64,000 bases of DNA from Acidovorax sp. 106 (GTDB lineage: Bacteria > Pseudomonadota > Gammaproteobacteria > Burkholderiales > Burkholderiaceae_C): the NCBI RefSeq assembly GCF_003663825.1, contig NZ_RCCC01000001.1:2364501-2428500 (forward strand), written 5' to 3'. Shown here piece by piece: positions 1 through 64,000 of this stretch. Each line of letters opens with the position of its first letter. Position 1 is the stretch's first letter. Under the pieces are notes generated by a model. That model did not search any database. It had not been told where the DNA came from and was given only the letters and a program-made list of their open reading frames with translations. Position numbers and translations under genes: made by a program.

Positions 1-972
1 TGGGGGCACTTTGGCTGGCTGTACCAGGACGTGATCCGGCGCGGCTACCAACTGGGCGTGGCCGCCAGCAGCGACGAGCACCGGGGCCGCCCCGGCGGCG
101 GCGCGCCTGGTGTGCAGGTGTTTGGCGTGCATGGCGGCCTGACGGGCGTGCTGGCCGACCAGCTGGACCGTGCCAGCGTGGGCCGCGCCCTGCGCGCGCG
201 CCACACCTGGGCCACGACGGGCGAGCATGCGGCCGTCATCACCCGCGTGGGCGAACACCGCCAGGGCGACGCCTTTGACTGGCAGGGCGAGGCGCCCGTT
301 CACTACCAGTTCCTGGGTCAGAGCGGGTGGGAGTATCTGGCGGCCTACGACCACACAGGCCGCATCTGGGAGCGCGACCTGCACCGCGAGCTGGGCTACT
401 CCGAGCGGCGCATTCGTCTGCGCTGGGGCGGGGCGCGCATCCCTGACCGCTACCGCTGGGCCGCCTGGCAAGGGCGTATCCAGATCTTGGGCGGCACGGT
501 GCTGGGCTTTCACAGCCATGGCTTTGAGCACGCCGAAGAGTCCGCTTGGCGCGCCGGCCCCACCGAACTGGGATTTCGCAGCGACACCTATGGCGATGCC
601 GATGGCATCGAGATCGAAGTCAGCCGTCTGGCGGATCTGCGCATCGTTGTCAGCGGCACCATCGACAGCTTCGTCAAGGTGGGCGATCCGCTGCAGTCCA
701 ACCCGTTCGTGCACCGCCCGGACTTTCACTGGGAAGTCTCAGGCGCTGAGTTGCTGCAGGCCGGGCGCTTGCAACTGGACCTGGGCGGCACCGAGCTGTT
801 TGTGGCCCTGGAGCGCCTGACCGATGCGCCCTTGCCCCAGTCCGTGGAAGGCGTGGTTGCGGTGGCGCCGCAGAACGCGCCCTTTGGTTTCAGGCCCGTG
901 TACTTCCACGGGCGCCAGCGCAACGACAGCAAGGCCTGGTCTTCCGCGCATTTCATCCGTTTCAAAGAGTGA
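1..972 (+). CDS. DUF3604 family protein, C-terminal part
   Basis: The reading frame is open from the first base, so the true start lies upstream; 323 residues are visible. The segment from WGHFGW through SSDEHRGRPGG to LRARHTWATTG is the characteristic end of DUF3604 proteins, which have a PHP-like metal-dependent hydrolase fold; the SSDEH histidine is a likely metal ligand. The remaining 230 residues look like the beta-rich C-terminal region of the family. Its substrate is unknown. The stop codon sits only six bases before a structured repeat that may act as the 3' end of the transcript. The family call is fairly secure, the function is not. Confidence 0.75.
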   Translation, partial: WGHFGWLYQDVIRRGYQLGVAASSDEHRGRPGGGAPGVQVFGVHGGLTGVLADQLDRASVGRALRARHTWATTGEHAAVITRVGEHRQGDAFDWQGEAPVHYQFLGQSGWEYLAAYDHTGRIWERDLHRELGYSERRIRLRWGGARIPDRYRWAAWQGRIQILGGTVLGFHSHGFEHAEESAWRAGPTELGFRSDTYGDADGIEIEVSRLADLRIVVSGTIDSFVKVGDPLQSNPFVHRPDFHWEVSGAELLQAGRLQLDLGGTELFVALERLTDAPLPQSVEGVVAVAPQNAPFGFRPVYFHGRQRNDSKAWSSAHFIRFKE

Positions 973-1050
973 GCGCATCTCAAAAAACTCCCCTGGCGTT
1001 GTTGTCCCGTCTTGTCGTACCGCTTGTACTGCCTGCGACGGAACGCCTAG

Positions 1051-1922
1051 AGCGTGTTATGAACTTCCCGCTGCAGCCAGCACCCGTGCGGCAGCGGGCA
1101 ACATGAGCACCGCAAACACCAGGAAATGCAGCCCGCCGAGCACTTCGGGTAGTCGCTCGTAGTCCCGCGATAGCCTGCGAAACCTCGCCAGCCAGCCGAA
1201 GCTTCTCTCCACCACCCAGCGGCGCGGCAGCAGTACAAAGCCTTTCTTTGCCTCGGGCAGCTTCACGATGTGCAGGTCGATGCCGTTGTCCTGCGCCGCT
1301 TTGGATGCCGCTTCACCCGTGTAGCCTTGGTCTGCCCAGGCCAGTTGTACCGTGTGGCCCGTGGCCTGCTGTACGTCTTCGCACAGGCGCTGCACCTGCG
1401 CACGTTCCTGTTCGTCTGCAGGCGTGACATGCACTGCCAGCAAGTGGCCCAGCGTGTCCACGGCCATGTGCACCTTGCTGCCGCGCTTGCGTTTGTAGCC
1501 GTCGTAGCCTGCACGTGGACCGCTCTCGCAACTCGATTGCAGCGTGCGCCCATCCATCACTACTGCGCTGGGCTGGCCCTGGCGCCCCTGTGCTACGCGA
1601 ATGATGGAGCGCAGATCCGACACTATCGCCTCGAAGCAGCCCGCGTCAAGCCAACGCCTGCTTTGCTGGTAGACCGCCTCCCACGGCGGCAGATCGTTGG
1701 GCAGCATCCGCCAGGGCGCTCCTGCGCGCACCAGCCAGCGCAGCGCGTTGAAGACTTCGCGCAGATCATGCTCGCGCTGGGGCGCGTGCTGATTCATCAA
1801 GGTCAGGTAGGGCGCAGCGAAGCTCCATTCTTCATCGCTGACGTCTGTCGGGTAAGGCTTGCGGGGCATCTGCAAACTCTACCCTTGGCTCCGTGCTCAC
1901 GCAGCAAAGTTCATAACACGCT
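1051..1922 (-). mobile_element. Complete IS5-family insertion sequence, 872 bp
   Basis: The ends are perfect inverted repeats starting AGCGTGTTATGAACTT. CTAG flanks both sides (1047-1050 and 1923-1926). The uninterrupted repeat at 8383-8395 shows a single CTAG at the equivalent place, so this is a target duplication. Because CTAG is a palindrome the same data also fit a two-base TA duplication with ends at 1050 and 1923. IS5-family elements of the IS427/IS1031 kind choose such sites. Ends and transposase are intact, suggesting a recent, potentially active insertion. Confidence 0.93.
1057..1875 (-). CDS. IS5-family DDE transposase
   Basis: This 272-residue protein fills the IS. The N-terminal DUF4096-like part contains DEEW, LRWLVRAGAPWRMLP and the family's typical tryptophan-rich stretch. 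The DDE catalytic residues are apparent in VMDGRTLQ, AWADQGYTG and VVERSFGWLARFRRLSRDYER. Unlike several IS427-group elements, which need a frameshift between two frames, this one is a single open frame. It catalyses cut-and-paste transposition of its own element. The start is about 30 bases inside the right inverted repeat; an alternative ATG lies two codons further in. Confidence 0.95.
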   Translation of the reverse strand: MQMPRKPYPTDVSDEEWSFAAPYLTLMNQHAPQREHDLREVFNALRWLVRAGAPWRMLPNDLPPWEAVYQQSRRWLDAGCFEAIVSDLRSIIRVAQGRQGQPSAVVMDGRTLQSSCESGPRAGYDGYKRKRGSKVHMAVDTLGHLLAVHVTPADEQERAQVQRLCEDVQQATGHTVQLAWADQGYTGEAASKAAQDNGIDLHIVKLPEAKKGFVLLPRRWVVERSFGWLARFRRLSRDYERLPEVLGGLHFLVFAVLMLPAAARVLAAAGSS

Positions 1923-2015
1923 CTAGCCAGGGCCGCTTCGCTGAGTTTTTTGAGCCGCTTTCAGCGCGGCACGGGCGGGGTGCTTGGATGATTTGGTTTT
2001 AAACAACCAAAAAAT

Positions 2016-2030
2016 TATTCGTTCTGAATA
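2016..2030. promoter_or_regulatory. Possible LysR-type operator before the tauD-like operon
   Basis: TATTC-GTTCT-GAATA is a perfect 5-5-5 palindrome that also satisfies the T-N11-A LysR box. A second inverted repeat, TTGGTT/AACCAA, lies just upstream at 1993-2010. Both are in an AT-rich patch about 90 bases before the dioxygenase start. CysB/Cbl-like LysR regulators commonly control sulfonate transport genes, so this is a plausible site, but no regulator is encoded next to it. Confidence 0.35.
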
Positions 2031-2120
2031 TGAAGATGGCTTCGTACAGTGAACACCAGTCCCGTTCTAACGGTTCATTCACGGCGCCTCACCGGTTCGC
2101 CGATTTCCAGGTTTTGATGT

Positions 2121-3017
2121 ATGTCCGCTGTCCTGACCCCCACCGCTGCACCCTCTCGCTCCACCTCGCCCATCACCATCGCCCCCCTGGGCGACGTGCT
2201 GGGCGCTGAAGTCATCGGCCTGGACCTGTCCCACCCGCTCGCCGCCGATGACTTTGCCCGCATCCACCGCGCGCACCTGGATCACCATGTGCTGGTGTTT
2301 CGCGACCAGCACATCACGCCAGGCCAGCAGGTCGAGTTCAGCCGCCGCTTCGGCCCGCTGCAAATTCATGTGCTGAGCCAGTTTGCGCTGGCCGGACACC
2401 CTGAGATCCTCATCATCTCCAACATCAAAGAGCACGGCCAGCCCATCGGCCTGGGCGACGCCGGGCACTTCTGGCACTCGGACCTTTCGTACGTGGAAAA
2501 GCCCAGCCTGGGCTCCATGCTGCATGCGCAGGAGCTGCCCGCTGAGGGCGGCGACACGCTGTTTGCCAACCAGCATCTGGCCTGGGACAGGCTGCCTGAG
2601 CACCTCAAGACTGCTGTGCAGGGCCTGCGGGCCGAGCACACCTACCTGGCCCGCTACGAAGAGCTGCGCGCGCGCAACCCGTGGCGACCTGCGCTTACGC
2701 AAGAGCAAATCGACAAAGTCAAACCCGTGGTGCATCCCGTGGTGCGTACCCACCCCGAAAACGGCCGCAAGGCGCTGTTTGTGAGCGAGCATTTCACCAC
2801 CCGCATCGTGGGCCTCCCCGAGGACGAAAGCCGTGACCTGCTGGGCCAGTTGTTTGCCCACAGCACGCAGCCGTCACTGCAGTACCGCCATGCCTGGCAG
2901 CCGGGGGATATGGTGTTTTGGGACAACCGCTCCGTCACCCACCTGGCCGCAGGCACGCCCGAGCACCTGCGCCGCAAGCTCTACCGCACCACCATCGAAG
3001 GCTCTGTGCCTTATTGA
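2121..3017 (+). CDS. TauD/TfdA-family 2-oxoglutarate dioxygenase
   Basis: The 298-residue protein has the facial triad of Fe(II)/2-oxoglutarate dioxygenases: H119 and D121 in FWHSD and a distal H274 in SVTHLAAG, followed by the arginine-rich RRKLYRTT that binds 2-oxoglutarate. Length and motifs fit TauD (taurine), TfdA and alkylsulfatase-type enzymes, which hydroxylate a substrate so that sulfite, an alcohol or sulfate leaves. It leads an operon with a NitT/TauT-type importer, which favours an organosulfur or similar small anionic substrate. Which substrate cannot be told from sequence, so no gene symbol is given. Confidence 0.85.
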   Translation: MSAVLTPTAAPSRSTSPITIAPLGDVLGAEVIGLDLSHPLAADDFARIHRAHLDHHVLVFRDQHITPGQQVEFSRRFGPLQIHVLSQFALAGHPEILIISNIKEHGQPIGLGDAGHFWHSDLSYVEKPSLGSMLHAQELPAEGGDTLFANQHLAWDRLPEHLKTAVQGLRAEHTYLARYEELRARNPWRPALTQEQIDKVKPVVHPVVRTHPENGRKALFVSEHFTTRIVGLPEDESRDLLGQLFAHSTQPSLQYRHAWQPGDMVFWDNRSVTHLAAGTPEHLRRKLYRTTIEGSVPY

Positions 3018-3123
3018 CCCGCCGATAGGCCGCACTGGGGCGCACCGCTCGACTTTTTTGACCACTCGCCACTGTGCCTGGCAGAGCCCAGGCGCGCCGC
3101 TGCATTTTCTGGAGAAACCTGCC

Positions 3124-4170
3124 ATGACCTTTGCCTTCCTCCCCTCCCGCCGCCGCTGGGCGCGCCGCACCACCGCTTTGCTGGCCGGGGCCAGTCTGCT
3201 GGCTGCGGGCCTGTCTTTCTCTGCCGCCGCACGGGCCGAGGGGCAGCTGCGCATTGCCGAGCAGTTCGGCATTGTGTACCTGCTGCTCAACGTGGCCCAA
3301 GAGCAAAAGCTCATCGAAAAGCATGGCCGGGAAGCGGGGGTGGACGTGAAGGTGGATTGGGTCAAGCTCTCGGGTGGCTCGGCCGTCAACGATGCGTTGC
3401 TGTCCGGCTCCATCGACATCGCCGGGGCGGGCGTGGGGCCGCTGCTCACGCTGTGGGACCGCACCCACGGCAAGCAGAACGTGCGCGGCGTGGCCTCGCT
3501 GGGCAACTTTCCGTACTACCTGGTGAGCAACAACCCCAGCGTGAAGTCCATCGCGGACTTCACCGACAAGGACCGCATTGCACTGCCTGCCGTGGGTGTG
3601 TCGGTGCAGTCGCGTGTGCTGCAGCTCGCATCGGCCAAGCTGTGGGGCGATAAAGAATTTGCGCGCCTGGACAAGATCAGCGTGGCCGTGCCGCACCCCG
3701 AAGCGGCGGCGGCCATCATCAAGGGCGGCACCGAAATCACCGGCCACTTTGGCAACCCGCCGTTCCAGGAGCAGGAGCTGGCAGGCAACCCCAATGCGCG
3801 CATCGTGCTCAAGTCCTACGACGTGCTGGGCGGCCCGGCATCGGCCACCGTGCTCTACGCCACCGAGAAATTCCGCAAAGAGAACCCCAAGACCTACAAA
3901 GCCTTCATCAGTGCGCTGACCGAGGCCGCGCAGTTCACCGCCGCCAACCCCGAGAAGGCAGCCGACATCTACATCAAGGTGGCCAACGCCAAGATCGACC
4001 GGGACTTCCTCGTCAAGATCATCAAGAACCCCGAGGTGCAGTTCAAGATCGCGCCGCAAAACACCTTTGTATTGGCCGACTTCATGCACCGCGTGGGCGC
4101 CATCAAGAACAAGCCTGTGTCGTTCAAGGACTATTTCTTTGACGATGCGCATGTCGCCTCCGGGAGCTGA
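3124..4170 (+). CDS. NitT/TauT-type ABC substrate-binding protein 1
   Basis: This is a periplasmic binding protein of 348 residues. The start at 3124 gives a good signal peptide (RR-rich start, hydrophobic core, cleavage near ARA-EG at residue 38) and has GGAGA ten bases upstream. The mature part begins LRIAEQFGIVYLL and resembles SsuA/TauA/NrtA-like proteins of nitrate, sulfonate and taurine importers. It is a close paralogue of the next gene (both have EQ/QQFGI-YLL, IEKHG, SGSIDI/AGSLDI, LWDRT-GKQNV, HPEA/HPDA). It should deliver substrate to the permease/ATPase encoded downstream. Confidence 0.85.
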   Translation: MTFAFLPSRRRWARRTTALLAGASLLAAGLSFSAAARAEGQLRIAEQFGIVYLLLNVAQEQKLIEKHGREAGVDVKVDWVKLSGGSAVNDALLSGSIDIAGAGVGPLLTLWDRTHGKQNVRGVASLGNFPYYLVSNNPSVKSIADFTDKDRIALPAVGVSVQSRVLQLASAKLWGDKEFARLDKISVAVPHPEAAAAIIKGGTEITGHFGNPPFQEQELAGNPNARIVLKSYDVLGGPASATVLYATEKFRKENPKTYKAFISALTEAAQFTAANPEKAADIYIKVANAKIDRDFLVKIIKNPEVQFKIAPQNTFVLADFMHRVGAIKNKPVSFKDYFFDDAHVASGS

Positions 4171-4173
4171 TTC

Positions 4174-5190
4174 ATGGCGCAGTCTTTGAACCGTTGGGTG
4201 CGCCGTGGCCTTTGGGCCTGCGTGGCGGCCCTGGCCACCACGGCCACCGCCGCCCAGGCGGAAGGCCGTATCCGCGTGGCGCAGCAGTTTGGCATTGGCT
4301 ACCTGCTGCTCGATGTGGTGCGCGAGCAGCAGCTCATCGAAAAGCACGGCAAGCCACTGGGCGTGGACGTGCAGGTGGAGTGGGCGCAGCTCTCGGGCGC
4401 CACGGTCATGAACGAAGCCTTGCTGGCCGGATCGCTCGACATCGTCTCTGCGGGCATCCCGCCAGCCCTGGTGCTGTGGGACCGCACACGGGGCAAGCAA
4501 AACGTGAAGGTGGTGGCGTCGCTGGGTTCGTTGCCCAATTACCTGCTCACCAACAACCCCAACGTGCGCAGCCTCAAGGACTTGAGCGACAAGGACCGCA
4601 TTGCTGTGCCTGCAGCGGGTGTGGGTTTTCAGTCGCGCACCCTGCAGATTGAAACGGCCCGCCAGTTTGGTGCTGCGGAATTCAAGCGCTTTGACACCAT
4701 CTCGGTCAGCTTGCCGCACCCCGATGCCACAGCGGCGCTCATCAAGGGCGGCTCCGAGGTCAACACCCATTTCTCGAGCGCACCGTTTTACTACCAGGCG
4801 CTGGAGAACAAGCAGGTACGCAAGGTGCTGAGCTCGTACGACATTCTGGGCGGCCCAGCCACGTTCAACGTGCTCTACACCACCCAGAAGTTCCACGACG
4901 AGAACCCCAAGACCTACAAGGCGTTCTACAACGCGCTGGTTGAGGCCGAGCAGTTCGTCAAGGCCAACAAAGCCAAGGCGGCCGAGGTGTTCATCCGTGT
5001 GCAACAGTCCAAGCTGTCGCCCGAGCTGGTGCGCCGCATTGTGGAAGATCCCGAAAACGACTTCACGGTGACCCCACAGCGCACTTTCGTTTACGCCGAC
5101 GAGCTGCAGAAGCTGGGCGTTATCAAGAACCGAGCCACTTCATGGAAAGACTATTTCTTTGAAGAGGCGCATGCCTTGCCAGGGAGTTGA
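4174..5190 (+). CDS. NitT/TauT-type ABC substrate-binding protein 2 (tandem paralogue)
   Basis: It begins three bases after the stop of the first binding protein and is 338 residues long, with a signal peptide ending at AAQA-EG (about residue 29). It aligns with its neighbour almost from end to end, including the C-terminal FKDYFFDDAHVASGS / WKDYFFEEAHALPGS. Tandem duplication with divergence is the simplest reading. Differences cluster in the middle (NPPFQEQEL versus SAPFYYQAL), which may be where ligand specificity changed. It probably shares the single downstream permease and ATPase. Confidence 0.85.
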   Translation: MAQSLNRWVRRGLWACVAALATTATAAQAEGRIRVAQQFGIGYLLLDVVREQQLIEKHGKPLGVDVQVEWAQLSGATVMNEALLAGSLDIVSAGIPPALVLWDRTRGKQNVKVVASLGSLPNYLLTNNPNVRSLKDLSDKDRIAVPAAGVGFQSRTLQIETARQFGAAEFKRFDTISVSLPHPDATAALIKGGSEVNTHFSSAPFYYQALENKQVRKVLSSYDILGGPATFNVLYTTQKFHDENPKTYKAFYNALVEAEQFVKANKAKAAEVFIRVQQSKLSPELVRRIVEDPENDFTVTPQRTFVYADELQKLGVIKNRATSWKDYFFEEAHALPGS

Positions 5191-5191
5191 T

Positions 5192-6052
5192 ATGGCCACC
5201 ATCACCCATTTACCAGGGGCTGCATCCGCCCATGCCGCGCCGCCAGGGCCTGCCACCCCACTGCTGCAGGTGGACAATGTGAGCCTGGAGTACCGCACGC
5301 CGCAATCGGTGGTGCGCGCCACGCACCGCGTGAGCTTTGATGTGTACCAGGCCGACCGCTTCGTGCTGCTGGGCGCCTCGGGCTGTGGCAAGTCCACGCT
5401 GCTCAAGTCGGTGGCAGGCTTCATTGCCCCGGCTGAGGGCGAGATCCGCCTGGGCGGCCAGGTGGTGCGGGGCCCGGGGCCTGACCGCATCGTGGTGTTC
5501 CAGGAGTTCGATCAGTTGCCCCCGTGGAAGACCGTGGTGCAGAACGTGGTGTTTCCGCTGCTCGCCTCGCGCACCCTGGGGCGGGCTGAGGCCCGCGAGC
5601 GCGCCTTGCACTACCTGGACAAGGTGGGCCTGGCGAAGTTTGCCGATGCCTATCCGCACCAGCTCTCGGGCGGCATGAAGCAGCGCGTGGCCATTGCCCG
5701 CGCCCTGGCCATGCAGCCCCGGGTGCTGCTGATGGACGAGCCCTTTGCCGCGCTCGATGCCCTGACCCGCCGCAAGATGCAAGAGGAATTGCTGGCGCTG
5801 TGGGAGGAGGTGCGCTTCACGCTGCTGTTCGTCACCCACTCCATCGAAGAGGCCCTGGTGGTGGGCAACCGCATCGGTCTGCTCTCGCCCCATCCAGGGC
5901 GTGTGCGGGCCGAGATCAACAGCCACGCCTTTGGCCTGCACAGCGCGGGCAGCCCTGAATTTCAGGCGGCGGCGCAGCGCATCCACCATCTGCTGTTTGA
6001 GGGCGACGCCCCCGCCGTAGCCCCGGCCGAGCCCTGGAGGAAATCTGCATGA
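5192..6052 (+). CDS. NitT/TauT-type ABC transporter ATPase
   Basis: The ATP-binding subunit has 286 residues from the ATG at 5192, one base after the previous stop; an in-frame upstream ATG at 5159 would overlap the binding protein and is less likely. Walker A is GASGCGKST (61-69), followed by a Q-loop in VFQEFDQLPPWKTV, the signature LSGGMKQRVAIARAL, Walker B LLMDEPFAALD and the switch histidine in FVTHS. The layout is that of SsuB/TauB. It energises uptake by the permease that follows with a four-base overlap. Confidence 0.93.
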   Translation: MATITHLPGAASAHAAPPGPATPLLQVDNVSLEYRTPQSVVRATHRVSFDVYQADRFVLLGASGCGKSTLLKSVAGFIAPAEGEIRLGGQVVRGPGPDRIVVFQEFDQLPPWKTVVQNVVFPLLASRTLGRAEARERALHYLDKVGLAKFADAYPHQLSGGMKQRVAIARALAMQPRVLLMDEPFAALDALTRRKMQEELLALWEEVRFTLLFVTHSIEEALVVGNRIGLLSPHPGRVRAEINSHAFGLHSAGSPEFQAAAQRIHHLLFEGDAPAVAPAEPWRKSA

Positions 6053-6948
6053 GCGCCGCCCCAGGAAATGCTGCCCTCATCGGCGGCCTGCAGCCGCCGG
6101 TGCGGCCTGAATACGAACGCCCGCTGGAGCCCCTGACCGGTGTGGCACCCCAGCGCCCGCTGCCCTGGGCGGCGCGCCTTTGGCAGCAAGGCTGGCTGCG
6201 CAAGACGGCCATCTTGCTGGTGCTGGCCCTGGTGTGGGAGCTGCTCGCGCGCTGGCAGGACAACGACTTGCTATTGCCCACCTTCACGGCCACGGCCCGG
6301 GCTTTTGTCGATGGCATCGCCACCGGCGAATTGCTGGGCAAGGCCGCGCTGTCGCTGGGCGTGTTGCTGCAGGGCTACCTGGCGGGCATCTTGGCGGCCT
6401 TTGTGCTGACCACGCTGGCCGTGTCCACCCAGATCGGGCGGGACCTGCTGGCCACGCTCACGGCCATGTTCAACCCCCTGCCTGCCATCGCATTGCTGCC
6501 GCTGGCACTGCTGTGGTTTGGTCTGGGCCAGGGGAGCCTGGTGTTTGTGCTGGTCCACTCGGTGCTGTGGCCGCTGGCGCTGAACACCTATGCAGGGTTT
6601 CAGGCCGTGCCTGAGACTTTGCGCATGGCCGGGCGCAACTATGGCCTGCGCGGCGTGCCGTATGTGCTGCAAATCCTCGTGCCTGCCGCGCTGCCGTCCA
6701 TCCTGTCGGGGCTCAAGATCGGCTGGGCGTTTGCCTGGCGCACCCTGATTGCTGCCGAGCTGGTGTTTGGGGCGTCCTCGGGCAAAGGCGGGCTCGGTTG
6801 GTACATCTTCCAGAACCGCAACGAGCTGTACACCGACAAGGTGTTTGCAGGTCTGGCCATGGTGATTGCCATCGGGCTGCTGGTGGAGAACCTGGGCTTT
6901 CATGCGCTGGAGCGGGTGACAGTGCGCCGCTGGGGCGTGCAGCGCTGA
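6049..6948 (+). CDS. NitT/TauT-type ABC transporter permease
   Basis: This inner-membrane protein of 299 residues has a soluble N-terminal tail of about 45 residues and then roughly six hydrophobic segments, as in SsuC/TauC. The cytoplasmic EAA-like loop reads RNYGLRGVPYVLQILVPAALPSILSGL (about residues 195-225), the ATPase contact. The ATGA overlap with the ATPase gene indicates translational coupling. With the two binding proteins it should form one importer, and the TauD-like enzyme suggests an organosulfur-type cargo. Confidence 0.92.
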   Translation: MSAAPGNAALIGGLQPPVRPEYERPLEPLTGVAPQRPLPWAARLWQQGWLRKTAILLVLALVWELLARWQDNDLLLPTFTATARAFVDGIATGELLGKAALSLGVLLQGYLAGILAAFVLTTLAVSTQIGRDLLATLTAMFNPLPAIALLPLALLWFGLGQGSLVFVLVHSVLWPLALNTYAGFQAVPETLRMAGRNYGLRGVPYVLQILVPAALPSILSGLKIGWAFAWRTLIAAELVFGASSGKGGLGWYIFQNRNELYTDKVFAGLAMVIAIGLLVENLGFHALERVTVRRWGVQR

Positions 6949-6998
6949 GCTTCTGTTCAACGTGGTGACGCAAGGCGGGGCGGCCCTACACTCGCGGC

Positions 6999-7193
6999 AT
7001 GCTCCGCTGGCTCATCGTTGTCTTTCTCGCCCTGGTGTTGATCAATGGCTTCTCACCTTGGCTGCAGCGCATGGGGCTGGGCCGCTTGCCGGGCGACTGG
7101 CGGTTTCGGCTCTTTGGGCGCGACTGGTACATCCCGTTGGCCAGCACCTTGCTGCTCAGTTTTGCGGCCAGCCTGATTGCCAAGTGGGTGTGA
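6999..7193 (+). CDS. DUF2905 small membrane protein
   Basis: The 64-residue protein has one hydrophobic helix at each end and the central GRLPGDWRFR-GRDWYIPLASTLLLS motif that marks DUF2905. Family members are small inner-membrane proteins of unknown role. It follows the ABC permease by 50 bases and may be read as the last gene of that transcript or on its own. Family membership is confident, function unknown. Confidence 0.85.
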   Translation: MLRWLIVVFLALVLINGFSPWLQRMGLGRLPGDWRFRLFGRDWYIPLASTLLLSFAASLIAKWV

Positions 7194-7271
7194 ACTGTTG
7201 GCGGGGTTGGTTGAATCGCCAGGGGGCATCCCCAACTGTGAAGCCAATGCTCTGAGCACCACGAGAACCCC

Positions 7272-7706
7272 ATGACCGAAGCCCTGCACATCGTCTGCCC
7301 CCACTGCCACACCACCAACCGCGTGCAGGCCGCCCAACTGGGCAGCGCGCCCGATTGCGGCAGCTGCCACCGACCCCTGTTTGCCGGCGCACCGCTGGAG
7401 CTGGATGCCACCAGCTTTGATAAGCAGGTGGCGCGCAGCCACATCCCGGTGGTGGTGGACTTCTGGGCACCCTGGTGCGGCCCCTGCCGCCAAATGGCCC
7501 CGGCCTTTGCCCAGGCTGCGCGCGAGCTGGAGCCACAGGTGCGCTTGGCTAAGCTCGACACCGAAGCGCACCAGGCGATTGCTGCGCGCTATGCCATCCG
7601 CAGCATTCCCACCATGGTGATTTTCAAGGGCGGGGCCGAGGTGGCACGCATCTCGGGCGCCTTGGGCGCGGCGGACATTGCCCGTTGGGTGCGCACGGCG
7701 GTGTGA
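7272..7706 (+). CDS. trxC: Thioredoxin 2
   Basis: The 144-residue protein has an N-terminal zinc ribbon (C9, C12, C29, C32) before a thioredoxin domain with the active site WCGPC (C69, C72) and the cis-proline in SIPTMVIF. That combination is diagnostic of TrxC, the zinc-binding cytoplasmic disulfide reductase induced under oxidative stress. It stands alone, transcribed in the same direction as the genes on both sides. Confidence 0.95.
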   Translation: MTEALHIVCPHCHTTNRVQAAQLGSAPDCGSCHRPLFAGAPLELDATSFDKQVARSHIPVVVDFWAPWCGPCRQMAPAFAQAARELEPQVRLAKLDTEAHQAIAARYAIRSIPTMVIFKGGAEVARISGALGAADIARWVRTAV

Positions 7707-7858
7707 CATAAATCGCGTTTGGCGAAGGTTTGATGGCGGTGGGTGGTGCGGCGGTGGCTTTGCAGCCCGGCTGCGCCTCTGCCGCCCGTAAGATGGCGCG
7801 CTTTGAGTGGCCACCGCGCTGTGGACTGCTCTGCGTCACCGTATCGGACCTATCGACC

Positions 7859-8317
7859 ATGACTCTCTTTCGCACCTTGTTCACCTGGCTGGCTGCTGCG
7901 GCACTGGCCGTCATCACGGCCATGTCTCCGGCCTATGCGCAAACGGACAAACCCATCGTCAACCCCTACGGCCAGTACCTGGCAGGGGATGGCTTGAAGA
8001 TCGAAATTGCCACCTACCTGGAGAAAAACCAGAGTGGCATGAACGACATGCTGGTCAAGATCACCGGCGCGGCCGCTTACGAGGCGGGCATTGATGGCAA
8101 GACCTTGCGCTACTCCGCCGAGCCTGCGGGCACGGGCTACAACCTCAAGCGCGATGGGCGCAACCTGATGAGCGTGCGTTCATCCTATGGCCGCTGGCAG
8201 CAGATCGAGGTGTACTTGGCGGGCCGCACCTACCAGGTCACCCCACGCGAAGAGATGGCCGAGCGTGTGATGCCGTTGCACCTGTTGACGGACTACCGGC
8301 AAAACGGCGGCAAGTAA
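7859..8317 (+). CDS. Secreted hypothetical protein
   Basis: The 152-residue protein has a clear signal peptide from the ATG at 7859 (MTLFRTLFTWLAAAALAV, cleavage near AYA-QT). The frame is open further upstream to 7730, but that extension has no signal-like character. The mature part is charged and mixed in structure, with no cysteines or recognisable motif. No family is recognised. The stop is followed within 15 bases by a structured repeat that may end the transcript. Confidence 0.7.
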   Translation: MTLFRTLFTWLAAAALAVITAMSPAYAQTDKPIVNPYGQYLAGDGLKIEIATYLEKNQSGMNDMLVKITGAAAYEAGIDGKTLRYSAEPAGTGYNLKRDGRNLMSVRSSYGRWQQIEVYLAGRTYQVTPREEMAERVMPLHLLTDYRQNGGK

Positions 8318-8320
8318 GCG

Positions 8321-8424
8321 CGGCCAACCCCCCCTGGCGTCGTTGTTCCGTCTTGTCGCACCCCTGTCTGCCTGCGACGGAACGCCTAGCCAGGGCCGCT
8401 TCGCTGAGTCGTTTTAGCCGCTCT
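8321..8424. repeat. Structured dispersed repeat, copy B (uninterrupted)
   Basis: This intact copy lies between converging genes. CCCTGGC (8332-8338) pairs with GCCAGGG (8389-8395) and CCGTC (8348-8352) with GACGG (8376-8380). The conserved CTAG is at 8386-8389. It gives the empty-site sequence for the IS insertion in copy A. Confidence 0.85.
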
Positions 8425-8462
8425 AAACACGTTGCTCTTCATCGGTGGCCGCCCTCCGTCCT

Positions 8463-8948
8463 TCACTGCCGATGCAGCACCCGGGCCAGCGCATGGTCCA
8501 GCGCCAGCCACCCGCCACCGCGCCCGACCAGGTAGAGCATCAGCCCTGCCCATGACAGGTGCGTAGGCCAGGCGTCGGGGTACACAAAGAGCTGAATCAC
8601 CAGCGTCATGCTCAGCAGCGCCAGGGCCGACAGGCGCGTGCACAGGCCCAGCAACAGCAACGCCGCAAACAGATGCTCTGACACCGTGGCCAGCTGCGCT
8701 GCCAGCTCGGGCGGCAGAATCGGCAGCCGGTATTCCTCGCGGAACAGGGCATAGGCCCCGTCGCTGATGGTGAACCAGCCATCGACCTTGGTGCGGGCCG
8801 ACGCCCAGAAAATGCCCGCCAGCGCCACACGGGCCACCAGCGCCAGCAGGCTGTGGGGGGTCAGTCGCTGTGCCAGTGCCGCCAAGCGGTGGAGCCCGTG
8901 TGGCTCGCCGGGCTTTGTAGAAGTGTTGGGGCTCATGGGTTTTTCCAT
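8463..8948 (-). CDS. DoxX-family membrane protein, last gene of bufferin operon
   Basis: This four-helix inner-membrane protein of 161 residues has the DoxX-type sequence LVARVALAGIFWASARTKVDGW followed by hydrophobic helices. It starts directly after the bufC stop with no gap, so the two are translationally coupled. The same fourth position is taken by a DoxX protein in the Caulobacter gig (bufferin) operon. A role in redox balance or in the membrane step of the pathway is plausible but unproven. Confidence 0.88.
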   Translation of the reverse strand: MEKPMSPNTSTKPGEPHGLHRLAALAQRLTPHSLLALVARVALAGIFWASARTKVDGWFTISDGAYALFREEYRLPILPPELAAQLATVSEHLFAALLLLGLCTRLSALALLSMTLVIQLFVYPDAWPTHLSWAGLMLYLVGRGGGWLALDHALARVLHRQ

Positions 8949-9713
8949 TCAAGGTGAAGGGGCGGCCAGCGCGCCTGAGTGCAGCAGCAGGGCCATCAGG
9001 GCGCCCAGGTCGGCGCCGGGTTCGGCAGCCAGGGCCGCGAGGGCAGCGACCTCCAGCAGGTCTCCCTTTTCGCAGGCGTTCAAAAATGCGACACCCGCTG
9101 CGGTCAAGGCCGTCCATTGCACGGCGCCCTGCGGGCGCGTGAGCAAGCCGCCATCGCCCTGCCAAGCGATGTCAGCAGGCAGCGTCAGTCCCTCGCGGTG
9201 TGCCTGCCACAGCGCAAACGCGGGGTGGGCTGGGCTGTGGTGCCAGCGGGCGGCGGGGTGCGGCCGCAGGGCCATGGTTGCCAAGGTGGATGCGTCTTGC
9301 GCCGCCAGCCAGTTGGCATCCAAAGCCTCGGCATCGGCAGCCAGGTGGCTGTCGGTCCAGCAGCGGTCCAGCCGTGCCACATCGGCCAGGTAAGGCAACT
9401 CGGCCGCTGGCCCAAAGTGCTCCAGAAAGGTGGCAAAGCCGTCGCCGTAGTGGGTCAACCGCGCATCTTGCGGCGGGTGGGCCTGGGTGTAGAGGTGCGC
9501 GGCAGCGCGAAACCACGCCTCTCCCACCAGCGCACACACCGTGGGGTAGTTGGCTTGCAATGCGTCGATGCAGCCTTTGGTGACGGTGTTGCGGTACACC
9601 GCAAACGCAGGGTGCTGCACCACGTTCGACATCGTCGCATCGACCCGTGCACTGGTCGATGGGGTGTGCCACAGCGCGGCAGCGAATGCGTCTTGAAAAT
9701 CACTCAAACGCAT
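8949..9713 (-). CDS. bufC: BufC-like partner protein (DUF2063)
   Basis: The 254-residue protein has an N-terminal DUF2063 domain (about 1-95: LSDFQDAFAAALW, VYRNTVTKGCIDALQANYPTVCALVGEAWF) and a less conserved C-terminal half. In MbnC- and BufC-type systems this subunit pairs with the DUF692 enzyme and helps it bind the precursor. Its start overlaps the end of bufB by ten bases. It should work in the cytoplasm with BufB to modify the BufA precursor before export. Confidence 0.88.
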   Translation of the reverse strand: MRLSDFQDAFAAALWHTPSTSARVDATMSNVVQHPAFAVYRNTVTKGCIDALQANYPTVCALVGEAWFRAAAHLYTQAHPPQDARLTHYGDGFATFLEHFGPAAELPYLADVARLDRCWTDSHLAADAEALDANWLAAQDASTLATMALRPHPAARWHHSPAHPAFALWQAHREGLTLPADIAWQGDGGLLTRPQGAVQWTALTAAGVAFLNACEKGDLLEVAALAALAAEPGADLGALMALLLHSGALAAPSP

Positions 9714-10579
9714 GACAGCCCATCGGCCGTGGAGGCCTGCTGCCGTCCTTTGGGGGCATGCGCCGCAGCGGTCAGCATGGCATGTGCGCGGTCGCGCTCG
9801 GCTATCAGTTCGGACAAGGCAGGCACATGCTCGTCGCGCTCAATGAGGGTGGGGCGTGGGCCGGTGCGCGCCAGCACCTGCTGGTACAGCGCCCACACCG
9901 GCTCGGCCACGGGGGTGTCGTGCCCGTCAATCAGCAGGTGGGCGCCTAGTGCGGGGTCTGCGTGGTGGCCTGCCAGGTGGATCTCGGCCACGGCGTGCAG
10001 TGGGTAGGTGTCCAGATCGCTGGGTTCGCCCAGGTTGTGCGCGCTCAGGTACAGGTTGTTCACATCCAGCAGCAGGCTGCAGCCCGTGCGGCGCACCAGC
10101 TCGGCCAGAAAGTCGGGCTCGCTCCAGTCGTGGCCAGGCAGGGGTAGGTAGTGCGTGGGGTTTTCGATGGCAATGGTGCGCCGCAGGGCATCCTGCGTGC
10201 GGCCAATGTTGTCGGCCACGCGGGCCAGGGCCTCGTGGGTGCGCGGAAACGGAAGTAAATCTGGGTGGTAGGTGTCGCGCCAGGCCGACCAGGCCAAGTG
10301 CTCTGACACCAGCACCGGCTCGATGCGCTGCACCAGGGCGGCCAGCCGCGCCAGGTGCGCTGCGTCGGGCGGTGCATCGGCCGCCAGCGATAGCGACACG
10401 CCGTGCAGGGAGATAGGGTGGCGGCCCCGGATGGCCTGCAGCCAGGCCAGGCGCGGGCCGCCGTCGGCCAGGTAGTTCTCGGGGTGCACCTCCCACCACA
10501 AGCCGGGGGCGTTGCACTGCAGTGCGTCATCAAAGTGCTGGGGCTTGAGGGACAAGCCCGCTGTCAGTGCGTGTGCCAT
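9704..10579 (-). CDS. bufB: BufB-like multinuclear iron oxidase (DUF692)
   Basis: A TIM-barrel protein of 291 residues of the MbnB/BufB family. Candidate metal ligands of the family are present in order: WEVHPENY (29-36), SLHG, VSEHLAW, AIENPTHY, LDVNNLY, EIHLAGHH, LIDGHD and LIERDE. These enzymes use a multi-iron centre and oxygen to convert cysteine side chains into heterocycles (thiooxazoles in bufferins). The neighbouring precursor gene lies 45 bases upstream and the partner bufC overlaps downstream. Confidence 0.9.
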   Translation of the reverse strand: MAHALTAGLSLKPQHFDDALQCNAPGLWWEVHPENYLADGGPRLAWLQAIRGRHPISLHGVSLSLAADAPPDAAHLARLAALVQRIEPVLVSEHLAWSAWRDTYHPDLLPFPRTHEALARVADNIGRTQDALRRTIAIENPTHYLPLPGHDWSEPDFLAELVRRTGCSLLLDVNNLYLSAHNLGEPSDLDTYPLHAVAEIHLAGHHADPALGAHLLIDGHDTPVAEPVWALYQQVLARTGPRPTLIERDEHVPALSELIAERDRAHAMLTAAAHAPKGRQQASTADGLSCV

Positions 10580-10624
10580 GGCTTGGGTGGGGCGGTGGTA
10601 AAGGTGCGGTGGGCCAGGGACTGA

Positions 10625-10918
10625 TCAGGACTTCATGGGCATGAGCGAGCCCATGCCCTTGGGCGTCTTGATGCTGGCGCAGGTGCCTGCGGGCACAAAC
10701 TTCCAGGCGTTGGCCTGGTAGTCCACCTTGGAGGTGCCCGCACAGGTGGTGCCAGGGCCTGCGGCGCAGTCGTTCTTGCCAGCCATCGAGACGCCGTAGC
10801 ACTTCTCCATGGCGGGCTTGGCGCCATCCATGGGGGCAGCGGTGTTTTGTGCCAAGGCGGCGCCAGAGACCAGGGCGGTGAGGGCCAGTGCGCCCAGGGT
10901 GATGTTGCGAGATGTCAT
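10625..10918 (-). CDS. bufA: Bufferin precursor BufA1-like (DUF2282)
   Basis: This is a precursor of 97 residues. The ATG at 10918 gives a signal peptide ([19 protein letters not shown], cleavage at ALA-Q near residue 24) and has a good AGGAG site upstream; the longer frame from 10969 lacks this. The mature peptide has exactly four cysteines (C40, C51, C59, C80) in the DUF2282 pattern [25 protein letters not shown]. Known bufferins bind copper in the periplasm through cysteine-derived thiooxazoles. It is the first gene of bufA-bufB-bufC-doxX. Confidence 0.92.
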
Positions 10919-11005
10919 GGTGATGGCTCCTGAAAGGGGTTTAAAAGAATCCAGACCGTTTTGGCCCATGCCGTGACAGCATGTGTGCGTCGATCTGCGT
11001 TGTAA

Positions 11006-11031
11006 TTCGCGCTGTGGCTGCGCCGGGTTAC
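11006..11031 (-). promoter_or_regulatory. ECF sigma promoter of the bufferin operon
   Basis: On the minus strand GTAACC (11031-11026) is followed after exactly 16 bases by CGAA (11009-11006). This equals the motif reported for Caulobacter SigF. Transcription would begin near 11000, leaving a leader of roughly 80 bases before bufA. Confidence 0.85.
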
Positions 11032-11074
11032 ACCAGCGGCCACAAAAAACCTGAAGATATTTTTTCGACCTGCT

Positions 11075-11100
11075 GTAACCGGCGGGGCTGCGGCTGCGAA
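11075..11100 (+). promoter_or_regulatory. ECF sigma autoregulatory promoter
   Basis: On the plus strand GTAACC (11075-11080) is followed after exactly 16 bases by CGAA (11097-11100), the same motif as the divergent bufA promoter. The sigma gene starts 21 bases later, with GGAGA (11112-11116) as its ribosome site, so the leader is only about 14 bases. This implies positive autoregulation. Confidence 0.85.
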
Positions 11101-11120
11101 TACCCCGTCATGGAGAACGC

Positions 11121-11705
11121 ATGGAGATAGAAGAACAGCTTCGAGACCTCCTGTTGCTGGGCTTGGCGGCCGATGGCGCCGCATACCAGCGATTTCTGAA
11201 ACAGCTGAGTGCGCACCTGCGGGCTTTTTTGCGCCGTCGCCTTGCCCAGCGTCCCGACGAGGTGGAGGACCTGGTGCAAGAAACCTTGCTGGCCATACAC
11301 AACCAGCGCCACACCTACCGCCCCGAGATGCCGGTGACGGCCTGGGCGCACGCCATTGCGCGCTACAAGCTCATCGACTGGTTGCGTGCGCACCGCGTGA
11401 AAGAGGCGCTGAACGACCCGCTGGACGATGCCAGCGAGTTGTTTGCCAGCAGCGACAGCGAGGCCGCACTGGCCAAGCGCGACCTGGGCCAATTGCTGCA
11501 GACGCTGCCCGACCGCCAGCGCCTGCCCATCGTGCATGTGAAGCTGGAGGGGCTGTCCGTGGTTGAGACCGCGCAGCTCACCGGCATGTCGGAATCCGCA
11601 GTGAAAGTCGGCGTGCACCGGGGGCTGAAGGCCCTGGCCGCCAAGATCAGAAACATGGCTGGCGCCCACCAGGGTGGCAGTCCATCGCCGGGTGCCGCAG
11701 ACTGA
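11121..11705 (+). CDS. ECF sigma factor, SigF-like, controlling the bufferin operon
   Basis: The 194-residue protein has sigma region 2 (about 30-95: [28 protein letters not shown], then [18 protein letters not shown]) and region 4 (about 125-180: [27 protein letters not shown], with helix-turn-helix [17 protein letters not shown]). It lies opposite the bufferin operon and just before an NrsF-type anti-sigma gene, the arrangement known for Caulobacter SigF. Both promoters between the two units match that sigma's motif, so it most likely drives itself and bufA onward in response to copper or oxidative stress sensed by NrsF. Confidence 0.92.
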
Positions 11706-11779
11706 CCGTGGCAGCGCCCACCAAGCACGTGAGTCCTGATACGTGAGCCCTGATTTGCAGAAGTCCCAAGGGGAATGAC

Positions 11780-12421
11780 ATGAAGACCGATGAATGGATT
11801 GAGATGCTGGCCGCAGGTGCCGCCCCTGTGCCCACCAGGGTGCTGGAGCAGCGCTTTGGCAGCGCCGTGGCTGCGGGCCTGGGTGGCGCCGTGGTGTTGA
11901 TGCTGCTGGTGTTTGGCCTGCGGCCCGACCTGGCGCAGACTGCGGCGTTGCCCATGTTCTGGGGCAAGCTGGCATTTGCGGCGGCCTTGGCCGTGCCCGG
12001 CGTGTGGGCGCTGCAGCGGCTGGCACGCCCTGGCGCGCGGTGGGCGGGTGTGGCATGGTCGATGGCCTTGCCGGTGGCCCTGCTGTGGGCCATGGCTGCT
12101 GGGGCCTTGCTGCAACAGGCCCCGGCAGACCGCTGGGCCCTGGTGCTGGGCAGCACTTGGCGCACCTGCCCGTTCAACATTGCGTTGCTGTCGGTGCCTG
12201 CGTTCATTGCCAGCTTTTGGGCCCTGCGTGGTGCCGCGCCCACGCAGCTGGCCTGGGCTGGCGCGGGGGCAGGCCTGCTGGCGGGGGCCTTGGGGGCGCT
12301 GGTGTATGCGCTGCACTGCCCCGAAATGGCCACGCCTTTTTTAGCGGTGTGGTACGTGGCGGGCATGGCCATGCCGACCGCGCTGGGCGCAGTGTTGGGA
12401 CCGCGTTTGCTGCGCTGGTAG
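11780..12421 (+). CDS. nrsF: NrsF-like transmembrane anti-sigma factor (DUF1109)
   Basis: An inner-membrane protein of 213 residues with a short cytoplasmic N-terminus (MKTDEWIEMLAAG) and six hydrophobic helices, the DUF1109/NrsF topology. Two isolated cysteines, C130 in TWRTCPFN and C180 in LHCPEMA, match the conserved pair that in Caulobacter NrsF is required for sensing metals. It would hold the sigma factor at the membrane until the signal frees it. The gene is 74 bases downstream of the sigma gene. Confidence 0.92.
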   Translation: MKTDEWIEMLAAGAAPVPTRVLEQRFGSAVAAGLGGAVVLMLLVFGLRPDLAQTAALPMFWGKLAFAAALAVPGVWALQRLARPGARWAGVAWSMALPVALLWAMAAGALLQQAPADRWALVLGSTWRTCPFNIALLSVPAFIASFWALRGAAPTQLAWAGAGAGLLAGALGALVYALHCPEMATPFLAVWYVAGMAMPTALGAVLGPRLLRW

Positions 12422-12440
12422 CCGCGGGGCTGGGCGTTTG

Positions 12441-12551
12441 GAGCGGCTCACAAAACTCAGCAAAGCGGCCCTGGCTAGGCGTTTCGCCGCAGGCTGTACA
12501 GGCGCACGACAAGGCGAGACAACGACGCCAGGGGAGTTTGGTGAGTCGCTC
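12441..12551. repeat. Structured dispersed repeat, copy C (inverted orientation)
   Basis: This is the reverse complement of copies A and B. Outer arms of 18 bases (12441-12458 and 12534-12551) pair with two mismatches. CCCTGGC (12469-12475) pairs with GCCAGGG (12527-12533). TCGCC (12484-12488) pairs with GGCGA (12513-12517) where copies A and B have CCGTC/GACGG, a compensatory change. It lies between convergent nrsF and the acetyltransferase gene. Confidence 0.85.
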
Positions 12552-13004
12552 TCAGCCCACCCGGCGGGTGTAGGCCCGGAACACCGTGTCCAGTTCCCAG
12601 CCCATCGCCTCATACAGCGCCTGCGCAGCGTGGTTGGTGTGCGCTGTGGTCAGGTCCATGCGCACGCGGCCCTGGCGGCGGGCGTGGTCTTCGGCGGCCA
12701 GCAGCAAGAAGCGCCCGGCGCCCTGGCTCCGGGCCGAAGGCGCCACAAACAGGTCGTAAAGCACATAAATGGGCGCGGCTTCCACCGAGCAAAAGCTGGG
12801 GTACAGCTGACAAAAGCCCACAGCGGCACCCGCGTCGTCCTGCGCGACCAGGATGACCGATTCGTTGCGTTCCAAGCGTTCATGGATAAAGCGCTGGGCG
12901 GCTGCCAGGTCGGCGGGCTGCTCGTAAAACTGGCGGTAGGCGTCGAACAGCGGCGCTATGGCAGCGGCGTCGGCCAGCGTGGCGGGGCGGATGTGCAGGC
13001 TCAT
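12552..13004 (-). CDS. GNAT-family N-acetyltransferase
   Basis: The 150-residue protein starts at 13004, where the ATG overlaps the cca stop as ATGA. It has the GNAT fold: beta-alpha start LHIRPATLADAAAIAPLF, central SVEAAPIYVLYDLFVAPSARSQGAGRFLL (motif A, with SQGAGR as the acetyl-CoA loop) and the C-terminal NHAAQALYEAMGWELD. The substrate is unknown. Coupling to cca is probably positional only. An upstream extension to 13112 lies inside cca and is rejected. Confidence 0.88.
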   Translation of the reverse strand: MSLHIRPATLADAAAIAPLFDAYRQFYEQPADLAAAQRFIHERLERNESVILVAQDDAGAAVGFCQLYPSFCSVEAAPIYVLYDLFVAPSARSQGAGRFLLLAAEDHARRQGRVRMDLTTAHTNHAAQALYEAMGWELDTVFRAYTRRVG

Positions 13005-14299
13005 GACTTTTGGAGTGCTGCGGATATTTCTGGGGCCGGAGTTGGTGTGGTCGGGGCGGTGCTTGCGCGCAGCCACTGCGCAACGGCTTCTACCCGGGCT
13101 TGGTGAATCCAATCGCCCACCTGGGGGCCCGTCACGCCTTTGGCTGCCGCCTTTGCCGCAATCTCGCGGGTAACGACGCTTTGCACGGCGGCCAGCACGG
13201 CCAGCAGGCGCGGGCGTTGCGGGTATGCAGCATCGTCAAAGCCCAGGCGGCCCCGGGCATCGCATTCGCAGGCCAGCAGCACTTCGGCAAAACGCTCGGG
13301 CTTGCGGATGGCGTCGCAGCGCTCCAGCAGGCGCACCAGCGGCCCGGCACCCAGGTCGCCGCTGCGGTGGATGTGGCCGTGTTCGCGCGCCACCACCTCG
13401 GCGGTCTCGCGGCAGTCCACAGGAACGCGCAGGCGCTCGGCCATGCCTTGCAGCAGGGTGGCGCTGCGCTCTTCGTGGCCGATGTGGCGCGGCAGGATGT
13501 CGGCGGGCGTGGTGCCTTTGCCCAGGTCGTGCGCCAGGCAGGCAAACCGCACCGTGAGCGGGGCGTTCAGCTGTGCGGCCATGTCCAGCACCATCATCAG
13601 GTGCACGCCCGTATCCACCTCGGGGTGGTGCAGCGGGGGCTGGGGCACGCCCCACAGGCAGGCCACTTCGGGCAGCAGCACCTGCAGTGCGCCGCATGCG
13701 CGCAGCACCTCGAACATGCGCGAGGGTTTGTCCTCCATCAGCCCGCGCGCCAGCTCTTGCCACACGCGCTCGGGCACCAGGTGATCGGCCTCGCCATGCT
13801 GCACCATCTCGCTCATCAGTTGCAGGGTCTCAGGCGCCACGGTGAAGTCGTGGTAGCGCGCCGCAAAGCGCGCCACCCGCAGAATGCGCACCGGGTCTTC
13901 GCGGAAGGCATCGGTCACATGGCGCAGCACCTTGGTCTGCAGGTCTTGCACGCCGTTGTATGGGTCAAATAGCTCGCTAGCGCTTGATGAATAAGCGCTG
14001 GCAGCTATTGAATTGATAGTAAGGTCGCGCCGCGAGAGATCTTCGGCCAGCGTCACGTCGGGCGAGCTTTGCACCACAAAGCCCCGGTAGCCGCGCCCGC
14101 TCTTGCGCTCGGTGCGCGCCAGGGCGTATTCCTCGCGCGTTTGGGGGTGCAGAAACACCGGAAAATCCCGCCCCACCGGCAGGTAACCCAGCTCCAGCAT
14201 CTGTTCGGGCGTAGCCCCCACCACCACCCAGTCGTGGTCATTCACTGGTCGGCCCAGCAGCTTGTCGCGGACGGCGCCGCCTACCATGTAGATTTGCAT
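13001..14299 (-). CDS. cca: CCA-adding enzyme (tRNA nucleotidyltransferase) with HD domain
   Basis: The 432-residue protein adds and repairs the CCA end of tRNA. The class II nucleotidyltransferase core is at the N-terminus (MVGGAVRD, then NDHDW as the metal-binding D-x-D), followed by RRDLTIN, the FREDPVRILRVARFAARY arm and a C-terminal HD domain (CLAHDLGKG, about residue 260). I start at 14299 (MQIYMVGG, as in E. coli) because a TAAACT -10 box at 14311-14306 would place the RNA start there; an ATG two codons upstream is possible. Residues about 97-111 are encoded by a dispersed palindromic repeat, making the loop before DPYNG about four residues longer than usual. Confidence 0.95.
   Translation of the reverse strand: MQIYMVGGAVRDKLLGRPVNDHDWVVVGATPEQMLELGYLPVGRDFPVFLHPQTREEYALARTERKSGRGYRGFVVQSSPDVTLAEDLSRRDLTINSIAASAYSSSASELFDPYNGVQDLQTKVLRHVTDAFREDPVRILRVARFAARYHDFTVAPETLQLMSEMVQHGEADHLVPERVWQELARGLMEDKPSRMFEVLRACGALQVLLPEVACLWGVPQPPLHHPEVDTGVHLMMVLDMAAQLNAPLTVRFACLAHDLGKGTTPADILPRHIGHEERSATLLQGMAERLRVPVDCRETAEVVAREHGHIHRSGDLGAGPLVRLLERCDAIRKPERFAEVLLACECDARGRLGFDDAAYPQRPRLLAVLAAVQSVVTREIAAKAAAKGVTGPQVGDWIHQARVEAVAQWLRASTAPTTPTPAPEISAALQKS
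13968..14019. repeat. Palindromic repeat inside cca, read in frame
   Basis: AATAGCT...AGCTATT and CTAGCGCTT...AAGCGCTGG form a palindrome at 13968-14009, followed by GAATTGATAG, which is also seen in the rbsA copy. It is the same family as copies at 23533, 29934, 44166, 54454, 55517 and 56994. On the minus strand it encodes AASAYSSSASELF in CCA enzyme without breaking the frame. Confidence 0.85.
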
Positions 14300-14344
14300 G
14301 GGCATAGTTTAGGGTGGGCCCTCGGTCGTATATTCCAACCCACC

Positions 14345-14800
14345 ATGTCCCTCGCCTCCGACCTCACCATTGCCCAACTCAACCCCGACGGCAGCGTGCC
14401 CGTGCCCACGGCGCCAGACGCCGCAGCGAACGCCGCCGCCGAAGCCCTGCAGCGAGAGGCACAGTTCGAGGCCCTGAAGGCCAAGGTCGAGGGCTTGCAA
14501 GAAATCCTGGCCAAGCCACTGGCCGACATTTTGGCCGAGCATGACAAGTTCAAGGAAGTAGCGGCCGCGTGGGATTCCTTCGGCGCGATGTGGATGCTGT
14601 CGCAACGAGCCATGCGCCGCGTGGCAATGGACTTGGCGGCTGCGCAGGGCGTGAGCGAAGAAGAGGTGGTAGCCCGCGCCATGGCCTACGCCAACCAGGT
14701 GCTCAATGTCGAAGACGAAGACCTGGGCGGCTCCGTGGCCCCGGCGCAGCAGGCGCACATTGCGCGGCACAAGGCGTTTTTGCGCAAGCAGTTTCGGTAG
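14345..14800 (+). CDS. Conserved-looking hypothetical protein, mostly helical
   Basis: A 151-residue soluble protein with no signal peptide. The middle (about residues 35-75) is strongly helical and amphipathic (EALQREAQFEALKAKVEGLQEILAKPLADILAEHDKF), and the C-terminal part contains QRAMRRVAMDLAAAQGVSEEEVVARAM. I do not recognise a family. The ATG at 14345 is preceded by TATATT (14329-14334), implying a leader of only a few bases. It diverges from cca with about 45 bases between start codons, so the two promoters overlap. Codon use is ordinary, which supports a real gene. Confidence 0.7.
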   Translation: MSLASDLTIAQLNPDGSVPVPTAPDAAANAAAEALQREAQFEALKAKVEGLQEILAKPLADILAEHDKFKEVAAAWDSFGAMWMLSQRAMRRVAMDLAAAQGVSEEEVVARAMAYANQVLNVEDEDLGGSVAPAQQAHIARHKAFLRKQFR

Positions 14801-14880
14801 CGCGTGGTTCGAGGACTAAACGGACGGATAGACAGCGCCATTGCGCAGGGTTTCCTGCCGACCGTACTGGAAGCCTTCCT

Positions 14881-15003
14881 GAACACCGGCCTGAAAAAGC
14901 TTCGCTCATGGCTCACGATGCAGCCAGTCTCTTGGGCGTACCGAAACGCTACTTGGCATTCCGCGTCTTGTATCAACCATTCGCGGTACACACCTCGCAA
15001 GCC
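14881..15003 (-). pseudogene. Truncated NIPSNAP gene, 3' fragment
   Basis: On the minus strand this encodes VYREWLIQDAECQVAFRYAQ and ETGCIVSHERSFFRPVF, nearly the same as the last 40 residues of the intact NIPSNAP gene at 19803-20111. The upstream part of the gene is absent and the normal stop is missing, so the frame runs on to unrelated sequence. The nucleotide match to 19809-19935 is imperfect. It marks the left border of the Fec island. Confidence 0.85.
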
Positions 15004-15021
15004 GCGCGCATGTCGGTCAAC

Positions 15022-17376
15022 TCAGAACTGCATTTGCGCAGAAAACGCCACGCTGCGCGGCGCGCCCACGTAGTAGCTGTTGAGCCAGTAGTTTTTGTCG
15101 GCCACGTTGTTGACGCTCAGGCGCAGGGTCAGCGGCTTGCCTGACACTTGGGTGGCATAACGCACGCTCAGGTCTGCGGTGGTCACGGCGGGCAGGCGGT
15201 CGGTATTGGCAGAATCCGCCCATTGCTTGCCGGTGTAATAAAGGCCACCAGCCAGACTCAAGCCCGGTACGGGCAACGCGTATTCGGCATACACCTTGGT
15301 GACAACCTTGGCCACGTTGATCGGGCTCTTTCCGTCGAGATCGGAGCCCTTCACCTTGGGGTTGAGAGCCGTGATGCCGCTGACCACCGTCAACTTGTCG
15401 AACAGCTTGCCCGAGGCGTTGAACTCGATGCCGGTGTGCTTCTGGCGGCCGTCCTGCGTGTAGACGTTGTTGCTGTTCGTGAATTCATAAGCCTTCTCGA
15501 TGTCGAAGATGGCACCTGTCAGCAGCAGCTTGCCAACGGTTGCCTTGACGCCGATTTCCTTTTGTCGGCTGACCATTGGCGACTGGACTTGGCGGGCGTT
15601 GCTCGCGGTGTCCGGTGCGGTGCCGCCCATTTCCAGGCCTTCGATGTAGCTTGCATAGGTGCTGAGCCAAGGCATGGGCTTGAACAGCAGAGAAACTGAA
15701 GGCGAATTGCGGCTCTTGTTGTAGGTGCCGCTCTGGATGTTGCTGCGGCTCACGCCCAGCAGCACCGACCACTGGTCGTTGAAAGTGATCTGGTCGCCGA
15801 TCAGGTGGTTCTTGTTGAGATCCCGTCCCCCGTACTTTGGATCACCCACGGCGGGGGGAAAGTTCGGCTCCTGCACGTAAGTCGGTGCGGTGAACGAGTA
15901 CGGGCCTTGGGGCCCCGTGCTGAACTGGCTCGGAGAGTCGTAGTACTTGTCGGAGTACATGGTGTAGCCGACGGTGATTTTGTGGGCAACCGAACCCGTC
16001 TTGACGCTGATGTCGGCCATCGCTGAGCCAGCGTCGTAGACGTCTTTGGTGAGGCCGGCGCGGGTGCGGATCTGCTCGAAGCTGGCGGGCGTGCTCACCA
16101 GGTTCACCGTGTGGTCGCCTGTGCGATCCAGAAAGTCGCGCGCGTAGGCACCGCGCAGCGTGAGAGCGTCGTTGACCTGGTAGGTCAGCTTGCCCATGAG
16201 TTTGGTGTTTTCGAATTTGTCGCTGACCCACGGCTGGCCCCAAAGCCGTTTGGCGTCGGGTGCGCTGCCGTGTTTCACCCCATCGAAGAACCAGTAGGCG
16301 GAGGTGCCGGTGGTCTTGTACTGGTTGTAGACGCCATTGAGTTCGAGCAGCAATTGATCGGTCAGTTGCCAGTCGGCTGCGGCGCTGACCAATTGCCGGT
16401 TGATCTTCTGGTCATCGATGGCGGTGCTGCCGTCTTGCTTGACCAGGTTGAGCCGGTAGCCGGCCCGGCCGGCTTCGTCGATTCGGCCGCCGAGGTCAGC
16501 GTGCACATAGGCTTGGCTGCCGCCGTAGTTGCCGACGGTGACGCTGTTCAGCCGTTCGATGGTCGGGCGCTTGTAGACGAAGTTGACCATGCCCCCCGGC
16601 TGTGCTGCGCCAAAGAGAAAGCCCGAGAGGCCATTCAGGATCTCGACGCGTTCCTTGTCTTCGATCACGGCCGCGTGGTTGTACGGACGGCGCAGGCCGT
16701 CTTCCGCAGTGTTGTAGCCATCGAAACCCCGGATGTTGACCGAAGGCGACCAGCTCGTGATCTGTGGTGTGGTGGTGCGGGTGGAGGCGTTGAGCTTGTA
16801 GATGTCATCAGGCGACTGCGCCTGGATGTTCTGCACCAGCTCGAGCGGCACGACGCTCATGGAGAACGGCGTGTCCTGCAGGCCCATGCTGCCAAGGGCG
16901 CCGACAGACGAAATGGTCTTGGCTCTGTAACCGTCGGCGGCTTTGCCTTCCTGCTGCAACTCCGTCGTCAAGTCCACCTCGCGCGTGGCTGTGACTTGCA
17001 CCTGCGGCAGTGTCTTGTCTGCGGCACTCGCAGCAGGTGCGCGAATGACCACTGCACTGCCTTCTCGTGCTGCCGATAGTCCGCTGCCGGACAGCATCCT
17101 GTCCAGCGCCTGTTGCAAGGTCAGGCGCCCAGAAACGGCCGACGCAGCGATTTTGGAGACCAGATCCCCCGATGTCAGCACCTGGGCGCCGGTCTGGCGC
17201 GAAAGCTCGTTCAAAGCCGCTGCGAGCGGCTGGGCCGGCACGCTGATGTTGAAGGTCGGCTCGCTCGCCTGTGCGGAGGGCTGTGCTGAAGCAAGGCTGC
17301 TCCAGCTGAGGAAGGTGGTGCCAAATGCGGCAGCAAGCGCGGCATTCAGAAGTCGGTGGCGAGGCGAAGAACGCAT
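15022..17376 (-). CDS. TonB-dependent ferric-siderophore receptor with STN signalling domain
   Basis: The 784-residue outer-membrane receptor has a signal peptide (cleavage near ASA-QP, residue 32), an N-terminal STN domain (about 40-105: FNISVPAQPLAAALNELSRQTG), a TonB box region (LPQVQVTATREV, about 122-134), a plug domain (about 150-260, with NIRGFDGYN and LNGLSGFLFGAAQPGGMVNF) and a 22-strand barrel ending in phenylalanine (FSAQMQF). The STN domain is the part that signals to FecR. The substrate is probably a ferric siderophore, but which one is not evident. It lies downstream of fecR after 197 bases. Confidence 0.93.
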   Translation of the reverse strand: MRSSPRHRLLNAALAAAFGTTFLSWSSLASAQPSAQASEPTFNISVPAQPLAAALNELSRQTGAQVLTSGDLVSKIAASAVSGRLTLQQALDRMLSGSGLSAAREGSAVVIRAPAASAADKTLPQVQVTATREVDLTTELQQEGKAADGYRAKTISSVGALGSMGLQDTPFSMSVVPLELVQNIQAQSPDDIYKLNASTRTTTPQITSWSPSVNIRGFDGYNTAEDGLRRPYNHAAVIEDKERVEILNGLSGFLFGAAQPGGMVNFVYKRPTIERLNSVTVGNYGGSQAYVHADLGGRIDEAGRAGYRLNLVKQDGSTAIDDQKINRQLVSAAADWQLTDQLLLELNGVYNQYKTTGTSAYWFFDGVKHGSAPDAKRLWGQPWVSDKFENTKLMGKLTYQVNDALTLRGAYARDFLDRTGDHTVNLVSTPASFEQIRTRAGLTKDVYDAGSAMADISVKTGSVAHKITVGYTMYSDKYYDSPSQFSTGPQGPYSFTAPTYVQEPNFPPAVGDPKYGGRDLNKNHLIGDQITFNDQWSVLLGVSRSNIQSGTYNKSRNSPSVSLLFKPMPWLSTYASYIEGLEMGGTAPDTASNARQVQSPMVSRQKEIGVKATVGKLLLTGAIFDIEKAYEFTNSNNVYTQDGRQKHTGIEFNASGKLFDKLTVVSGITALNPKVKGSDLDGKSPINVAKVVTKVYAEYALPVPGLSLAGGLYYTGKQWADSANTDRLPAVTTADLSVRYATQVSGKPLTLRLSVNNVADKNYWLNSYYVGAPRSVAFSAQMQF

Positions 17377-17510
17377 GGGTGAGGGCTCCAGGTTGGGTCA
17401 ATGCGACGTATTCGTGCTTGTAGGCGGAGGGCTCGCGAAAAATCGGAGCCCTGGTGCTTCTCCATACAAGACGTTTGAGTTCGCCAAACAGAGACACCCT
17501 GTTTTGACCG

Positions 17511-17535
17511 CCCCGCCCCGCCCCGCCCCGCCCCG
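17511..17535. repeat. CCCCG pentanucleotide tract between fecR and receptor
   Basis: Five uninterrupted CCCCG units, followed by a GTGCA/TGCAG-rich stretch (17537-17558), lie in the 197-base gap between the fecR stop and the receptor start. They sit about 135 bases upstream of the receptor ATG. No -10/-35 pair stands out. Slippage here would change promoter or leader spacing rather than the protein. Confidence 0.75.
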
Positions 17536-17573
17536 GAGTGCAGTGCAGTGCACTGCAGCTGGCGCGGCCTTTT

Positions 17574-18608
17574 TCAGCGAGCCTGCAGCTCCACGCTGCC
17601 ATCCGGGCGGGCGACAGTTGTCACGGGAAGAATCGTCGGTAGCACCGCCACCAGGCCAGCTGAGTCGTTGGCGCGGAAGCGGCCCGACAGACGCAGGGCG
17701 TCGACGCGCTCGCTGGCACTGACGATCGGGCGGGGGCGGTAGCTGTTGACCGTCGCCAGTGCCTCGCCCAGGGGCATGTTGTCGAACACCAGCCAGCCTT
17801 CGCGCCATGCCGAGAGAGTCCGGGTATCGGTCTTCTGTACGGCCCCGGGGTGCCCGTCCTTCACTTCGACAAGTTCACCCCGGTGCAGATCGATGACTTC
17901 CCGGGGGGATGGGGCGGCTCCCTCGCGGGGGTAGACCCGTATGCGAACATGCCCTTGTTCGACACCGACGGTGATGGGCCCGCAGCGGTCGCGCACGGTG
18001 AAGACCGTGCCGATGACTTCGATCAGGGCGGAGCGCGTGTGGACCTGGAAGGGCCGCTGTGCGTCATGTGCGATTTCGAAGCGGACCTCGCCGCGAGCCA
18101 TTTCGACGACACGGTGCTGTCGGTACAGCGTGGCGTCGATGGCGCTTTGCGGCGCAATGTCGAGCCGACTGCCCGGTGCATCGCCGATGCCGTCCACCAG
18201 CGTCACATTCAACATCTGCGCGATGCGTGTGCTGTAAGCCGCATGGAAAACGGGCTGCTGCCAGTACCATTGCACGCCGCGGCCCGCGACGAGGCCACCG
18301 CCTAACAGCCCTGCGATGGAAAGCAGCAGTTTGCGGCGCTGCGGCCTGGGGTTAGGCGCTGCCGCTGCTGTGGCCCTGTCGGCTGCAGACGTGTCGAAGT
18401 GCGCGCGCAGATCCCCTGCCATGCCGCCGAGTGCATCCCAGCGATGGCGAGCCTCCAAGAGCGCCGCTGCGTGCTCGGGCGATGTGTTGCGCCACTGGCT
18501 CAAGGCCACACGGGCGTGTTGCGCGGCTTCGTTGGTGGCGAGTTCGCTTTCGACGATCAGCGCCAGCGCCCGCTCAATCAAGCGTTCGCGCGGAGCGCTG
18601 ATGGCCAT
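17574..18608 (-). CDS. fecR: FecR-family anti-sigma/signal transducer
   Basis: The 344-residue inner-membrane regulator starts at 18608, eight bases after the sigma gene stop. It has a cytoplasmic DUF4880-like sigma-binding domain (about 1-90, with WRNTSPEHAAALLEARHRWDAL), a single membrane helix (about 115-135, LLLSIAGLLGGGLVAG), then the periplasmic FecR domain and a C-terminal STN-binding region (LSGRFRANDSAGLVAVL). It relays ligand binding by the receptor to FecI. A longer frame from 18719 would overlap fecI and is rejected. Confidence 0.93.
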   Translation of the reverse strand: MAISAPRERLIERALALIVESELATNEAAQHARVALSQWRNTSPEHAAALLEARHRWDALGGMAGDLRAHFDTSAADRATAAAAPNPRPQRRKLLLSIAGLLGGGLVAGRGVQWYWQQPVFHAAYSTRIAQMLNVTLVDGIGDAPGSRLDIAPQSAIDATLYRQHRVVEMARGEVRFEIAHDAQRPFQVHTRSALIEVIGTVFTVRDRCGPITVGVEQGHVRIRVYPREGAAPSPREVIDLHRGELVEVKDGHPGAVQKTDTRTLSAWREGWLVFDNMPLGEALATVNSYRPRPIVSASERVDALRLSGRFRANDSAGLVAVLPTILPVTTVARPDGSVELQAR

Positions 18609-18616
18609 GCTGCGGC

Positions 18617-19264
18617 TCAAGAGAAGTCTTCGGCTAGCGCAGCGTTGAAGCCTGCGCGGGTCTGCACGTGCTGGGGTTCGATCAGCTCTGCACGCAGCTC
18701 GGCGAACACCCTTGAGCAATCGATGGTAGCGCGCAACAGGTGCTTGGCCACCGCCATCTCGGTAATGCCTAACTGCTGTGCGATTTCCGCGCGCGTGTGG
18801 CCGTAGGCTCGGAACAGCAGGAACACTTCGCGCCGTCGCGGCGGGAGCTTTTCCATGGTCTCGACCACCCGCGCCAGCACGCGCTGCTGGGCCAGGATGT
18901 ACTCACTGGACGGCGCTGTCAGGGGTGTGCCGATGGTGGCGTGCGTGCCCACCCATTCCTGCGCCACCTTGCGGTGGCGTGCTTCGTCGATGCACAGGTT
19001 GCGGGCCACGCGAAAGAGCAGGGCTCGGGGCGATTCGATGGCACCGTTGCGCTTGGCCTCCTCCGGTGCTGCATCGGTGGTGGACCCGGTACGGCCTACG
19101 CCAAGAGACTTTGTGGCCTGTGCGAACACCCGCTCGAAGCTCGTCTGTGCGATGTCGGCTGCGTAGTGCGGGTCCCTCAGGTCGCGAGTGAGCTGCCGGC
19201 GCAAGTCCGCATAGTGAGCTACAAGTTCCTGAACGAGGTCACGCATCCGGCTGCTTTCTCGCAA
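18617..19264 (-). CDS. fecI: FecI-family ECF sigma factor
   Basis: The 215-residue sigma factor has region 2 (about 15-90: YADLRRQLTRDLRDPHYAADIAQTSFERVF, LLFRVARNLCIDEARHR) and region 4 (about 135-190: LPPRRREVFLLFRAYGHTRAEIAQQLGITEMAVAKHLLRA). Region 2 is interrupted by an unusual 25-residue stretch (ATKSLGVGRTGSTTDAAPEEAKRNG). It should direct transcription of the adjacent receptor when FecR is activated. A second start at 19246 (MRDLVQ) is possible. A Fur-like palindrome lies 118 bases upstream. Confidence 0.93.
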   Translation of the reverse strand: MRESSRMRDLVQELVAHYADLRRQLTRDLRDPHYAADIAQTSFERVFAQATKSLGVGRTGSTTDAAPEEAKRNGAIESPRALLFRVARNLCIDEARHRKVAQEWVGTHATIGTPLTAPSSEYILAQQRVLARVVETMEKLPPRRREVFLLFRAYGHTRAEIAQQLGITEMAVAKHLLRATIDCSRVFAELRAELIEPQHVQTRAGFNAALAEDFS

Positions 19265-19381
19265 GCATCGATGAAAGGCCCCTGAAACCGCTTGCTGGTC
19301 ATGCCACGGAGATCGCAGCCTCCCTCGGGAGGCAACAAAATGGCGGCGATGGCTCTGCGTATGGGTGTCCCTGGGGATGTT

Positions 19382-19404
19382 TTAATAAGAATTGTTCTTA
19401 TTAA
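19382..19404. promoter_or_regulatory. Fur-box-like palindrome upstream of fecI
   Basis: TTAATAAGAA (19382-19391) and TTCTTATTAA (19395-19404) form perfect ten-base arms around TTG, in an AT-rich stretch that contrasts with the GC-rich surroundings. Size and symmetry suit an iron-responsive Fur operator for the fec genes. A short GCCTCC/GGAGGC hairpin in the leader lies at 19318-19333. Confidence 0.65.
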
Positions 19405-19664
19405 GTTTAGCATCGAACGGTATGCTGAGAGTTAAAGCGCTGCTTTGGCAGGGGCAGTTGCTCGGCTGCCTCTTGGGTGGGCTAAGGGCGTGGATTCCTA
19501 TTCAGCAGCGTCTGGCCGATCTCATCCAACCGTTTATCGCTCAGTCCGTGACTGGTTTCGCGACTGTGAGTCGGAAGATGCTTGGCTTGAGCCAGGGCTT
19601 GCCTTGCCGCCGTGGGTTTCTATCGACGCAGAAGTCAGCTAGGTAGGCTGCGTGCGGGCTGAGC

Positions 19665-19802
19665 CGCGACCTGCGGGTATTGCGCCATCAGCGGGGCGTC
19701 TTCACCTCGGTCAAAGACTGAGGCAAGCAGCTTGTGCATTGCACCCGCCAGTACAACCAAGATCCAAAGCCCATCCAGTCGAAGTACAACGATCTGCGTG
19801 AT
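19665..19802 (+). pseudogene. Remnant of an IS630-family transposase, C-terminal end
   Basis: The plus strand reads RDLRVLRHQRGVFTSVKD, then a stop, then GKQLVHCTRQYNQDPKPIQ and SKYNDL in the same frame. RRGVFTSV...RQYN-DPKPI-KY-D is the usual end of IS630-type transposases. The catalytic part is absent. The open stretch at 19445-19642 (GWAKGVDSYSAASGRSHPTV, then RDWF) could be a decayed helix-turn-helix start of the same element, but this is weaker. It sits between fecI and the NIPSNAP gene, at the right border of the island. Confidence 0.65.
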
Positions 19803-20111
19803 TCACTCAAACACCGGCCTGAAAAAACTCCGCTCATAGCTCACGATACAGCCGGTTTCCTCAGCGTACCGAAACGCCGCCTGGCAGTCCGCGTCTTGCA
19901 TCGACCGCTCGCGGTACACCTCGTAGGCCGCAAGGCTGTCAAACGTGAACAGCGCCAGCGCAATGTTGTTGGCGCCCTCGCTGGGCATGAAGTAGCCGTG
20001 GTGCTGGCCGCCGAACTTTTCAACCAGCGGAATCCACAGTTTTCCATAGTGCTCAAACTCCTTGAGCTTGCTCGTGTTGAGCACATAGCGCAGGTAGATA
20101 GTGACGGCCAT
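19803..20111 (-). CDS. NIPSNAP-family protein
   Basis: A 102-residue dimeric alpha-beta barrel protein of the NIPSNAP/DUF type: MAVTIYLRYVLNTSKLKEFEHYG at the start, GYFMPSEGANNIALALFTF in the middle and a YRERSMQDADC...FFRPVFE end. The family has no firm biochemical role. The gene follows a glutathione transferase gene by eight bases and is probably co-transcribed with it. A truncated second copy of its 3' end is found at 14881-15003. Confidence 0.88.
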   Translation of the reverse strand: MAVTIYLRYVLNTSKLKEFEHYGKLWIPLVEKFGGQHHGYFMPSEGANNIALALFTFDSLAAYEVYRERSMQDADCQAAFRYAEETGCIVSYERSFFRPVFE

Positions 20112-20119
20112 GGTGCTGC

Positions 20120-20812
20120 TCAGCCTTTTGCAGGTTGCAGGCGATAGGGTTCTTCAAAGTCGAGGAAATCCTTCTCGGCCAGGGCGTCGGCGATCCAGGC
20201 TTGCACGCCAGGCAGTTCGCGCACACGCTGCACGTAGCCAGCGATGGCGGCGGGCAGGGGCAGGGCGTAGGTGTGCAGGCGCATGCACACGGGGGCAAAG
20301 TAGGCGTCGGCCACGCTGAACGCACCAAACAGCATGGGGCCGCCGTGTTCTTCCAGCAGGGCGCTCCACATGTCCACCAGGCGGGCCACATCGGCGCGCA
20401 CGGCGGGCTGGTCGCGCCAGATCAACGCGCCGGTGTCGGCCAGGTTCGCCTCAATGTTCATGGGGCAGTGGCTGCGCAGGGCCGTAAAGCCGCTGTGCAT
20501 TTCGGCGCAGACGCTGCGGGCGCGTGCGCGGGCTTTGGGGTGGGCGGGCCAGAGTGGTTTGTCGGCCCAGGTCTCGGCCACGTACTCGGCAATGGCCAGG
20601 GTGTCCCACACCACCAGGTCGCCGTGGACCAGCACGGGCACCTTGCCGGTGGGGCTCACGGGGCCCATGGTGCGCTTGAACTCTGAGTCGGCCTCGAAAC
20701 TGTCAAAGCGCACGTGCACTTCGTCAAACGCAATGCCAGCCTGCTTGAGCAGCACCCAGGGGCGCATGGACCAGGAGGAGTAGTTTTTGTTGCCGATGTA
20801 GAGCTGGAGCAT
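20120..20812 (-). CDS. Glutathione S-transferase family protein
   Basis: The 230-residue protein starts at MLQLYIGNKNYSSWSMRPWVLLKQ (ATG at 20812), a typical N-terminal thioredoxin-like domain whose NYSSWSMR holds the likely catalytic serine, with the cis-proline in GKVPVLVHGDLVVWDTLAIAEYVAE. The C-terminal helical domain runs from about residue 85 and ends FLDFEEPYRL. The frame extends upstream to 20941 but without GST character. The substrate is unknown; glutathione conjugation or reductase activity is inferred from family. Confidence 0.9.
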   Translation of the reverse strand: MLQLYIGNKNYSSWSMRPWVLLKQAGIAFDEVHVRFDSFEADSEFKRTMGPVSPTGKVPVLVHGDLVVWDTLAIAEYVAETWADKPLWPAHPKARARARSVCAEMHSGFTALRSHCPMNIEANLADTGALIWRDQPAVRADVARLVDMWSALLEEHGGPMLFGAFSVADAYFAPVCMRLHTYALPLPAAIAGYVQRVRELPGVQAWIADALAEKDFLDFEEPYRLQPAKG

Positions 20813-20948
20813 GGGGTTCCTTGCGTTGAGGTGGATCGCCATGCTAGCGGCGATACCCCTTGGGCACTGTTGAAAAAAACGCCCCTGATTGATGCGCGAG
20901 ACGCATCGGCCCATGGCTATCGGCCATAGACCGACAGCCACTCGCTTG

Positions 20949-21521
20949 CTAAACCGGCCAGACCACGCCGTTGTCGTTCAGGATGGCATCGAGCGGCAGG
21001 TCAAACTCTTCGGGCTCGAAGTCGTCCAGGTAGCCGTTGGTAAAGCCCAGGCCCACCGTGAAGGGCTTGGGCTGCAGTGTGGCCAGGGTGCGGTCATAAA
21101 AGCCGCCGCCGTAGCCCAGGCGGTAGCCGCCCGGCGCATAGCCCACGCAGGGCACGAACAGCAGCGTGGGCACGATGACTTCGGTGTCCTTGGGCTTGGG
21201 GATGCCGTAGGCGTCTTCTTCCATGGGGCAGCCGGGGTACCAGGCGTGGAAGGTGAGCGTTTTGTGCTGTTTGTTGACCACTGGCAGGCCGATGCGCCTG
21301 CGCAGGGGCTCGTCCAGCAGCTCGCCGTCTTCCTTCCAGCGATGCAGGGCGGGCAGGGGGTCAAACTCGCCCTTGATGGGCCAATACGCACCAATCACCG
21401 TGTCGGGTCGGTTGACCAGCCAGATGCGCATGACCTGCTGTAACAGGTCAGATCGCTGTAGGCGATCGGGCAGGTTGAGACGTTCTTCAATCAATGCGCG
21501 CCGAAGGGCTGCTTTGTCCAT
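20949..21521 (-). CDS. fau: 5-formyltetrahydrofolate cyclo-ligase
   Basis: The 190-residue enzyme converts 5-formyl-THF to 5,10-methenyl-THF using ATP. Typical features are the basic N-terminus (KAALRRALIEERLNL), the WPIKGEFDPLPAL stretch and the nucleotide/folate-binding glycine-rich motif VGYAPGGYRLGYGGGFYDRTLA (about 130-152). In many proteobacteria the gene (ygfA) lies after 6S RNA; none is seen here. Its ATG lies only 14 bases from the divergent slt ATG, so each promoter must fall partly in the other's start region. Confidence 0.93.
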   Translation of the reverse strand: MDKAALRRALIEERLNLPDRLQRSDLLQQVMRIWLVNRPDTVIGAYWPIKGEFDPLPALHRWKEDGELLDEPLRRRIGLPVVNKQHKTLTFHAWYPGCPMEEDAYGIPKPKDTEVIVPTLLFVPCVGYAPGGYRLGYGGGFYDRTLATLQPKPFTVGLGFTNGYLDDFEPEEFDLPLDAILNDNGVVWPV

Positions 21522-21535
21522 CAGATAATTCCCCC

Positions 21536-23521
21536 ATGCAATTGCTCAGAGCGATTTTGACACCCCTTGTGGCCGCCGCCGTGCTGGCCACCACCGTGCC
21601 CCTTGTCCAGGCGCAAAACCGTGGCGACGATGCCCTGCTGGAGATGGGCCAAGCCTTTCGCAAAGGCGACCGCAAAAAGCTGGAACAGCTGCTGCCCACC
21701 GTGCGTGGCCACGCGCTGGAGCCCTGGGCCGCTTACTGGGAGCTGAAGCTGCGCCTGGGCGAGGCCAGCCCCTCCGAAATCCAGGGCTTTTTACAGCGCT
21801 ACGCGGGTACGTACCAAGAAGACCGGCTGCGCAACGACTGGCTGCTGCTGCTGGGCCAGCGCCGCGACTGGGCTCAGTTTGCCGAGCAGCACCCCAGCTA
21901 CCGCATGTCAGACGACAAGGAAGTGCGCTGCTACGCCCTGCTGATCGACACCATCAAGGGCACGGCCCCCGCCACGGCGGCCGATGAGGTGCGCCGCAAC
22001 TGGTACGCCCAGCGCGACAACGACGACGGCTGCACCCACGCTGCGGGCGAGCTGTTTGGCTACAAAAAACTGGCTGCCCCCGACATTTGGCGCAAGGCAC
22101 GCTTGGCGGTGGAGGCCAATCGCATCCGCGCCGCGCGCAGCGCCGTAGAGATCGTCTCGCCCGAATCCTCCGCCCAGGTCAAGGAGCTGATGGACTCGGC
22201 CACCAAGTACCTGCACAGCCGCGCCACCGCCCGTGGCAAGGCGCGCCAGGAGCTGGTGACCCTGGCCCTGATCAAGCTGGCACAGGGCGATGTAGACAAC
22301 GCTGCCGCCCAACTGGACAGCAAATGGGGCGTGCACCTGTCGCCCGAAGAGCGCAACTGGGTGTGGGGCGTGATTGGCAAGCAGGCCGCGCAGCGCCTGT
22401 CGAATGACGCCATGACCTACTTTGGCAACGTGACCAAGGACGCAGATCTGAACGACGACCTGCTGGGCTGGAAGGTGCGCGCCGCCCTGCGCGCAGGCCA
22501 GTGGAAGGTGGTGCGCAAGGCCGTGGAGGCCATGAGCGACGAAGCCCGCAGCGACAGCACCTGGGTGTACTGGCGCGCCAAGGCCGTGCTGGCCGAAAAG
22601 CCCAGCGAGGCCGAACGCACCGAAGCCCGCCAGTGGCTGCAGGGCATTGCCAGCACCCGGGGCTTTTACGAGCAGCTGGCGCTGGAAGAACTGGGCCAGC
22701 GCGTGGCCGTGCCGCCCGCGCCCGCGCCCCTCACGGCTGAAGAAAAGGCCGCTGCCCGCGCCAACCCGGCGCTCAACCGCGCGCTCTACGCCATCATGCT
22801 GGGCCTGCGCAGCGAGGGTGTGCGCGAGTGGAACTACGCCACCAACCTGCACAACCCCGGCGGCATGGCCGAGCGTGATTTGCTGGCCGCCGCCGACTTT
22901 GCCTGCCAGCGCGAGGTGTGGGACCGCTGCATCAACACCAGCGAGCGCACCAAGACCGTGATCGACACCACGCAGCGCTTTCCCACCCCGTTTCGCGCCA
23001 CCGTGGTGGAGCGCGCCCAGGGCATTGGCCTGGACCCCGCCTACGTGTACGGCCTGATCCGTCAGGAGAGCCGCTTTGTGATGGACGCCCGCTCGCACGT
23101 GGGCGCCTCGGGCCTGATGCAGGTGATGCCCGCGACGGCCCGCTGGACGGCCAAGAAGATCGGGCTGACCAACTTCACCCCAGACCAAATCTCTGACCGC
23201 GACACCAACATCACCATCGGCACCGCCTACCTCAAGCTGGCGCTGGACGACTTTGCGGGCTCCATGCCCATGGCCGCCGCCGCCTACAACGCAGGCCCCG
23301 GCCGTCCGCGCAACTGGCGCAACGGCCCGGTGCTTGACGCCGCCATCTGGGCTGAAAATGTGCCTTTTGCAGAAACGCGCGACTACGTGAAGAAGGTGCT
23401 GGCCAACACCACCAACTACGCGGCCATGCTCACCGGCCAGCCGCAGTCGCTGCGCAGCCGCTTGGGCACAGTGGGGCCGCGTGATGCGGCTGCTCCGGCA
23501 GTGAATGCCGATCTGCCGTGA
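21536..23521 (+). CDS. slt: Soluble lytic murein transglycosylase
   Basis: The 661-residue periplasmic enzyme starts at 21536, which gives the signal peptide MQLLRAILTPLVAAAVLATT with cleavage near VQA-QN. The large alpha-helical U-shaped domain (about 40-480) is followed by the SLT catalytic domain (about 495-640) with the catalytic glutamate in IRQESRF and GASGLMQVMPATARW, then AAYNAGPGR. It cleaves peptidoglycan to 1,6-anhydro products. GATAAT at 21524-21529 sits six bases before the ATG, pointing to a leaderless message. Confidence 0.95.
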   Translation: MQLLRAILTPLVAAAVLATTVPLVQAQNRGDDALLEMGQAFRKGDRKKLEQLLPTVRGHALEPWAAYWELKLRLGEASPSEIQGFLQRYAGTYQEDRLRNDWLLLLGQRRDWAQFAEQHPSYRMSDDKEVRCYALLIDTIKGTAPATAADEVRRNWYAQRDNDDGCTHAAGELFGYKKLAAPDIWRKARLAVEANRIRAARSAVEIVSPESSAQVKELMDSATKYLHSRATARGKARQELVTLALIKLAQGDVDNAAAQLDSKWGVHLSPEERNWVWGVIGKQAAQRLSNDAMTYFGNVTKDADLNDDLLGWKVRAALRAGQWKVVRKAVEAMSDEARSDSTWVYWRAKAVLAEKPSEAERTEARQWLQGIASTRGFYEQLALEELGQRVAVPPAPAPLTAEEKAAARANPALNRALYAIMLGLRSEGVREWNYATNLHNPGGMAERDLLAAADFACQREVWDRCINTSERTKTVIDTTQRFPTPFRATVVERAQGIGLDPAYVYGLIRQESRFVMDARSHVGASGLMQVMPATARWTAKKIGLTNFTPDQISDRDTNITIGTAYLKLALDDFAGSMPMAAAAYNAGPGRPRNWRNGPVLDAAIWAENVPFAETRDYVKKVLANTTNYAAMLTGQPQSLRSRLGTVGPRDAAAPAVNADLP

Positions 23522-23532
23522 GTGGCACAGTG

Positions 23533-23582
23533 TTTGCTATTAAAAGAGAAGCTGCTAGCGCTTGATGGGTAAGCGATAGCGG
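23533..23582. repeat. Palindromic repeat, intergenic copy after slt
   Basis: TGCTATT-AAAA followed by GCTGCTAGCGCTTGAT and AAGCGATAGCGGC is the family pattern, with a paired core CTAGCGCTT/AAGCGATAG. It lies between the slt stop and the next gene. It is the same family as the copies read in frame inside cca and rbsA. Confidence 0.8.
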
Positions 23583-23609
23583 CACATTTCATTCAAAAGA
23601 GGGGGTGCT

Positions 23610-24227
23610 ATGGTGCAATGGAAGGCTGCGGCGATGGCCGCCATGGTGGTGTGGGCAGTGGGCGTGCAGGCGCAGCCGGTGTACAAGTGGGTGGATGCGA
23701 ACGGCAAGACGCATTACGGCTCGCAGCCCCCGGCCAGCAAGGACGATGTGGAGCCCATGAAGCTGCAGAGCACCAATGGCACCACCACAGGCAGTGGCAC
23801 GGGTTCGGGCGGCTCCAGCGGCTCGAACGGGGCGGGTGGCAGCAAGAGCGCATCTGGCAAGGGTGCGACCGAGTACAACGCCGACGGCACCAAGAAGATC
23901 CCCAAAGACGTTCAGGAGTTTGGCGAGGGCCTGAAAAAAGCCCTGGGCACGGTCGACAAGACGGAAGTGCCCATGAACTGCTCGGTGGCGGTGAGCAACA
24001 TCCAGTACCAGGCCGATCTGATGCTGGAGGTGGGCCAGAAGAACGTGCGCGACGGTTACATGTCCCAGGCGACTTTCGACGCCACGGCCCCCAAGATCCG
24101 TGAGGCCAAGGGCAAGTACAGCGTGGGCGATTGCCAGATTGCCAGCGGCAACAAGAAGTCGTTCTACCAGTGCATGTCCAGCAGCAAAAACCACGTGGCG
24201 GGGTGCGATAGCCAGTTCAAACACTGA
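23610..24227 (+). CDS. DUF4124 domain secreted protein
   Basis: The 205-residue protein has a signal peptide (cleavage near VQA-QP, residue 22) and a DUF4124 domain directly after it (VYKWVDANGKTHYGSQPP). A flexible Gly/Ser/Thr linker follows (about 55-85), then a C-terminal part with three cysteines (NCSVAV, GDCQIA, YQCMSS, plus AGCDS). DUF4124 proteins are periplasmic or envelope proteins without assigned function. A strong terminator follows at 24279. Confidence 0.85.
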   Translation: MVQWKAAAMAAMVVWAVGVQAQPVYKWVDANGKTHYGSQPPASKDDVEPMKLQSTNGTTTGSGTGSGGSSGSNGAGGSKSASGKGATEYNADGTKKIPKDVQEFGEGLKKALGTVDKTEVPMNCSVAVSNIQYQADLMLEVGQKNVRDGYMSQATFDATAPKIREAKGKYSVGDCQIASGNKKSFYQCMSSSKNHVAGCDSQFKH

Positions 24228-24278
24228 GCGGTTGCATGGGGCTTGGCCGTGCTGCATGGGCCCCTCGCAGGAAAAAGA

Positions 24279-24303
24279 AGCCCGCCACTCTGCGGGCTTT
24301 TTT
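24279..24303 (+). terminator. Intrinsic terminator after the DUF4124 gene
   Basis: AGCCCGC (24279-24285) pairs with GCGGGCT (24292-24298) over a six-base loop, followed by six T residues. This is a textbook rho-independent terminator 52 bases after the stop codon. Confidence 0.92.
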
Positions 24304-24347
24304 ACGGGTGATTCAGTGGTGGAGTCTGGGACTGGACCCATACCGTA

Positions 24348-24449
24348 ATTCCATTTCTAAATCACCCCTGACGTTGTTGCTTCGCCTTGCCGTGCTTGAG
24401 CACTGTCTGCGGCTTCGCGCCTAGTCAGGAATGATTTTGGAAATGGAAT
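24348..24449. repeat. Structured dispersed repeat, copy D (diverged)
   Basis: The core matches copies A-C, but the stems have changed in concert: outer ATTCCATTTC (24348-24357) with GAAATGGAAT (24440-24449); CCTGAC (24367-24372) with GTCAGG (24424-24429) in place of CCTGGC/GCCAGG; and a GTGC-TTGA-GCAC hairpin (24392-24403) where copy A has GTAC/GTAC. CTAG is kept at 24421-24424. Confidence 0.8.
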
Positions 24450-24473
24450 GATGTGTTCAAACATAGAAAGCCG

Positions 24474-24533
24474 TTCACGCTGAGCCTGTCGAAGCGCCGC
24501 GCGAGGCTCGGGCAGACCCAGCCCGAACGGCTT
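24474..24533. repeat. CCGTTC-GCTGAG-CTGTCGAAG repeat unit
   Basis: CCGTTCACGCTGAGCCTGTC-GAAG at the left and CAGCCCGAACGG at the right form an inverted unit of the widespread proteobacterial repeat CCGTTCGGGCTGAG-C-TGTCGAAG. Related units are at 25769-25797 and 58673-58703. It lies between converging genes. Confidence 0.75.
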
Positions 24534-24563
24534 GGGTTTTGATAAAGAGAAAGCGAATCCGTA

Positions 24564-25505
24564 TCAGCCGTTGTGCAGCGCCTCGCCCCGGCGCAATGCT
24601 GCGCCCGAGCGCTCCAGATCGGCCACCAGGCTGTGCAGCCAGGCGGTTTGCGGTTGGTCGGCAAAGTGGGCGCGGTGCAGCATGCCGAAGTAGGGCGTGC
24701 CCTCGGCCCACTGCTGCAGGGCGGGCACGGTGGTGTGCTGCAGCTCCAGCAGTTTGTACTTGAGCAGCACCTTGGCGGCATACAGCGCGTGCTTGCGCGG
24801 TGCGGCCACAAAGCTCTGCAGCCGCTGGCGCGCGGCGGCAATCGCGCGCGGCGCATCGGTAAACACGGGTCCGTGGCCGGGGATGACGGTGCGCGGGCCC
24901 AGGCGCTCGATCACATCCAGCGTGGCGGCCACTGCGTCGAAGGCTGCGGTGCCTTCCAGCTCTGGAAAGACGACGCCAAAGCCGTTCTCCCACAGCGCGT
25001 CGGCCGAGATGAGCGTGGCACTTTGCGGCTCAAACAGCACCACCGAATGCGGGTCGTGTCCCGGCGCGGCGTGCACCTGCCAGTCGCGCTCGGCCAGGCG
25101 CACGGTGGTGCCGGGCTGCAAGGCCGCGTCGGCTTTGAAGCGCGGGCAGTCCTGGCCGGTGGGGGTGTAGCTCAGGGCGTAGGCGTCCCATTGCGTGACC
25201 TGTGCCATTTGGCCGGGAGGGATGTGGGTGGTGGCACCAGGCCAGGCCACCTGCAGCGCGGCATTGCCGCCGCAGTGGTCGCTGTGCAGGTGGGTGTTGA
25301 GGATGCGCTGCAGCGGCTGCGCGCCCAGCGCGCTTTGCACCAATGCCACGGTCTGGTCGCTGTGGGTGCAGTAGCCGGTGTCCACCACGGTCGCCCCTTC
25401 GAGGCCCAGGCACACCACGTTGTTGGCCGAGAGCCAGCCGCGCTCCAGCACGGTGATGCCTGGGGGCAGGGATGCGGTCAACGGGGCGGTCGAGGGTGCG
25501 GGCAT
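24564..25505 (-). CDS. Metallo-beta-lactamase-fold hydrolase
   Basis: The 313-residue protein carries the zinc-binding motif HLHSDH (about residue 95) and further ligands in AAPGHDPHSVVLF, ISADALW and VIPGHGPVF, in the order of the MBL fold. I prefer the ATG at 25505 (MPAPSTAPLTAS); the frame runs up to 25574, but that extension is low-complexity. Such enzymes include glyoxalase II-like thioesterases, lactonases and others; the substrate is not evident. It is flanked by dispersed repeats on both sides and has no operon partner. Confidence 0.88.
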   Translation of the reverse strand: MPAPSTAPLTASLPPGITVLERGWLSANNVVCLGLEGATVVDTGYCTHSDQTVALVQSALGAQPLQRILNTHLHSDHCGGNAALQVAWPGATTHIPPGQMAQVTQWDAYALSYTPTGQDCPRFKADAALQPGTTVRLAERDWQVHAAPGHDPHSVVLFEPQSATLISADALWENGFGVVFPELEGTAAFDAVAATLDVIERLGPRTVIPGHGPVFTDAPRAIAAARQRLQSFVAAPRKHALYAAKVLLKYKLLELQHTTVPALQQWAEGTPYFGMLHRAHFADQPQTAWLHSLVADLERSGAALRRGEALHNG

Positions 25506-25671
25506 GGCGTGGGGGGCAGTGGCTGCGGCAGAGCCTGCAGCGTAGCGCACCGCACGGGCGCGCGGCCTCTCCAAAACCCCGAGAGGGCCTGTGCAGGGGG
25601 GCTGGGCACTGCCGCTGCCCGTTGGGGCTCAGCCCAAACAGTGGGGGAGTCGCTCTGGCGTCGGCAGTCGT

Positions 25672-25760
25672 GTAGGTCGGGTTAGCGCAGCGTAACCCGA
25701 CGTTAGCGCTGCGTGCCCCGAGGGCGTCGGGTGATGCCCTTGCGGGCTAACCCGACCTAC
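25672..25760. repeat. GTAGGTCGGGTTAGC inverted repeat element
   Basis: Perfect 15-base arms GTAGGTCGGGTTAGC (25672-25686) and GCTAACCCGACCTAC (25746-25760) enclose further GTAACCCGAC / GTTAGCGC segments. This element is common in proteobacterial intergenic DNA and is probably a REP-like unit. A partial CTTCGACAAGCTCAGCCCGAA repeat follows at 25769-25797. Together they fill the 308-base gap between the MBL gene and rbsD, which has no gene. Confidence 0.85.
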
Positions 25761-25813
25761 GGGGTCTGGGGGCTGGCTTCGACAAGCTCAGCCCGAAGGG
25801 GTGGCTCGCCCGA

Positions 25814-26203
25814 TCAGAACGTGACGCCAGCCACCAGGATCACGTTGGCATACGGTGTGCACTCGCCGGTGCGCACCACCACGCGGGCGCGCTCGGTCAG
25901 GTGTTTGAATTCTTCGTGGCTCACGGTAGCGGGGGCCACGGGCAGCTGGCACCAGCTTGGCAGCAGGCCCTTGGCGCGCTCCACAGCTTCGGTGGCGATC
26001 ACGGCTTTTTCCACCTGCAGCTCGGTCAGCACCACACGCAGCACATCGGCCACGGCCGGGATGCCGGGGGTCAGCGCCAGGTCGATGCGGCGCGGGCCGT
26101 TGGGGATGGGCAGGCCGACATCGCCAATGACCAGCATGTCGCCATGGCCCATGCTGGCAATGGCGTGGGAGAGTTCGGCGTGCAGCAAGGCGGTGCGTTT
26201 CAC
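25814..26203 (-). CDS. rbsD: D-ribose pyranase
   Basis: The 129-residue cytoplasmic mutarotase interconverts pyran and furan forms of ribose so that RbsK can act. Family markers are [30 protein letters not shown] with the catalytic histidine, LTPGIPAV, the EEFK region and the C-terminal [10 protein letters not shown]. It is the last gene of the rbs operon, and its start overlaps the rbsK stop by four bases. Confidence 0.96.
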
Positions 26204-27183
26204 AGGGGGCTCCAGTCAGGGGGCAGGGGGCTTTGCGCCACGGCGGCGCGGGTGGGGATGGAGGGTTGGGCGCCTGCCTGCGTCACGCACAGGGCCGAGG
26301 CGCGGATGCCTTCGCGCACTGCCGCGTCGAGCGACTGGCCCTCGGCCAGCGCCACGGTGAGAGCACCCAAAAAGGTGTCGCCCGCCGCAGTGGTGTCCAC
26401 CGCCTGCACCTTGCGGCCGGGGTGGTAGCGGCTGCCGTCGGCATCGGCCGCCACGGCACCGGCGGCGCCCAGCGTGACCACCACTTGCTGCGGGCCCTGG
26501 GCACGCAGCGCCTGGGCCGCCTGCGCTGCCTGGGCTGGGGTTGCTACCGCAGTGCCCGCCAGCGCAGCGGCTTCCACTTCGTTGACCACCAGCACGTCGA
26601 CCAGGGGCAGCAGTGCCTCGGGCAGGGGCTGGATGGGCGAGGGGTTGAACACCACGCGCCGCCCGGCGCTGTGCGCGCACTGTGCGGCTGCTAGCACTTG
26701 GGGCATGGGGCTTTCCAGCTGCATGACCAGCGCGCTGGCTTGGGCCATCAGTGCTTGCAGCGACTGCAGGGCCGGTGCATCGAGCGTAAAGCGGGCGTTG
26801 GCGCCGGGCACCACCACGATGCGGTTCTGGCCAGATGCTTCTACCGTGATGGCCGCCAGTCCGGTGGGGGCTTCAGGGTCGGTGAGCACGGCGCTGTGGT
26901 CGATGCCATCGCGCTCCAGTTCGGCGCGCAGCGTGGCGCCGTTGGCGTCGTTGCCCACGCGGCCCAGCAGGTGCACTTGCGCGCCTTGGCGGGCGCAGGC
27001 CACGGCCTGGTTGCCACCTTTGCCGCCGGGCACATAGTGCAGGCCCTGGGCCAGTACGGTTTCGCCCGCGCCGGGTGCGCGCTGCACCTGCAGCACCAGG
27101 TCCATGTTCAGGCTGCCCAGCACGGCGATGCAAGGCGGCGATGAGGGCGATGAGGGGGCAGGGGTTGAAGGAGGCGTCGTCAT
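26200..27183 (-). CDS. rbsK: Ribokinase
   Basis: This PfkB-family kinase of 327 residues phosphorylates D-ribose at O5. The N-terminal signature is [23 protein letters not shown] followed by [17 protein letters not shown]. The C-terminal PfkB motif is [14 protein letters not shown] (about 262-275), with the catalytic aspartate in AGD. A proline/serine-rich N-terminal extension of about 17 residues precedes the fold. It follows rbsR by 22 bases and overlaps rbsD. Confidence 0.96.
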
Positions 27184-27205
27184 GCTTGAGAAATTTTTTA
27201 GCGTT

Positions 27206-28216
27206 TTATTGGGGGCGGGGTGCGGTCGATGCGCGCACGCGCAGCTCGGGCTGCAGCATCACCTTGCGGGCGTCTTGCCGTTTGCCTTGAATGCGCTCGA
27301 GCAGCATGTCCACGGCCAGCGCGCCGATGCGCTGCTTGGGCTGTGCCACGGTGGTCAGCGGCGGGCTGGTGAAGGCGGTGAGTTCAATGTCGTCAAAGCC
27401 CACCATAGACAGGGCTTCGGGCAGGCGCAGGCCGCGCTCGTGCGCGGCGCACAGCGCGCCCATGGCCATCAGGTCGTTGCAGACAAACACGGCGGTGGGC
27501 GGTTGGGCGGCGCGCAGCAGCGCGTGCATGGCCTCATAGCCGCTCTGGCTGGTGAAGTGGCCGTGCCACAGCAGACCATCGCCGCTGCCCAGGCCAGCAG
27601 CCGTCAGGGCGCTGCGCCAGCCAGCAATGCGCTGCTCGCTGGGGGCAATGCCCTCGGGCCCGCCAATGCAGGCGATGCGCTGGTGGCCCAGCTGCAGCAG
27701 GTGCTGCGTGGCCAGCAGGCCGCCTTGCATGTGGGCGGTTTCCACCAGGTCGCACGGTTGCTCGGCAATTTCGATTTCGCGGTCCACCAGCACGGTGGGA
27801 ATGCCCAGGCCCGCCAACTGGTTGGGCAAGGTAGCGTCGTGCCCGGTGGAGACAACGATCAGCCCGTCAATACGCCGCTCGGCCAGCACCTGCAGGTAGG
27901 TGCCCTGGCGGTGGGCTTCATCGTTGGTGTTGCACAGGATGAGGTTGTAGCCCGCGCCAAAGCAGCGGTCTTCCACCGCGTGCACGATTTCCGCGAAGTA
28001 GGGGTTGGAGCTGTTGGGAATCAACATGCCCAGCGTGCGCGTGTTGTTGCTCTTGAGGCTGCGCGCAATGGCGCTGGGCACATAGCCCAGGGCGCGGATG
28101 GCAGTCTCCACGCGCTCGCGGCTTTCGGTGCTGACGTAGCGCGTGCCGTTGACCACGTGCGAGACGGTGGTGACCGATACGTCGGCGTGGCGGGCAACGT
28201 CCTTGATGGTGGCCAT
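27206..28216 (-). CDS. rbsR: LacI-family ribose repressor
   Basis: The 336-residue repressor has an N-terminal LacI helix-turn-helix (ATIKDVARHADVSVTTVSHVVNGTRYVS) and hinge (ALGYVPSAIARSLKSN), then a periplasmic-binding-protein-like sugar domain. It is the fourth gene of the operon, lying between rbsC and rbsK. Its likely target is the tandem 12-base palindrome at 32096-32119 upstream of rbsB, so ribose would relieve repression of the whole operon including itself. Confidence 0.93.
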   Translation of the reverse strand: MATIKDVARHADVSVTTVSHVVNGTRYVSTESRERVETAIRALGYVPSAIARSLKSNNTRTLGMLIPNSSNPYFAEIVHAVEDRCFGAGYNLILCNTNDEAHRQGTYLQVLAERRIDGLIVVSTGHDATLPNQLAGLGIPTVLVDREIEIAEQPCDLVETAHMQGGLLATQHLLQLGHQRIACIGGPEGIAPSEQRIAGWRSALTAAGLGSGDGLLWHGHFTSQSGYEAMHALLRAAQPPTAVFVCNDLMAMGALCAAHERGLRLPEALSMVGFDDIELTAFTSPPLTTVAQPKQRIGALAVDMLLERIQGKRQDARKVMLQPELRVRASTAPRPQ

Positions 28217-28235
28217 GGGGGGCTCTCTGGCCGGA

Positions 28236-29234
28236 TCAGGCCTTGGCAGCGCGGCGTTGGCGCAGCGTGTCCACGATCACTGCGGCCACGATCACGATGC
28301 CGGTGATGATGCGCTTGCTGGGCTCGCTGGCGCCCACCTGGGCCAGGCCCGCCTCCAGCACGGCAATGATGAGCACGCCAAACGCGGTGTTCACCACCGA
28401 GCCGCGCCCGCCCATCAGGCTGGTGCCGCCAATCACCACGGCGGCAATCACCTGCAGCTCCATGCCGGTGCCGGCGTTGGGGTCGGCTGCTTCCAGGCGG
28501 GCCGATTGCATCAGGCCCGCCAGCCCGGCCAGCAGACCAGTGACGGCGAACACGATGATGCGGATGGGACGGGGGTCCACGCCCGCCAGGCGCATGGCTT
28601 CTTCGTTGGTGCCAATGCCCACCACGCTGCGGCCAAACACGGTGCGCGACAGCACCAGTTGCGCCACCACCACCAGCACCACGGCCAGCAAGAAGGCGAA
28701 CGAGATGCCGCCAAAAAACGGTGCCGACAGCCACGAGATCGCATCGCCCACGTACTGCGTGCGCGAGTCGGTCACCACATAGGCGCTGCCGCGCACGGCT
28801 TCAAGCATGCCCAGCGAGACGATGAACGAGGGCAGACGCCACGCCACCGAGATGGTGCCGGTGATGGTGCCGCACACCAGGCCCGTGGCCAGTGCCAGCG
28901 CGGCAGCGGCGGGCACCGTCCAGCCCCACTGCAAGATGGCAGCGGCCGAGGTGGCGGCGGCCAGCGCCATCACCGAGCCCACCGACAAATCGATGCCCGC
29001 GATGATGAGCACAAAGGTCATGCCCACGGCCATCACGGCCAGGGCCGGGATTTCGTTGGCAATGGTGATGAAGGTCTCGGCGCTCCAGAAGTATTCGGAC
29101 AGCGACGAGAACAGCGCCACCATGCCCACGAGCACGGCGATCAGCCCGAGGTAGGTGCCCAGCTGGCTGCGCCAGGCGGAGGGGGTGCGCGGTGCAGGGG
29201 CCGCTGCCGTGTTAGGGGAGGTGGGGGCGTTCAT
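28236..29234 (-). CDS. rbsC: Ribose ABC transporter permease
   Basis: The 332-residue inner-membrane permease starts at 29234 (MNAPTSPN). The frame extends to 29339, but that extension would enter the rbsA 3' region and is low in quality. About eight to ten hydrophobic helices are visible, with family motifs GIDLSVGSVMALAA and VGIGTNEEAMRLAGVDPRPI and the typical GGTSLMGGRGSV near the C-terminus. It carries ribose delivered by RbsB across the membrane using RbsA. Confidence 0.94.
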   Translation of the reverse strand: MNAPTSPNTAAAPAPRTPSAWRSQLGTYLGLIAVLVGMVALFSSLSEYFWSAETFITIANEIPALAVMAVGMTFVLIIAGIDLSVGSVMALAAATSAAAILQWGWTVPAAAALALATGLVCGTITGTISVAWRLPSFIVSLGMLEAVRGSAYVVTDSRTQYVGDAISWLSAPFFGGISFAFLLAVVLVVVAQLVLSRTVFGRSVVGIGTNEEAMRLAGVDPRPIRIIVFAVTGLLAGLAGLMQSARLEAADPNAGTGMELQVIAAVVIGGTSLMGGRGSVVNTAFGVLIIAVLEAGLAQVGASEPSKRIITGIVIVAAVIVDTLRQRRAAKA

Positions 29235-29307
29235 GCGAAGGGCTCGGTCAGGAAAAGGGTCAAAACAGGGCGGTGGAACAGGGCGGTGGTTGGGAGGTGC
29301 GTGGGGG

Positions 29308-30966
29308 CTATGCAGCCGCTGGTTGCTCGGCGGGCGCATGGCCTTGCTCCGAGAAGGCGGCGGCCAGCAGCGACTGCTGCGTCCACTCGCCGCGCTCGAA
29401 CACAGCCACCATGCGGCCGCCGCTCATCACGCCGATGCGGTCGGCCATGGCCATCAGCTCGCGCAGATCGGACGACACCATCAGCAGTGCGCGACCTTGG
29501 TCGGCCATGCGGTCCAACTCGCTGTAAATCTCGGCGCGTGCGCCCACGTCCACGCCACGGGTGGGCTCGTCCAGCAGCAGCACCTTGCAGGGGCGGTGCA
29601 GCCAGCGGGCAAACACCACCTTTTGCTGGTTGCCGCCCGACAGCTGGCCCACGGGCTGCTCGCCGCCCCGGCAGCGGATGCGCAGGGTTTGGATAAAGCC
29701 CTGCACCAGCCGGTTCTCCAGCCCGCGCTGCAGCCAGCCCGCACTCGATATGGCGCCCAGGTCAGACAGCGTGGCATTGATGCGGATGGGCTGCGCCAGC
29801 AGCAGGCCTTGCGATTTGCGGTCTTCCGTCACCAGGCCCACCCCGGCGGCAATGGCCTGCAGCGGCGTGGCAAAGCCCCGCACCAGGGTGCGCAGCACGG
29901 CGGGGCGTGGGGTCGGTTGAATGGATGCAGGATTTGCTATTGAATTAGTAGCTTCTTGCGCTTGATGGTCGGGCGATAGAGCCTCTTTTTGTTCAATATT
30001 TTCGTGCAGCGTGATGCTGCCCCGGTCGGCGCGGTCCGCGCCAAACAGCAAGCGCAGCAGCTCGGTGCGGCCCGACCCCACCAGCCCGGCAATGCCAAAC
30101 ACCTCACCGGCACGCAGCTCCAGGCTCACGTCCTGCACGGCGGTGCCCCGGCCAATGCCTTGCACACCCATGACCACGGGGCCTGCGGTGCGGCGGGGGC
30201 GGTCTTCCAGGTCGTTGACCGAGCGGCCCACCATGCGCTGCACCAGCGCGTCTTCGCTCAGGCCGGCCATGGGCAGCACGTCCACCAGGCGCCCGTCGCG
30301 CAGCACAGCGGCGCGGTCGGCAATGCGGCGCAGCTCTTCGAGGCGGTGCGACACGTAAATGATGGCCACACCGCGTGCGGTGAGGTGGGCAATCTGGTCA
30401 AACAGGTAATTCGTCTCGCGCGGGGTGAGCATGGCGGTGGGTTCGTCCAGCACCAGGATGCGCGTGTCGTCGTGCAGGTTGCGGGCAATCTCCACCATCT
30501 GCTGCTGGCCAATGCCCAGGGCCGACACAGGCGTGGCCGGGTCGATGTGGGTCAGGCCAATCTTGGCCAACTGCTTGCTGGCAGCGGCGTGCAGCGCATC
30601 GCGGCGCAGCCAGCCGGCGCGGTGGGGCAGGCGGCCCATCAGCAGGTTTTCGGCCACGGAGAGGGTCGGAATCAGCCCCAGCTCTTGCATCACCATGCGC
30701 ACACCGTGCTGCTCGGCATCGCGGCGCGAGGTGGGGGTGTAGGTTTGCCCACCCAGGCGCATGCCGCCCCGCGTGGCCGATTCCAGCCCGCAGATGATTT
30801 TGGACAGCGTGCTCTTGCCCGCGCCGTTCTCGCCCGTCAGGGCCAGCACCTCGCCCGCGTTCAGGGCCAGCGTCACGTTGTCGAGCACGGTGGCGGTGTA
30901 GTCCTTGCCCACGGCGTCGATGGACAGCAGGGGCGAAGGGGGCGTGGCGGAGGTGTGGGGCGTCAT
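29308..30966 (-). CDS. rbsA: Ribose ABC transporter ATPase with in-frame repeat insertion
   Basis: The 552-residue protein is longer than the usual ~500. It has two ATPase halves: Walker A GENGAGKST, signature-like LGIGQQQMVEIARNL and Walker B LVLDEPTAML in the first; degenerate GLVGSGRTEL, LSGGNQQKVVFARWL and LLLDEPTRGVD in the second. Between GSITLHEN and LQAIAAGVGLVTEDRK, where RbsA normally has a short hinge, there are about 33 extra residues. Roughly residues 324-345 of these (EALSPDHQAQEATNSIANP) are encoded by a dispersed palindromic repeat. It powers ribose uptake. Confidence 0.93.
   Translation of the reverse strand: MTPHTSATPPSPLLSIDAVGKDYTATVLDNVTLALNAGEVLALTGENGAGKSTLSKIICGLESATRGGMRLGGQTYTPTSRRDAEQHGVRMVMQELGLIPTLSVAENLLMGRLPHRAGWLRRDALHAAASKQLAKIGLTHIDPATPVSALGIGQQQMVEIARNLHDDTRILVLDEPTAMLTPRETNYLFDQIAHLTARGVAIIYVSHRLEELRRIADRAAVLRDGRLVDVLPMAGLSEDALVQRMVGRSVNDLEDRPRRTAGPVVMGVQGIGRGTAVQDVSLELRAGEVFGIAGLVGSGRTELLRLLFGADRADRGSITLHENIEQKEALSPDHQAQEATNSIANPASIQPTPRPAVLRTLVRGFATPLQAIAAGVGLVTEDRKSQGLLLAQPIRINATLSDLGAISSAGWLQRGLENRLVQGFIQTLRIRCRGGEQPVGQLSGGNQQKVVFARWLHRPCKVLLLDEPTRGVDVGARAEIYSELDRMADQGRALLMVSSDLRELMAMADRIGVMSGGRMVAVFERGEWTQQSLLAAAFSEQGHAPAEQPAAA
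29934..29996. repeat. Palindromic repeat inside rbsA, read in frame
   Basis: TGCTATTGAATTAGTAGC (29934-29951), then TGCGCTTGATGG and GGGCGATAGAGCC, with a flanking T-run, is the family pattern, shared with the cca copy down to GCTATTGAATT. It falls in a surface loop of the second ATPase half and keeps the frame open. Confidence 0.8.
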
Positions 30967-30983
30967 GGCGGGGCAGTGCCTTC

Positions 30984-31024
30984 AAAAAACAAAAAAGGCG
31001 CGCGGCGGTCAGGCCACGCGCCTT
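30984..31024 (-). terminator. Hairpin with T-run between rbsB and rbsA
   Basis: Read on the minus strand, AAGGCGCG (31024-31017) pairs with CGCGCCTT (31002-30995) and is followed by a T-rich stretch interrupted by one G (30996-30984). It sits 12 bases after the rbsB stop and just before rbsA. Partial termination here would keep the binding protein more abundant than the other subunits. Confidence 0.85.
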
Positions 31025-31036
31025 GGGCCGCATGGC

Positions 31037-31990
31037 TTACTTGCTGTCTTTGGTGACCAGCACCACGTCGGTTTTCACGGCGGCGGGCAGTTGGGCCTGG
31101 GGCGTCTTGGCGGCCAGGGCCTTCTGGGCCAGCTCAATGCCGAACACGGCTTGCTTGGCGGCAAACTGGTCGGCAGTGGCCAGCACGCGGCCGTCGGCCA
31201 GCATGGGCTTGATGGCGGCGATGTTGTCGTAGCCCACCACTTGCACCTTGCCGGTCTTGCCAGCGGCCTTCACGGCGGCCACGATGCCCAGCGCCATGCT
31301 GTCGTTGCCGGCCAGCAGGGCCACCAGGTCAGGGTGCTCGCGCATCATGCCGGCGGCCACGGTGTTGCCCTTTTCGATTTCCCAGTTGCCCGACTGCACG
31401 CCCACTACGGTGATGCCTGCGGCCTTCATGGCGTCCTGGTAGCCCAGGGTGCGCTGCTGGGCATTGAAGGTGGTGGACACGCCTTCGATGATGCCGACCT
31501 TGTCGCCCGCCTTCAGCGTCTTGGCCAGGTGGTCGCCCACCAGCTTGGCGCCCACGCGGTTGTCAGGGCCGACAAAGGGCACCGTGATGTTCTTCTCTTT
31601 GAGGGCGGCGGCGTCGAGCTGGTTGTCGATGTTCACGACGATGATGCCCTTGTCGATGGCGTTCTTCACCACGGGCACCAGGGCCTTGGAGTCGGCCGGG
31701 GCCAGCACGATGGCGCTGACCTTTTGCGCCACGGCCTGCTCAATCATCTTGATCTGGGCGGCAGTGTCGGTCTCGTTCTTGATGCCGTTGGCGATCAGCG
31801 TGTACTCGCTGGCGTGGGCTTTTTGGTGGGCCTTGGCGCCGTCTTCCATGGTGCGGAAGAACTCATTGGCCAGCGACTTCATCACCAGGGCGATCTTGGG
31901 CTTGTCTTGCGCCCAGGCGGGGCTGGCCAGCAAACCGCCCAAAACGGCGATGGCGGCAGCGGTCTGAACGGAACGGCGGGTGAACTGCAT
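31037..31990 (-). CDS. rbsB: Ribose ABC transporter substrate-binding protein
   Basis: The 317-residue periplasmic protein has a signal peptide (MQFTRRSVQTAAAIAVLGG, cleavage near AWA-QD, residue 27). The mature part has the sugar-binding fold of Peripla_BP_4: KIALVMKSLANEFFRTMEDGAK, IVLAPADSKALVPVV, NIDNQLD and GNDSMALG. It is first in the operon, directly under the operator-promoter at 32084-32119, and is separated from the rest by a hairpin. Confidence 0.94.
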   Translation of the reverse strand: MQFTRRSVQTAAAIAVLGGLLASPAWAQDKPKIALVMKSLANEFFRTMEDGAKAHQKAHASEYTLIANGIKNETDTAAQIKMIEQAVAQKVSAIVLAPADSKALVPVVKNAIDKGIIVVNIDNQLDAAALKEKNITVPFVGPDNRVGAKLVGDHLAKTLKAGDKVGIIEGVSTTFNAQQRTLGYQDAMKAAGITVVGVQSGNWEIEKGNTVAAGMMREHPDLVALLAGNDSMALGIVAAVKAAGKTGKVQVVGYDNIAAIKPMLADGRVLATADQFAAKQAVFGIELAQKALAAKTPQAQLPAAVKTDVVLVTKDSK

Positions 31991-32083
31991 GGTGTCTCCT
32001 GTTGGGATTGGGTGGCTTCAAGCGCCAAAAGGCGCCCACAAAAACGCTTCGGGCGACCCGCCAAAAGCGATGCCGCGGCGCGA

Positions 32084-32119
32084 ATCATAGCGAAAGCAAA
32101 CGTTTGCGCAAACGTTTGC
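32084..32119 (-). promoter_or_regulatory. rbs promoter with tandem LacI-type operator
   Basis: GCAAACGTTTGC occurs twice back to back (32096-32107 and 32108-32119), each a perfect 12-base palindrome with the central ACGT expected of LacI-family operators. On the minus strand TTGCGC (32111-32106) and TATGAT (32089-32084) form a -35/-10 pair with a 16-base spacer, overlapped by the operators. RbsR binding would block RNA polymerase directly. The rest of the 337-base gap holds only the leader and the fadD terminator. Confidence 0.88.
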
Positions 32120-32227
32120 TACTGCGGGATTTCCCTATGTTTGGGTCGGATTTGGGACAGTGCCTGAGTGGGCTAAGGCGCTGATTCGGTGGGAGCCACG
32201 TCCAGCGTGGGGCCAAGAGGGGCAGGC

Positions 32228-32268
32228 AAAAAAAGACGGCAGCGGGCCTTCACAGGCTGGCTACCGTC
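32228..32268 (-). terminator. Intrinsic terminator after fadD
   Basis: On the minus strand GACGGTAGC (32268-32260) pairs with GCTGCCGTC (32243-32235), one G-T pair included, followed by seven T residues. A second GC-rich hairpin (CGCCCG/CGGGCG, about 32283-32311) lies closer to the stop codon. Confidence 0.85.
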
Positions 32269-32327
32269 CTTGTTGGGTGAAACGCCCGGGTGCCTTGGGT
32301 CGCACCGGGCGTGAGCGGGTCAACCCA

Positions 32328-34016
32328 TCACACCGTGGGGTTGCGCAGCTCGCGTCGCAGGATCTTGCCCACGTTGCTCTTGGGCAGCTCGTCGCGGAAC
32401 TCGATGTACTTGGGGCGCTTGTAGCCGGTGAGGTTCTCGTGGCAGAACGCCACCACATCGTCCTCGGTCAGGGCCGGGTCGTTCTTGATGATGAACACCT
32501 TAATGGCTTCGCCCTGCTTTTCGTCGGGCACGCCAATGGCGGCGCACTCGACCACGCCGGGGCACAGGCTGATGACCTGCTCGAGCTCGTTGGGGAAGAC
32601 GTTGAAGCCGCTCACCAGGATCATGTCCTTCTTGCGGTCAATGATGCGGGTGTAGCCCTGTGCGTCCATGATGCCGATGTCGCCCGTGCGCATGAAGCCG
32701 TCGGGGGTGAAGGCCTTGGCGTTTTCTTCGGGCTGGTTGTAGTAGCCGGTCATCACGTTGGGGCCTCGGATGCAGATCTCGCCCGAAGCGCCCTGGGGCA
32801 GGCTGTTGCCTGCGTCGTCCTTGATAGCAATGTCGATGCCTGGCAGCGGCAGGCCGATGGAGCCCGAAAACTCGGCATTGGTCACCGGGTTGTTGGTGCC
32901 AATGGCGCAGGTCTCGCTCATGCCCCAGCCTTCGATCATGGTGCTGCCGGTGACCTTTTGCCATTGCTTGGCCGTGCCTTCCGATGCCGCCATGCCCCCG
33001 GCCTGCGACACGCACAGGTGTGAAAAATCGAGCGCACGGAACTGCGGGTTTTGCAGCAGCGCGTTGAATAGCGTGTTGACGGCGGGCAGCATGTGGAACG
33101 GGCGTTTTTTCAACTCGGCCACAAACTTGGGGATGTCGCGCGGGTTGGGGATGAGGGTGAGGCTGGAGCCCTGGCGGATGGCCAGCAGGCAAAGCGTGAG
33201 CGCGAAGATGTGGTACAGCGGCAGTGCGGCAATGCTGTTGGCTTTGGTCACGTCGCCAATCTTGGCCAGCGCGGGGGTGAACCACGCCTCGGCCTGCAGG
33301 GTGGCGGCCACGATGTTGCGGTGCGTGAGCACGGCGCCCTTGGACAAGCCCGTGGTGCCGCCCGTGTATTGCAAAAAGGCAATCGAGTCGAGCGTGGCGG
33401 GACTGGGGCTCAGGGTGCGGTGCTCGCCCAGCGCCAGCGCCTTTTTAAAGGTGACCACCTTGCGCCCGTTGGTCAGCGGCAGGTCGTACGCGGGCACCAT
33501 CTTGGCCAGGTGGCGGACGGCAAAGGTGATCCATTTGCCAAACCAAAAGCCCAGCAGGTCGCCCATCGAGGCCATCACCACATGCTGGATGCCGGTGTGG
33601 TCCACCACCTCGGCCAGGGTGTGGGCAAAGTTTTCGAGGATGACGATGGTGGTGGCGCCAGAGTCTTTGAGCTGGTGCTCGAGCTCGCGGGCGGTGTAGA
33701 GCGGGTTGACGTTGACGCAGGTGTAGCCCGCGCGCAGCACCGCCGCCATGGTCACGCCAAACTGGGGAATGTTGGGCAGCATGATGGCCACGCGCGAGCC
33801 GGGCTGCAGCCCTAGCCCCTGCAGGTAGGCGCCCAGGGCACCCGACAGGCGCTCGAGGTCGCCGTAGTTCATCCAGCGGTCCATGCAGACGGAGAACGGG
33901 CTGCTGGCGTGCTTGCGAAACGACTCTTCCAACAGGTGGGCCACAGAGCGGTATTGCTCGGGTTGCACGTCGTGCGGTACGCCCGGGGGGTAGCTCTTGA
34001 GCCAGATCTTTTCCAT
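32328..34016 (-). CDS. fadD: Long-chain fatty acid-CoA ligase
   Basis: This acyl-activating enzyme has 562 residues from the ATG at 34016 (MEKIWLKSYPPGVP); the upstream extension to 34100 is non-homologous. The AMP-binding motif is YTGGTTGLSKGA (about 210), followed by GWGMSET, GDIGIMDAQGYTRIIDRKKDMI and the C-terminal catalytic-lysine region YKRPKYIEFRDELPKSNVGKILRREL. It forms acyl-CoA from fatty acid, ATP and CoA at the inner membrane face. It is a single-gene unit with its own terminator. Confidence 0.94.
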   Translation of the reverse strand: MEKIWLKSYPPGVPHDVQPEQYRSVAHLLEESFRKHASSPFSVCMDRWMNYGDLERLSGALGAYLQGLGLQPGSRVAIMLPNIPQFGVTMAAVLRAGYTCVNVNPLYTARELEHQLKDSGATTIVILENFAHTLAEVVDHTGIQHVVMASMGDLLGFWFGKWITFAVRHLAKMVPAYDLPLTNGRKVVTFKKALALGEHRTLSPSPATLDSIAFLQYTGGTTGLSKGAVLTHRNIVAATLQAEAWFTPALAKIGDVTKANSIAALPLYHIFALTLCLLAIRQGSSLTLIPNPRDIPKFVAELKKRPFHMLPAVNTLFNALLQNPQFRALDFSHLCVSQAGGMAASEGTAKQWQKVTGSTMIEGWGMSETCAIGTNNPVTNAEFSGSIGLPLPGIDIAIKDDAGNSLPQGASGEICIRGPNVMTGYYNQPEENAKAFTPDGFMRTGDIGIMDAQGYTRIIDRKKDMILVSGFNVFPNELEQVISLCPGVVECAAIGVPDEKQGEAIKVFIIKNDPALTEDDVVAFCHENLTGYKRPKYIEFRDELPKSNVGKILRRELRNPTV

Positions 34017-34312
34017 GCGAATTCCTTGTGCTCGCCAATGAGGGCCTGAGGCGCAATGGCGGGTTTGGCGGGTTGATAAACCGATCGGCCGCTGGGACAA
34101 GCGGCTTTCATTCCCATTCTGGGAGCACGTGAGGCAGCGCGGTTATCGGGCTTGTCCTAGGGTGGGGACGTTCTACGTCTCGCAGGCGACAGAAATCAAC
34201 CGAAATTTTGAGGGCAGGCTTGAAGTGTTGACGGCCCGGGCTGGTGCACACTGCCCGCCAAATTGCTCTGGCCTTGCCAGTCTCCTCACATTTCCCTATC
34301 GCGCCACTGCCC

Positions 34313-35209
34313 ATGCTTGCTCGCTCTCAGAAGGTGTTTTTGTTCTCGTTACTCTTGTACGCCGTGGGGTGTCTGGTGTGGTTGTGGCCCCACCGGCCGT
34401 GGCTGGCCTGCGTGGTGGCGTTGCTGCCGCTGCTGGTTTTTGTGGCAGTGATGGGGTTGGAGTTCGTGGCCATGCTGCGCCTTAATCGGCGCGATGCGGT
34501 GCCAGTGGTTTCGGTGTCCCAGCTGCTGAGGGCATGGTGGTGTGAACTGGGGGCGGCCTTGCTGGTGTTTTGCTGGCGCCAGCCCTTCTTGGCACACACC
34601 GAACCCGATTGGCTGCCTGCCCAGCCCAATGGGGCGCGGGGTGTGGTGCTGGTGCATGGCTTCATGTGCAACCGGGGAGTGTGGCTGCATTGGCTGCCCC
34701 GTTTGCGGGCTGCGGGCCATGCCCATGTGGCGGTCAATCTGGAGCCTGTCATTGGCTCCATCGACGCCTATGTGGATGCCATAGAGCAGGCGGTGCAGCG
34801 CGTGGCGGCTGCCACCGGCCAGCCCCCGGTGCTGCTGTGCCACAGCATGGGTGGGCTGGCCGCCCGGGCGTGGCTGCGGGCCGTGGAGGGCGATGCGCGC
34901 GTGCACCGCGTGTTGACTTTGGGCACGCCCCACGCAGGCACTTGGCTGGGCCGCTTCAGCCATGCTGAAAATGGCCGCCAGATGCGGTTGGACAGCCCCT
35001 GGCTGCAAGCCTTGGCGGGGCAGGAGTCACCCGAGCGGCGCAGCTTGTTCGTGTGTTGGTACTCGCCTTGCGACAACATCGTCTTCCCAGCCTCCACCGC
35101 TGCCTTGCCGGGGGCACAGCACCGCCTCATCAGCGATGTGGCCCACCTGCAAATGGCGTTGCATCCGTTGGTGGTGCAGGCCTGCCTGGATGAAATCGCC
35201 AAGCCCTGA
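34313..35209 (+). CDS. Membrane-anchored alpha/beta hydrolase (lipase-like)
   Basis: The 298-residue protein has about two N-terminal membrane helices (residues 8-55) and another hydrophobic patch near 80, then an alpha/beta-hydrolase domain. The oxyanion motif is VVLVHGFMCNRGVW (about 110), the nucleophile elbow LLCHSMGGLAAR (catalytic serine about 175), with a GTPHAGTWLGR segment typical of triacylglycerol lipase/PGAP1-like proteins and a C-terminal histidine (DVAHLQMALHP). The active site probably faces the periplasm. Substrate and partner are unknown. Confidence 0.85.
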   Translation: MLARSQKVFLFSLLLYAVGCLVWLWPHRPWLACVVALLPLLVFVAVMGLEFVAMLRLNRRDAVPVVSVSQLLRAWWCELGAALLVFCWRQPFLAHTEPDWLPAQPNGARGVVLVHGFMCNRGVWLHWLPRLRAAGHAHVAVNLEPVIGSIDAYVDAIEQAVQRVAAATGQPPVLLCHSMGGLAARAWLRAVEGDARVHRVLTLGTPHAGTWLGRFSHAENGRQMRLDSPWLQALAGQESPERRSLFVCWYSPCDNIVFPASTAALPGAQHRLISDVAHLQMALHPLVVQACLDEIAKP

Positions 35210-35241
35210 GGCAGGTTTCAGACTGGCTTCTACGTCTGGGC

Positions 35242-36117
35242 TCAGGCAGGTACGGCGGCTTCGCGTTCGTCGGCCGCAAACTCAGGCAAGCCGCGCAACT
35301 GTTCGTACAGAGGCGTGAAGTCCGCTGCGGTCATGTCAAACAGCTGCTCAAAGCTGTCGATCACGAAGTAGGTCTGCTGGTAGGTGTCAATCTTGTAGCG
35401 CGTGCGCATGGTGCGTTGCAGCTGTAGCGGCAGGCGCTGTGGCTCGGGGCTTTGCACCGCATAGGGCAGCTCGCCTGACGAGCTGAGAATGCCCGCACCG
35501 TAGGCCCGCAGGCCGTTGGCCTGGCGGATCAGCCCGAACTCGATCGTGTACCAGTACAGGCGGCTGAGCATCTCGCACGCCCCCAGCCCCTGGGCCTTGA
35601 GCCCGCCCTGGCCGTAGCGTTGTACGTAGTCGGCAAACACGGGGTTGAAGAGCAAGGGCACATGGCCGAACAGGTCGTGGAAGATGTCGGGCTCGACGAT
35701 GTAGTCAAACTCTTGCGGCTTTCGAATCCAGTCGGTGACCGGGAACTTGCGGTTGGCCAGCAGCGTGAAGAAAGGCACCTCTGGAATCAGCCCCGGCACG
35801 GCCACGATTTCCCAGCGCGTGGCTCGGTACAGACGGTCGTTGATTTCTTCGAAGCGCGGAATGTGGTCCTTCACGCCCAGCGAGGGCAGGGCATCTATGA
35901 AGGCATCGCTGGCCAGGCTGGGCAACAGGGCGCATTGGCGCTCGTACAGGCGCCGGTAGGTGTCGTGGTCGGCAGCGGTGTAAGCCGCGTGGTTTTGCGC
36001 GCAGGTGTAGCCCTCGTCTGCGCGAGAGTAGTCGCCACGGGGTGGGCGGGTGGATTGGCCGTAGACGACAGGGGGTTGTCCCATGGTTTGCTCCTGTGCC
36101 GCCCAGGCCCTGTTCAC
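35242..36117 (-). CDS. phhA: Phenylalanine 4-monooxygenase
   Basis: The 291-residue pterin-dependent hydroxylase converts phenylalanine to tyrosine. Iron ligands are the two histidines in PDIFHDLFGHVPLL and the glutamate in WYTIEFGLI; the fold signature RFEEINDRLYRATRWEIVAVPGLIPEVPFF is intact. A second start at 36084 (MGQPPVVYGQ) is equally acceptable. It is the last gene of hppD-Bug-phhA and feeds tyrosine into the homogentisate route. No carbinolamine dehydratase gene (phhB) is nearby. Confidence 0.95.
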   Translation of the reverse strand: MNRAWAAQEQTMGQPPVVYGQSTRPPRGDYSRADEGYTCAQNHAAYTAADHDTYRRLYERQCALLPSLASDAFIDALPSLGVKDHIPRFEEINDRLYRATRWEIVAVPGLIPEVPFFTLLANRKFPVTDWIRKPQEFDYIVEPDIFHDLFGHVPLLFNPVFADYVQRYGQGGLKAQGLGACEMLSRLYWYTIEFGLIRQANGLRAYGAGILSSSGELPYAVQSPEPQRLPLQLQRTMRTRYKIDTYQQTYFVIDSFEQLFDMTAADFTPLYEQLRGLPEFAADEREAAVPA

Positions 36118-36149
36118 TCTGCGGGCCGCACGCGCCCGACCTTTGGCGG

Positions 36150-37118
36150 CTAATTGATTTTGATTTTTGCGGCCTTGATCAAGAACTCGTACTTGTTGTA
36201 CTCAGACTTCACGAACTGCGAAAAACCGTCCAGGTTCAATTCCTCTGGCGAAATGCCCATCTTTTGCAGGCCTGCCTTGCCCGGCGCCGACTGCATCACG
36301 GCAGTGAATGCGTTGGCATAGCGGCGGGCGTCGGCGTCTGGCAGGCTGGCGGGGGCAAACAACCCAAACCAGGTCGACACATTGAAGCCTTGCACCGAGT
36401 CGTTGATGCTGGGCACGTCCGGCAGCGCCTTGTCGCGGCTGAGGGTGGTGACCCCCAGGGCCTTGAACTTGCCCGACTGGATGTGGGGCAGGGCCGATGC
36501 CAGGTTGTCAAACACCAGGCCCACTTGCCCCGAAGTCAGCGCCGCCAAGGCGGGGGCAGACCCTTGGAAGGGGGTGTGGCCCATCTTGGTGTTGGTCAGC
36601 GACTTGAACATTTCAGCCGCAATGTGGCCGATGCTGCCGTTGCCGCCAGAGCCGTACTTGAGCTGGTCCGGGTTCTTCTTGAGGTACTGAACCAGATCGG
36701 CGGTGGTGTTGATGCTGAGCTTTTTGGCTTGCTCTGCATTCATCACCAGCACATTGGGTGTGCGCGCCACGAGCACCAGCGGCTTGAAGTCCTTGATCGG
36801 GTTGTAGGGGAAGTTTTTGTAGAGCCAGGGGTTGACGGCATGGGTGGCAACAGCGCCCATGAGCAGTTGGTTGCTGCCCTTGGGTGACTTGGCCACCAGC
36901 TCGGCACCGGTGTTGCCACCTGCGCCGGGCTTGTTCTCCACTGCAATGGCGCCCAGTTGGGCTTTGGCACCGTCTGCCAGCAGGCGGGCAGCAGTGTCCA
37001 GCGGGCCTCCTGCGGGGTAAGGCACCACAAGGGTCAGCGGTGCGCCGGGGTTTTGTGCCAACGCAAGCGTGGCACCGCCGCACAGCAGTGCGCCAATGAA
37101 CAGGGAACGAAGCAGCAT
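36150..37118 (-). CDS. Bug-family periplasmic solute receptor
   Basis: The 322-residue protein has a signal peptide (MLLRSLFIGALLCGGATLALAQ) and the Bug/TctC fold: LTLVVPYPAGGPLDTAARLLAD, VENKPGAGGNTGAELVAKSPKG, and the conserved YGSGGNGSIGHIAAEMFK. Such receptors bind small carboxylates, aromatic acids or amino acids and are greatly expanded in Burkholderiales. No TctA/TctB membrane partners are here. Its position between hppD (61 bases) and phhA (32 bases) suggests an aromatic amino acid or a related acid as ligand. Confidence 0.9.
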   Translation of the reverse strand: MLLRSLFIGALLCGGATLALAQNPGAPLTLVVPYPAGGPLDTAARLLADGAKAQLGAIAVENKPGAGGNTGAELVAKSPKGSNQLLMGAVATHAVNPWLYKNFPYNPIKDFKPLVLVARTPNVLVMNAEQAKKLSINTTADLVQYLKKNPDQLKYGSGGNGSIGHIAAEMFKSLTNTKMGHTPFQGSAPALAALTSGQVGLVFDNLASALPHIQSGKFKALGVTTLSRDKALPDVPSINDSVQGFNVSTWFGLFAPASLPDADARRYANAFTAVMQSAPGKAGLQKMGISPEELNLDGFSQFVKSEYNKYEFLIKAAKIKIN

Positions 37119-37179
37119 GTGGGTTTCTCCGGATGCGAATGCTGCTCAGTATAGGTAACCGCCTGTTTCCAGGGGCTTG

Positions 37180-38313
37180 CTATTTGGTCAGAACACCCCT
37201 GCGCATTTGGTCCAGCTCGATGGACTCGAACAGCGCCTTGAAATTGCCGTTGCCAAAACCGTCGTCCCCCTTGCGTTGGATGAACTCGAAGAAGATCGGG
37301 CCCAACTGGTTCTCGCTGAAGATCTGCAACAGCAATTTTCCCGCTACGCCATCCACCAGGATCTTGCGGTCCTTGAGGGCCTGCAGCGGCTCTCCGTGGC
37401 CGGGGATGCGCTTATCTACCAGCTCATAGTAGGTATCGATGGTGTCGAGCAGGCGAACGCCGCTGGTGCGCAGGGCATCGACGGTGCTGTACAGATCGTC
37501 CGATCCCATGGCGATGTGCTGAATGCCCTCGCCCTTGTACATGTCCAGGTATTCCTGGATCTGGCCGGCCTTTTCCTTGCCCTCTTCGTTGATCGGGATG
37601 CGGATCTTTCCGCAGGGGCTGGTCATGGCCTTGCTCTTGACGCCGGTGACCTGGCCTTCGATGTCGAAGTATTTGATCTCGCGAAAGTTGAACACGCGCT
37701 CGTAAAAGTCGGCCCACTCGGTCATGCGGCCCCGGTGCACGTTGTGCGTGAGGTGGTCAATGTAGGTCAGGCCGTGGCCCTTGGGGTTCAGAGCCTCGTC
37801 GGCTGAGACGCCAGCCAGGGGCTCGAAGTCCACGTCAAAAAAGCCGATGTTGCCAATGTCGCCCGGCTTGGCGCCGTTCTTGCCGCGCCAGCGGTCCACC
37901 AGATAGATCAAGCTGTCACCCACGCCCTTGATGGCGGGGATGTTCAGCTCGCCCGGGCCTGCGGTGCCCGCGTAACCCCAGGCACCCAGGCCCAGTGCGC
38001 GTTCGTAGGCTGCTTTGGCATCGTGCACGCGGAACGCAATGGCGCAGACGCTGGGGCCATGCAGGCGGGCAAAGCGCTGGGCAAAGCTGTCGGGCTCGGC
38101 ATTGATGATGAAGTTGATCTCGCCCTGGCGGTACAGGGTGACCGCCTTGTGGCGGTGCCGGGCCACGGGCTTGAAGCCCATGCCCTCAAACACCTTGCCC
38201 ATGGCTTGAGGATCGGGGGCGGCGAATTCGATGAATTCAAAGCCGTCGGTGCCCATGGGGTTCTCCCAGGCGGCGGTGGCCTGGGTGGCCTGTTGGGGCA
38301 ATGCTGCGTTCAT
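37180..38313 (-). CDS. hppD: 4-hydroxyphenylpyruvate dioxygenase
   Basis: The 377-residue non-heme iron enzyme turns 4-hydroxyphenylpyruvate into homogentisate. Two vicinal-oxygen-chelate halves are visible; iron ligands are in [20 protein letters not shown] and [18 protein letters not shown]. It is first in an operon with a Bug receptor and phhA, and is transcribed away from an Lrp/AsnC regulator. The downstream homogentisate genes are not in the window. Confidence 0.95.
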
Positions 38314-38542
38314 GGTTAGGGCTCCGTTGTGAGGGACGTGTGGCCAGCTGCCACGGTAGCGTCCACTTTAGAAGCCCCCCAGATCAATAAAACAGCGTTT
38401 GAAGAAAGTGCTCTGACTGGCTTGCAAAAAAACTCTGTGTTTTTGCGTGTAGCGCAGGTTTTATGCGCATTAAGGGTTAACCATGATGTTTGTGTGCTGG
38501 TTTGCGCTGTGGCGTCAATCCGCCGCTTTCATAATCCCGGGC

Positions 38543-39025
38543 ATGACTGCTGCACACACGCTGGATCGCCTGGACAGTGCTGTCCTTCGCATCCTCCAAA
38601 TCAATGGGCGCGCCACTTACGACGACATTGGCGCCCAGATTGGCCTCTCGCCCAGCGCCGTGCTGCGCCGCGTCAAGCGGCTGGAAGAGGCCGGGGTGAT
38701 TGACCGCTACGTAGCCCTGGTCAAGCCCGAAGCGGTGGGGCTGGGGCTGATCGCCTACCTGAATGTGCGCCTGGAAAAGCACACCGAAAGCCACAAGCGC
38801 AACCCCATGGACCTGTTTCGCGCCAGCGTGCAGACCTGGCCCGAGGTGGTGGAGTGCTCTTCGCTGACGGGGGAGATGGACTATTTGCTTCGGGTGGTGG
38901 TGCAGGACATGGCGCACTACAGCCGCTTCATCATGGATACCCTGCTCAAGCACCCCAGTGTGCAAGACTGCAAGACCAGTTTTGTGCTGGACAGCGTGAA
39001 GGCCACGACCGCTGTACCGGTCTAG
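38543..39025 (+). CDS. Lrp/AsnC-family regulator next to tyrosine catabolism
   Basis: The 160-residue protein has an N-terminal helix-turn-helix (LDRLDSAVLRILQINGRATYDDIGAQIGLSPSAVLRRVKRLEEAGVI) and a C-terminal RAM ligand domain (VVECSSLTGEMDYLLRVVVQDMAHYSRFI). It starts at 38543, where CATAAT (38530-38535) lies seven bases before the ATG, suggesting a leaderless message. It diverges from hppD with 229 bases between, and likely responds to phenylalanine or tyrosine to control that operon. Confidence 0.9.
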   Translation: MTAAHTLDRLDSAVLRILQINGRATYDDIGAQIGLSPSAVLRRVKRLEEAGVIDRYVALVKPEAVGLGLIAYLNVRLEKHTESHKRNPMDLFRASVQTWPEVVECSSLTGEMDYLLRVVVQDMAHYSRFIMDTLLKHPSVQDCKTSFVLDSVKATTAVPV

Positions 39026-39174
39026 CAGCAGGTTCTTGTGTTGCGTGCCTGGCGCAGAGCGTGACCAAAGTCACGACAAACGCGCAAGGCTTGGCCGTCG
39101 GGCCCATATGGCTGCGGTGCCGTCTTGGAGGGCAGACATAATCCGCCAGCCCTCAGGACGGGCGGGAGGCGGAC

Positions 39175-40056
39175 ATGATCCAGATAGAAGGCCTGTACTA
39201 CGGCTATGGCCGGGCAGCGCTGTATGCCGATTTTTCAGCCCAGATTGGGCAACCGGGTATTTATGGCGTGTTTGGCCGCAACGGCAGCGGCAAGTCCACC
39301 TTGTTGCGGCTGCTGTGCGGCTTGCTCACGCCCTGGCAGGGGCGTGTACGGGTGCTGGGTTTTCAGCCCCGGCAACGCGCGGCGGAGTTTCTGGCCTCGG
39401 TCTACATCGTGCCCGAGGAGTTTCATCTGCCCAACCTGACCGCAGCCCAACTGGCGCGCACCCACGGCAGCTTTTACCCCCGGTTTTCGCACGCTCTGTT
39501 CAGCGACTACTTGCAGGTGCTGGAGGTGCCGGTGGACAGCCGGTTTGAAGCCATGAGTCTGGGCCAGAAGAAGAAGGCCGCCATTGCCTTTGCCCTGGCC
39601 ACCCAAACCCCGTTGCTGTTGATGGACGAGCCGACCAACGGTCTGGACATCGTGGGCCGGGGGCAGTTTCGTGAGTTGATGCGGCGGCCTGAGCAGGCAC
39701 AGCGCGTGGTCATGATCAGCACCCACCAGGCGCACGACCTGGAGAGCATCCTGAGCCATATCTGGTTCATCGACCAGGGGCGGCTGGCCCTGGCTGCCCG
39801 CATGGACGAATTGGCAGAGCGCTTGACCATGGGGGTGGCTGCCACTGCGCAGGCGTTGCCGGCGGATGGCCTTTTGTACCAGGAGGCCTTGGGCGCACAG
39901 GTGGCCTATGTGACCCGGCGCGTGGTGAGTGTGCCTGAAGAGGGTGCTCTGCAGCTGGAGCTTTTGTACAAAGCCTTGAGTTTGAACCGAGACGCCATGC
40001 TGCAAGCCCTGGCCACAGCGGATGGTGCACGCACCGCAGAAGGAGCCCTCGCATGA
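39175..40056 (+). CDS. ABC-2-type transporter ATPase
   Basis: The 293-residue ATPase has Walker A GRNGSGKST (about 35-43), signature MSLGQKKKAAIAFAL, Walker B LLLMDEPTNGLD and the switch histidine in ISTHQAHDLESI, with a C-terminal extension of about 80 residues. The pattern is that of exporters of the BcrA/YtrB group. CATAAT (39135-39140) and GGAGGC before the ATG give a plausible promoter and ribosome site. It overlaps the permease gene by four bases. The cargo is unknown. Confidence 0.9.
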   Translation: MIQIEGLYYGYGRAALYADFSAQIGQPGIYGVFGRNGSGKSTLLRLLCGLLTPWQGRVRVLGFQPRQRAAEFLASVYIVPEEFHLPNLTAAQLARTHGSFYPRFSHALFSDYLQVLEVPVDSRFEAMSLGQKKKAAIAFALATQTPLLLMDEPTNGLDIVGRGQFRELMRRPEQAQRVVMISTHQAHDLESILSHIWFIDQGRLALAARMDELAERLTMGVAATAQALPADGLLYQEALGAQVAYVTRRVVSVPEEGALQLELLYKALSLNRDAMLQALATADGARTAEGALA

Positions 40057-40883
40057 GCCAAGACACACCGTCGACCTCGCCACCCACGCAGGCATGGAAC
40101 TGGCAGCGTTTTGAATGCCTGGCGCTGGCCCATTGGGCAGAGCAGCGGCGCCACTACCTGGGCTATCTGCTGGTGCTGGCCATTTTGTATGCGGTGCTGC
40201 TGCTGTTGACGCTGGGTGTGTCCAGCTTCAAGGCCTTCGATGCAGAAGTCCAGGCTGTGTTTTATTTTTCAGGGCTCTTCCTGACGGGCTATGTGTTTGC
40301 GGGCCGGTACTTTGATGGCATTGCGCAGCGCGAGTCGGCCCTGCTCATCCTGATGCGGCCTGCATCGGTGTTGGAGAAGTGGGCCTTGTGCGTGCTGGTG
40401 GTGGGGGTGTTTTACCCGCTGGCCTACAGCACCCTGTTTTTGCTGATGTCTTGGCCGGTGCTGCAACTGGTGGTGTTTGTGCGGCCCTTGCTCAGCGAAG
40501 GGGTGGTGTCGCTGGACAAGTACTTTCTGTTTGTGCCGTGGTGGCCGCACGGTGGAGAGCACGCGGTGATTTCGCTGCGCGCCCAGATGGGGTTGTGGAT
40601 GGCATTGTGGGCGAGTCAGGCGTTTGTCTTGGCGGGCACGCTGTACTTTCGCAAGGCGGGCATGCTCAAGGCCCTGGTGGTGGGGTTTGCGCTGTTTGTG
40701 CTGACGGTGCTCTGGATTGTGGTGACGGGTGCCCGCACGGAATCCTTGTCCGTATGGTGGAGCCTGGATGCCGAGGTGTTCACTCCCTGGCTGCATGGGC
40801 TCAATGCTTTGGTGTGGATCGTGGTGCCGGGCCTGCTGTGGGGCCTGGTGTATGTCAACCTGCAAGAGAAAGAGCTGCTGTGA
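40053..40883 (+). CDS. ABC-2-type transporter membrane subunit
   Basis: The 276-residue protein has about six hydrophobic segments (starting near residue 40 with YLLVLAILYAVLLLLTLGV) and the aromatic-rich loops common in ABC-2 permeases. It has no sequence strong enough to name the cargo. Its ATG overlaps the ATPase stop, and its stop overlaps the next start as TGATG, so the three genes form a tightly coupled operon. Confidence 0.85.
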   Translation: MSQDTPSTSPPTQAWNWQRFECLALAHWAEQRRHYLGYLLVLAILYAVLLLLTLGVSSFKAFDAEVQAVFYFSGLFLTGYVFAGRYFDGIAQRESALLILMRPASVLEKWALCVLVVGVFYPLAYSTLFLLMSWPVLQLVVFVRPLLSEGVVSLDKYFLFVPWWPHGGEHAVISLRAQMGLWMALWASQAFVLAGTLYFRKAGMLKALVVGFALFVLTVLWIVVTGARTESLSVWWSLDAEVFTPWLHGLNALVWIVVPGLLWGLVYVNLQEKELL

Positions 40884-41815
40884 TGGCCTTCACCACGGCA
40901 CAGGGCCGTCGCCGCCGAGGCCCCTGGATTTTTTTGGCCGCCTTGCTGCTCTTTTGGGGTGGTTTGGGGTTGACGGGCCTCAAGGTGCTCAAGCCACGCG
41001 ATCGGTCAGACCCCGCCTTTGTGCTGGATGCCCAGGACATTGCCGGCCTGACCCGCTTGCAGATTGTGCAGGGCGCCGATGCAGGAGGCTATCGGCGTTC
41101 GGTGGATGTCGAGGTTGGGGTGGGCCAAGGCATTCAGGCGCGCACCTATGACTGGGGACAAACGGCCACTTACGCAGATGATGGTGCGCATCGGCTGGGA
41201 GCGTTCCGGGAGGGCAACACCCTGGTGATCATTGCTGCCCAGGAGCCCGCGACGCAGGCCCCTGGGCGCCGCAAGCGCTGGCCACGGCTGCATTCCGTCA
41301 CGGTGCCAGCGCAGTTTCGTCATCTGGTGGTGGCGGAGGCTGACATCCATGCCGTGGAGCCGCTCGCTGAGCTGCGAGTGGATGGCGTCGCTGTGCGAGT
41401 CAGTGGCAACGTGGCCTCGCTCGATTTGCGTGCGGCCCAGGCGGACTGCAGCGACTGCAGCACGTCAAAAGGCGGTCGCAGTGGGGCCGAAATGTCAGCC
41501 TGCGATCCAGTACGGCCATCAGAGAGCAAGGTAGCGCTGCGCGTAGATGCCTCTGCCATGCAGGAGGTGGTGGTGAGCGCTGCCACGGGCAGTGTGGCGC
41601 TGACGAAGTCGCAAGGGCTGCAACGCCTGCACCTGCTCATTGGGCATGAGGTGGGGGTGTCCGTGGACCGTGCCCACGTCTTGCTGCCCGGTGCTCAGCC
41701 GGTGCTGGAGGCGGGGGCTCAGCCTTTGCCGGGCGATTCGGCATGCGCGCAGGCTCAGCCCGTCGTGTCGAAGCCGTCGGTTCGGCAGGCGCTGTACTGG
41801 AAACCCCTGTCTTGA
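40883..41815 (+). CDS. Membrane-anchored protein, possibly GIN/DUF2807-like, of ABC operon
   Basis: The 310-residue protein has one N-terminal membrane helix (about residues 13-35) after a basic start, so most of it is periplasmic. The C-terminal 200 residues show short repeating beta segments (LHSVTVPAQFRHLVVAEADI, LRVDGVAVRVSGNVASLDL), as in DUF2807/GIN-type beta-helices. A low-complexity insert carries paired cysteines (ADCSDCSTSKGG, SACDP). The start ATG overlaps the permease stop by one base; the upstream open frame is a shadow of the permease gene. I assign no function. Confidence 0.75.
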   Translation: MAFTTAQGRRRRGPWIFLAALLLFWGGLGLTGLKVLKPRDRSDPAFVLDAQDIAGLTRLQIVQGADAGGYRRSVDVEVGVGQGIQARTYDWGQTATYADDGAHRLGAFREGNTLVIIAAQEPATQAPGRRKRWPRLHSVTVPAQFRHLVVAEADIHAVEPLAELRVDGVAVRVSGNVASLDLRAAQADCSDCSTSKGGRSGAEMSACDPVRPSESKVALRVDASAMQEVVVSAATGSVALTKSQGLQRLHLLIGHEVGVSVDRAHVLLPGAQPVLEAGAQPLPGDSACAQAQPVVSKPSVRQALYWKPLS

Positions 41816-41919
41816 AAGCCTGGGGCCCCCCGGGTAAGGTGATTTGGCTGCGTTGGCAGCGCCCATGAGGCAGTTTGGGTGCACTTGGCAGGTGCCGGAG
41901 GTCTGGGGTGGTGGCTCTA

Positions 41920-41940
41920 TTTTGCTGCGTTGCAGCAAAA
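41920..41940. other. Perfect 9-3-9 palindrome before acetyltransferase gene
   Basis: TTTTGCTGC (41920-41928) and GCAGCAAAA (41932-41940) pair perfectly around GTT. It could be the end of the ABC operon transcript or an operator for the following acetyltransferase gene; the A-run on one side and T-run on the other fit a bidirectional terminator. Confidence 0.5.
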
Positions 41941-42073
41941 CTGCTGGAAAAAATCAGGGAAAACCCTTAAAGTTCAGCCCATGATCGCAACCAAAGCCCT
42001 GCTCAAGGCATCCTGGCACGCCAGCACCGGCATGCTGCGCACCCGAAACAGTCATTCTTCCAAGGAGGCAGGC

Positions 42074-42712
42074 ATGCCTTCCACGCCTTTGATGGTTCCT
42101 ATCCGCTCGCTGGGCCCCTCGTACCGCGAGCGCATTACCGCCCACTTGCTCAAGCTGGAGCCCGCAGACCGCTACCTGCGTTTTGGCTACGCCGCCAATG
42201 ACGAGCAAATCCGCCGCTACGCCGAGCAACTCGACTTCAGCCGCGACGAAATTTTTGGCATCTACAACCGCCGCCTGGAGCTGGTGGCCATGGCCCACCT
42301 GGCTTTCTCCGAGCATCCCCAGCACAAGCACTGCGCAGAGTTCGGTGTTTCCGTGCTCAAGCAGGCCCGAGGCCGGGGCTTTGGTGCCCGCCTGTTCGAG
42401 CGTGCCGTGATGCACGCCCGCAACGAAGGCGTGAACATGGTGTTCATCCATGCGCTGTCCGAAAACACGGCCATGCTCAAAATCGCCCGCAAAGCCGGTG
42501 CCACCGTGCAGCGCGATGGTTCTGAATCTGAGGCCTACCTGCACATCCAGCCTGCCAGCTTTGACACCCGCGTGGCCGAGATGGTGGAGCAGCGGTTTGC
42601 CGAGGTGGACTACCAGTTCAAAAAGCAAGCCAAGCAGTTCTGGGATTTTCTGTCCGGCGTGCAGGAAGTGCGCCGGGGTGTGCAGCACGCTCGCCACCAA
42701 TCGGCTGAGTAA
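42074..42712 (+). CDS. GNAT-family N-acetyltransferase
   Basis: The 212-residue protein begins at MPSTPLMVPIRSLG, chosen because AAGGAGG lies directly upstream; the frame is open further 5' to 41879, but with poorer sites. GNAT motif A is AEFGVSVLKQARGRGFGARLFERA and motif B FIHALSENTAMLKIARKAGA. The N-terminal LEPADRYLRFGYAANDEQIRRYAEQ is typical of a proteobacterial subgroup with no known substrate. A helical C-terminal tail of about 50 residues follows the GNAT fold. Confidence 0.88.
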   Translation: MPSTPLMVPIRSLGPSYRERITAHLLKLEPADRYLRFGYAANDEQIRRYAEQLDFSRDEIFGIYNRRLELVAMAHLAFSEHPQHKHCAEFGVSVLKQARGRGFGARLFERAVMHARNEGVNMVFIHALSENTAMLKIARKAGATVQRDGSESEAYLHIQPASFDTRVAEMVEQRFAEVDYQFKKQAKQFWDFLSGVQEVRRGVQHARHQSAE

Positions 42713-42923
42713 GCGCTGACGTTGGTGGGGCTCTCAGTCGCCAGACTGTACTGCCCCGCGATCTCTCTTGGCGCAGCGCACCCGCTGCGCAACCCAACGC
42801 CCATTCGGCGCCTCGCTGAGTTCTCTGTGAGCAGCCGCCCTGCGCTGCGTCGTTGCCTTGTCAACGCAATCCGCTATCCTTGGGCTCTGTTCACCACTAC
42901 TGCAAGTCCTGCAATCCACGACA

Positions 42924-43802
42924 GTGTCTGACCCGCACCCTGGGCGTTTGCCCGAAAAGGAAGACAAGCGCACTTTTCTGCAAAAAGTGGCCGAGTTCAT
43001 ACACCCCGGCCCTGACTCTGCAGAAGAACTCATCGAGACCCTGGCGGAGGCCGAGGACAACCAGGTCATCGGCGCCGACTCGCGTGTGATGATTGAGCGT
43101 GTGATTCGCATGGCCGACATGACCGCCAGCGATGTCATGGTGGCCTCACCCCGCATGGACATGGTCGATATCGATGAGCCGCCCGATGTGCTGCTGCGCT
43201 CGGTGATCGACACGGCCCACTCGCGCTTTCCGGTGTTCCAGGGTGGGCGGGAGAACATCATTGGCATCCTCATGGCCAAAGACCTGCTCAAGCTGCAGCG
43301 GGCGCCAGAACTCAATATCCGCGCCTTGCTGCGGCCCGCCGTGTTTGTGCCCGAGAGCAAGGGCCTGAACGACCTGCTGCGCGAGTTTCGCGGCAACCGC
43401 AACCATCTGGCCATCGTGATCGATGAGTTTGGCCGTGTGGCCGGGTTAGTCACCATCGAAGATGTGCTTGAGCAGATCGTGGGCGAGATCGAAGACGAAT
43501 TCGATATTGCTGAGGATTCAGGCGACATCTTTGGCCTGGCCGATAAGACCTACCGCGTGAGCGGTGATACCCCCATCGAGCGGGTGTCTGAGGCCTTCAG
43601 TGTCCACATCCACGGCAGCGAGCCCGGTGAAGCGTTTGACACCATTGGTGGCCTGATTGCCCACGAAATGGGCCGTGTGCCCAAGCGCGGCGAACACCTG
43701 CAACTGTGCGGGCTGCATTTTGTGGTGCTGCATACCAAGGCCGGCGCTGTGCGCTGGTTCAAGGTGTCGCGGGTGGACGCGCCCAGCGCTGCCGAGCATT
43801 GA
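42924..43802 (+). CDS. corC: CorC-type CBS-domain protein
   Basis: I choose the GTG at 42924 (VSDPHPGRLPEKEDKRTFLQ), which gives 292 residues, the length of CorC; the ATG at 42858 would add a non-homologous segment. The protein has a helical lead, a CBS pair (about 75-205: MIERVIRMADMTASDVM, then LAIVIDEFGRVAGLVTIEDVLEQIVGEI) and a C-terminal CorC_HlyC domain (about 215-285). It is linked to magnesium/cobalt homeostasis. Its stop overlaps the lnt start, the conserved corC-lnt arrangement. Confidence 0.93.
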   Translation: MSDPHPGRLPEKEDKRTFLQKVAEFIHPGPDSAEELIETLAEAEDNQVIGADSRVMIERVIRMADMTASDVMVASPRMDMVDIDEPPDVLLRSVIDTAHSRFPVFQGGRENIIGILMAKDLLKLQRAPELNIRALLRPAVFVPESKGLNDLLREFRGNRNHLAIVIDEFGRVAGLVTIEDVLEQIVGEIEDEFDIAEDSGDIFGLADKTYRVSGDTPIERVSEAFSVHIHGSEPGEAFDTIGGLIAHEMGRVPKRGEHLQLCGLHFVVLHTKAGAVRWFKVSRVDAPSAAEH

Positions 43803-45484
43803 TGGCCCGGGCATCGATATCGAGCAGCCGCCCCGCGATGGTGGCTGCCACGGGGCTGTCTGCCTTGGCCGGTTTGGCCCAGGCGGCCTCGCTCGCATGG
43901 CCCGGCACGGGTCAGCCTGTGTGGTGGCTGCAGTGGCTGTCGATGTTGGTGTTGGCTGGGCTGTTGCACCACCTGCGCCCCAGCGGGCGGCAGGGGGGAT
44001 GGCTGGGTTTTGTGTTTGCCCTGGCCTGGCTGTGCGGCACCTTCTGGTGGCTGTTCATTTCCTTGCACACCTATGGTGGGCTGGCTGCGCCGCTGGCCGT
44101 GGCCGCGGTGCTGGCCTTGGCGGCGTTCCTGGCCCTGTACTATGCGGCGGCTTTATGGTCTTTTTGCAAGCTAGCGCCCGCTAATAAAGCGCTGGCAGCT
44201 ATGCTTTTTGCAGCGCTTTGGCTGCTGGCGGAGCTGGTGCGTGGCACTTGGTTCACGGGCTTTCCGTGGGGCGCAGGGGGCTATGCCCATGTTGAGGGGC
44301 CGCTGGCGTCGCTGCCCCGCTGGATCGGTGTGTACGGGGTGGGGGCGGTGTCCGCAGGGTTGGCCATGGCGTGCGTGCAGTTCCGTGGACCGGATCTGCG
44401 CCGTTGGTCCACCTGGATGGTCGTTTTTGCGGTCGTGGCTGTCGGGGGCTGGGCGGCCTTGCAGCGCCACTGCGCGGTAGAGCTGTGCCACACCCCGGCG
44501 CGGGCTCCTGCGCCCCCGCTGTCACTGGCCCTGCTGCAGGGCAATATCCCGCAAGACGAAAAATTTGAAGAAGGCAGCGGTGTGCCGCTGGCGCTGCAGT
44601 GGTACGCGCAGCAGTTGCGCAGCGAGGCGGCCATGCTGGTCGTGGCCCCTGAGACCGCGATACCGCTGCTGCCGCAGCAACTGATTCCGGGCTATCTGGA
44701 AGGGCTGCAGGCCCGGTACACCGAGGGGGCTCAAGCCGCTTTGGTGGGCATACCCCTGGGCAATACCCGCGCTGGCTACACCAATTCGGTGCTGGGCTGG
44801 CGCCCCTCCAGTCCGTCCAGTACGCCCGGCACGCCCAATGGTGGCGCGGCCGAGCCCGTCTACACCTACAGCAAGCACCACCTGGTGCCCTTTGGTGAAT
44901 TCATTCCGCCGCTGTTCAAGTGGTTCACGGCCATGCTCAACATACCCCTGGGGGATTTCAACCGGGGCACGGTAGGCCAGGCTTCGTTTGAATGGGCGGG
45001 GCAGCGCATTGCCCCCAATATTTGCTACGAAGACCTGTTTGGCGAAGAACTGGCCGCGCGCTTTACCGACCCGGCCCAGGCGCCCACGGTGATGGTCAAC
45101 TTCAGCAATATTGGCTGGTTTGGCAACACGCTGGCCATTGACCAGCACCTGCAGATCAGCCGCATGCGCACCCTGGAGCTGGAGCGCCCCATGGTGCGTG
45201 CCACCAACACCGGCGCCACGGCCATCATTGACCACCGCGGCGTGGTTACCCACCAGCTGGAACGCCACACCCGTGGGGTGCTGCGCGCTGAGGTACAGGG
45301 GCGCGGGCAGGGCGTGTCTGTCGATGGCGGCGGCGTCACCCCCTTCGCATGGTGGGCGTCGCGCTGGGGGCTGTGGCCCCTGTGGTGTGCGGGCCTGCTG
45401 GTGGTGGCTGTGGCGTGGGTGGCACGTGGGCGCGGCCCGGCGCCAGGGGCTCATTTCAAGCCCCTGCCATTTGGTATGGAGTGA
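43802..45484 (+). CDS. lnt: Apolipoprotein N-acyltransferase
   Basis: The 560-residue inner-membrane enzyme adds the third acyl chain to lipoproteins. The first half has about seven membrane helices; the second is a nitrilase-like domain with the Glu-Lys-Cys triad in APETAIPLL, YSKHHLVPFGEFIP and NICYEDLFG. The ATG overlaps the corC stop by one base. Residues about 122-137 (CKLAPANKALAAMLFA) are encoded by a dispersed palindromic repeat, in the loop before FAALWLLAELVRGTW. Confidence 0.95.
   Translation: MARASISSSRPAMVAATGLSALAGLAQAASLAWPGTGQPVWWLQWLSMLVLAGLLHHLRPSGRQGGWLGFVFALAWLCGTFWWLFISLHTYGGLAAPLAVAAVLALAAFLALYYAAALWSFCKLAPANKALAAMLFAALWLLAELVRGTWFTGFPWGAGGYAHVEGPLASLPRWIGVYGVGAVSAGLAMACVQFRGPDLRRWSTWMVVFAVVAVGGWAALQRHCAVELCHTPARAPAPPLSLALLQGNIPQDEKFEEGSGVPLALQWYAQQLRSEAAMLVVAPETAIPLLPQQLIPGYLEGLQARYTEGAQAALVGIPLGNTRAGYTNSVLGWRPSSPSSTPGTPNGGAAEPVYTYSKHHLVPFGEFIPPLFKWFTAMLNIPLGDFNRGTVGQASFEWAGQRIAPNICYEDLFGEELAARFTDPAQAPTVMVNFSNIGWFGNTLAIDQHLQISRMRTLELERPMVRATNTGATAIIDHRGVVTHQLERHTRGVLRAEVQGRGQGVSVDGGGVTPFAWWASRWGLWPLWCAGLLVVAVAWVARGRGPAPGAHFKPLPFGME
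44166..44211. repeat. Palindromic repeat inside lnt, read in frame
   Basis: GCAAGCTAGCGCCCGCTAAT then AAAGCGCTGGCAGCTATGC is the family core in inverted orientation. It encodes LAPANKALAAML in Lnt. The repeat in the YgjP-like gene (55517-55581) is in the same orientation and frame and encodes the similar APIDKALAAP. Confidence 0.8.
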
Positions 45485-45722
45485 GGTGAGCGCACGCTTG
45501 GGCTTGTGGATTGCGGTACTGAAACCCGCCCACGGGCCGTGCGTTGGACCTGTGTGGGCTTGATCCAGGTCAGGCCGCGCGTAGCGGGTCTGAGCGCAAT
45601 CAGGGTGTATCCCGCCCGGCAAGCATGCCAAGCCTTGATAATAGAGGTCCGCAACCAGGGGTGAAGGTTGCACGAACGATGATTTGAGGCGGCCAAGCCG
45701 CCGTTCTGGAGCACGACTGAAC

Positions 45723-46244
45723 ATGGCAGATTCCTTTTCCTACGAACAACTGATCGCCTCGGGCGAGGGCCGGCTGTTCGGCGCTGACAGCGGGCGCCTG
45801 CCGCTGCCACCCATGCTGATGTTTGACCGCATCACGCACATCGACAGCGATGGGGGCGCGCACGGTTTGGGAATGATCCGCGCAGAACTGGACGTCAAGC
45901 CCGACTTGTGGTTTTTCGCCTGCCACTTCCAGGGTGACCCCGTCATGCCCGGCTGCCTGGGCCTGGATGCCATGTGGCAGCTCATTGGTTTTTACCTGAC
46001 CTGGCTGAAGTTGCCGGGCCGTGGCCGCGCTCTGGGGGCGGGCGAGGTCAAATTCACCGGCGAAGTGGGCCCCGATGTGAAGCGGGTTACCTACGAAATC
46101 GACATCAAGCGCGTCATCAAGCGCAAGCTGGTCATGGCCATTGGCGATGCCCGTTTGCTCGCCGATGGCAAGGAAATTTATGTAGCCAACGACCTGCGTG
46201 TGGGCCTGTTCAAGCGCGAGGAAGAAGGCAAGGACGCAGCATGA
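45723..46244 (+). CDS. fabA: 3-hydroxydecanoyl-ACP dehydratase/isomerase
   Basis: The 173-residue enzyme introduces the double bond of unsaturated fatty acids. The active-site signature is [23 protein letters not shown], with the catalytic histidine and aspartate. The start at 45723 ([11 protein letters not shown]) is preferred over 45684. It overlaps fabB by four bases (ATGA), the classic fabA-fabB pair. The 238-base upstream gap shows a GATAAT-like patch around 45635 but no clear operator. Confidence 0.95.
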
Positions 46245-47461
46245 CCAAAAAGCGCGTAGTCATCACCGGCGCGGGCATTGTCTCGTGCATTGGTAACGAC
46301 CTGGCCACGGTAGAAGCCTCGCTGCGTGCGGGCAAGAGCGGCATCAAGGCCGTGGAAAAGTTCAAGGAACTGGGCCTGCGCAGCCAAGTGGGCGGCGCGC
46401 CGGAAATCGACATCGAAGCGCGCATTGATCGCAAGCAGATGCGCTTCATGGGTGACGCGGCTGCCTACGCTCAGATCGCCCTGGAAGACGCGATCAAGCA
46501 AGCGGGCCTCACGCCCGAGCAGGTCAGCCACCCCCGCACTGGCCTCATCATGGGCTCGGGCGGCGGCTCGCCTGCGAACCAGATCGAAGCGGCCGACACG
46601 CTGCGCGAAAAGGGCATCCGCCGCGTGGGGCCGTACCAGGTCACGCGCTGCATGAGTTCCACCGTGTCCGCCTGCCTGGCCACCAACTTCAAGGTCAAGG
46701 GCATCAACTACTCCATCACCTCGGCTTGCTCCACCTCGGCGCACTGCATCGGCGCGGCAGCCCAGCAGATCGCCTGGGGCGTGCAGGACGTGATGTTTGC
46801 CGGTGGTGGTGAAGAACTGTCCTGGGGCATGTCGCTGCTGTTTGACGGCATGGGCGCCATGTCCAGCAAGTACAACGAGACGCCCGAGCAAGCCTCGCGC
46901 GCCTACGACGCGAACCGCGATGGTTTTGTGATCGCAGGCGGCGGCGGCGCCGTGGTGCTGGAAAGCCTGGAGCACGCCCTGGCGCGCGGCGCCCACATCT
47001 TGGCCGAAGTGGTGGGCTTTGGTGCCACCAGCGACGGCGAAGACATGGTTGCCCCCTCGGGCGACGGCGCCATTGCCTGCATGCAGCAGGCCATGGAAGG
47101 GCTGAACGCCCCCATCGACTACATTAACACCCACGGCACCTCCACCCCGGTGGGTGACATGCAGGAAGTGCGCGCCATGCGTGCCCTGTTTGGCGACAAG
47201 GTGCCGCCGTTCTCCTCCACCAAGTCGCTCACCGGCCATTCGCTGGGCGCTACTGGGGTGCAAGAGGCGATTTATTGCGTGATCATGCTGAACCAGGGTT
47301 TCATCGCCGGTTCGGCCAATGTGGAAACGCCCGACCCCGCCCTGGGCGACATGCCTTTGGTCACGCAAACCCGCGATGCTCAGCTGACCACCGTGTTGTC
47401 CAACAGCTTTGGCTTTGGCGGCACCAACGCCAGTCTGGTTCTGCGCCGCTGGGAGGCTTGA
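46241..47461 (+). CDS. fabB: 3-oxoacyl-ACP synthase I
   Basis: The 406-residue condensing enzyme elongates the cis-unsaturated product of FabA. The start at 46241 ([19 protein letters not shown]) overlaps the fabA stop. Catalytic residues are the cysteine in SACSTSAHC (about 163) and two histidines in [11 protein letters not shown] and [10 protein letters not shown]. The C-terminal [17 protein letters not shown] is the thiolase-fold end. A strong terminator follows. Confidence 0.95.
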
Positions 47462-47502
47462 ACATCCTCTGATGCGGCGTTCCGAGCTGCCGCCGCACAC
47501 AC

Positions 47503-47535
47503 AGCCTGCCTGTCCCCGGACACGCAGGCTTTTTT
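47503..47535 (+). terminator. Intrinsic terminator after fabB
   Basis: AGCCTGC (47503-47509) pairs with GCAGGCT (47524-47530), followed by six T residues. It is 42 bases after the fabB stop and ends the fabAB transcript. It also faces the converging LysR gene. Confidence 0.93.
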
Positions 47536-47560
47536 GATGCTCGGCACGACACTGGGGGCG

Positions 47561-48478
47561 TTAGCGTCTGGCCAGTTTGCCATTGCCCTGTAGTGCCTCA
47601 TGCAACAGGCGTGGCAGCATTGCCAGCATGCGGGTGGCTTGCAGGCTGGGTGCGAATGCCCGTGCCTGGTAGCTGTAGAGTGAGATGGGCGCGAGCTCAT
47701 GCAGCTCCAGCGTCACCATCTGTGCGGGGTCCAGCCCCCGCGCCGTCAGAAAATCGACCACCGTCCAACCCATGCCCAGGCGCACCAAGTCCAGTGCAAG
47801 GCGCGAGGTCTGCACCTGAATGCCGGGCCCGGCGGGTGATCCGAGTCGATGGGCAATTTCGTCAATGGACTGGCGCATGGGATCGTCCCCCACCAGCCGT
47901 ATCACAGGCACCTGCGCCAAGCGTGCGCCAGGGCTTGCCGTGCGGGGTGCCTGCCCCCACACCGATGCCGCCACGGCCAGATAGAGCTGGCCGCTCACCA
48001 GCAGGTCGCTGGCGACTTGTGGGTGGGGGTGTTGGTAGAAGCCCAGCCCAAAGTCCACGCTGCGGGTGAGCAAGGCCTGCGTCATCTGATCTTGGTGGAT
48101 GGTGCGCACCTCCACGCCCACCTGCGGGTGCTGCAACGCGTGGTAGTGCAGCAGGCGCGGCAGGAACTCGTGGGTGATCGATGGAATGGCGGCCAAACGC
48201 ACATCACCCGAATCGCTGGCCGCCAGATTGCGTGCCGTGCGCCTGAGGGCATCGAGTTGGCGATAGATACCGGTGGACTCGGTGGCCAGCACCTGCGCCT
48301 CCGGGGTGGGAGTCAGCCCCGAAGGTGTGCGCAGAAACAGGCGATAGCTCAATTGCAGCTCGGTGTGGGCAATGGCCTTGCTGACCGCAGATGGGGTGAT
48401 GCACAGCAGGCGGGCCGCAGCACTCATGTTGCCGGTCTGAAGCACGGCCTGAAAGACTTCCAGTTGTCGCAGATTCAT
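47561..48478 (-). CDS. LysR-family transcriptional regulator
   Basis: The 305-residue protein has an N-terminal winged helix-turn-helix (LRQLEVFQAVLQTGNMSAAARLLCITPSAVSKAIAHTELQL) and a LysR substrate domain (from about residue 90). It diverges from a periplasmic asparaginase gene with 187 bases between the starts, the usual placing of a LysR regulator and its target. Asparagine, aspartate or a related amino acid is a reasonable guess for the effector. Confidence 0.92.
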   Translation of the reverse strand: MNLRQLEVFQAVLQTGNMSAAARLLCITPSAVSKAIAHTELQLSYRLFLRTPSGLTPTPEAQVLATESTGIYRQLDALRRTARNLAASDSGDVRLAAIPSITHEFLPRLLHYHALQHPQVGVEVRTIHQDQMTQALLTRSVDFGLGFYQHPHPQVASDLLVSGQLYLAVAASVWGQAPRTASPGARLAQVPVIRLVGDDPMRQSIDEIAHRLGSPAGPGIQVQTSRLALDLVRLGMGWTVVDFLTARGLDPAQMVTLELHELAPISLYSYQARAFAPSLQATRMLAMLPRLLHEALQGNGKLARR

Positions 48479-48584
48479 AGGGGGCCAGCTTCTGGGTCAG
48501 GCTGTACGGGAAAACGAGTGGTATGAGCCCTGCTCACAAGGGTGGGTTAATTATTCCACTTCCTTGTGTATGTGTTTCTCATAG

Positions 48585-49748
<1,164 letters not shown>

Positions 49749-49749
49749 T

Positions 49750-49828
49750 CCCCCCTGAGTCGCTTCGCGCCTTCCCCCTGAGGGGGACGCACCCGGTGGC
49801 CTGGCAAAGCCAGCTCCACGGGTGCGCT
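49750..49828. repeat. CCCCCTGAG-CGCTTCGCG-CCTTCCCCC repeat, copy 1
   Basis: CCCCCTGAGTCGCTTCGCG, CCTTCCCCC and GGGGGACGC follow the asparaginase stop directly. TCCCCC-TGA-GGGGGA forms a tight hairpin, and GTGGCCTGGCAAAGCCAGC a second. The same leading sequence occurs after glyS at 53611. Its position right after two stop codons suggests a role at transcript ends. Confidence 0.75.
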
Positions 49829-50190
49829 GGCTTGAAGACGCGCCCTGTGGATGCGTCTTCGGGCGATGAAAGCTGCAGGCGACATTTGGAACGAGACTTG
49901 GCGCACCCAATGTGCGCCGACAGGCTGCCCGCAACGGTGGTCACTGGTGCGCAACGGCTTACGGCTGGCGTGACTGGTTGGGAAGGCTGGGGCTCCAAAA
50001 GAGCACCGGCCTTTTTTCATGGGCGCGTACTGTCGGCGCGTCAATCGGTGGCCGGGCTGGCTGCGCCGTAAAATCAGGGGTTGCACCGGCGGCCGGGGTG
50101 CTGTGCTTTGAGCGCAGTGCGCTGGCCGACCCGCCTTTTCATTCTTTCTTATTGCCCGGCCCTGGCCCTGCCAGAGTGCCTTTCAAAGCC
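49829..50190. other. Gene-free gap before glyQ
   Basis: No supported gene is seen in this 362-base stretch; the open frames here lack family features. TAAAAT at 50069-50074 is a possible -10 box for the glyQ operon, giving a leader of about 110 bases. No T-box-like or other riboswitch fold was recognised. Confidence 0.4.
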
Positions 50191-51105
50191 ATGTTGACAT
50201 TCCAACAAATCATTTTGAAGCTGCAGTCCTATTGGGACGCGCAGGGTTGCGCCCTTTTGCAACCCTATGACATGGAAGTGGGCGCAGGCACCTCGCACAC
50301 CGCCACCTTCCTGCGCGCCATTGGCCCCGAGCCTTGGAAGGCCGCCTACGTGCAGCCCAGCCGCCGCCCCAAGGACGGCCGCTACGGCGAGAACCCCAAC
50401 CGTTTGCAGCACTACTACCAGTACCAGGTGGTGCTCAAGCCCGCACCGGCCAACATCCTGGAGCTCTATCTGGGCAGCCTCGAAGCGCTGGGCTTTGACC
50501 TCAAGAAAAACGACATCCGCTTCGTCGAAGACGATTGGGAAAACCCGACGCTGGGCGCCTGGGGCCTGGGCTGGGAAGTCTGGCTCAACGGCATGGAGGT
50601 CACGCAGTTCACCTACTTCCAGCAGGTGGGCGGCATCGACTGCAAGCCTGCTACGGGCGAAATCACCTACGGCCTGGAACGCCTGGCCATGTACCTGCAG
50701 GGCGTGGACAACGTCTACAACCTGAAGTGGACCGACACCCTGAGCTACGGCGACGTGTACAAGCAAAACGAGGTGGAGCAGTCCACCTACAACTTCGAGC
50801 ACAGCGACGCGGACTTTTTGTTCACCGCCTTCAATGCGCACGAAAAGCAGGCCAAGTACCTCATGGAACAGCAACTGGCCTTGCCCGCTTATGAGCAAGT
50901 GCTCAAGGCTGCGCACAGCTTCAATCTGCTGGACGCCCGTGGCGCCATCAGCGTGACCGAGCGCGCCGCTTACATCGGCCGCATCCGCAACCTGGCCCGC
51001 GCCGTGGCGCAAAGCTACTACGAAAGCCGCGAACGCCTGGGCTTCCCCATGGCGCCGCGCGAGTGGGTGGAGCAAATGGCACCCACGGCCAAGAAGGCCG
51101 CCTGA
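50191..51105 (+). CDS. glyQ: Glycine-tRNA ligase alpha subunit
   Basis: The 304-residue catalytic subunit of the alpha2beta2 glycyl-tRNA synthetase starts at 50191 ([34 protein letters not shown]). Class II motifs are clear: [33 protein letters not shown] and [25 protein letters not shown]. It forms glycyl-adenylate. Its stop overlaps the start of a small monooxygenase-fold gene, which lies between it and glyS. Confidence 0.96.
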
Positions 51106-51407
51106 TGGTTCTGGAGATTGCCGCCCTGCAGATCAAGCCCGGCCAGACGGCCGCGTTTGAGCAGGCCTTTGCCCAGGCGCAGCGCATCATTGCGTCCATG
51201 CCCGGGTACCAAGGGCACGAGCTGCAGCATTGCGTGGAAGATGACCACCAGTACGTGCTGCTGGTGCGTTGGGCCACGCTGCAAGACCACACCGAGGGCT
51301 TTCGCGGCTCTCCCCAATACCAGGAATGGCGCACGTTGCTGCACCATTTCTACGACCCCTTTCCTACCGTGCTGCACTACAACGCGGTCACACCGTCTTT
51401 GAGCTGA
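51105..51407 (+). CDS. Antibiotic biosynthesis monooxygenase (ABM) domain protein
   Basis: The 100-residue single-domain protein has the ferredoxin-like dimeric ABM fold: VLEIAALQIKPGQTAAFEQAFAQAQRIIASMPGYQGHELQHCVEDDHQYVLLVRW, then FRGSPQYQEWRTLLHHFYDPFPTVLHY. The ATG overlaps the glyQ stop by one base and the stop is eight bases before glyS, so it is co-translated with the synthetase subunits. No link with aminoacylation is known. Heme-degrading or quinone-modifying activity is possible from the family but not shown. Confidence 0.88.
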   Translation: MVLEIAALQIKPGQTAAFEQAFAQAQRIIASMPGYQGHELQHCVEDDHQYVLLVRWATLQDHTEGFRGSPQYQEWRTLLHHFYDPFPTVLHYNAVTPSLS

Positions 51408-51415
51408 TTGATCCC

Positions 51416-53599
51416 ATGACCACCCAAAATCTCCTCGTCGAACTGTTTGTGGAAGAGCTGCCCCCGAAGGCGCTGCAGAAGCTGGGCGACGCCTTCGCCA
51501 CGGTGCTGGCCGACCAGCTCAAGGCACAGGGCCTGGCCACTGCGGCATCCCTTGTCACGCCGTTCGCATCGCCCCGCCGCCTGGCTGCGCACGTGACCAC
51601 TGTGGCCGACAAGGCCGCCGACAAGGCCGTGCAGCAAAAGCTGATGCCCGTGACCGTGGGCCTGGATGCCAGCGGCAACGCCACGCCCGCGCTGCTCAAA
51701 AAGCTGCAGGCGCTGGGTGCCGATGTGTCCGACCCCGCAGCCGCTGTGGCCGCCTTGAAGCGCGCCCAGGACGGCAAGGCCGAAGCCCTGTTCTACGACA
51801 GCGTGGTGCCCGGCGCGACGTTGCAAGCGGGCTTGCAAAAGGCGCTGGATGAAGCCATTGCCAAGCTGCCCATCCCCAAGGTGATGAGTTACCAGTTGGA
51901 GACCGACTGCGAGTTGCCCGGCTGGAGCAGTGTGAACTTTGTGCGCCCCGCGCACGGCCTGGTGGCGCTGCACGGCGCCGCCGTGGTGCCCGTCAAGGCG
52001 CTGGGTCTGACGGCTGGCAACAGCACCACCGGCCACCGCTTTGAAGCGGCCGTGTCGCCCGTGGTGCTGGCAGACGCCGACAGCTACGCCGCCACGCTGA
52101 AAAAAGACGGTGCCGTGATCGCATCGTTTACCGAGCGCAAGGCCGAGATCGCCCGCCAGCTGGCCGCAGCGGCTGCGAAGGTTGGCAACGGTGCCTGCCC
52201 CATCGAAGACGAAGCCTTGCTGGACGAAGTGACCGCTCTGGTCGAGCGGCCCAATGTGGTCATCTGCCAGTTTGAAGAGCAGTTCCTGGGCGTGCCGCAA
52301 GAGTGCCTCATCCTCACGATGAAGGCCAACCAGAAGTACTTCCCGCTGCTGGACGCTGCGGGCAAGCTGACCAACAAGTTCCTGGTGGTCAGCAACATCA
52401 GCCCCGAAGACACCAGCTTTGTGACCGGCGGCAACGAGCGCGTGGTGCGCCCCCGTCTGGCCGATGCGAAATTCTTCTTTGACCAAGATCGCAAGAAGAC
52501 CCTGGCCTCGCGCGTTGAAGGCCTCTCCAAGGTGGTCTATCACAACAAGCTGGGCACCCAAGGCGAGCGTGTGGAGCGCGTGCGCGCCATCGCCAAAGCC
52601 ATTGCACAACAACTGGGCGATGCGCAACTGGTGCAGGATGCCGACCAAGCCGCATTGCTGGCCAAGACCGACCTCGTGACCGACATGGTGGGCGAGTTCC
52701 CTGAGCTGCAAGGCATCATGGGCGGCTACTACGCCCTGAACGACGGCCTGGGCGAGACCGTTGCGCACGCCATTGAAGACCACTACAAGCCCCGCTTTGC
52801 CGGCGATGCACTGCCCCGCAACACGGCAGGCGTGGTGGTGGCCCTGGCTGACAAGCTCGAAACCCTGGTCGGCATGTTCGGCATCGGCAACCTGCCCACC
52901 GGCGACCGCGACCCCTTCGCGCTGCGCCGCCACGCGCTGGGCGTGATCCGCATGCTGGTCGAAAAAGATGTGCCGTTGAAGTTGGTTGATGAGCTTCTGG
53001 TGCTTGCTTCAAACGCCTTTAATGGTTGGCAGGAGCGGCAATCAGATCCTGCAGAAGCGGGTTTCCAGTTTGGTGCCAATTCCCTGAAGCTGCGTGACTT
53101 CATCTATGACCGCCTGGCAGGCGGCCTGCGAGAGCAGGGCTACAGCACCCAGGAGGTGGACGCCGTGCTGGCCCTGCGCCCACAGCGTCTGGCCTTGATC
53201 GAGAAGCAACTGGCCGCAGTCCGCGCCTTCGCGTCATTGCCCGAAGCCCCGGCCCTGGCAGCCGCCAACAAGCGCGTCCGCAACATCCTGAAAAAGGCCG
53301 AGGTCGAAGGCGCAGTGGACGCGCATGTGAACCCCGCCTTGTTGCAAGAGCAGGCTGAGAAAGACCTGTTTGTCGCCCTGCAGCGCTTTGTGCCGGAGGC
53401 CAATGCGCAGTTTGGCGCGGGCGACTACACCGCCAGCCTGCAAACCCTGGCGGTGCTGCGTGCGCCAGTGGATGCGTTCTTTGACGATGTGATGGTCAAC
53501 GCTGAGCAACTGGATGTGCGGATGAATCGCCTGGGCCTGCTCAAAAGCCTGCACGAGGCGATGAACCGCGTGGCTGACTTGTCGCGCTTGGCTGCATGA
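51416..53599 (+). CDS. glyS: Glycine-tRNA ligase beta subunit
   Basis: The 727-residue beta subunit recognises tRNA-Gly. The start at 51416 (MTTQNLLVELFVEELPPKALQKLG) matches the family; the frame upstream is a shadow of the ABM gene. Typical segments are FASPRRLAAHVTTVADKAADK, ECLILTMKANQKYFPLLDAAG, LADAKFFFDQDRKKTLASRVEGL and the HD-like and anticodon-binding C-terminal parts. It must pair with GlyQ encoded 310 bases upstream. Confidence 0.96.
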   Translation: MTTQNLLVELFVEELPPKALQKLGDAFATVLADQLKAQGLATAASLVTPFASPRRLAAHVTTVADKAADKAVQQKLMPVTVGLDASGNATPALLKKLQALGADVSDPAAAVAALKRAQDGKAEALFYDSVVPGATLQAGLQKALDEAIAKLPIPKVMSYQLETDCELPGWSSVNFVRPAHGLVALHGAAVVPVKALGLTAGNSTTGHRFEAAVSPVVLADADSYAATLKKDGAVIASFTERKAEIARQLAAAAAKVGNGACPIEDEALLDEVTALVERPNVVICQFEEQFLGVPQECLILTMKANQKYFPLLDAAGKLTNKFLVVSNISPEDTSFVTGGNERVVRPRLADAKFFFDQDRKKTLASRVEGLSKVVYHNKLGTQGERVERVRAIAKAIAQQLGDAQLVQDADQAALLAKTDLVTDMVGEFPELQGIMGGYYALNDGLGETVAHAIEDHYKPRFAGDALPRNTAGVVVALADKLETLVGMFGIGNLPTGDRDPFALRRHALGVIRMLVEKDVPLKLVDELLVLASNAFNGWQERQSDPAEAGFQFGANSLKLRDFIYDRLAGGLREQGYSTQEVDAVLALRPQRLALIEKQLAAVRAFASLPEAPALAAANKRVRNILKKAEVEGAVDAHVNPALLQEQAEKDLFVALQRFVPEANAQFGAGDYTASLQTLAVLRAPVDAFFDDVMVNAEQLDVRMNRLGLLKSLHEAMNRVADLSRLAA

Positions 53600-53610
53600 A
53601 CATGGGGCAA

Positions 53611-53740
53611 CCCCCTGAGGCGCTTTGCGCCTTCCCCCTTCTCTCGAATCGCTGCGCGGTGCGGGAAGGGGGACGCCACCGGCGCACGCCAGCGAAGCGC
53701 CGCATGCGCAGCTTGGCAGCCCTTGCGCGGTGGCCGCTGG
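53611..53740. repeat. CCCCCTGAG-CGCTTTGCG-CCTTCCCCC repeat, copy 2
   Basis: CCCCCTGAGGCGCTTTGCG then CCTTCCCCCT matches copy 1 at 49750. Here the CCCCC/GGGGG arms (about 53633-53638 and 53669-53674) are farther apart, enclosing GCTGCGCGGTGCGG, and further GGCGCACGCCAGCGAAGCGCC pairings follow. It fills most of the 240-base gap between glyS and gmhB; no gene is seen there. Confidence 0.7.
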
Positions 53741-53839
53741 CTTTTGCCATGCTGGATCCGAGTTCCGTGGGCGCAGTGTGGCAGCTCTCCAGGCTGAAAC
53801 GCCTTCTGCTAGGCTGATGGTTGCGACAAAGGGGATGCC

Positions 53840-54454
53840 ATGAAACTCGCCATCTTGGACCGTGACGGCCTGCTCAACGCCTTGGGCGATGACTACATCA
53901 CCTCGGCAGACGACTGGGTGGCCGTGCCTGGTGCGCTCGAGGCCATTGCCCGGCTGAACCATGCGGGCTGGCATGTGGTGGTGGCCACCAACCAGCCTGG
54001 GCTGGGGCGGGGGTTGCTGGACGTGGTGGCGCTCAATGCCATCCACGCCAAGCTGTACAGGCAGGTGGCCGCTGTGGGCGGGCGCATTGACGCGGTTTTC
54101 TACTGCCCGCATGCGGCCGATGAAGAGTGCTCCTGCCGCAAGCCCGCACCGGGCCTGTTGGAGCAAATTTGTGACCGCTATGGCGTGGAGCCGCACGATG
54201 TGCTGGTGGTGGGCAATTGCCTGGCGCACCTGCAAGCCGGTGCCGCCCTGGGCGCGCAGTTGCATGTGGTGTGCACCGGGCACGCCGCCGCCCTGGTGCC
54301 AGGGCAGCCCTTGCCCGCCGTGTGGCCGCAAGGCACGCAGGTGCATGCCAGCCTGGCGCAGTGGGTGGAGCAATTGCTGCCCGCCACGGCCCAGGCATCG
54401 CCCCCACCTGCGCCACCCTCGGCGCCCCCTGCAGTGCCTGGTGTGGCGGCTTGA
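53840..54454 (+). CDS. gmhB: D-glycero-beta-D-manno-heptose 1,7-bisphosphate 7-phosphatase
   Basis: The 204-residue HAD-family phosphatase acts in ADP-heptose synthesis for lipopolysaccharide. The nucleophile motif is LDRDGLLNAL (family LDRDGVIN), the second motif VVATNQPGLGRG, and the zinc-binding loop C-H-C-C is seen in YCPHAADEECSCRKPAPGLL. A low-complexity C-terminal tail (APPSAPPAVPG) exceeds the usual length. A palindromic repeat separates it from plsC. Confidence 0.93.
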   Translation: MKLAILDRDGLLNALGDDYITSADDWVAVPGALEAIARLNHAGWHVVVATNQPGLGRGLLDVVALNAIHAKLYRQVAAVGGRIDAVFYCPHAADEECSCRKPAPGLLEQICDRYGVEPHDVLVVGNCLAHLQAGAALGAQLHVVCTGHAAALVPGQPLPAVWPQGTQVHASLAQWVEQLLPATAQASPPPAPPSAPPAVPGVAA

Positions 54455-54514
54455 TACTATAAAAACAATAGCTGCCTGCGCTTATTTATCAAGCGCTAGC
54501 GGCCTGAAAGACTC
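54454..54514. repeat. Palindromic repeat between gmhB and plsC
   Basis: CTATAAAAACAATAGCTGCC then TGCGCTTATTTATCAAGCGCTAGCGGCC is a clear family member with the AAGCGC core. It overlaps the gmhB stop and ends just before plsC, so it forms the entire spacer and probably a hairpin in the message. Confidence 0.8.
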
Positions 54515-54520
54515 ATAACT

Positions 54521-55333
54521 ATGGCGTTGATCCGATCCATCATCCATATGCTGTGGATGGCCATCACCGTGGTGCCCTACACGCTCGCCATTTTGCTGGC
54601 GTCGCTGCTGGGCCTGCGCGGTGCACCGGTGTACCGCATTGCGCGCGCTTGGCTGGCGCTGAGCGTGAACAGCGCGCGCCCGCTGCTGGGCATTCACTAC
54701 CGCATCACCGGCGCGGAGCATTTGCCCAAGGACGCGCAGGGCGGTGCGGTGCTGCTGGTCAAGCACCAGTCCACCTACGAGACGTTTTTGATGCCCGCCA
54801 TCATGCCGCGCCCGCTGGCCTATGTGTTCAAGAAAGAGCTGCTGTACGTGCCGTTTTTCGGCTGGTCCATCGGGCGGCTGGACATGATCCACATCGACCG
54901 CAGTGCCCGTGCACGGGCCTTCCATAAAGTGGTGCAGCAGGGCAAGGCGCTGCTGGCCAAAGGCACCTGGGTCATCATGTTCCCTGAAGGCACTCGGGTG
55001 GAGCGGGGCGAAAAGGGCCAGTACAAAAACGGCGGCACGCGGCTGGCCATCGAAGCGGGCGCGCCGGTGATCCCGATCGCCGTGACCTCGGCCAAGGTGT
55101 GGCCGCGCAAGGCCTTCATCAAGCGCCCCGGCGTGGTGGACGTGTCCATTGGCCAGCCCATCCCCACGGCGGGTCGGCAGTCGGACGAGCTGATGCGCGA
55201 GGTGGAGGCCTGGATCGAAGCCGAAATGCGTCGCCTGGACCCCGAAGCCTACCGCGATGCCCCCGCGCTGGCATCCCCAAGAGACGCAGCGGCGCAGCCG
55301 CCAGCGCCCACCGAAGCCAGCGACGGCCTGTGA
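54521..55333 (+). CDS. plsC: 1-acylglycerol-3-phosphate acyltransferase
   Basis: The 270-residue membrane enzyme makes phosphatidic acid. An N-terminal membrane helix (about 8-28) precedes the acyltransferase motifs: LLVKHQSTYETF (motif I with HxxxxE instead of HxxxxD, as in related betaproteobacterial enzymes), RLDMIHIDRS, FPEGTRVERGEKGQYKNGG (motif III) and VIPIAVTS (motif IV). Its stop overlaps the start of the next gene by one base. Confidence 0.93.
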   Translation: MALIRSIIHMLWMAITVVPYTLAILLASLLGLRGAPVYRIARAWLALSVNSARPLLGIHYRITGAEHLPKDAQGGAVLLVKHQSTYETFLMPAIMPRPLAYVFKKELLYVPFFGWSIGRLDMIHIDRSARARAFHKVVQQGKALLAKGTWVIMFPEGTRVERGEKGQYKNGGTRLAIEAGAPVIPIAVTSAKVWPRKAFIKRPGVVDVSIGQPIPTAGRQSDELMREVEAWIEAEMRRLDPEAYRDAPALASPRDAAAQPPAPTEASDGL

Positions 55334-56439
55334 TGGAGCGACTGGTGCAATTGGCGCTGGACCTGTTTGACCCGCAGGGCGTGCAGCGCAGCGTGGCGCC
55401 CGCCCCAGGGGGGGCGCCTGTGCCCGCGTCGACCCTGGCCAAGGCCCCGGGGGGCCGTACGCCACCCGCGCGGCCTGGGCGCCAGCGGGCGGCCCCGGTG
55501 CCGCAGGGTTTGAAGCAAAAAAGGCCGCCAGCGCCCATTGATAAAGCGCTGGCAGCTCCTGAAATCATAGCAATTCAGCCTTTGCGCAGCGCTCCGCCTG
55601 CGCCCATCGCATCCTTGCTGCCCCCCACCGAATTCCGCCACCCCCAGGCCAACCGCGAGGTGTTGCTGGGCGATGCGCTGGTGGCTTACTCGCTGCACCG
55701 CTCGCGGCGCAGCACCATTGGCTTCACGGTGGGGGCCGATGGCCTGGCCGTGCGCGCCCCGACCTGGGTGGCCTTGTCGGCCGTGGACGGCGTGCTGCGC
55801 GAGCGCAGCGCCTGGGTGATGACCAAGCTGGTGCAGGCGCGCGAGCGCCAGCAGCGGCTGGAGGGCGGGCGCATCTGCTGGGCCAATGGTGTGGTGTTGC
55901 CCTACATGGGCCACCCCCTGCAGGTGGTGCTGGACCCGACCCAAACCCGCAGCGGGCGGGGCGGGGCGCTGGTGGCTGCAGAGCCCGCCCTGAGTCCAAC
56001 CCCGGCGGACGCAGCCCAGCCCCCCGAGGCCCTGGCCACAGACACCCCTGCGCAGCTGTTCATCGGGCTGCCCGCAGACGCCAGCGTGGCGCAAATCCGC
56101 GACGCCGTACTGGCCTGGCTGATGCGCGATGCGCGCCGCCACTTCATCGAGCGGCTGGACCACTTTGCCCCGCTGCTGGGCGTGCAGTGGACCAGCCTGC
56201 GCCTGTCCAGCGCCGAAACCCGCTGGGGCAGCGCCAAGGCCGATGGCTCCATCCGCCTGAACTGGCGGCTGGTGCACTACCGCCCGGCCGTCATCGACTA
56301 CGTGGTAGCCCACGAGCTGGCCCACCTGCGGGTGATGGACCACAGCCCCCGCTTTTGGAACACCGTGGCCACCGTGGTGCCCGACTACGCCGCGCTGCGC
56401 AACCACCTGCGCGAAGAGCCTGCGCCGCTGCTGGATTAG
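55333..56439 (+). CDS. YgjP-like (DUF45) zinc metallopeptidase
   Basis: The 368-residue protein starts at 55333 (MERLVQLALDLFDPQGV), coupled to plsC by TGATG. The first 95 residues are a proline/alanine-rich, probably disordered tail that includes a repeat-derived stretch (about 62-83). The YgjP-like domain follows (about 105-365) with the zinc motif HELAHLRVMDHSPRFW and the upstream RWGSAKADGSIRLNWRLVHY. It resembles SprT/WLM-type peptidases whose targets are not known. A second low-complexity insert occurs in the middle. Confidence 0.9.
   Translation: MERLVQLALDLFDPQGVQRSVAPAPGGAPVPASTLAKAPGGRTPPARPGRQRAAPVPQGLKQKRPPAPIDKALAAPEIIAIQPLRSAPPAPIASLLPPTEFRHPQANREVLLGDALVAYSLHRSRRSTIGFTVGADGLAVRAPTWVALSAVDGVLRERSAWVMTKLVQARERQQRLEGGRICWANGVVLPYMGHPLQVVLDPTQTRSGRGGALVAAEPALSPTPADAAQPPEALATDTPAQLFIGLPADASVAQIRDAVLAWLMRDARRHFIERLDHFAPLLGVQWTSLRLSSAETRWGSAKADGSIRLNWRLVHYRPAVIDYVVAHELAHLRVMDHSPRFWNTVATVVPDYAALRNHLREEPAPLLD
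55517..55581. repeat. Palindromic repeat inside YgjP-like gene, read in frame
   Basis: GCCGCCAGCGCCCATTGAT, AAAGCGCTGGCAGCTCC, then GAAATCATAGCAATTCAGCC match the family in inverted orientation. It encodes RPPAPIDKALAAPEIIAIQP in a disordered linker. Confidence 0.85.
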
Positions 56440-56498
56440 CCACGCCGGCGCCCACTGCCCCATCTGCCCAACGTCCGAGAGACACAAGGAAACCGCCC

Positions 56499-56918
56499 AT
56501 GACCTCCCCCCAAGCCATCGCCCCGGCCGCAGGCTACGCCGGTGACATCACCCCCCAGCAAGCCTGGCAGTGGGTGCAGGGCGGCACCGCCGTGCTGGTG
56601 GACGTGCGCAGCAGCGCTGAGCTGGAGTGGGTGGGCCGCGTGCCTGGTGCTGCTGCCGTGCCGTGGAAGCAATGGCCCGGCATGGCCATGAACCCTGACT
56701 TTGATGCCCAACTGCGCGCTGCCGTGCCCCAGGGCCAGAGCGTGGTGCTGCTGTGCCGCAGCGGCGTGCGCTCCATCGCCGCCGCCAAGCGCGCGACCGA
56801 GCTGGGGCTCACGGCCTACAACATCCTTGAAGGCTTTGAAGGCGACCCGGACGACAACGGCCAGCGCGGGCGCAAGGGGGGCTGGCGCTTTCATGGCTTG
56901 CCCTGGCGGCAGGGCTGA
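56499..56918 (+). CDS. Rhodanese-like domain protein
   Basis: The 139-residue single rhodanese domain has an active-site loop CRSGVRS (catalytic cysteine about 90) and AVLVDVRSSAELEWVGRVPGAAAVPW near the start. The EGFEGDPDDNGQRGRKGGWRFHGLPW end is typical of a Burkholderiales subgroup. It probably moves sulfane sulfur in the cytoplasm; partners are unknown. ACAAGGA lies upstream of the ATG. Confidence 0.92.
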   Translation: MTSPQAIAPAAGYAGDITPQQAWQWVQGGTAVLVDVRSSAELEWVGRVPGAAAVPWKQWPGMAMNPDFDAQLRAAVPQGQSVVLLCRSGVRSIAAAKRATELGLTAYNILEGFEGDPDDNGQRGRKGGWRFHGLPWRQG

Positions 56919-56993
56919 GCGCGCACCCTGAGACCGCCTCTGCAGGGGGCTTTTCATCCCGGCGTATGCCAGGAAATAAATAAATGCTCCTAA

Positions 56994-57040
56994 AAAAAGA
57001 GCTGCCAGCGCTTGATATACAAGCGCTGGCAGCTCTTTTT
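56994..57040. terminator. Perfect palindromic repeat acting as bidirectional terminator
   Basis: Perfect 20-base arms (56994-57013 and 57021-57040) around a seven-base loop contain the family core GCTGCCAGCGCTTG and end in A-runs on one side and T-runs on the other. It lies between the converging rhodanese and Kbp-like genes, so it can stop transcription from both sides. Confidence 0.9.
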
Positions 57041-57056
57041 GCTTAAAGACTGTAGC

Positions 57057-57557
57057 TCACTGGGCCAGTGGCGGAATGCGCAGTTTCTGGCCGGGGTAGA
57101 TCTTGTCGGGGTGGCTGAGCATGGGCTTGTTCGCCTCGAAAATCACGGGGTACTTGTTGGCATCGCCGTAGAACTTCTTGGCAATGGCCGACAGTGTGTC
57201 GCCGCGCACCACGTCGTGGTATTGGGCTTCGGGCGCGGGGGCCGAAACGGCCATCAGGTTGTCCACGTCTTTCACGCTGGCCACGTTGCCGCAGCACAGG
57301 GTGACTTTCTCCTTGGCCTCTTGCGTGGGGGCCTGGCCTTGCACCTCCACCTTGCCGCTGGTGCCGTCAAACGCCACCTGCACGCCTTGCACGCCTAGGT
57401 TTTGCGAGGCGATATAGGCCTCAATGGCGCGTGCCGCCTTGTCGTTCAGGTCTTGCAAGGGGGCAGGGTTGCTGCCCGCTTGGGCCGCTGCGGCTTCCAC
57501 CTCTTTGCCGCCAAACAGCTTTTCGCCCGCTTCTTTGATGAAACTGAAAAGACCCAT
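57057..57557 (-). CDS. kbp: Kbp-like BON-LysM protein (potassium-binding family)
   Basis: The 166-residue protein starts at 57557 (MGLFSFIKEAGEKLFG), matching the beginning of E. coli Kbp (YgaU). It has a BON domain (about 45-110, with VQVAFDGTSGKVEVQGQAPTQEAKEK) and a LysM domain (about 115-164, YHDVVRGDTLSAIAKKFYGDANKYPVIFEANKPML). E. coli Kbp is a cytoplasmic potassium-binding protein. The upstream open frame to 57824 overlaps the coaX promoter and is rejected. Confidence 0.92.
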   Translation of the reverse strand: MGLFSFIKEAGEKLFGGKEVEAAAAQAGSNPAPLQDLNDKAARAIEAYIASQNLGVQGVQVAFDGTSGKVEVQGQAPTQEAKEKVTLCCGNVASVKDVDNLMAVSAPAPEAQYHDVVRGDTLSAIAKKFYGDANKYPVIFEANKPMLSHPDKIYPGQKLRIPPLAQ

Positions 57558-57783
57558 GAGATACCTCCTAGTGGTGCCAATGTTGGAAGGCCCACTGTAG
57601 AGCGAATGTGCGACAAAAGGGTGTAGGTCAAGCGCGTATGAAGATTTTTGACAATTGCCCGGGCTGACTTGCCGCGCGCCTTGGCCCGCCGTGGCAGCCG
57701 GTTCGTCCGGTAGATGACTGTGCCTGTATCTTTGTGTATCCCCCGTTTCGAGGGGCTTGGCAAAACTCGGGATAATCCGCCCC

Positions 57784-58560
57784 ATGACATTTCTGGCCAT
57801 CGACGTCGGCAACACCCGTCTCAAATGGGCGTTGTACGACGCTCACCGCCCCGGCGCAGCGCTCATCGCGCACGGCGCCGAGTTCCTTGACAACATCGAC
57901 CGCCTGGCCGAAATCAGCTGGGCCCAATTGCCCGTGCCCACGCGCATGCTGGGCTGCGTGGTCGCCGGAGATGCTGCCAAGCGCCGGGTGCAAGAGCAGA
58001 TGGAGCAAATGGTGCGTTGGGACGTGGCACCGCAGTGGGTGGTGTCGTCGGCCGAAGAAGCGGGGCTCACCAACGGCTACGACTACCCCTCGCGCCTGGG
58101 CTCGGACCGTTGGGTGGCCATGGTGGGCGCGCGCCACCATGTGCTGGCCCAAGGGCCCGCGCGGCCGCTGGTGGTGGTGATGGTGGGCACGGCGGTGACG
58201 GTGGAGTGCATCGATGCTGAGGGCAAGTTTCTGGGCGGGCTCATCTTGCCGGGCCACGGCATCATGCTGCGCGCGCTGGAGACCGGCACCGCCGGGCTGC
58301 ATGTGCCCACGGGCGAGGTGCAGACCTTTCCGACCAACACCAGCGATGCCCTGACCAGCGGCGGCACCTATGCCATTGCCGGGGCCGTGGAGCGCATGTA
58401 CCAGCACCTGCTGCAGCACTGCGGGCAAGAGCCCGCCTGCATCATGACCGGCGGCGCGGGCTGGAAGATGGCGCCCAGCATGACCCGGCCGTTTGAGCTG
58501 GTGGACAACCTGATTTTTGACGGCCTCTTGGAGATTGCAGCGCGCCGCTTTGGCGGTTGA
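57784..58560 (+). CDS. coaX: Type III pantothenate kinase
   Basis: The 258-residue enzyme catalyses the first step of coenzyme A synthesis. The phosphate-binding motif is [14 protein letters not shown] at the start; the pantothenate/ATP site is around [20 protein letters not shown] and [14 protein letters not shown], with [28 protein letters not shown] (57771-57776) lies seven bases before the ATG, so the message is probably leaderless. It is often next to birA in betaproteobacteria, but birA is not seen here. Confidence 0.95.
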
Positions 58561-58672
58561 TTGGGAGCGAGGTGCCAGGGGCGTGCCAAGCTCATATCCA
58601 CGCGCCTCAACCCTCACCGCCATCCGCTTTCACATCTACTGTTCTCGTCCCAAACCGTTCCCGTTCCAAACC

Positions 58673-58703
58673 GTTCGGGCTGAGCTTGTCGAAGCCAGGG
58701 CGC
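58673..58703. repeat. CCGTTCGGGCTGAGCTTGTC-GAAG repeat unit
   Basis: This is a clear unit of the same widespread repeat found at 24474 and 25769, preceded by two CCGTTCC-AAACCGTTC steps. It lies in the 200-base gap between coaX and the TPR gene, which has no gene. Confidence 0.75.
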
Positions 58704-58760
58704 AGACCGTGAGACCGTGCTGTCCCTGCGCAGTCCCCAGGGCGCGCCGGGTAGTGGGCA

Positions 58761-59540
58761 TCAACCCTCTTCGTGCAGCTCAGTGCGGGCCATGGCCACG
58801 TGCAGCTCTTCCATCGCATCCAGCGGCTCGCAGGCGGCGGCCCGCTCGTACAGTGCCGTCGCTTCGTCCATGCGGGCTTCGCCTTCGAGCATGACCAGGG
58901 CGTTGGCGTAGTCCACCAGTCCAATGGCCGAGCCAGGGTGCAGCGCCAGCGCCTCTTCAAACAGCTGCAGCCCTGCCTCTTTCTTGGCGCCGTAGGTCAT
59001 GCCGCCAATCAAGGCGCCCACCTTGTCGATCACCTCGGCGTGGAAGGTGCCCAAGGCAATGCGCGCCTCGACATGTCGGGGCGACAAGGCGATGGCTTTT
59101 TCGAGCGACTCTTTGATTTGCTGCCCCAGCCCTTGTGCCAGGGCCTTGGCCACGCTGATGCCCTGGCAATACCGGCCCAGCGCATAGGCGTTCCAGTACC
59201 AGGCGTTGGCGTGCTGTGGGTCTGCGGCAGCCTGGGCCTGGGCACGTTCTGCCACCTGCATGAACAGGTCGAGCCGGGTCTTTTCGCGCGGCTCCAGGTA
59301 GGTGGCGTACACCGCCGTGGCTTTGTTGGCCGCAGTGATGCCCGCGCCGCCCGCCGCCAGCCCGGCGGCCACGGCCTGCTCGAACTCGCCGTTGTGAAAC
59401 AGCACCCAGGCCTGCAGCGCGCCGGGGTCTTGTGGGCAAGGCTCGGCATCGCCCAGGTGCAGCCGGGCCCATTGTTGTTGCACACGGATGGCGTCCCAGG
59501 CGTAGTCGCTGGTGTGGGGGAAGGGGGTCCAGTGGGCCAT
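58761..59540 (-). CDS. TPR-like helical repeat protein
   Basis: The 259-residue protein starts at 59540 (MAHWTPFPHTSDYAWDAIRVQQQWARLHLGDAEP). Repeated helix pairs fit tetratricopeptide repeats: NGEFEQAVAAGLAAGG, HANAWYWNAYALGRYCQG, AIALSPRHVEARIALGTFHAEVIDKVG, EEALALHPGSAIGLVDYANALVML and DEATALYERAAACEPLDAMEEL. It has no signal peptide, so it is probably a cytoplasmic scaffold of unknown partner. The frame to 59873 upstream lacks such repeats. Confidence 0.85.
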   Translation of the reverse strand: MAHWTPFPHTSDYAWDAIRVQQQWARLHLGDAEPCPQDPGALQAWVLFHNGEFEQAVAAGLAAGGAGITAANKATAVYATYLEPREKTRLDLFMQVAERAQAQAAADPQHANAWYWNAYALGRYCQGISVAKALAQGLGQQIKESLEKAIALSPRHVEARIALGTFHAEVIDKVGALIGGMTYGAKKEAGLQLFEEALALHPGSAIGLVDYANALVMLEGEARMDEATALYERAAACEPLDAMEELHVAMARTELHEEG

Positions 59541-59602
59541 GGTGTGTCTCCTCGGTGTTGTTGTGGGCTTGGGTGGAGTGGGGTGCGGGTGGCCTTGGGC
59601 GG

Positions 59603-60280
59603 TCAGGGGGCTGTGCCTTCGGCCTGGGGTGGGGCGTAGGCCCCCGTCAGCGCCTGCAGGTGGTTGCGCTGCGCTGCATCCAGGTAGGGCAGCAACAGGC
59701 TCAGCACATGCTGGGCGCCCCGCAGCAGTGCTTGCTGGGCGTTGGCGGGCTCCAGCGCGTGGCGTGGGTCGCGCACGTATTCGTAGCTGAGCCAGTAGGT
59801 CAGCACCACCACCATGCTGGTGGCGGTGGTGTGCTGGGTGGGGGTGTCCATGTGCAGTGCCTGGGCCGCGCACATGCCTTGCAGCAGGGTTTGCACGGCG
59901 TGCTCTTTGCGCTGCAGCACGGCTTGCAGGTGGGTTTCGAGCCTGCGGTTCTTGGACAACAGGTCGTTCAGGTCGCGGTACAAAAACCGGTACTGCCAGA
60001 TCAGCTCAAACAGGGTGTGCAGAAAGAACCACGCGTCTTCCACGTTGTGCACGCTGTCGCTGGCCTGCAGCAACTCGTTCAGCGCGGCTTCGTACTGATC
60101 GAACAGCGTGTTGATCAGCGCATCTTTGGCGGGGTAGTGGTAGTACAGGTTGCCGGGGCTGATGCGCAGCTCGGCAGAGATCAGGGTGGTGGAGACATTG
60201 GGTTCGCCGAACCGGTTGAACAGGTCCAGCGTCACTTCCAGAATGCGTTGTGCCGTACGGCGCGGCGCTTTCTTGGCCAT
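59603..60280 (-). CDS. TetR-family transcriptional regulator
   Basis: The 225-residue protein starts at 60280 (MAKKAPRRTAQRILEVTLDLFNRFGEPNVSTTLISAELRISPGNLYYHYPAKDALI), a canonical TetR helix-turn-helix. The ligand half is helical with an unusual aromatic run (WFFLHTLFELIWQYRFLYRDL), suggesting a hydrophobic ligand such as a fatty acyl compound. Position 62 bases after the TPR gene start suggests it is transcribed first in the same direction and may control the TPR gene, itself or the phasin upstream. Confidence 0.9.
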   Translation of the reverse strand: MAKKAPRRTAQRILEVTLDLFNRFGEPNVSTTLISAELRISPGNLYYHYPAKDALINTLFDQYEAALNELLQASDSVHNVEDAWFFLHTLFELIWQYRFLYRDLNDLLSKNRRLETHLQAVLQRKEHAVQTLLQGMCAAQALHMDTPTQHTTATSMVVVLTYWLSYEYVRDPRHALEPANAQQALLRGAQHVLSLLLPYLDAAQRNHLQALTGAYAPPQAEGTAP

Positions 60281-60575
60281 GGGTGTCGCCCCCTTCCTGC
60301 GGTGTTGTAGGTGTCTCCGGGGCGCTGCTGTCACGTCGCGTTGCCAAAGGCTACCGAGGTACACGGCGCCGCGACTCGCTTAGAAGCTCCCTGGCACTTA
60401 CTCTAACCCAGCCAAAAATGCTGCAGTGCGGCATACCCCAAGGAATTTCCTAGGGATTTCCCATGGCGCGGTGCCGCTGCACTGCCAGCTTGCAACGCAG
60501 CCGGGCGCTCGCTGCGGACTCTCACGCACCGCTGATTTCAATGATTCGGTGGACTGGGTTGTGCGGCGCTGGAGA

Positions 60576-61142
60576 TTACTTGGCCGCTGGCTTGCGTGCG
60601 CGGGGCGCTGCCCTTTTGGTGGGTGTGGGGTGGGTGGCCTTGCCTGCGGTCTTTCCGGCGGCTTTGCCTGTCGTTCTGCCTGCGGTTTTGGCGGTTGCCT
60701 TGGCTGAGCGCGGGGCGCTGGTCTTGCGGGCCTGGGCCAACTCGGCGGTCAGGGCGTCAATGCGGTCGTGCAGGGCTTGCAGGTCCCGCGCGGTGGGGAT
60801 GCCCAGCCGCCCCAGGGCCTTGGCCACGCGGTCTTCAAAAATCGTCTCCAGCTTGTCCCACTGGCCTGCGGCGCGCGAGCCCATCTCGCCCGCTGCGCTG
60901 GCCATGCGCTGCGTGGCCTCGGTGATCTTTTCTTCTGCCACGGTCTGGGTCTTGCGCTGCAGGGTGGTGCCTTCCTTCACCAGCGCCTCAAACACCTTGC
61001 CGCCCTCTGCCTGGGCCTTGGAGAACGCGCCCAGCCCCGCCAGCCAAATCTGCTGCGCCGATTCCTTGACCGCATCGCTCAACGGCACGCCGCCCAAGGG
61101 GTTGCCGTCTGTGCCAAAGGGAAAAGATTTCTTGCTTGCCAT
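60576..61142 (-). CDS. Phasin / PHA granule-associated protein
   Basis: The 188-residue protein begins at 61142 (MASKKSFPFG). The phasin domain (about 25-130: VKESAQQIWLAGLGAFSKAQAEGGKVFEALVKEG, VAKALGRLGIPTARDLQALHDRIDALTAELAQ) matches PhaF/PhaI-type proteins, and the last 50 residues are a Lys/Ala/Pro/Thr-rich histone H1-like tail with repeated KATAKTAGRTTGKAAG-type units. Such tails bind DNA and link polyhydroxyalkanoate granules to the nucleoid. No PHA synthase gene is in the window. Confidence 0.9.
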   Translation of the reverse strand: MASKKSFPFGTDGNPLGGVPLSDAVKESAQQIWLAGLGAFSKAQAEGGKVFEALVKEGTTLQRKTQTVAEEKITEATQRMASAAGEMGSRAAGQWDKLETIFEDRVAKALGRLGIPTARDLQALHDRIDALTAELAQARKTSAPRSAKATAKTAGRTTGKAAGKTAGKATHPTPTKRAAPRARKPAAK

Positions 61143-61325
61143 CGAGAGCCTCCTGTCGGGGATAGTGAATACACACAACAAGCACTGTACGGTGCGCGCT
61201 GGCCTATGGGCTAGGTGAGGCTGTCTAGACCCATCCGGGCTGGCGGTAAATCCCGTTACATGCCTGTGTCTGTGGATGGGATAATCCCCAGCTTCGCCTG
61301 CAGGCGTATCAACACTGCCCTTCCT

Positions 61326-62408
61326 ATGATTTTGGTAACTGGCGGCGCCGGCTTCATTGGCGCCAACTTCGTGCTCGACTGGATTGCCAACGGCGACGAG
61401 CCCGTGGTCAACCTCGACAAACTCACCTACGCAGGCAACCTGCACAACCTCGCCAGCGTGCAGGGCAACCCCCGCCACGTCTTTGTGCAGGGCGACATTG
61501 GCGACACCGCCTTGCTCGCGCGCCTGCTGGCCGAGCACCAGCCCCGTGCCATCGTCAACTTCGCGGCCGAATCGCATGTGGACCGCTCCATCCACGGCCC
61601 CGAAGACTTCATCCAAACCAACGTGGTCGGAACCTTCAGGCTTTTAGAGGCTGCAAGGCAATACTGGCAAGCGCTGCCAGCTATCAAAAAAGAAGCGTTC
61701 CGCTTCCTGCACGTCTCCACCGACGAGGTCTACGGCAGCCTGTCTGCCACCGACCCGGCCTTCACCGAAGACAACACCTACGAGCCCAACAGCCCGTACT
61801 CGGCCAGCAAGGCCGCGTCTGACCACCTGGTGCGTGCATGGCACCACACCTACGGCCTGCCGGTGCTCACCACCAACTGCAGCAACAACTACGGCCCGCT
61901 GCACTTCCCGGAAAAACTCATCCCCCTCATGATCGTCAACGCCCTGGCAGGCAAAAACCTGCCCGTGTACGGCGACGGCATGCAGGTGCGCGACTGGCTG
62001 TACGTGCGCGACCACTGCAGCGCCATCCGCCGCGTGCTCGAAGCTGGCCGCCTGGGCGAAACTTACAACGTCGGTGGCTGGAACGAAAAGCCCAACATCG
62101 ACATCGTCAACACCGTGTGCGCCCTGCTCGACGAACTGCGCCCCCGCGCCGACGGCCAGAGCTACAAAACCCAAATCACCTACGTGACGGACCGCCCCGG
62201 CCACGACCGCCGCTACGCCATCGACGCCCGCAAGATCGAGCGCGAGCTGGGCTGGAAGCCCGCCGAGACCTTTGACACCGGCATCCGCAAGACGGTGCAG
62301 TGGTACCTGGACAACCCAGTGTGGGTGGCGCAGGTGCAGTCGGGTGCCTACCGCGAGTGGGTGCAAAAGCAGTACCAAGCCGACGCAAAGGCAGAGGTCG
62401 CAGCATGA
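61326..62408 (+). CDS. rmlB: dTDP-glucose 4,6-dehydratase
   Basis: The 360-residue SDR enzyme makes dTDP-4-keto-6-deoxyglucose in rhamnose synthesis. NAD binding [11 protein letters not shown] is at the start; the catalytic Tyr-Lys pair is in [10 protein letters not shown] and the acid pair in STDEVYGSL. The start at 61326 is supported by homology. GATAAT around 61280 gives a leader of about 40 bases. Its stop overlaps rmlD. The stretch [12 protein letters not shown] is encoded by DNA resembling a half palindromic repeat, although protein length is normal. Confidence 0.96.
61659..61693. repeat. Half-copy of palindromic repeat in rmlB (tentative)
   Basis: Read on the minus strand, TTTTTTGATAGCTGGCAGCG then CTTGCC matches the left half of the repeat family. 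There is no net insertion in RmlB, so this may be an assimilated remnant or chance. Confidence 0.45.
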
Positions 62409-63295
62409 ACATCCTGCTCTTCGGCAAAGGCGGCCAGGTCGGCTGGGAGCTGCAACGCAGCCTGGCCGTGCTGGGCCAAGTCACGGCCTTGGACCATGAC
62501 AGCACCGACCACTGCGGTGACTTTGCCAACCCCGAAGGCATCGCCGCCACCGTGCGGGCCCTCAAGCCCGATGTCATCGTCAACGCCGCCGCCCACACCG
62601 CTGTAGACAAGGCCGAGAGCGAGCCCGAGCTGGCCCGCCTGCTCAACGCCACCACGCCCGGCGTGCTGGCCCGCGAGGCCGCCGCCCTGGGCGCCTGGCT
62701 GGTGCACTACAGCACCGACTACGTGTTCGACGGCAGCGGCACCCGCCCCTGGGTTGAAACCGACACCCCCGCGCCCCTGAGCGTGTACGGCCGCACCAAG
62801 CTCGAAGGCGAGCAGCTCATCCAGCAATCGGGCGCCAAGCACCTCATCCTGCGCACCAGCTGGGTGTATGCCGCGCGCGGCGGCAACTTCGCCAAGACCA
62901 TGCTGCGCCTGGCGCAAGAGCGCGAGCGCCTTACCGTCATCGACGACCAGTGGGGCGCCCCCACCGGTGCCGAACTGCTGGCCGACGTCACCGCCCACGC
63001 CATCCGCCACCTGCAGCAGCGCCCGCAAGACGCGGGCCTGTACCACCTGGTGGCAGGCGGCGAAGTGACCTGGAATGGTTACGCAAAATTCGTGATAGAG
63101 CACGCCAATAAAGCGCAATCAGCTATAAAAATCGTAGCTAAAGAGATTGCGCCTGTGCCTACCAGCGCCTTCCCCACCCCCGCCGTGCGCCCCCGCAACT
63201 CGCGTTTGGACACCTCCAAGCTGCAAGCCACCTTCGGCCTCACCTTGCCGCACTGGCAAGCCGGGGTTGAGCGCATGCTGACCGAAATCCTGTAA
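62405..63295 (+). CDS. rmlD: dTDP-4-dehydrorhamnose reductase
   Basis: The 296-residue SDR enzyme makes dTDP-L-rhamnose in the last step. It starts at 62405 ([20 protein letters not shown]), overlapping rmlB as ATGA. Motifs: [10 protein letters not shown] for [27 protein letters not shown], catalytic YGRTKLEGE and [13 protein letters not shown] near the end. Residues about 230-249 ([20 protein letters not shown]) coincide with a degenerate copy of the palindromic repeat. Confidence 0.96.
63091..63150. repeat. Degenerate palindromic repeat in rmlD, read in frame
   Basis: Read on the minus strand, GATTTTTATAGCTGATTGCG, CTTTATTGGCGTGCTCTATC follows the family order (T-run, ATAGCTG, GCGCTT, loop, weak return arm). 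The local AT content is much higher than the flanks. Confidence 0.6.
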
Positions 63296-63363
63296 GCACA
63301 TTGGCTGCGGCGCACCGTGCGCCTCTGCACGTACTTCCAAGCCCCTTTACGGACCCGCCCCCC

Positions 63364-64000
63364 ATGACCCCATCCACCTCCCAGCGCAAAGGCATCATCC
63401 TGGCCGGCGGCTCCGGCACGCGCCTGCACCCGGCCACCCTGGCCATCAGCAAGCAACTGCTGCCGGTGTACGACAAGCCCATGATTTACTACCCGCTCAG
63501 CACCCTCATGCTGGCGGGCATCCGCGACATCCTGGTCATCAGCACCCCGCAAGACACGCCACGCTTTGAGCAACTGCTGGGCGACGGCAGCCAATGGGGC
63601 CTGAACCTGCAATACGCCGTGCAAGCCAGCCCCGACGGCCTGGCGCAGGCCTTTGTGATTGGCGAGCCATTCGTTGGCAACGCCCCCTCGGCCCTGGTGC
63701 TGGGCGACAACATCTTCCACGGCCACGACTTCCATGAACTGCTGGGCAACGCCAGCGTCCGCACCGAGGGCGCCAGCGTCTTCGCCTACCACGTGCACGA
63801 CCCCGAGCGCTACGGCGTTGCCGAATTCGACGCACAAGGCCGGGTCCTGTCCCTGGAAGAAAAGCCCAAAATCCCCAAGTCCAGCTACGCCGTCACCGGC
63901 CTGTACTTCTACGACAACCAAGTCGTAGACCTGGCCAAGGGCCTCAAGCCCTCCGCTCGGGGCGAGTACGAAATCACCGACCTGAACCGCCTGTACCTGG
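63364..64000 (+). CDS. rmlA: Glucose-1-phosphate thymidylyltransferase, N-terminal part
   Basis: The window ends inside this gene; 212 residues are seen of about 295. The nucleotidyltransferase signature [45 protein letters not shown] is complete, followed by LGDNIFHG and VEEKPK-like [10 protein letters not shown] and the [10 protein letters not shown] region. It makes dTDP-glucose, the substrate of RmlB. Order rmlB-rmlD-rmlA, with rmlC expected beyond the window. Confidence 0.95.

Follow-up and report, generated by a model that had tools for sequence, protein, structure and literature searches.

Mirror-image SigF-type promoter sequences between a bufferin operon and the neighbouring sigma gene, and the preferred spacings of this pair in related bacteria

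How a gap of some two hundred bases between a bufferin operon and an ECF sigma factor gene can hold the starts of both, and whether these two starts are tied to each other, is the question raised by a locus of Acidovorax sp. 106 within the 64,000 nucleotides analysed here (the window; NZ_RCCC01000001.1, positions 2,364,501 to 2,428,500). A preliminary description had placed in this gap two exact GTAACC-N16-CGAA motifs on opposite strands, with -35 boxes (GTAACC) facing each other at a distance of 43 bases. Recomputed on the sequence, these figures are correct: the start codons of bufA (10918, minus strand) and of the sigma gene (11121, plus strand) leave 202 bases between them, in which one exact motif at 11006..11031 on the minus strand (GTAACCCGGCGCAGCCACAGCGCGAA, read from 11031 to 11006) is a predicted SigF-type promoter of the bufferin operon and another at 11075..11100 on the plus strand (GTAACCGGCGGGGCTGCGGCTGCGAA, also exact) is predicted to serve the sigma gene. 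The spacer is 16 in both, and the 43 bp that separate the -35 boxes (11032..11074) contain an A-tract and a T-tract, predicted to be UP-like elements of both promoters. The stretch between CGAA and the ATG measures 87 nt on the bufA side (10918) and 20 nt on the sigma side (11121), AGGAG preceding bufA and GGAG the sigma gene. A consensus scan of positions 10900-11140 found no sigma-70 housekeeping promoter. The motif had been equated with the one reported for Caulobacter SigF, and the accessible part of PMC3511200 confirms the identity. As far as its letters tell, the gap holds two mirror-image divergent promoter sequences, predicted to be read by the neighbouring sigma factor.

The genes on either side fit this prediction. 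On the plus strand, an ECF sigma factor of the SigF/RpoQ type with regions 2 and 4 (11121..11705; NCBIfam PRK12536 subfamily) is followed by an NrsF anti-sigma factor (11780..12421; PF06532, 2e-71), and the two genes are likely to form one operon. The PF06532 score of this NrsF is far above the cut-off (240.5 versus 26.8); the narrow NCBIfam NrsF equivalog gives 128, below its cut-off of 300. The protein has only two cysteines, 130 and 180, and both are invariant among 155 distinct sequences (154 of 154 aligned at C130, 152 of 152 at C180). The minus strand carries the bufferin precursor BufA (10625..10918; DUF2282), whose four cysteines are invariant in all 100 distinct sequences compared, the MNIO maturase BufB (9704..10579; 8e-102), which passes the curated bufferin-maturase cut-off (340 versus 310), BufC (8949..9713; DUF2063) and a membrane protein matching the DoxX family (8463..8948), likely the final gene of the bufferin operon. 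The genome holds one MNIO match and one NrsF match. The locus has therefore what characterizes a SigF-NrsF system, namely an ECF sigma gene followed by nrsF, the promoter motif ahead of this gene as well as of the bufferin operon, and two cysteines in NrsF, and also what defines a Buf1 cluster, namely a four-cysteine DUF2282 precursor, a BufB MNIO maturase and a DUF2063 partner.

Could such motifs arise by chance? For the single motif, the chance expectation is 0.04 matches in the 64 kb window, and none of 100 shuffled sequences carried two. Over the 4.88 Mb of the genome, the bare ten-base motif occurs 5 times versus 10 times for the reversed pattern and is thus not enriched. A whole-genome scan for GTAACC-N16-CGAA had been put forward as a way to define the regulon; in this bare form the scan had to be rejected on those same counts, and its stricter variant, TGTAACC-N16-CGA, was of use in adding one site, discussed below. 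It is therefore the pair, and not the single site, that is the notable feature, and the two-sided pattern with a gap of 28-58 bp occurs once in the genome. We searched for this pattern elsewhere with gene information left unused and with the reversed pattern as a control. Genomes with a double site numbered 15 of 399 in the order, 31 of 399 in the family and 4 of 398 in the phylum (these sets overlap, and our genome belongs to all three), and 17 of 74, 14 of 175 and 11 of 219 in three further families, the reversed control giving 0 in the genomes listed for every group searched. Eighty-two distinct double-site places were found, 81 of which were stored with up to 1.5 kb per side and examined, the other having no stored locus. 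A SigF and/or NrsF gene points away from the pair in 78 of the 81, in some cases at 0.8-0.9 kb, and the remaining 3 have bufferin genes; these also stand opposite the sigma or nrsF gene in 60 of the 81. The view that the sites are chance matches, or belong to another sigma factor than the neighbouring one, draws on the missing enrichment of the single motif and is hardly tenable in the face of expected gene neighbours in 81 of 81 distinct stored loci, reversed controls of zero and, in the accessible text of PMC3511200, mapped Caulobacter promoters with the same motif. That one sigma factor would serve both promoters, as first proposed, is very probable from the motif and this gene neighbourhood.

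Sampling that starts from the sigma protein only recovers the same arrangement. A preceding count, of 114 loci, was dropped, as 15 of its loci had been found by the pattern itself; the count used here, with identical promoter regions entered once, comprises 102 non-duplicate loci. Allowing one mismatch at most, 96 of them have the sigma-side site (86 without any mismatch) and 77 the opposite one (70 without), the spacer being 16 in 96 of 96 sigma-side and 76 of 77 opposite sites. The opposite site is commoner where divergent buf genes are present, 53 of 60 such loci having it versus 24 of 42 without these genes (P=0.0004, uncorrected for kinship).

Several loci depart from the common layout. 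At L151, L277 and L296 the exact pair lies beside bufferin genes with no SigF or NrsF match inside the stored stretch, which at L277 is short and owes its bufferin assignment to one weak DUF2063 match. In one family of the same phylum and another class (f85), the pair is often flanked by two divergent bufferin operons, the sigma gene following at a greater distance, and two Asticcacaulis plasmids likewise have it between divergent bufferin operons, both sites reading TGTAACC-N16-CGTA with a gap of 46 by hand count. At L037 and L162 nrsF adjoins the promoter pair and the sigma match is farther off, so that one promoter would read nrsF first; at L162 this sigma match lies on the other side of the pair and points toward it. 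At L040, L046, L140 and L141 an MsrP/YedY-like match about 1 kb off replaces the bufferin genes opposite sigma and resembles the Azospira yedY1 arrangement. A SigF-type site precedes the arsenosugar radical-SAM gene ArsS at L142 (TIGR04167 match) and L263 (by resemblance only), and at L158 and L251 a thioredoxin-like gene stands behind such a site in place of bufferin genes; L158 belongs to a distant sigma subgroup, and there a DoxX-like frame, read by eye, comes after the thioredoxin-like gene.

The stricter motif TGTAACC-N16-CGA is exact at only three sites in the 4.88 Mb, the two of the pair and a third (G000:C1:2716252-2716277) predicted to be a promoter of msrPQ, 64 nt separating the end of CGAA from the ATG. 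Both genes pass their cut-offs (MsrP 489 bits versus 207; MsrQ 172 versus 130), and the site supplies, as a prediction, the YedY/MsrP target that belongs to a SigF-NrsF system. Apart from the pair and the msrP site, GTAACC-N16-CGAA is exact at two more places; these were taken as chance, because C replaces T before GTAACC and because they overlap long reading frames, named by eye as a pirin-like gene and lon. Across 40 pair-bearing genomes, TGTAACC-N16-CGAA has 103 matches versus 23 for the reversed control (row sums). Thirty-seven of the matches lie outside pairs: 14 precede msrP by roughly 50-110 nt and 6 precede bufferin genes (in two cases by virtue of a BufB match some 450 nt on), with single ones, by eye, before a thioredoxin-like gene and an ArsS-like gene, one before a cytochrome-like gene (by eye) with a weak MsrP match further on, and 14 with no recognisable target, 11 of which are inside a long reading frame. 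The predicted regulon is the same in kind as that of Caulobacter, since SigF there controls bufferin operons and, in part, the induction of CC2748 (YedY), according to the available portion of PMC3511200. The repair of periplasmic methionines by MsrPQ would then be a third arm of the response, and copper-binding RiPPs would share a small predicted regulon with methionine repair, both in this lineage and among related bacteria, which is also the case in Caulobacter.

The preliminary description had gone further and seen in the locus a compact positive-feedback module. This is not established: NrsF, encoded in what is likely the same operon, brings a negative arm, for which reason we do not call the locus a positive-feedback switch, and Caulobacter sigF is, in the accessible text of PMC3511200, not strongly auto-regulated and also transcribed under a second, unnamed regulator. 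Strong positive feedback is accordingly doubtful. Nor do the reports on Cupriavidus metallidurans given below, in which rpoQ-rsqA depends on RpoD and gig expression rises in metal-treated cells upon deletion of rpoQ, establish such a module. The weak autoregulation of sigF would also agree with an opposite effect, in which the holoenzyme at the bufferin promoter covers DNA upstream of the sigma promoter and damps sigma synthesis. A precedent is found in Pseudomonas syringae hrpL/hrpJ, where, in the part of PMC5263251 at hand, an ECF sigma gene is repressed by the HrpL holoenzyme bound at the divergent hrpJ promoter that this sigma reads, the neighbourhood including a possible UP element. Yet the blocked promoter in that case is of the sigma-54 type whereas both promoters here are of the SigF type, and gaps of 31-57 bp should leave room for both boxes, so that we regard such mutual interference as improbable.

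What do the gaps themselves tell? For the spacing tests, 124 distinct loci were used whose pair has no more than one mismatch in total and a gap of 20-62 bp, other gaps being excluded by design together with loci that have no pair inside these limits. The gaps, with their counts, are 24 (1), 31-35 (27), 37 (1), 40-46 (73), 47 (1), 50-57 (19) and 59 (2) bp; 119 of the 124 belong to the three classes 31-35, 40-46 and 50-57 and 5 lie elsewhere, and no pair among the 124 has a gap of 36, 38, 39, 48 or 49 bp. The three peaks have means of 33.4, 43.3 and 54.3 and are each 5-8 bp wide. Across relatives the gap thus moves mostly in steps of about one helical turn, a statement that rests on three peaks only and beside which wider gaps exist, such as the 57-110 bp of Paraburkholderia and Caballeronia loci. 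Differences of about ten bases are met even within a genus (33-34/43-44 in g242, 33/43 in g500, 33/43 in g141, 43-44/53-56 in g1). The odd gaps of 37 and 47 come from the distant sigma subgroup, in which the divergent genes are ArsS radical-SAM and thioredoxin-like.

At a period of 10.5 bp the resultant length for the 124 pairs is 0.617 versus 0.079 under a jitter null, which keeps the broad distribution, destroys the finer structure and leaves indel sizes outside its model. With one gap value per family and class (n=14, from pattern matches with gaps of 28-58 bp only, 82 places) P under the jitter test is 0.00016, and four families tested on their own yield values from <0.001 to 0.015, uncorrected for kinship. 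It should be said that a plain control with one narrow peak, the interval between the sigma-side CGAA and the start codon, reaches R=0.45, so the jitter null flags narrow peaks too; this effect inflates the gap tests, and a test on the number of modes was therefore added. After reduction to genera (n=51), one mode (P=0.034) and two modes (P=0.006) are rejected and three modes fit (P=0.72); after reduction to families (n=14), two modes are rejected (P=0.034) and one mode is not (P=0.32). When the gap is followed along a FastTree phylogeny (120 tips) built from the sigma proteins, the 28 changes of at least 4 bp that it implies cluster near whole turns (P=0.00065), and a control on bufA leader length has no whole-turn clustering (n=44, P=0.15). 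Weaker values came from an initial tree-aware test, which took in 99 loci and gaps as wide as 115 bp (P=0.048), and from the coarsest clustering (P=0.047).

These preferred spacings suggest that two polymerases may feel each other through the helix. There is a simpler account, to which we give a little less than an even chance, in which the locus is an ordinary SigF divergon with independent promoters, its gaps reflecting inherited spacings and the need of each promoter for its own T-tract, with no interaction between polymerases. Each T-tract does keep its own distance to its -35 box, much of the gap spread lies within clades, the family-reduced gaps are compatible with a single mode, and wide gaps occur as well. 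Against this, the same gap classes recur in separate families, changes of about ten bases occur within genera, inferred changes cluster near whole turns, and the T-tract need alone should permit any gap above about 33 bp.

The anatomy of the gap bears on the same point. When 89 pairs are aligned on GTAACC, both promoters have a T-rich stretch, which spans roughly -17 to -11 for the sigma gene (A+T up to 0.98 at -14) and -16 to -11 for the opposite side (A+T 0.88 at -14); G and C prevail from -10 to -2, and position -1 is mostly T (0.96 on the sigma side and 0.75 on the other). The T-tract may act as an UP-like element for the alpha subunit C-terminal domain. Whether the spacing is carried by the T-tracts instead of the -35 boxes was considered and set aside, the distance between T-tracts being less phased than that between -35 boxes. 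Alternatively, a third protein, dimeric or DNA-bending, could occupy the gap, set the spacing and co-activate both promoters; the dependence of Caulobacter sigF on a second regulator, again in the available part of PMC3511200, and a GGCAnAAT box kept on the bufferin side of the gap in some lineages would suit it. Against such a protein, which we find quite improbable, the gaps compared side by side by eye have no motif common to all besides the two T-tracts. Many lineages have the GGCAnAAT box, some 8-15 bases inward of the -35 box on the bufferin side; in the direction of the sigma gene its letters look like a housekeeping -10 element, which would agree with the reported RpoD-dependent transcription of the sigma gene.

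A mechanism that would join what the sequence itself holds, that is both sites, the T-tracts, the genes, the arrangement in relatives and the msrPQ site, may be outlined as follows. Copper or thiol stress in the envelope would release the sigma factor from NrsF, and the freed sigma would switch on its own operon with nrsF and, at the same time, the bufferin operon. Two holoenzymes, each held by sigma region 4 and by alpha subunit C-terminal domains on the T-tracts, would sit back to back, and their relative orientation would be fixed because the distance between -35 boxes keeps to a few values about one turn apart; both could be bound at once, so that the two outputs would be tied to each other. 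We infer that the promoters are active, that the neighbouring sigma reads them and that copper is the trigger. In all, we take the locus for a SigF/NrsF divergon of a known kind, in which a fixed helical phase of the two promoters is likely, and we consider it probable that the explanation as a whole (a divergent SigF-type pair, release of sigma from NrsF, a common start, phase-set holoenzymes and an msrPQ arm) is the right one. A stronger version, in which co-bound ECF holoenzymes across a whole-turn gap would help each other, sigma and copper-peptide output would switch as one and the gap would evolve mostly by about one turn, is tentative and, in our judgement, rather unlikely; direct polymerase contact is implausible at the widest Paraburkholderia and Caballeronia gaps. 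If the spacing is functional, divergent sigma promoters could be coupled mechanically through the face of the helix.

Neither the divergon nor its motif nor the type of regulon is new. The closest counterpart is Caulobacter crescentus, whose SigF-NrsF regulon comprises CC3253-CC3252, CC3254-CC3257, CC2907-CC2905 and CC2748 and which, in the portions of its description available, shares with the present locus GTAACC-N16-CGAA, the sigma-NrsF pair, a bufferin operon (DUF2282, DUF692, DUF2063, DoxX) and a YedY/MsrP target, the two NrsF cysteines being 131/181 there and 130/180 here. It differs in that only one MNIO gene is present here; the stresses demonstrated there, as far as the accessible text goes, are chromium and cadmium, and that text describes no preferred or helical spacing. 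Within the open-licence literature we found no SigF description of the helical phase of divergent or back-to-back promoters, nor any earlier report of what is new here, namely the gene-blind specificity test, the Cupriavidus metallidurans CH34 sites given below, the preferred spacings and, for this lineage, the site ahead of msrPQ. In the accessible part of the bufferin survey PMC12452194, sigma factor and NrsF genes are present in Buf1 clusters, as here, and absent from Buf2; the word promoter does not appear in that part and cis elements are not treated. The SigF/NrsF - mrpX - yedY1 hypochlorite system of Azospira suillum (PMC5748585, in the portion available) likewise places a methionine sulfoxide reductase under SigF/NrsF control, although its peptide is methionine-rich, serves against hypochlorite and is no bufferin.

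A further comparison is with the gigPABT / rpoQ-rsqA divergon of Cupriavidus metallidurans, whose divergent gene order is that found here. The accessible parts of PMC10304878, PMC11022561 and PMC13192273 state that no gig promoter was found, that control of gig by RpoQ is undemonstrated, that rpoQ-rsqA is RpoD-dependent, and that deletion of rpoQ raised, and did not abolish, gig expression in metal-treated CH34 cells, a rise ascribed by the authors to compensation by other sigma factors. The CH34 gig/rpoQ intergenic region (L050:3464-3549) carries both exact sites with a gap of 34 bp, one predicted to point toward gig (NC_007974.2 1315143-1315168) and one toward rpoQ (NC_007974.2 1315203-1315228; both converted from L050 coordinates), and RpoQ is therefore predicted to be able to read both. 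Expression of gig without RpoQ could come from the paralog RpoR; on the CH34 megaplasmid, the search for paralogs returned one place only at E 1e-12 or better. Between the promoter and the conserved RpoQ start of CH34 there is, by eye, either a short Cys/His-rich frame or an in-frame N-terminal extension that begins at a later ATG. These two sites offer base-exact targets for asking if gig, the bufferin operon of C. metallidurans, is driven by RpoQ.
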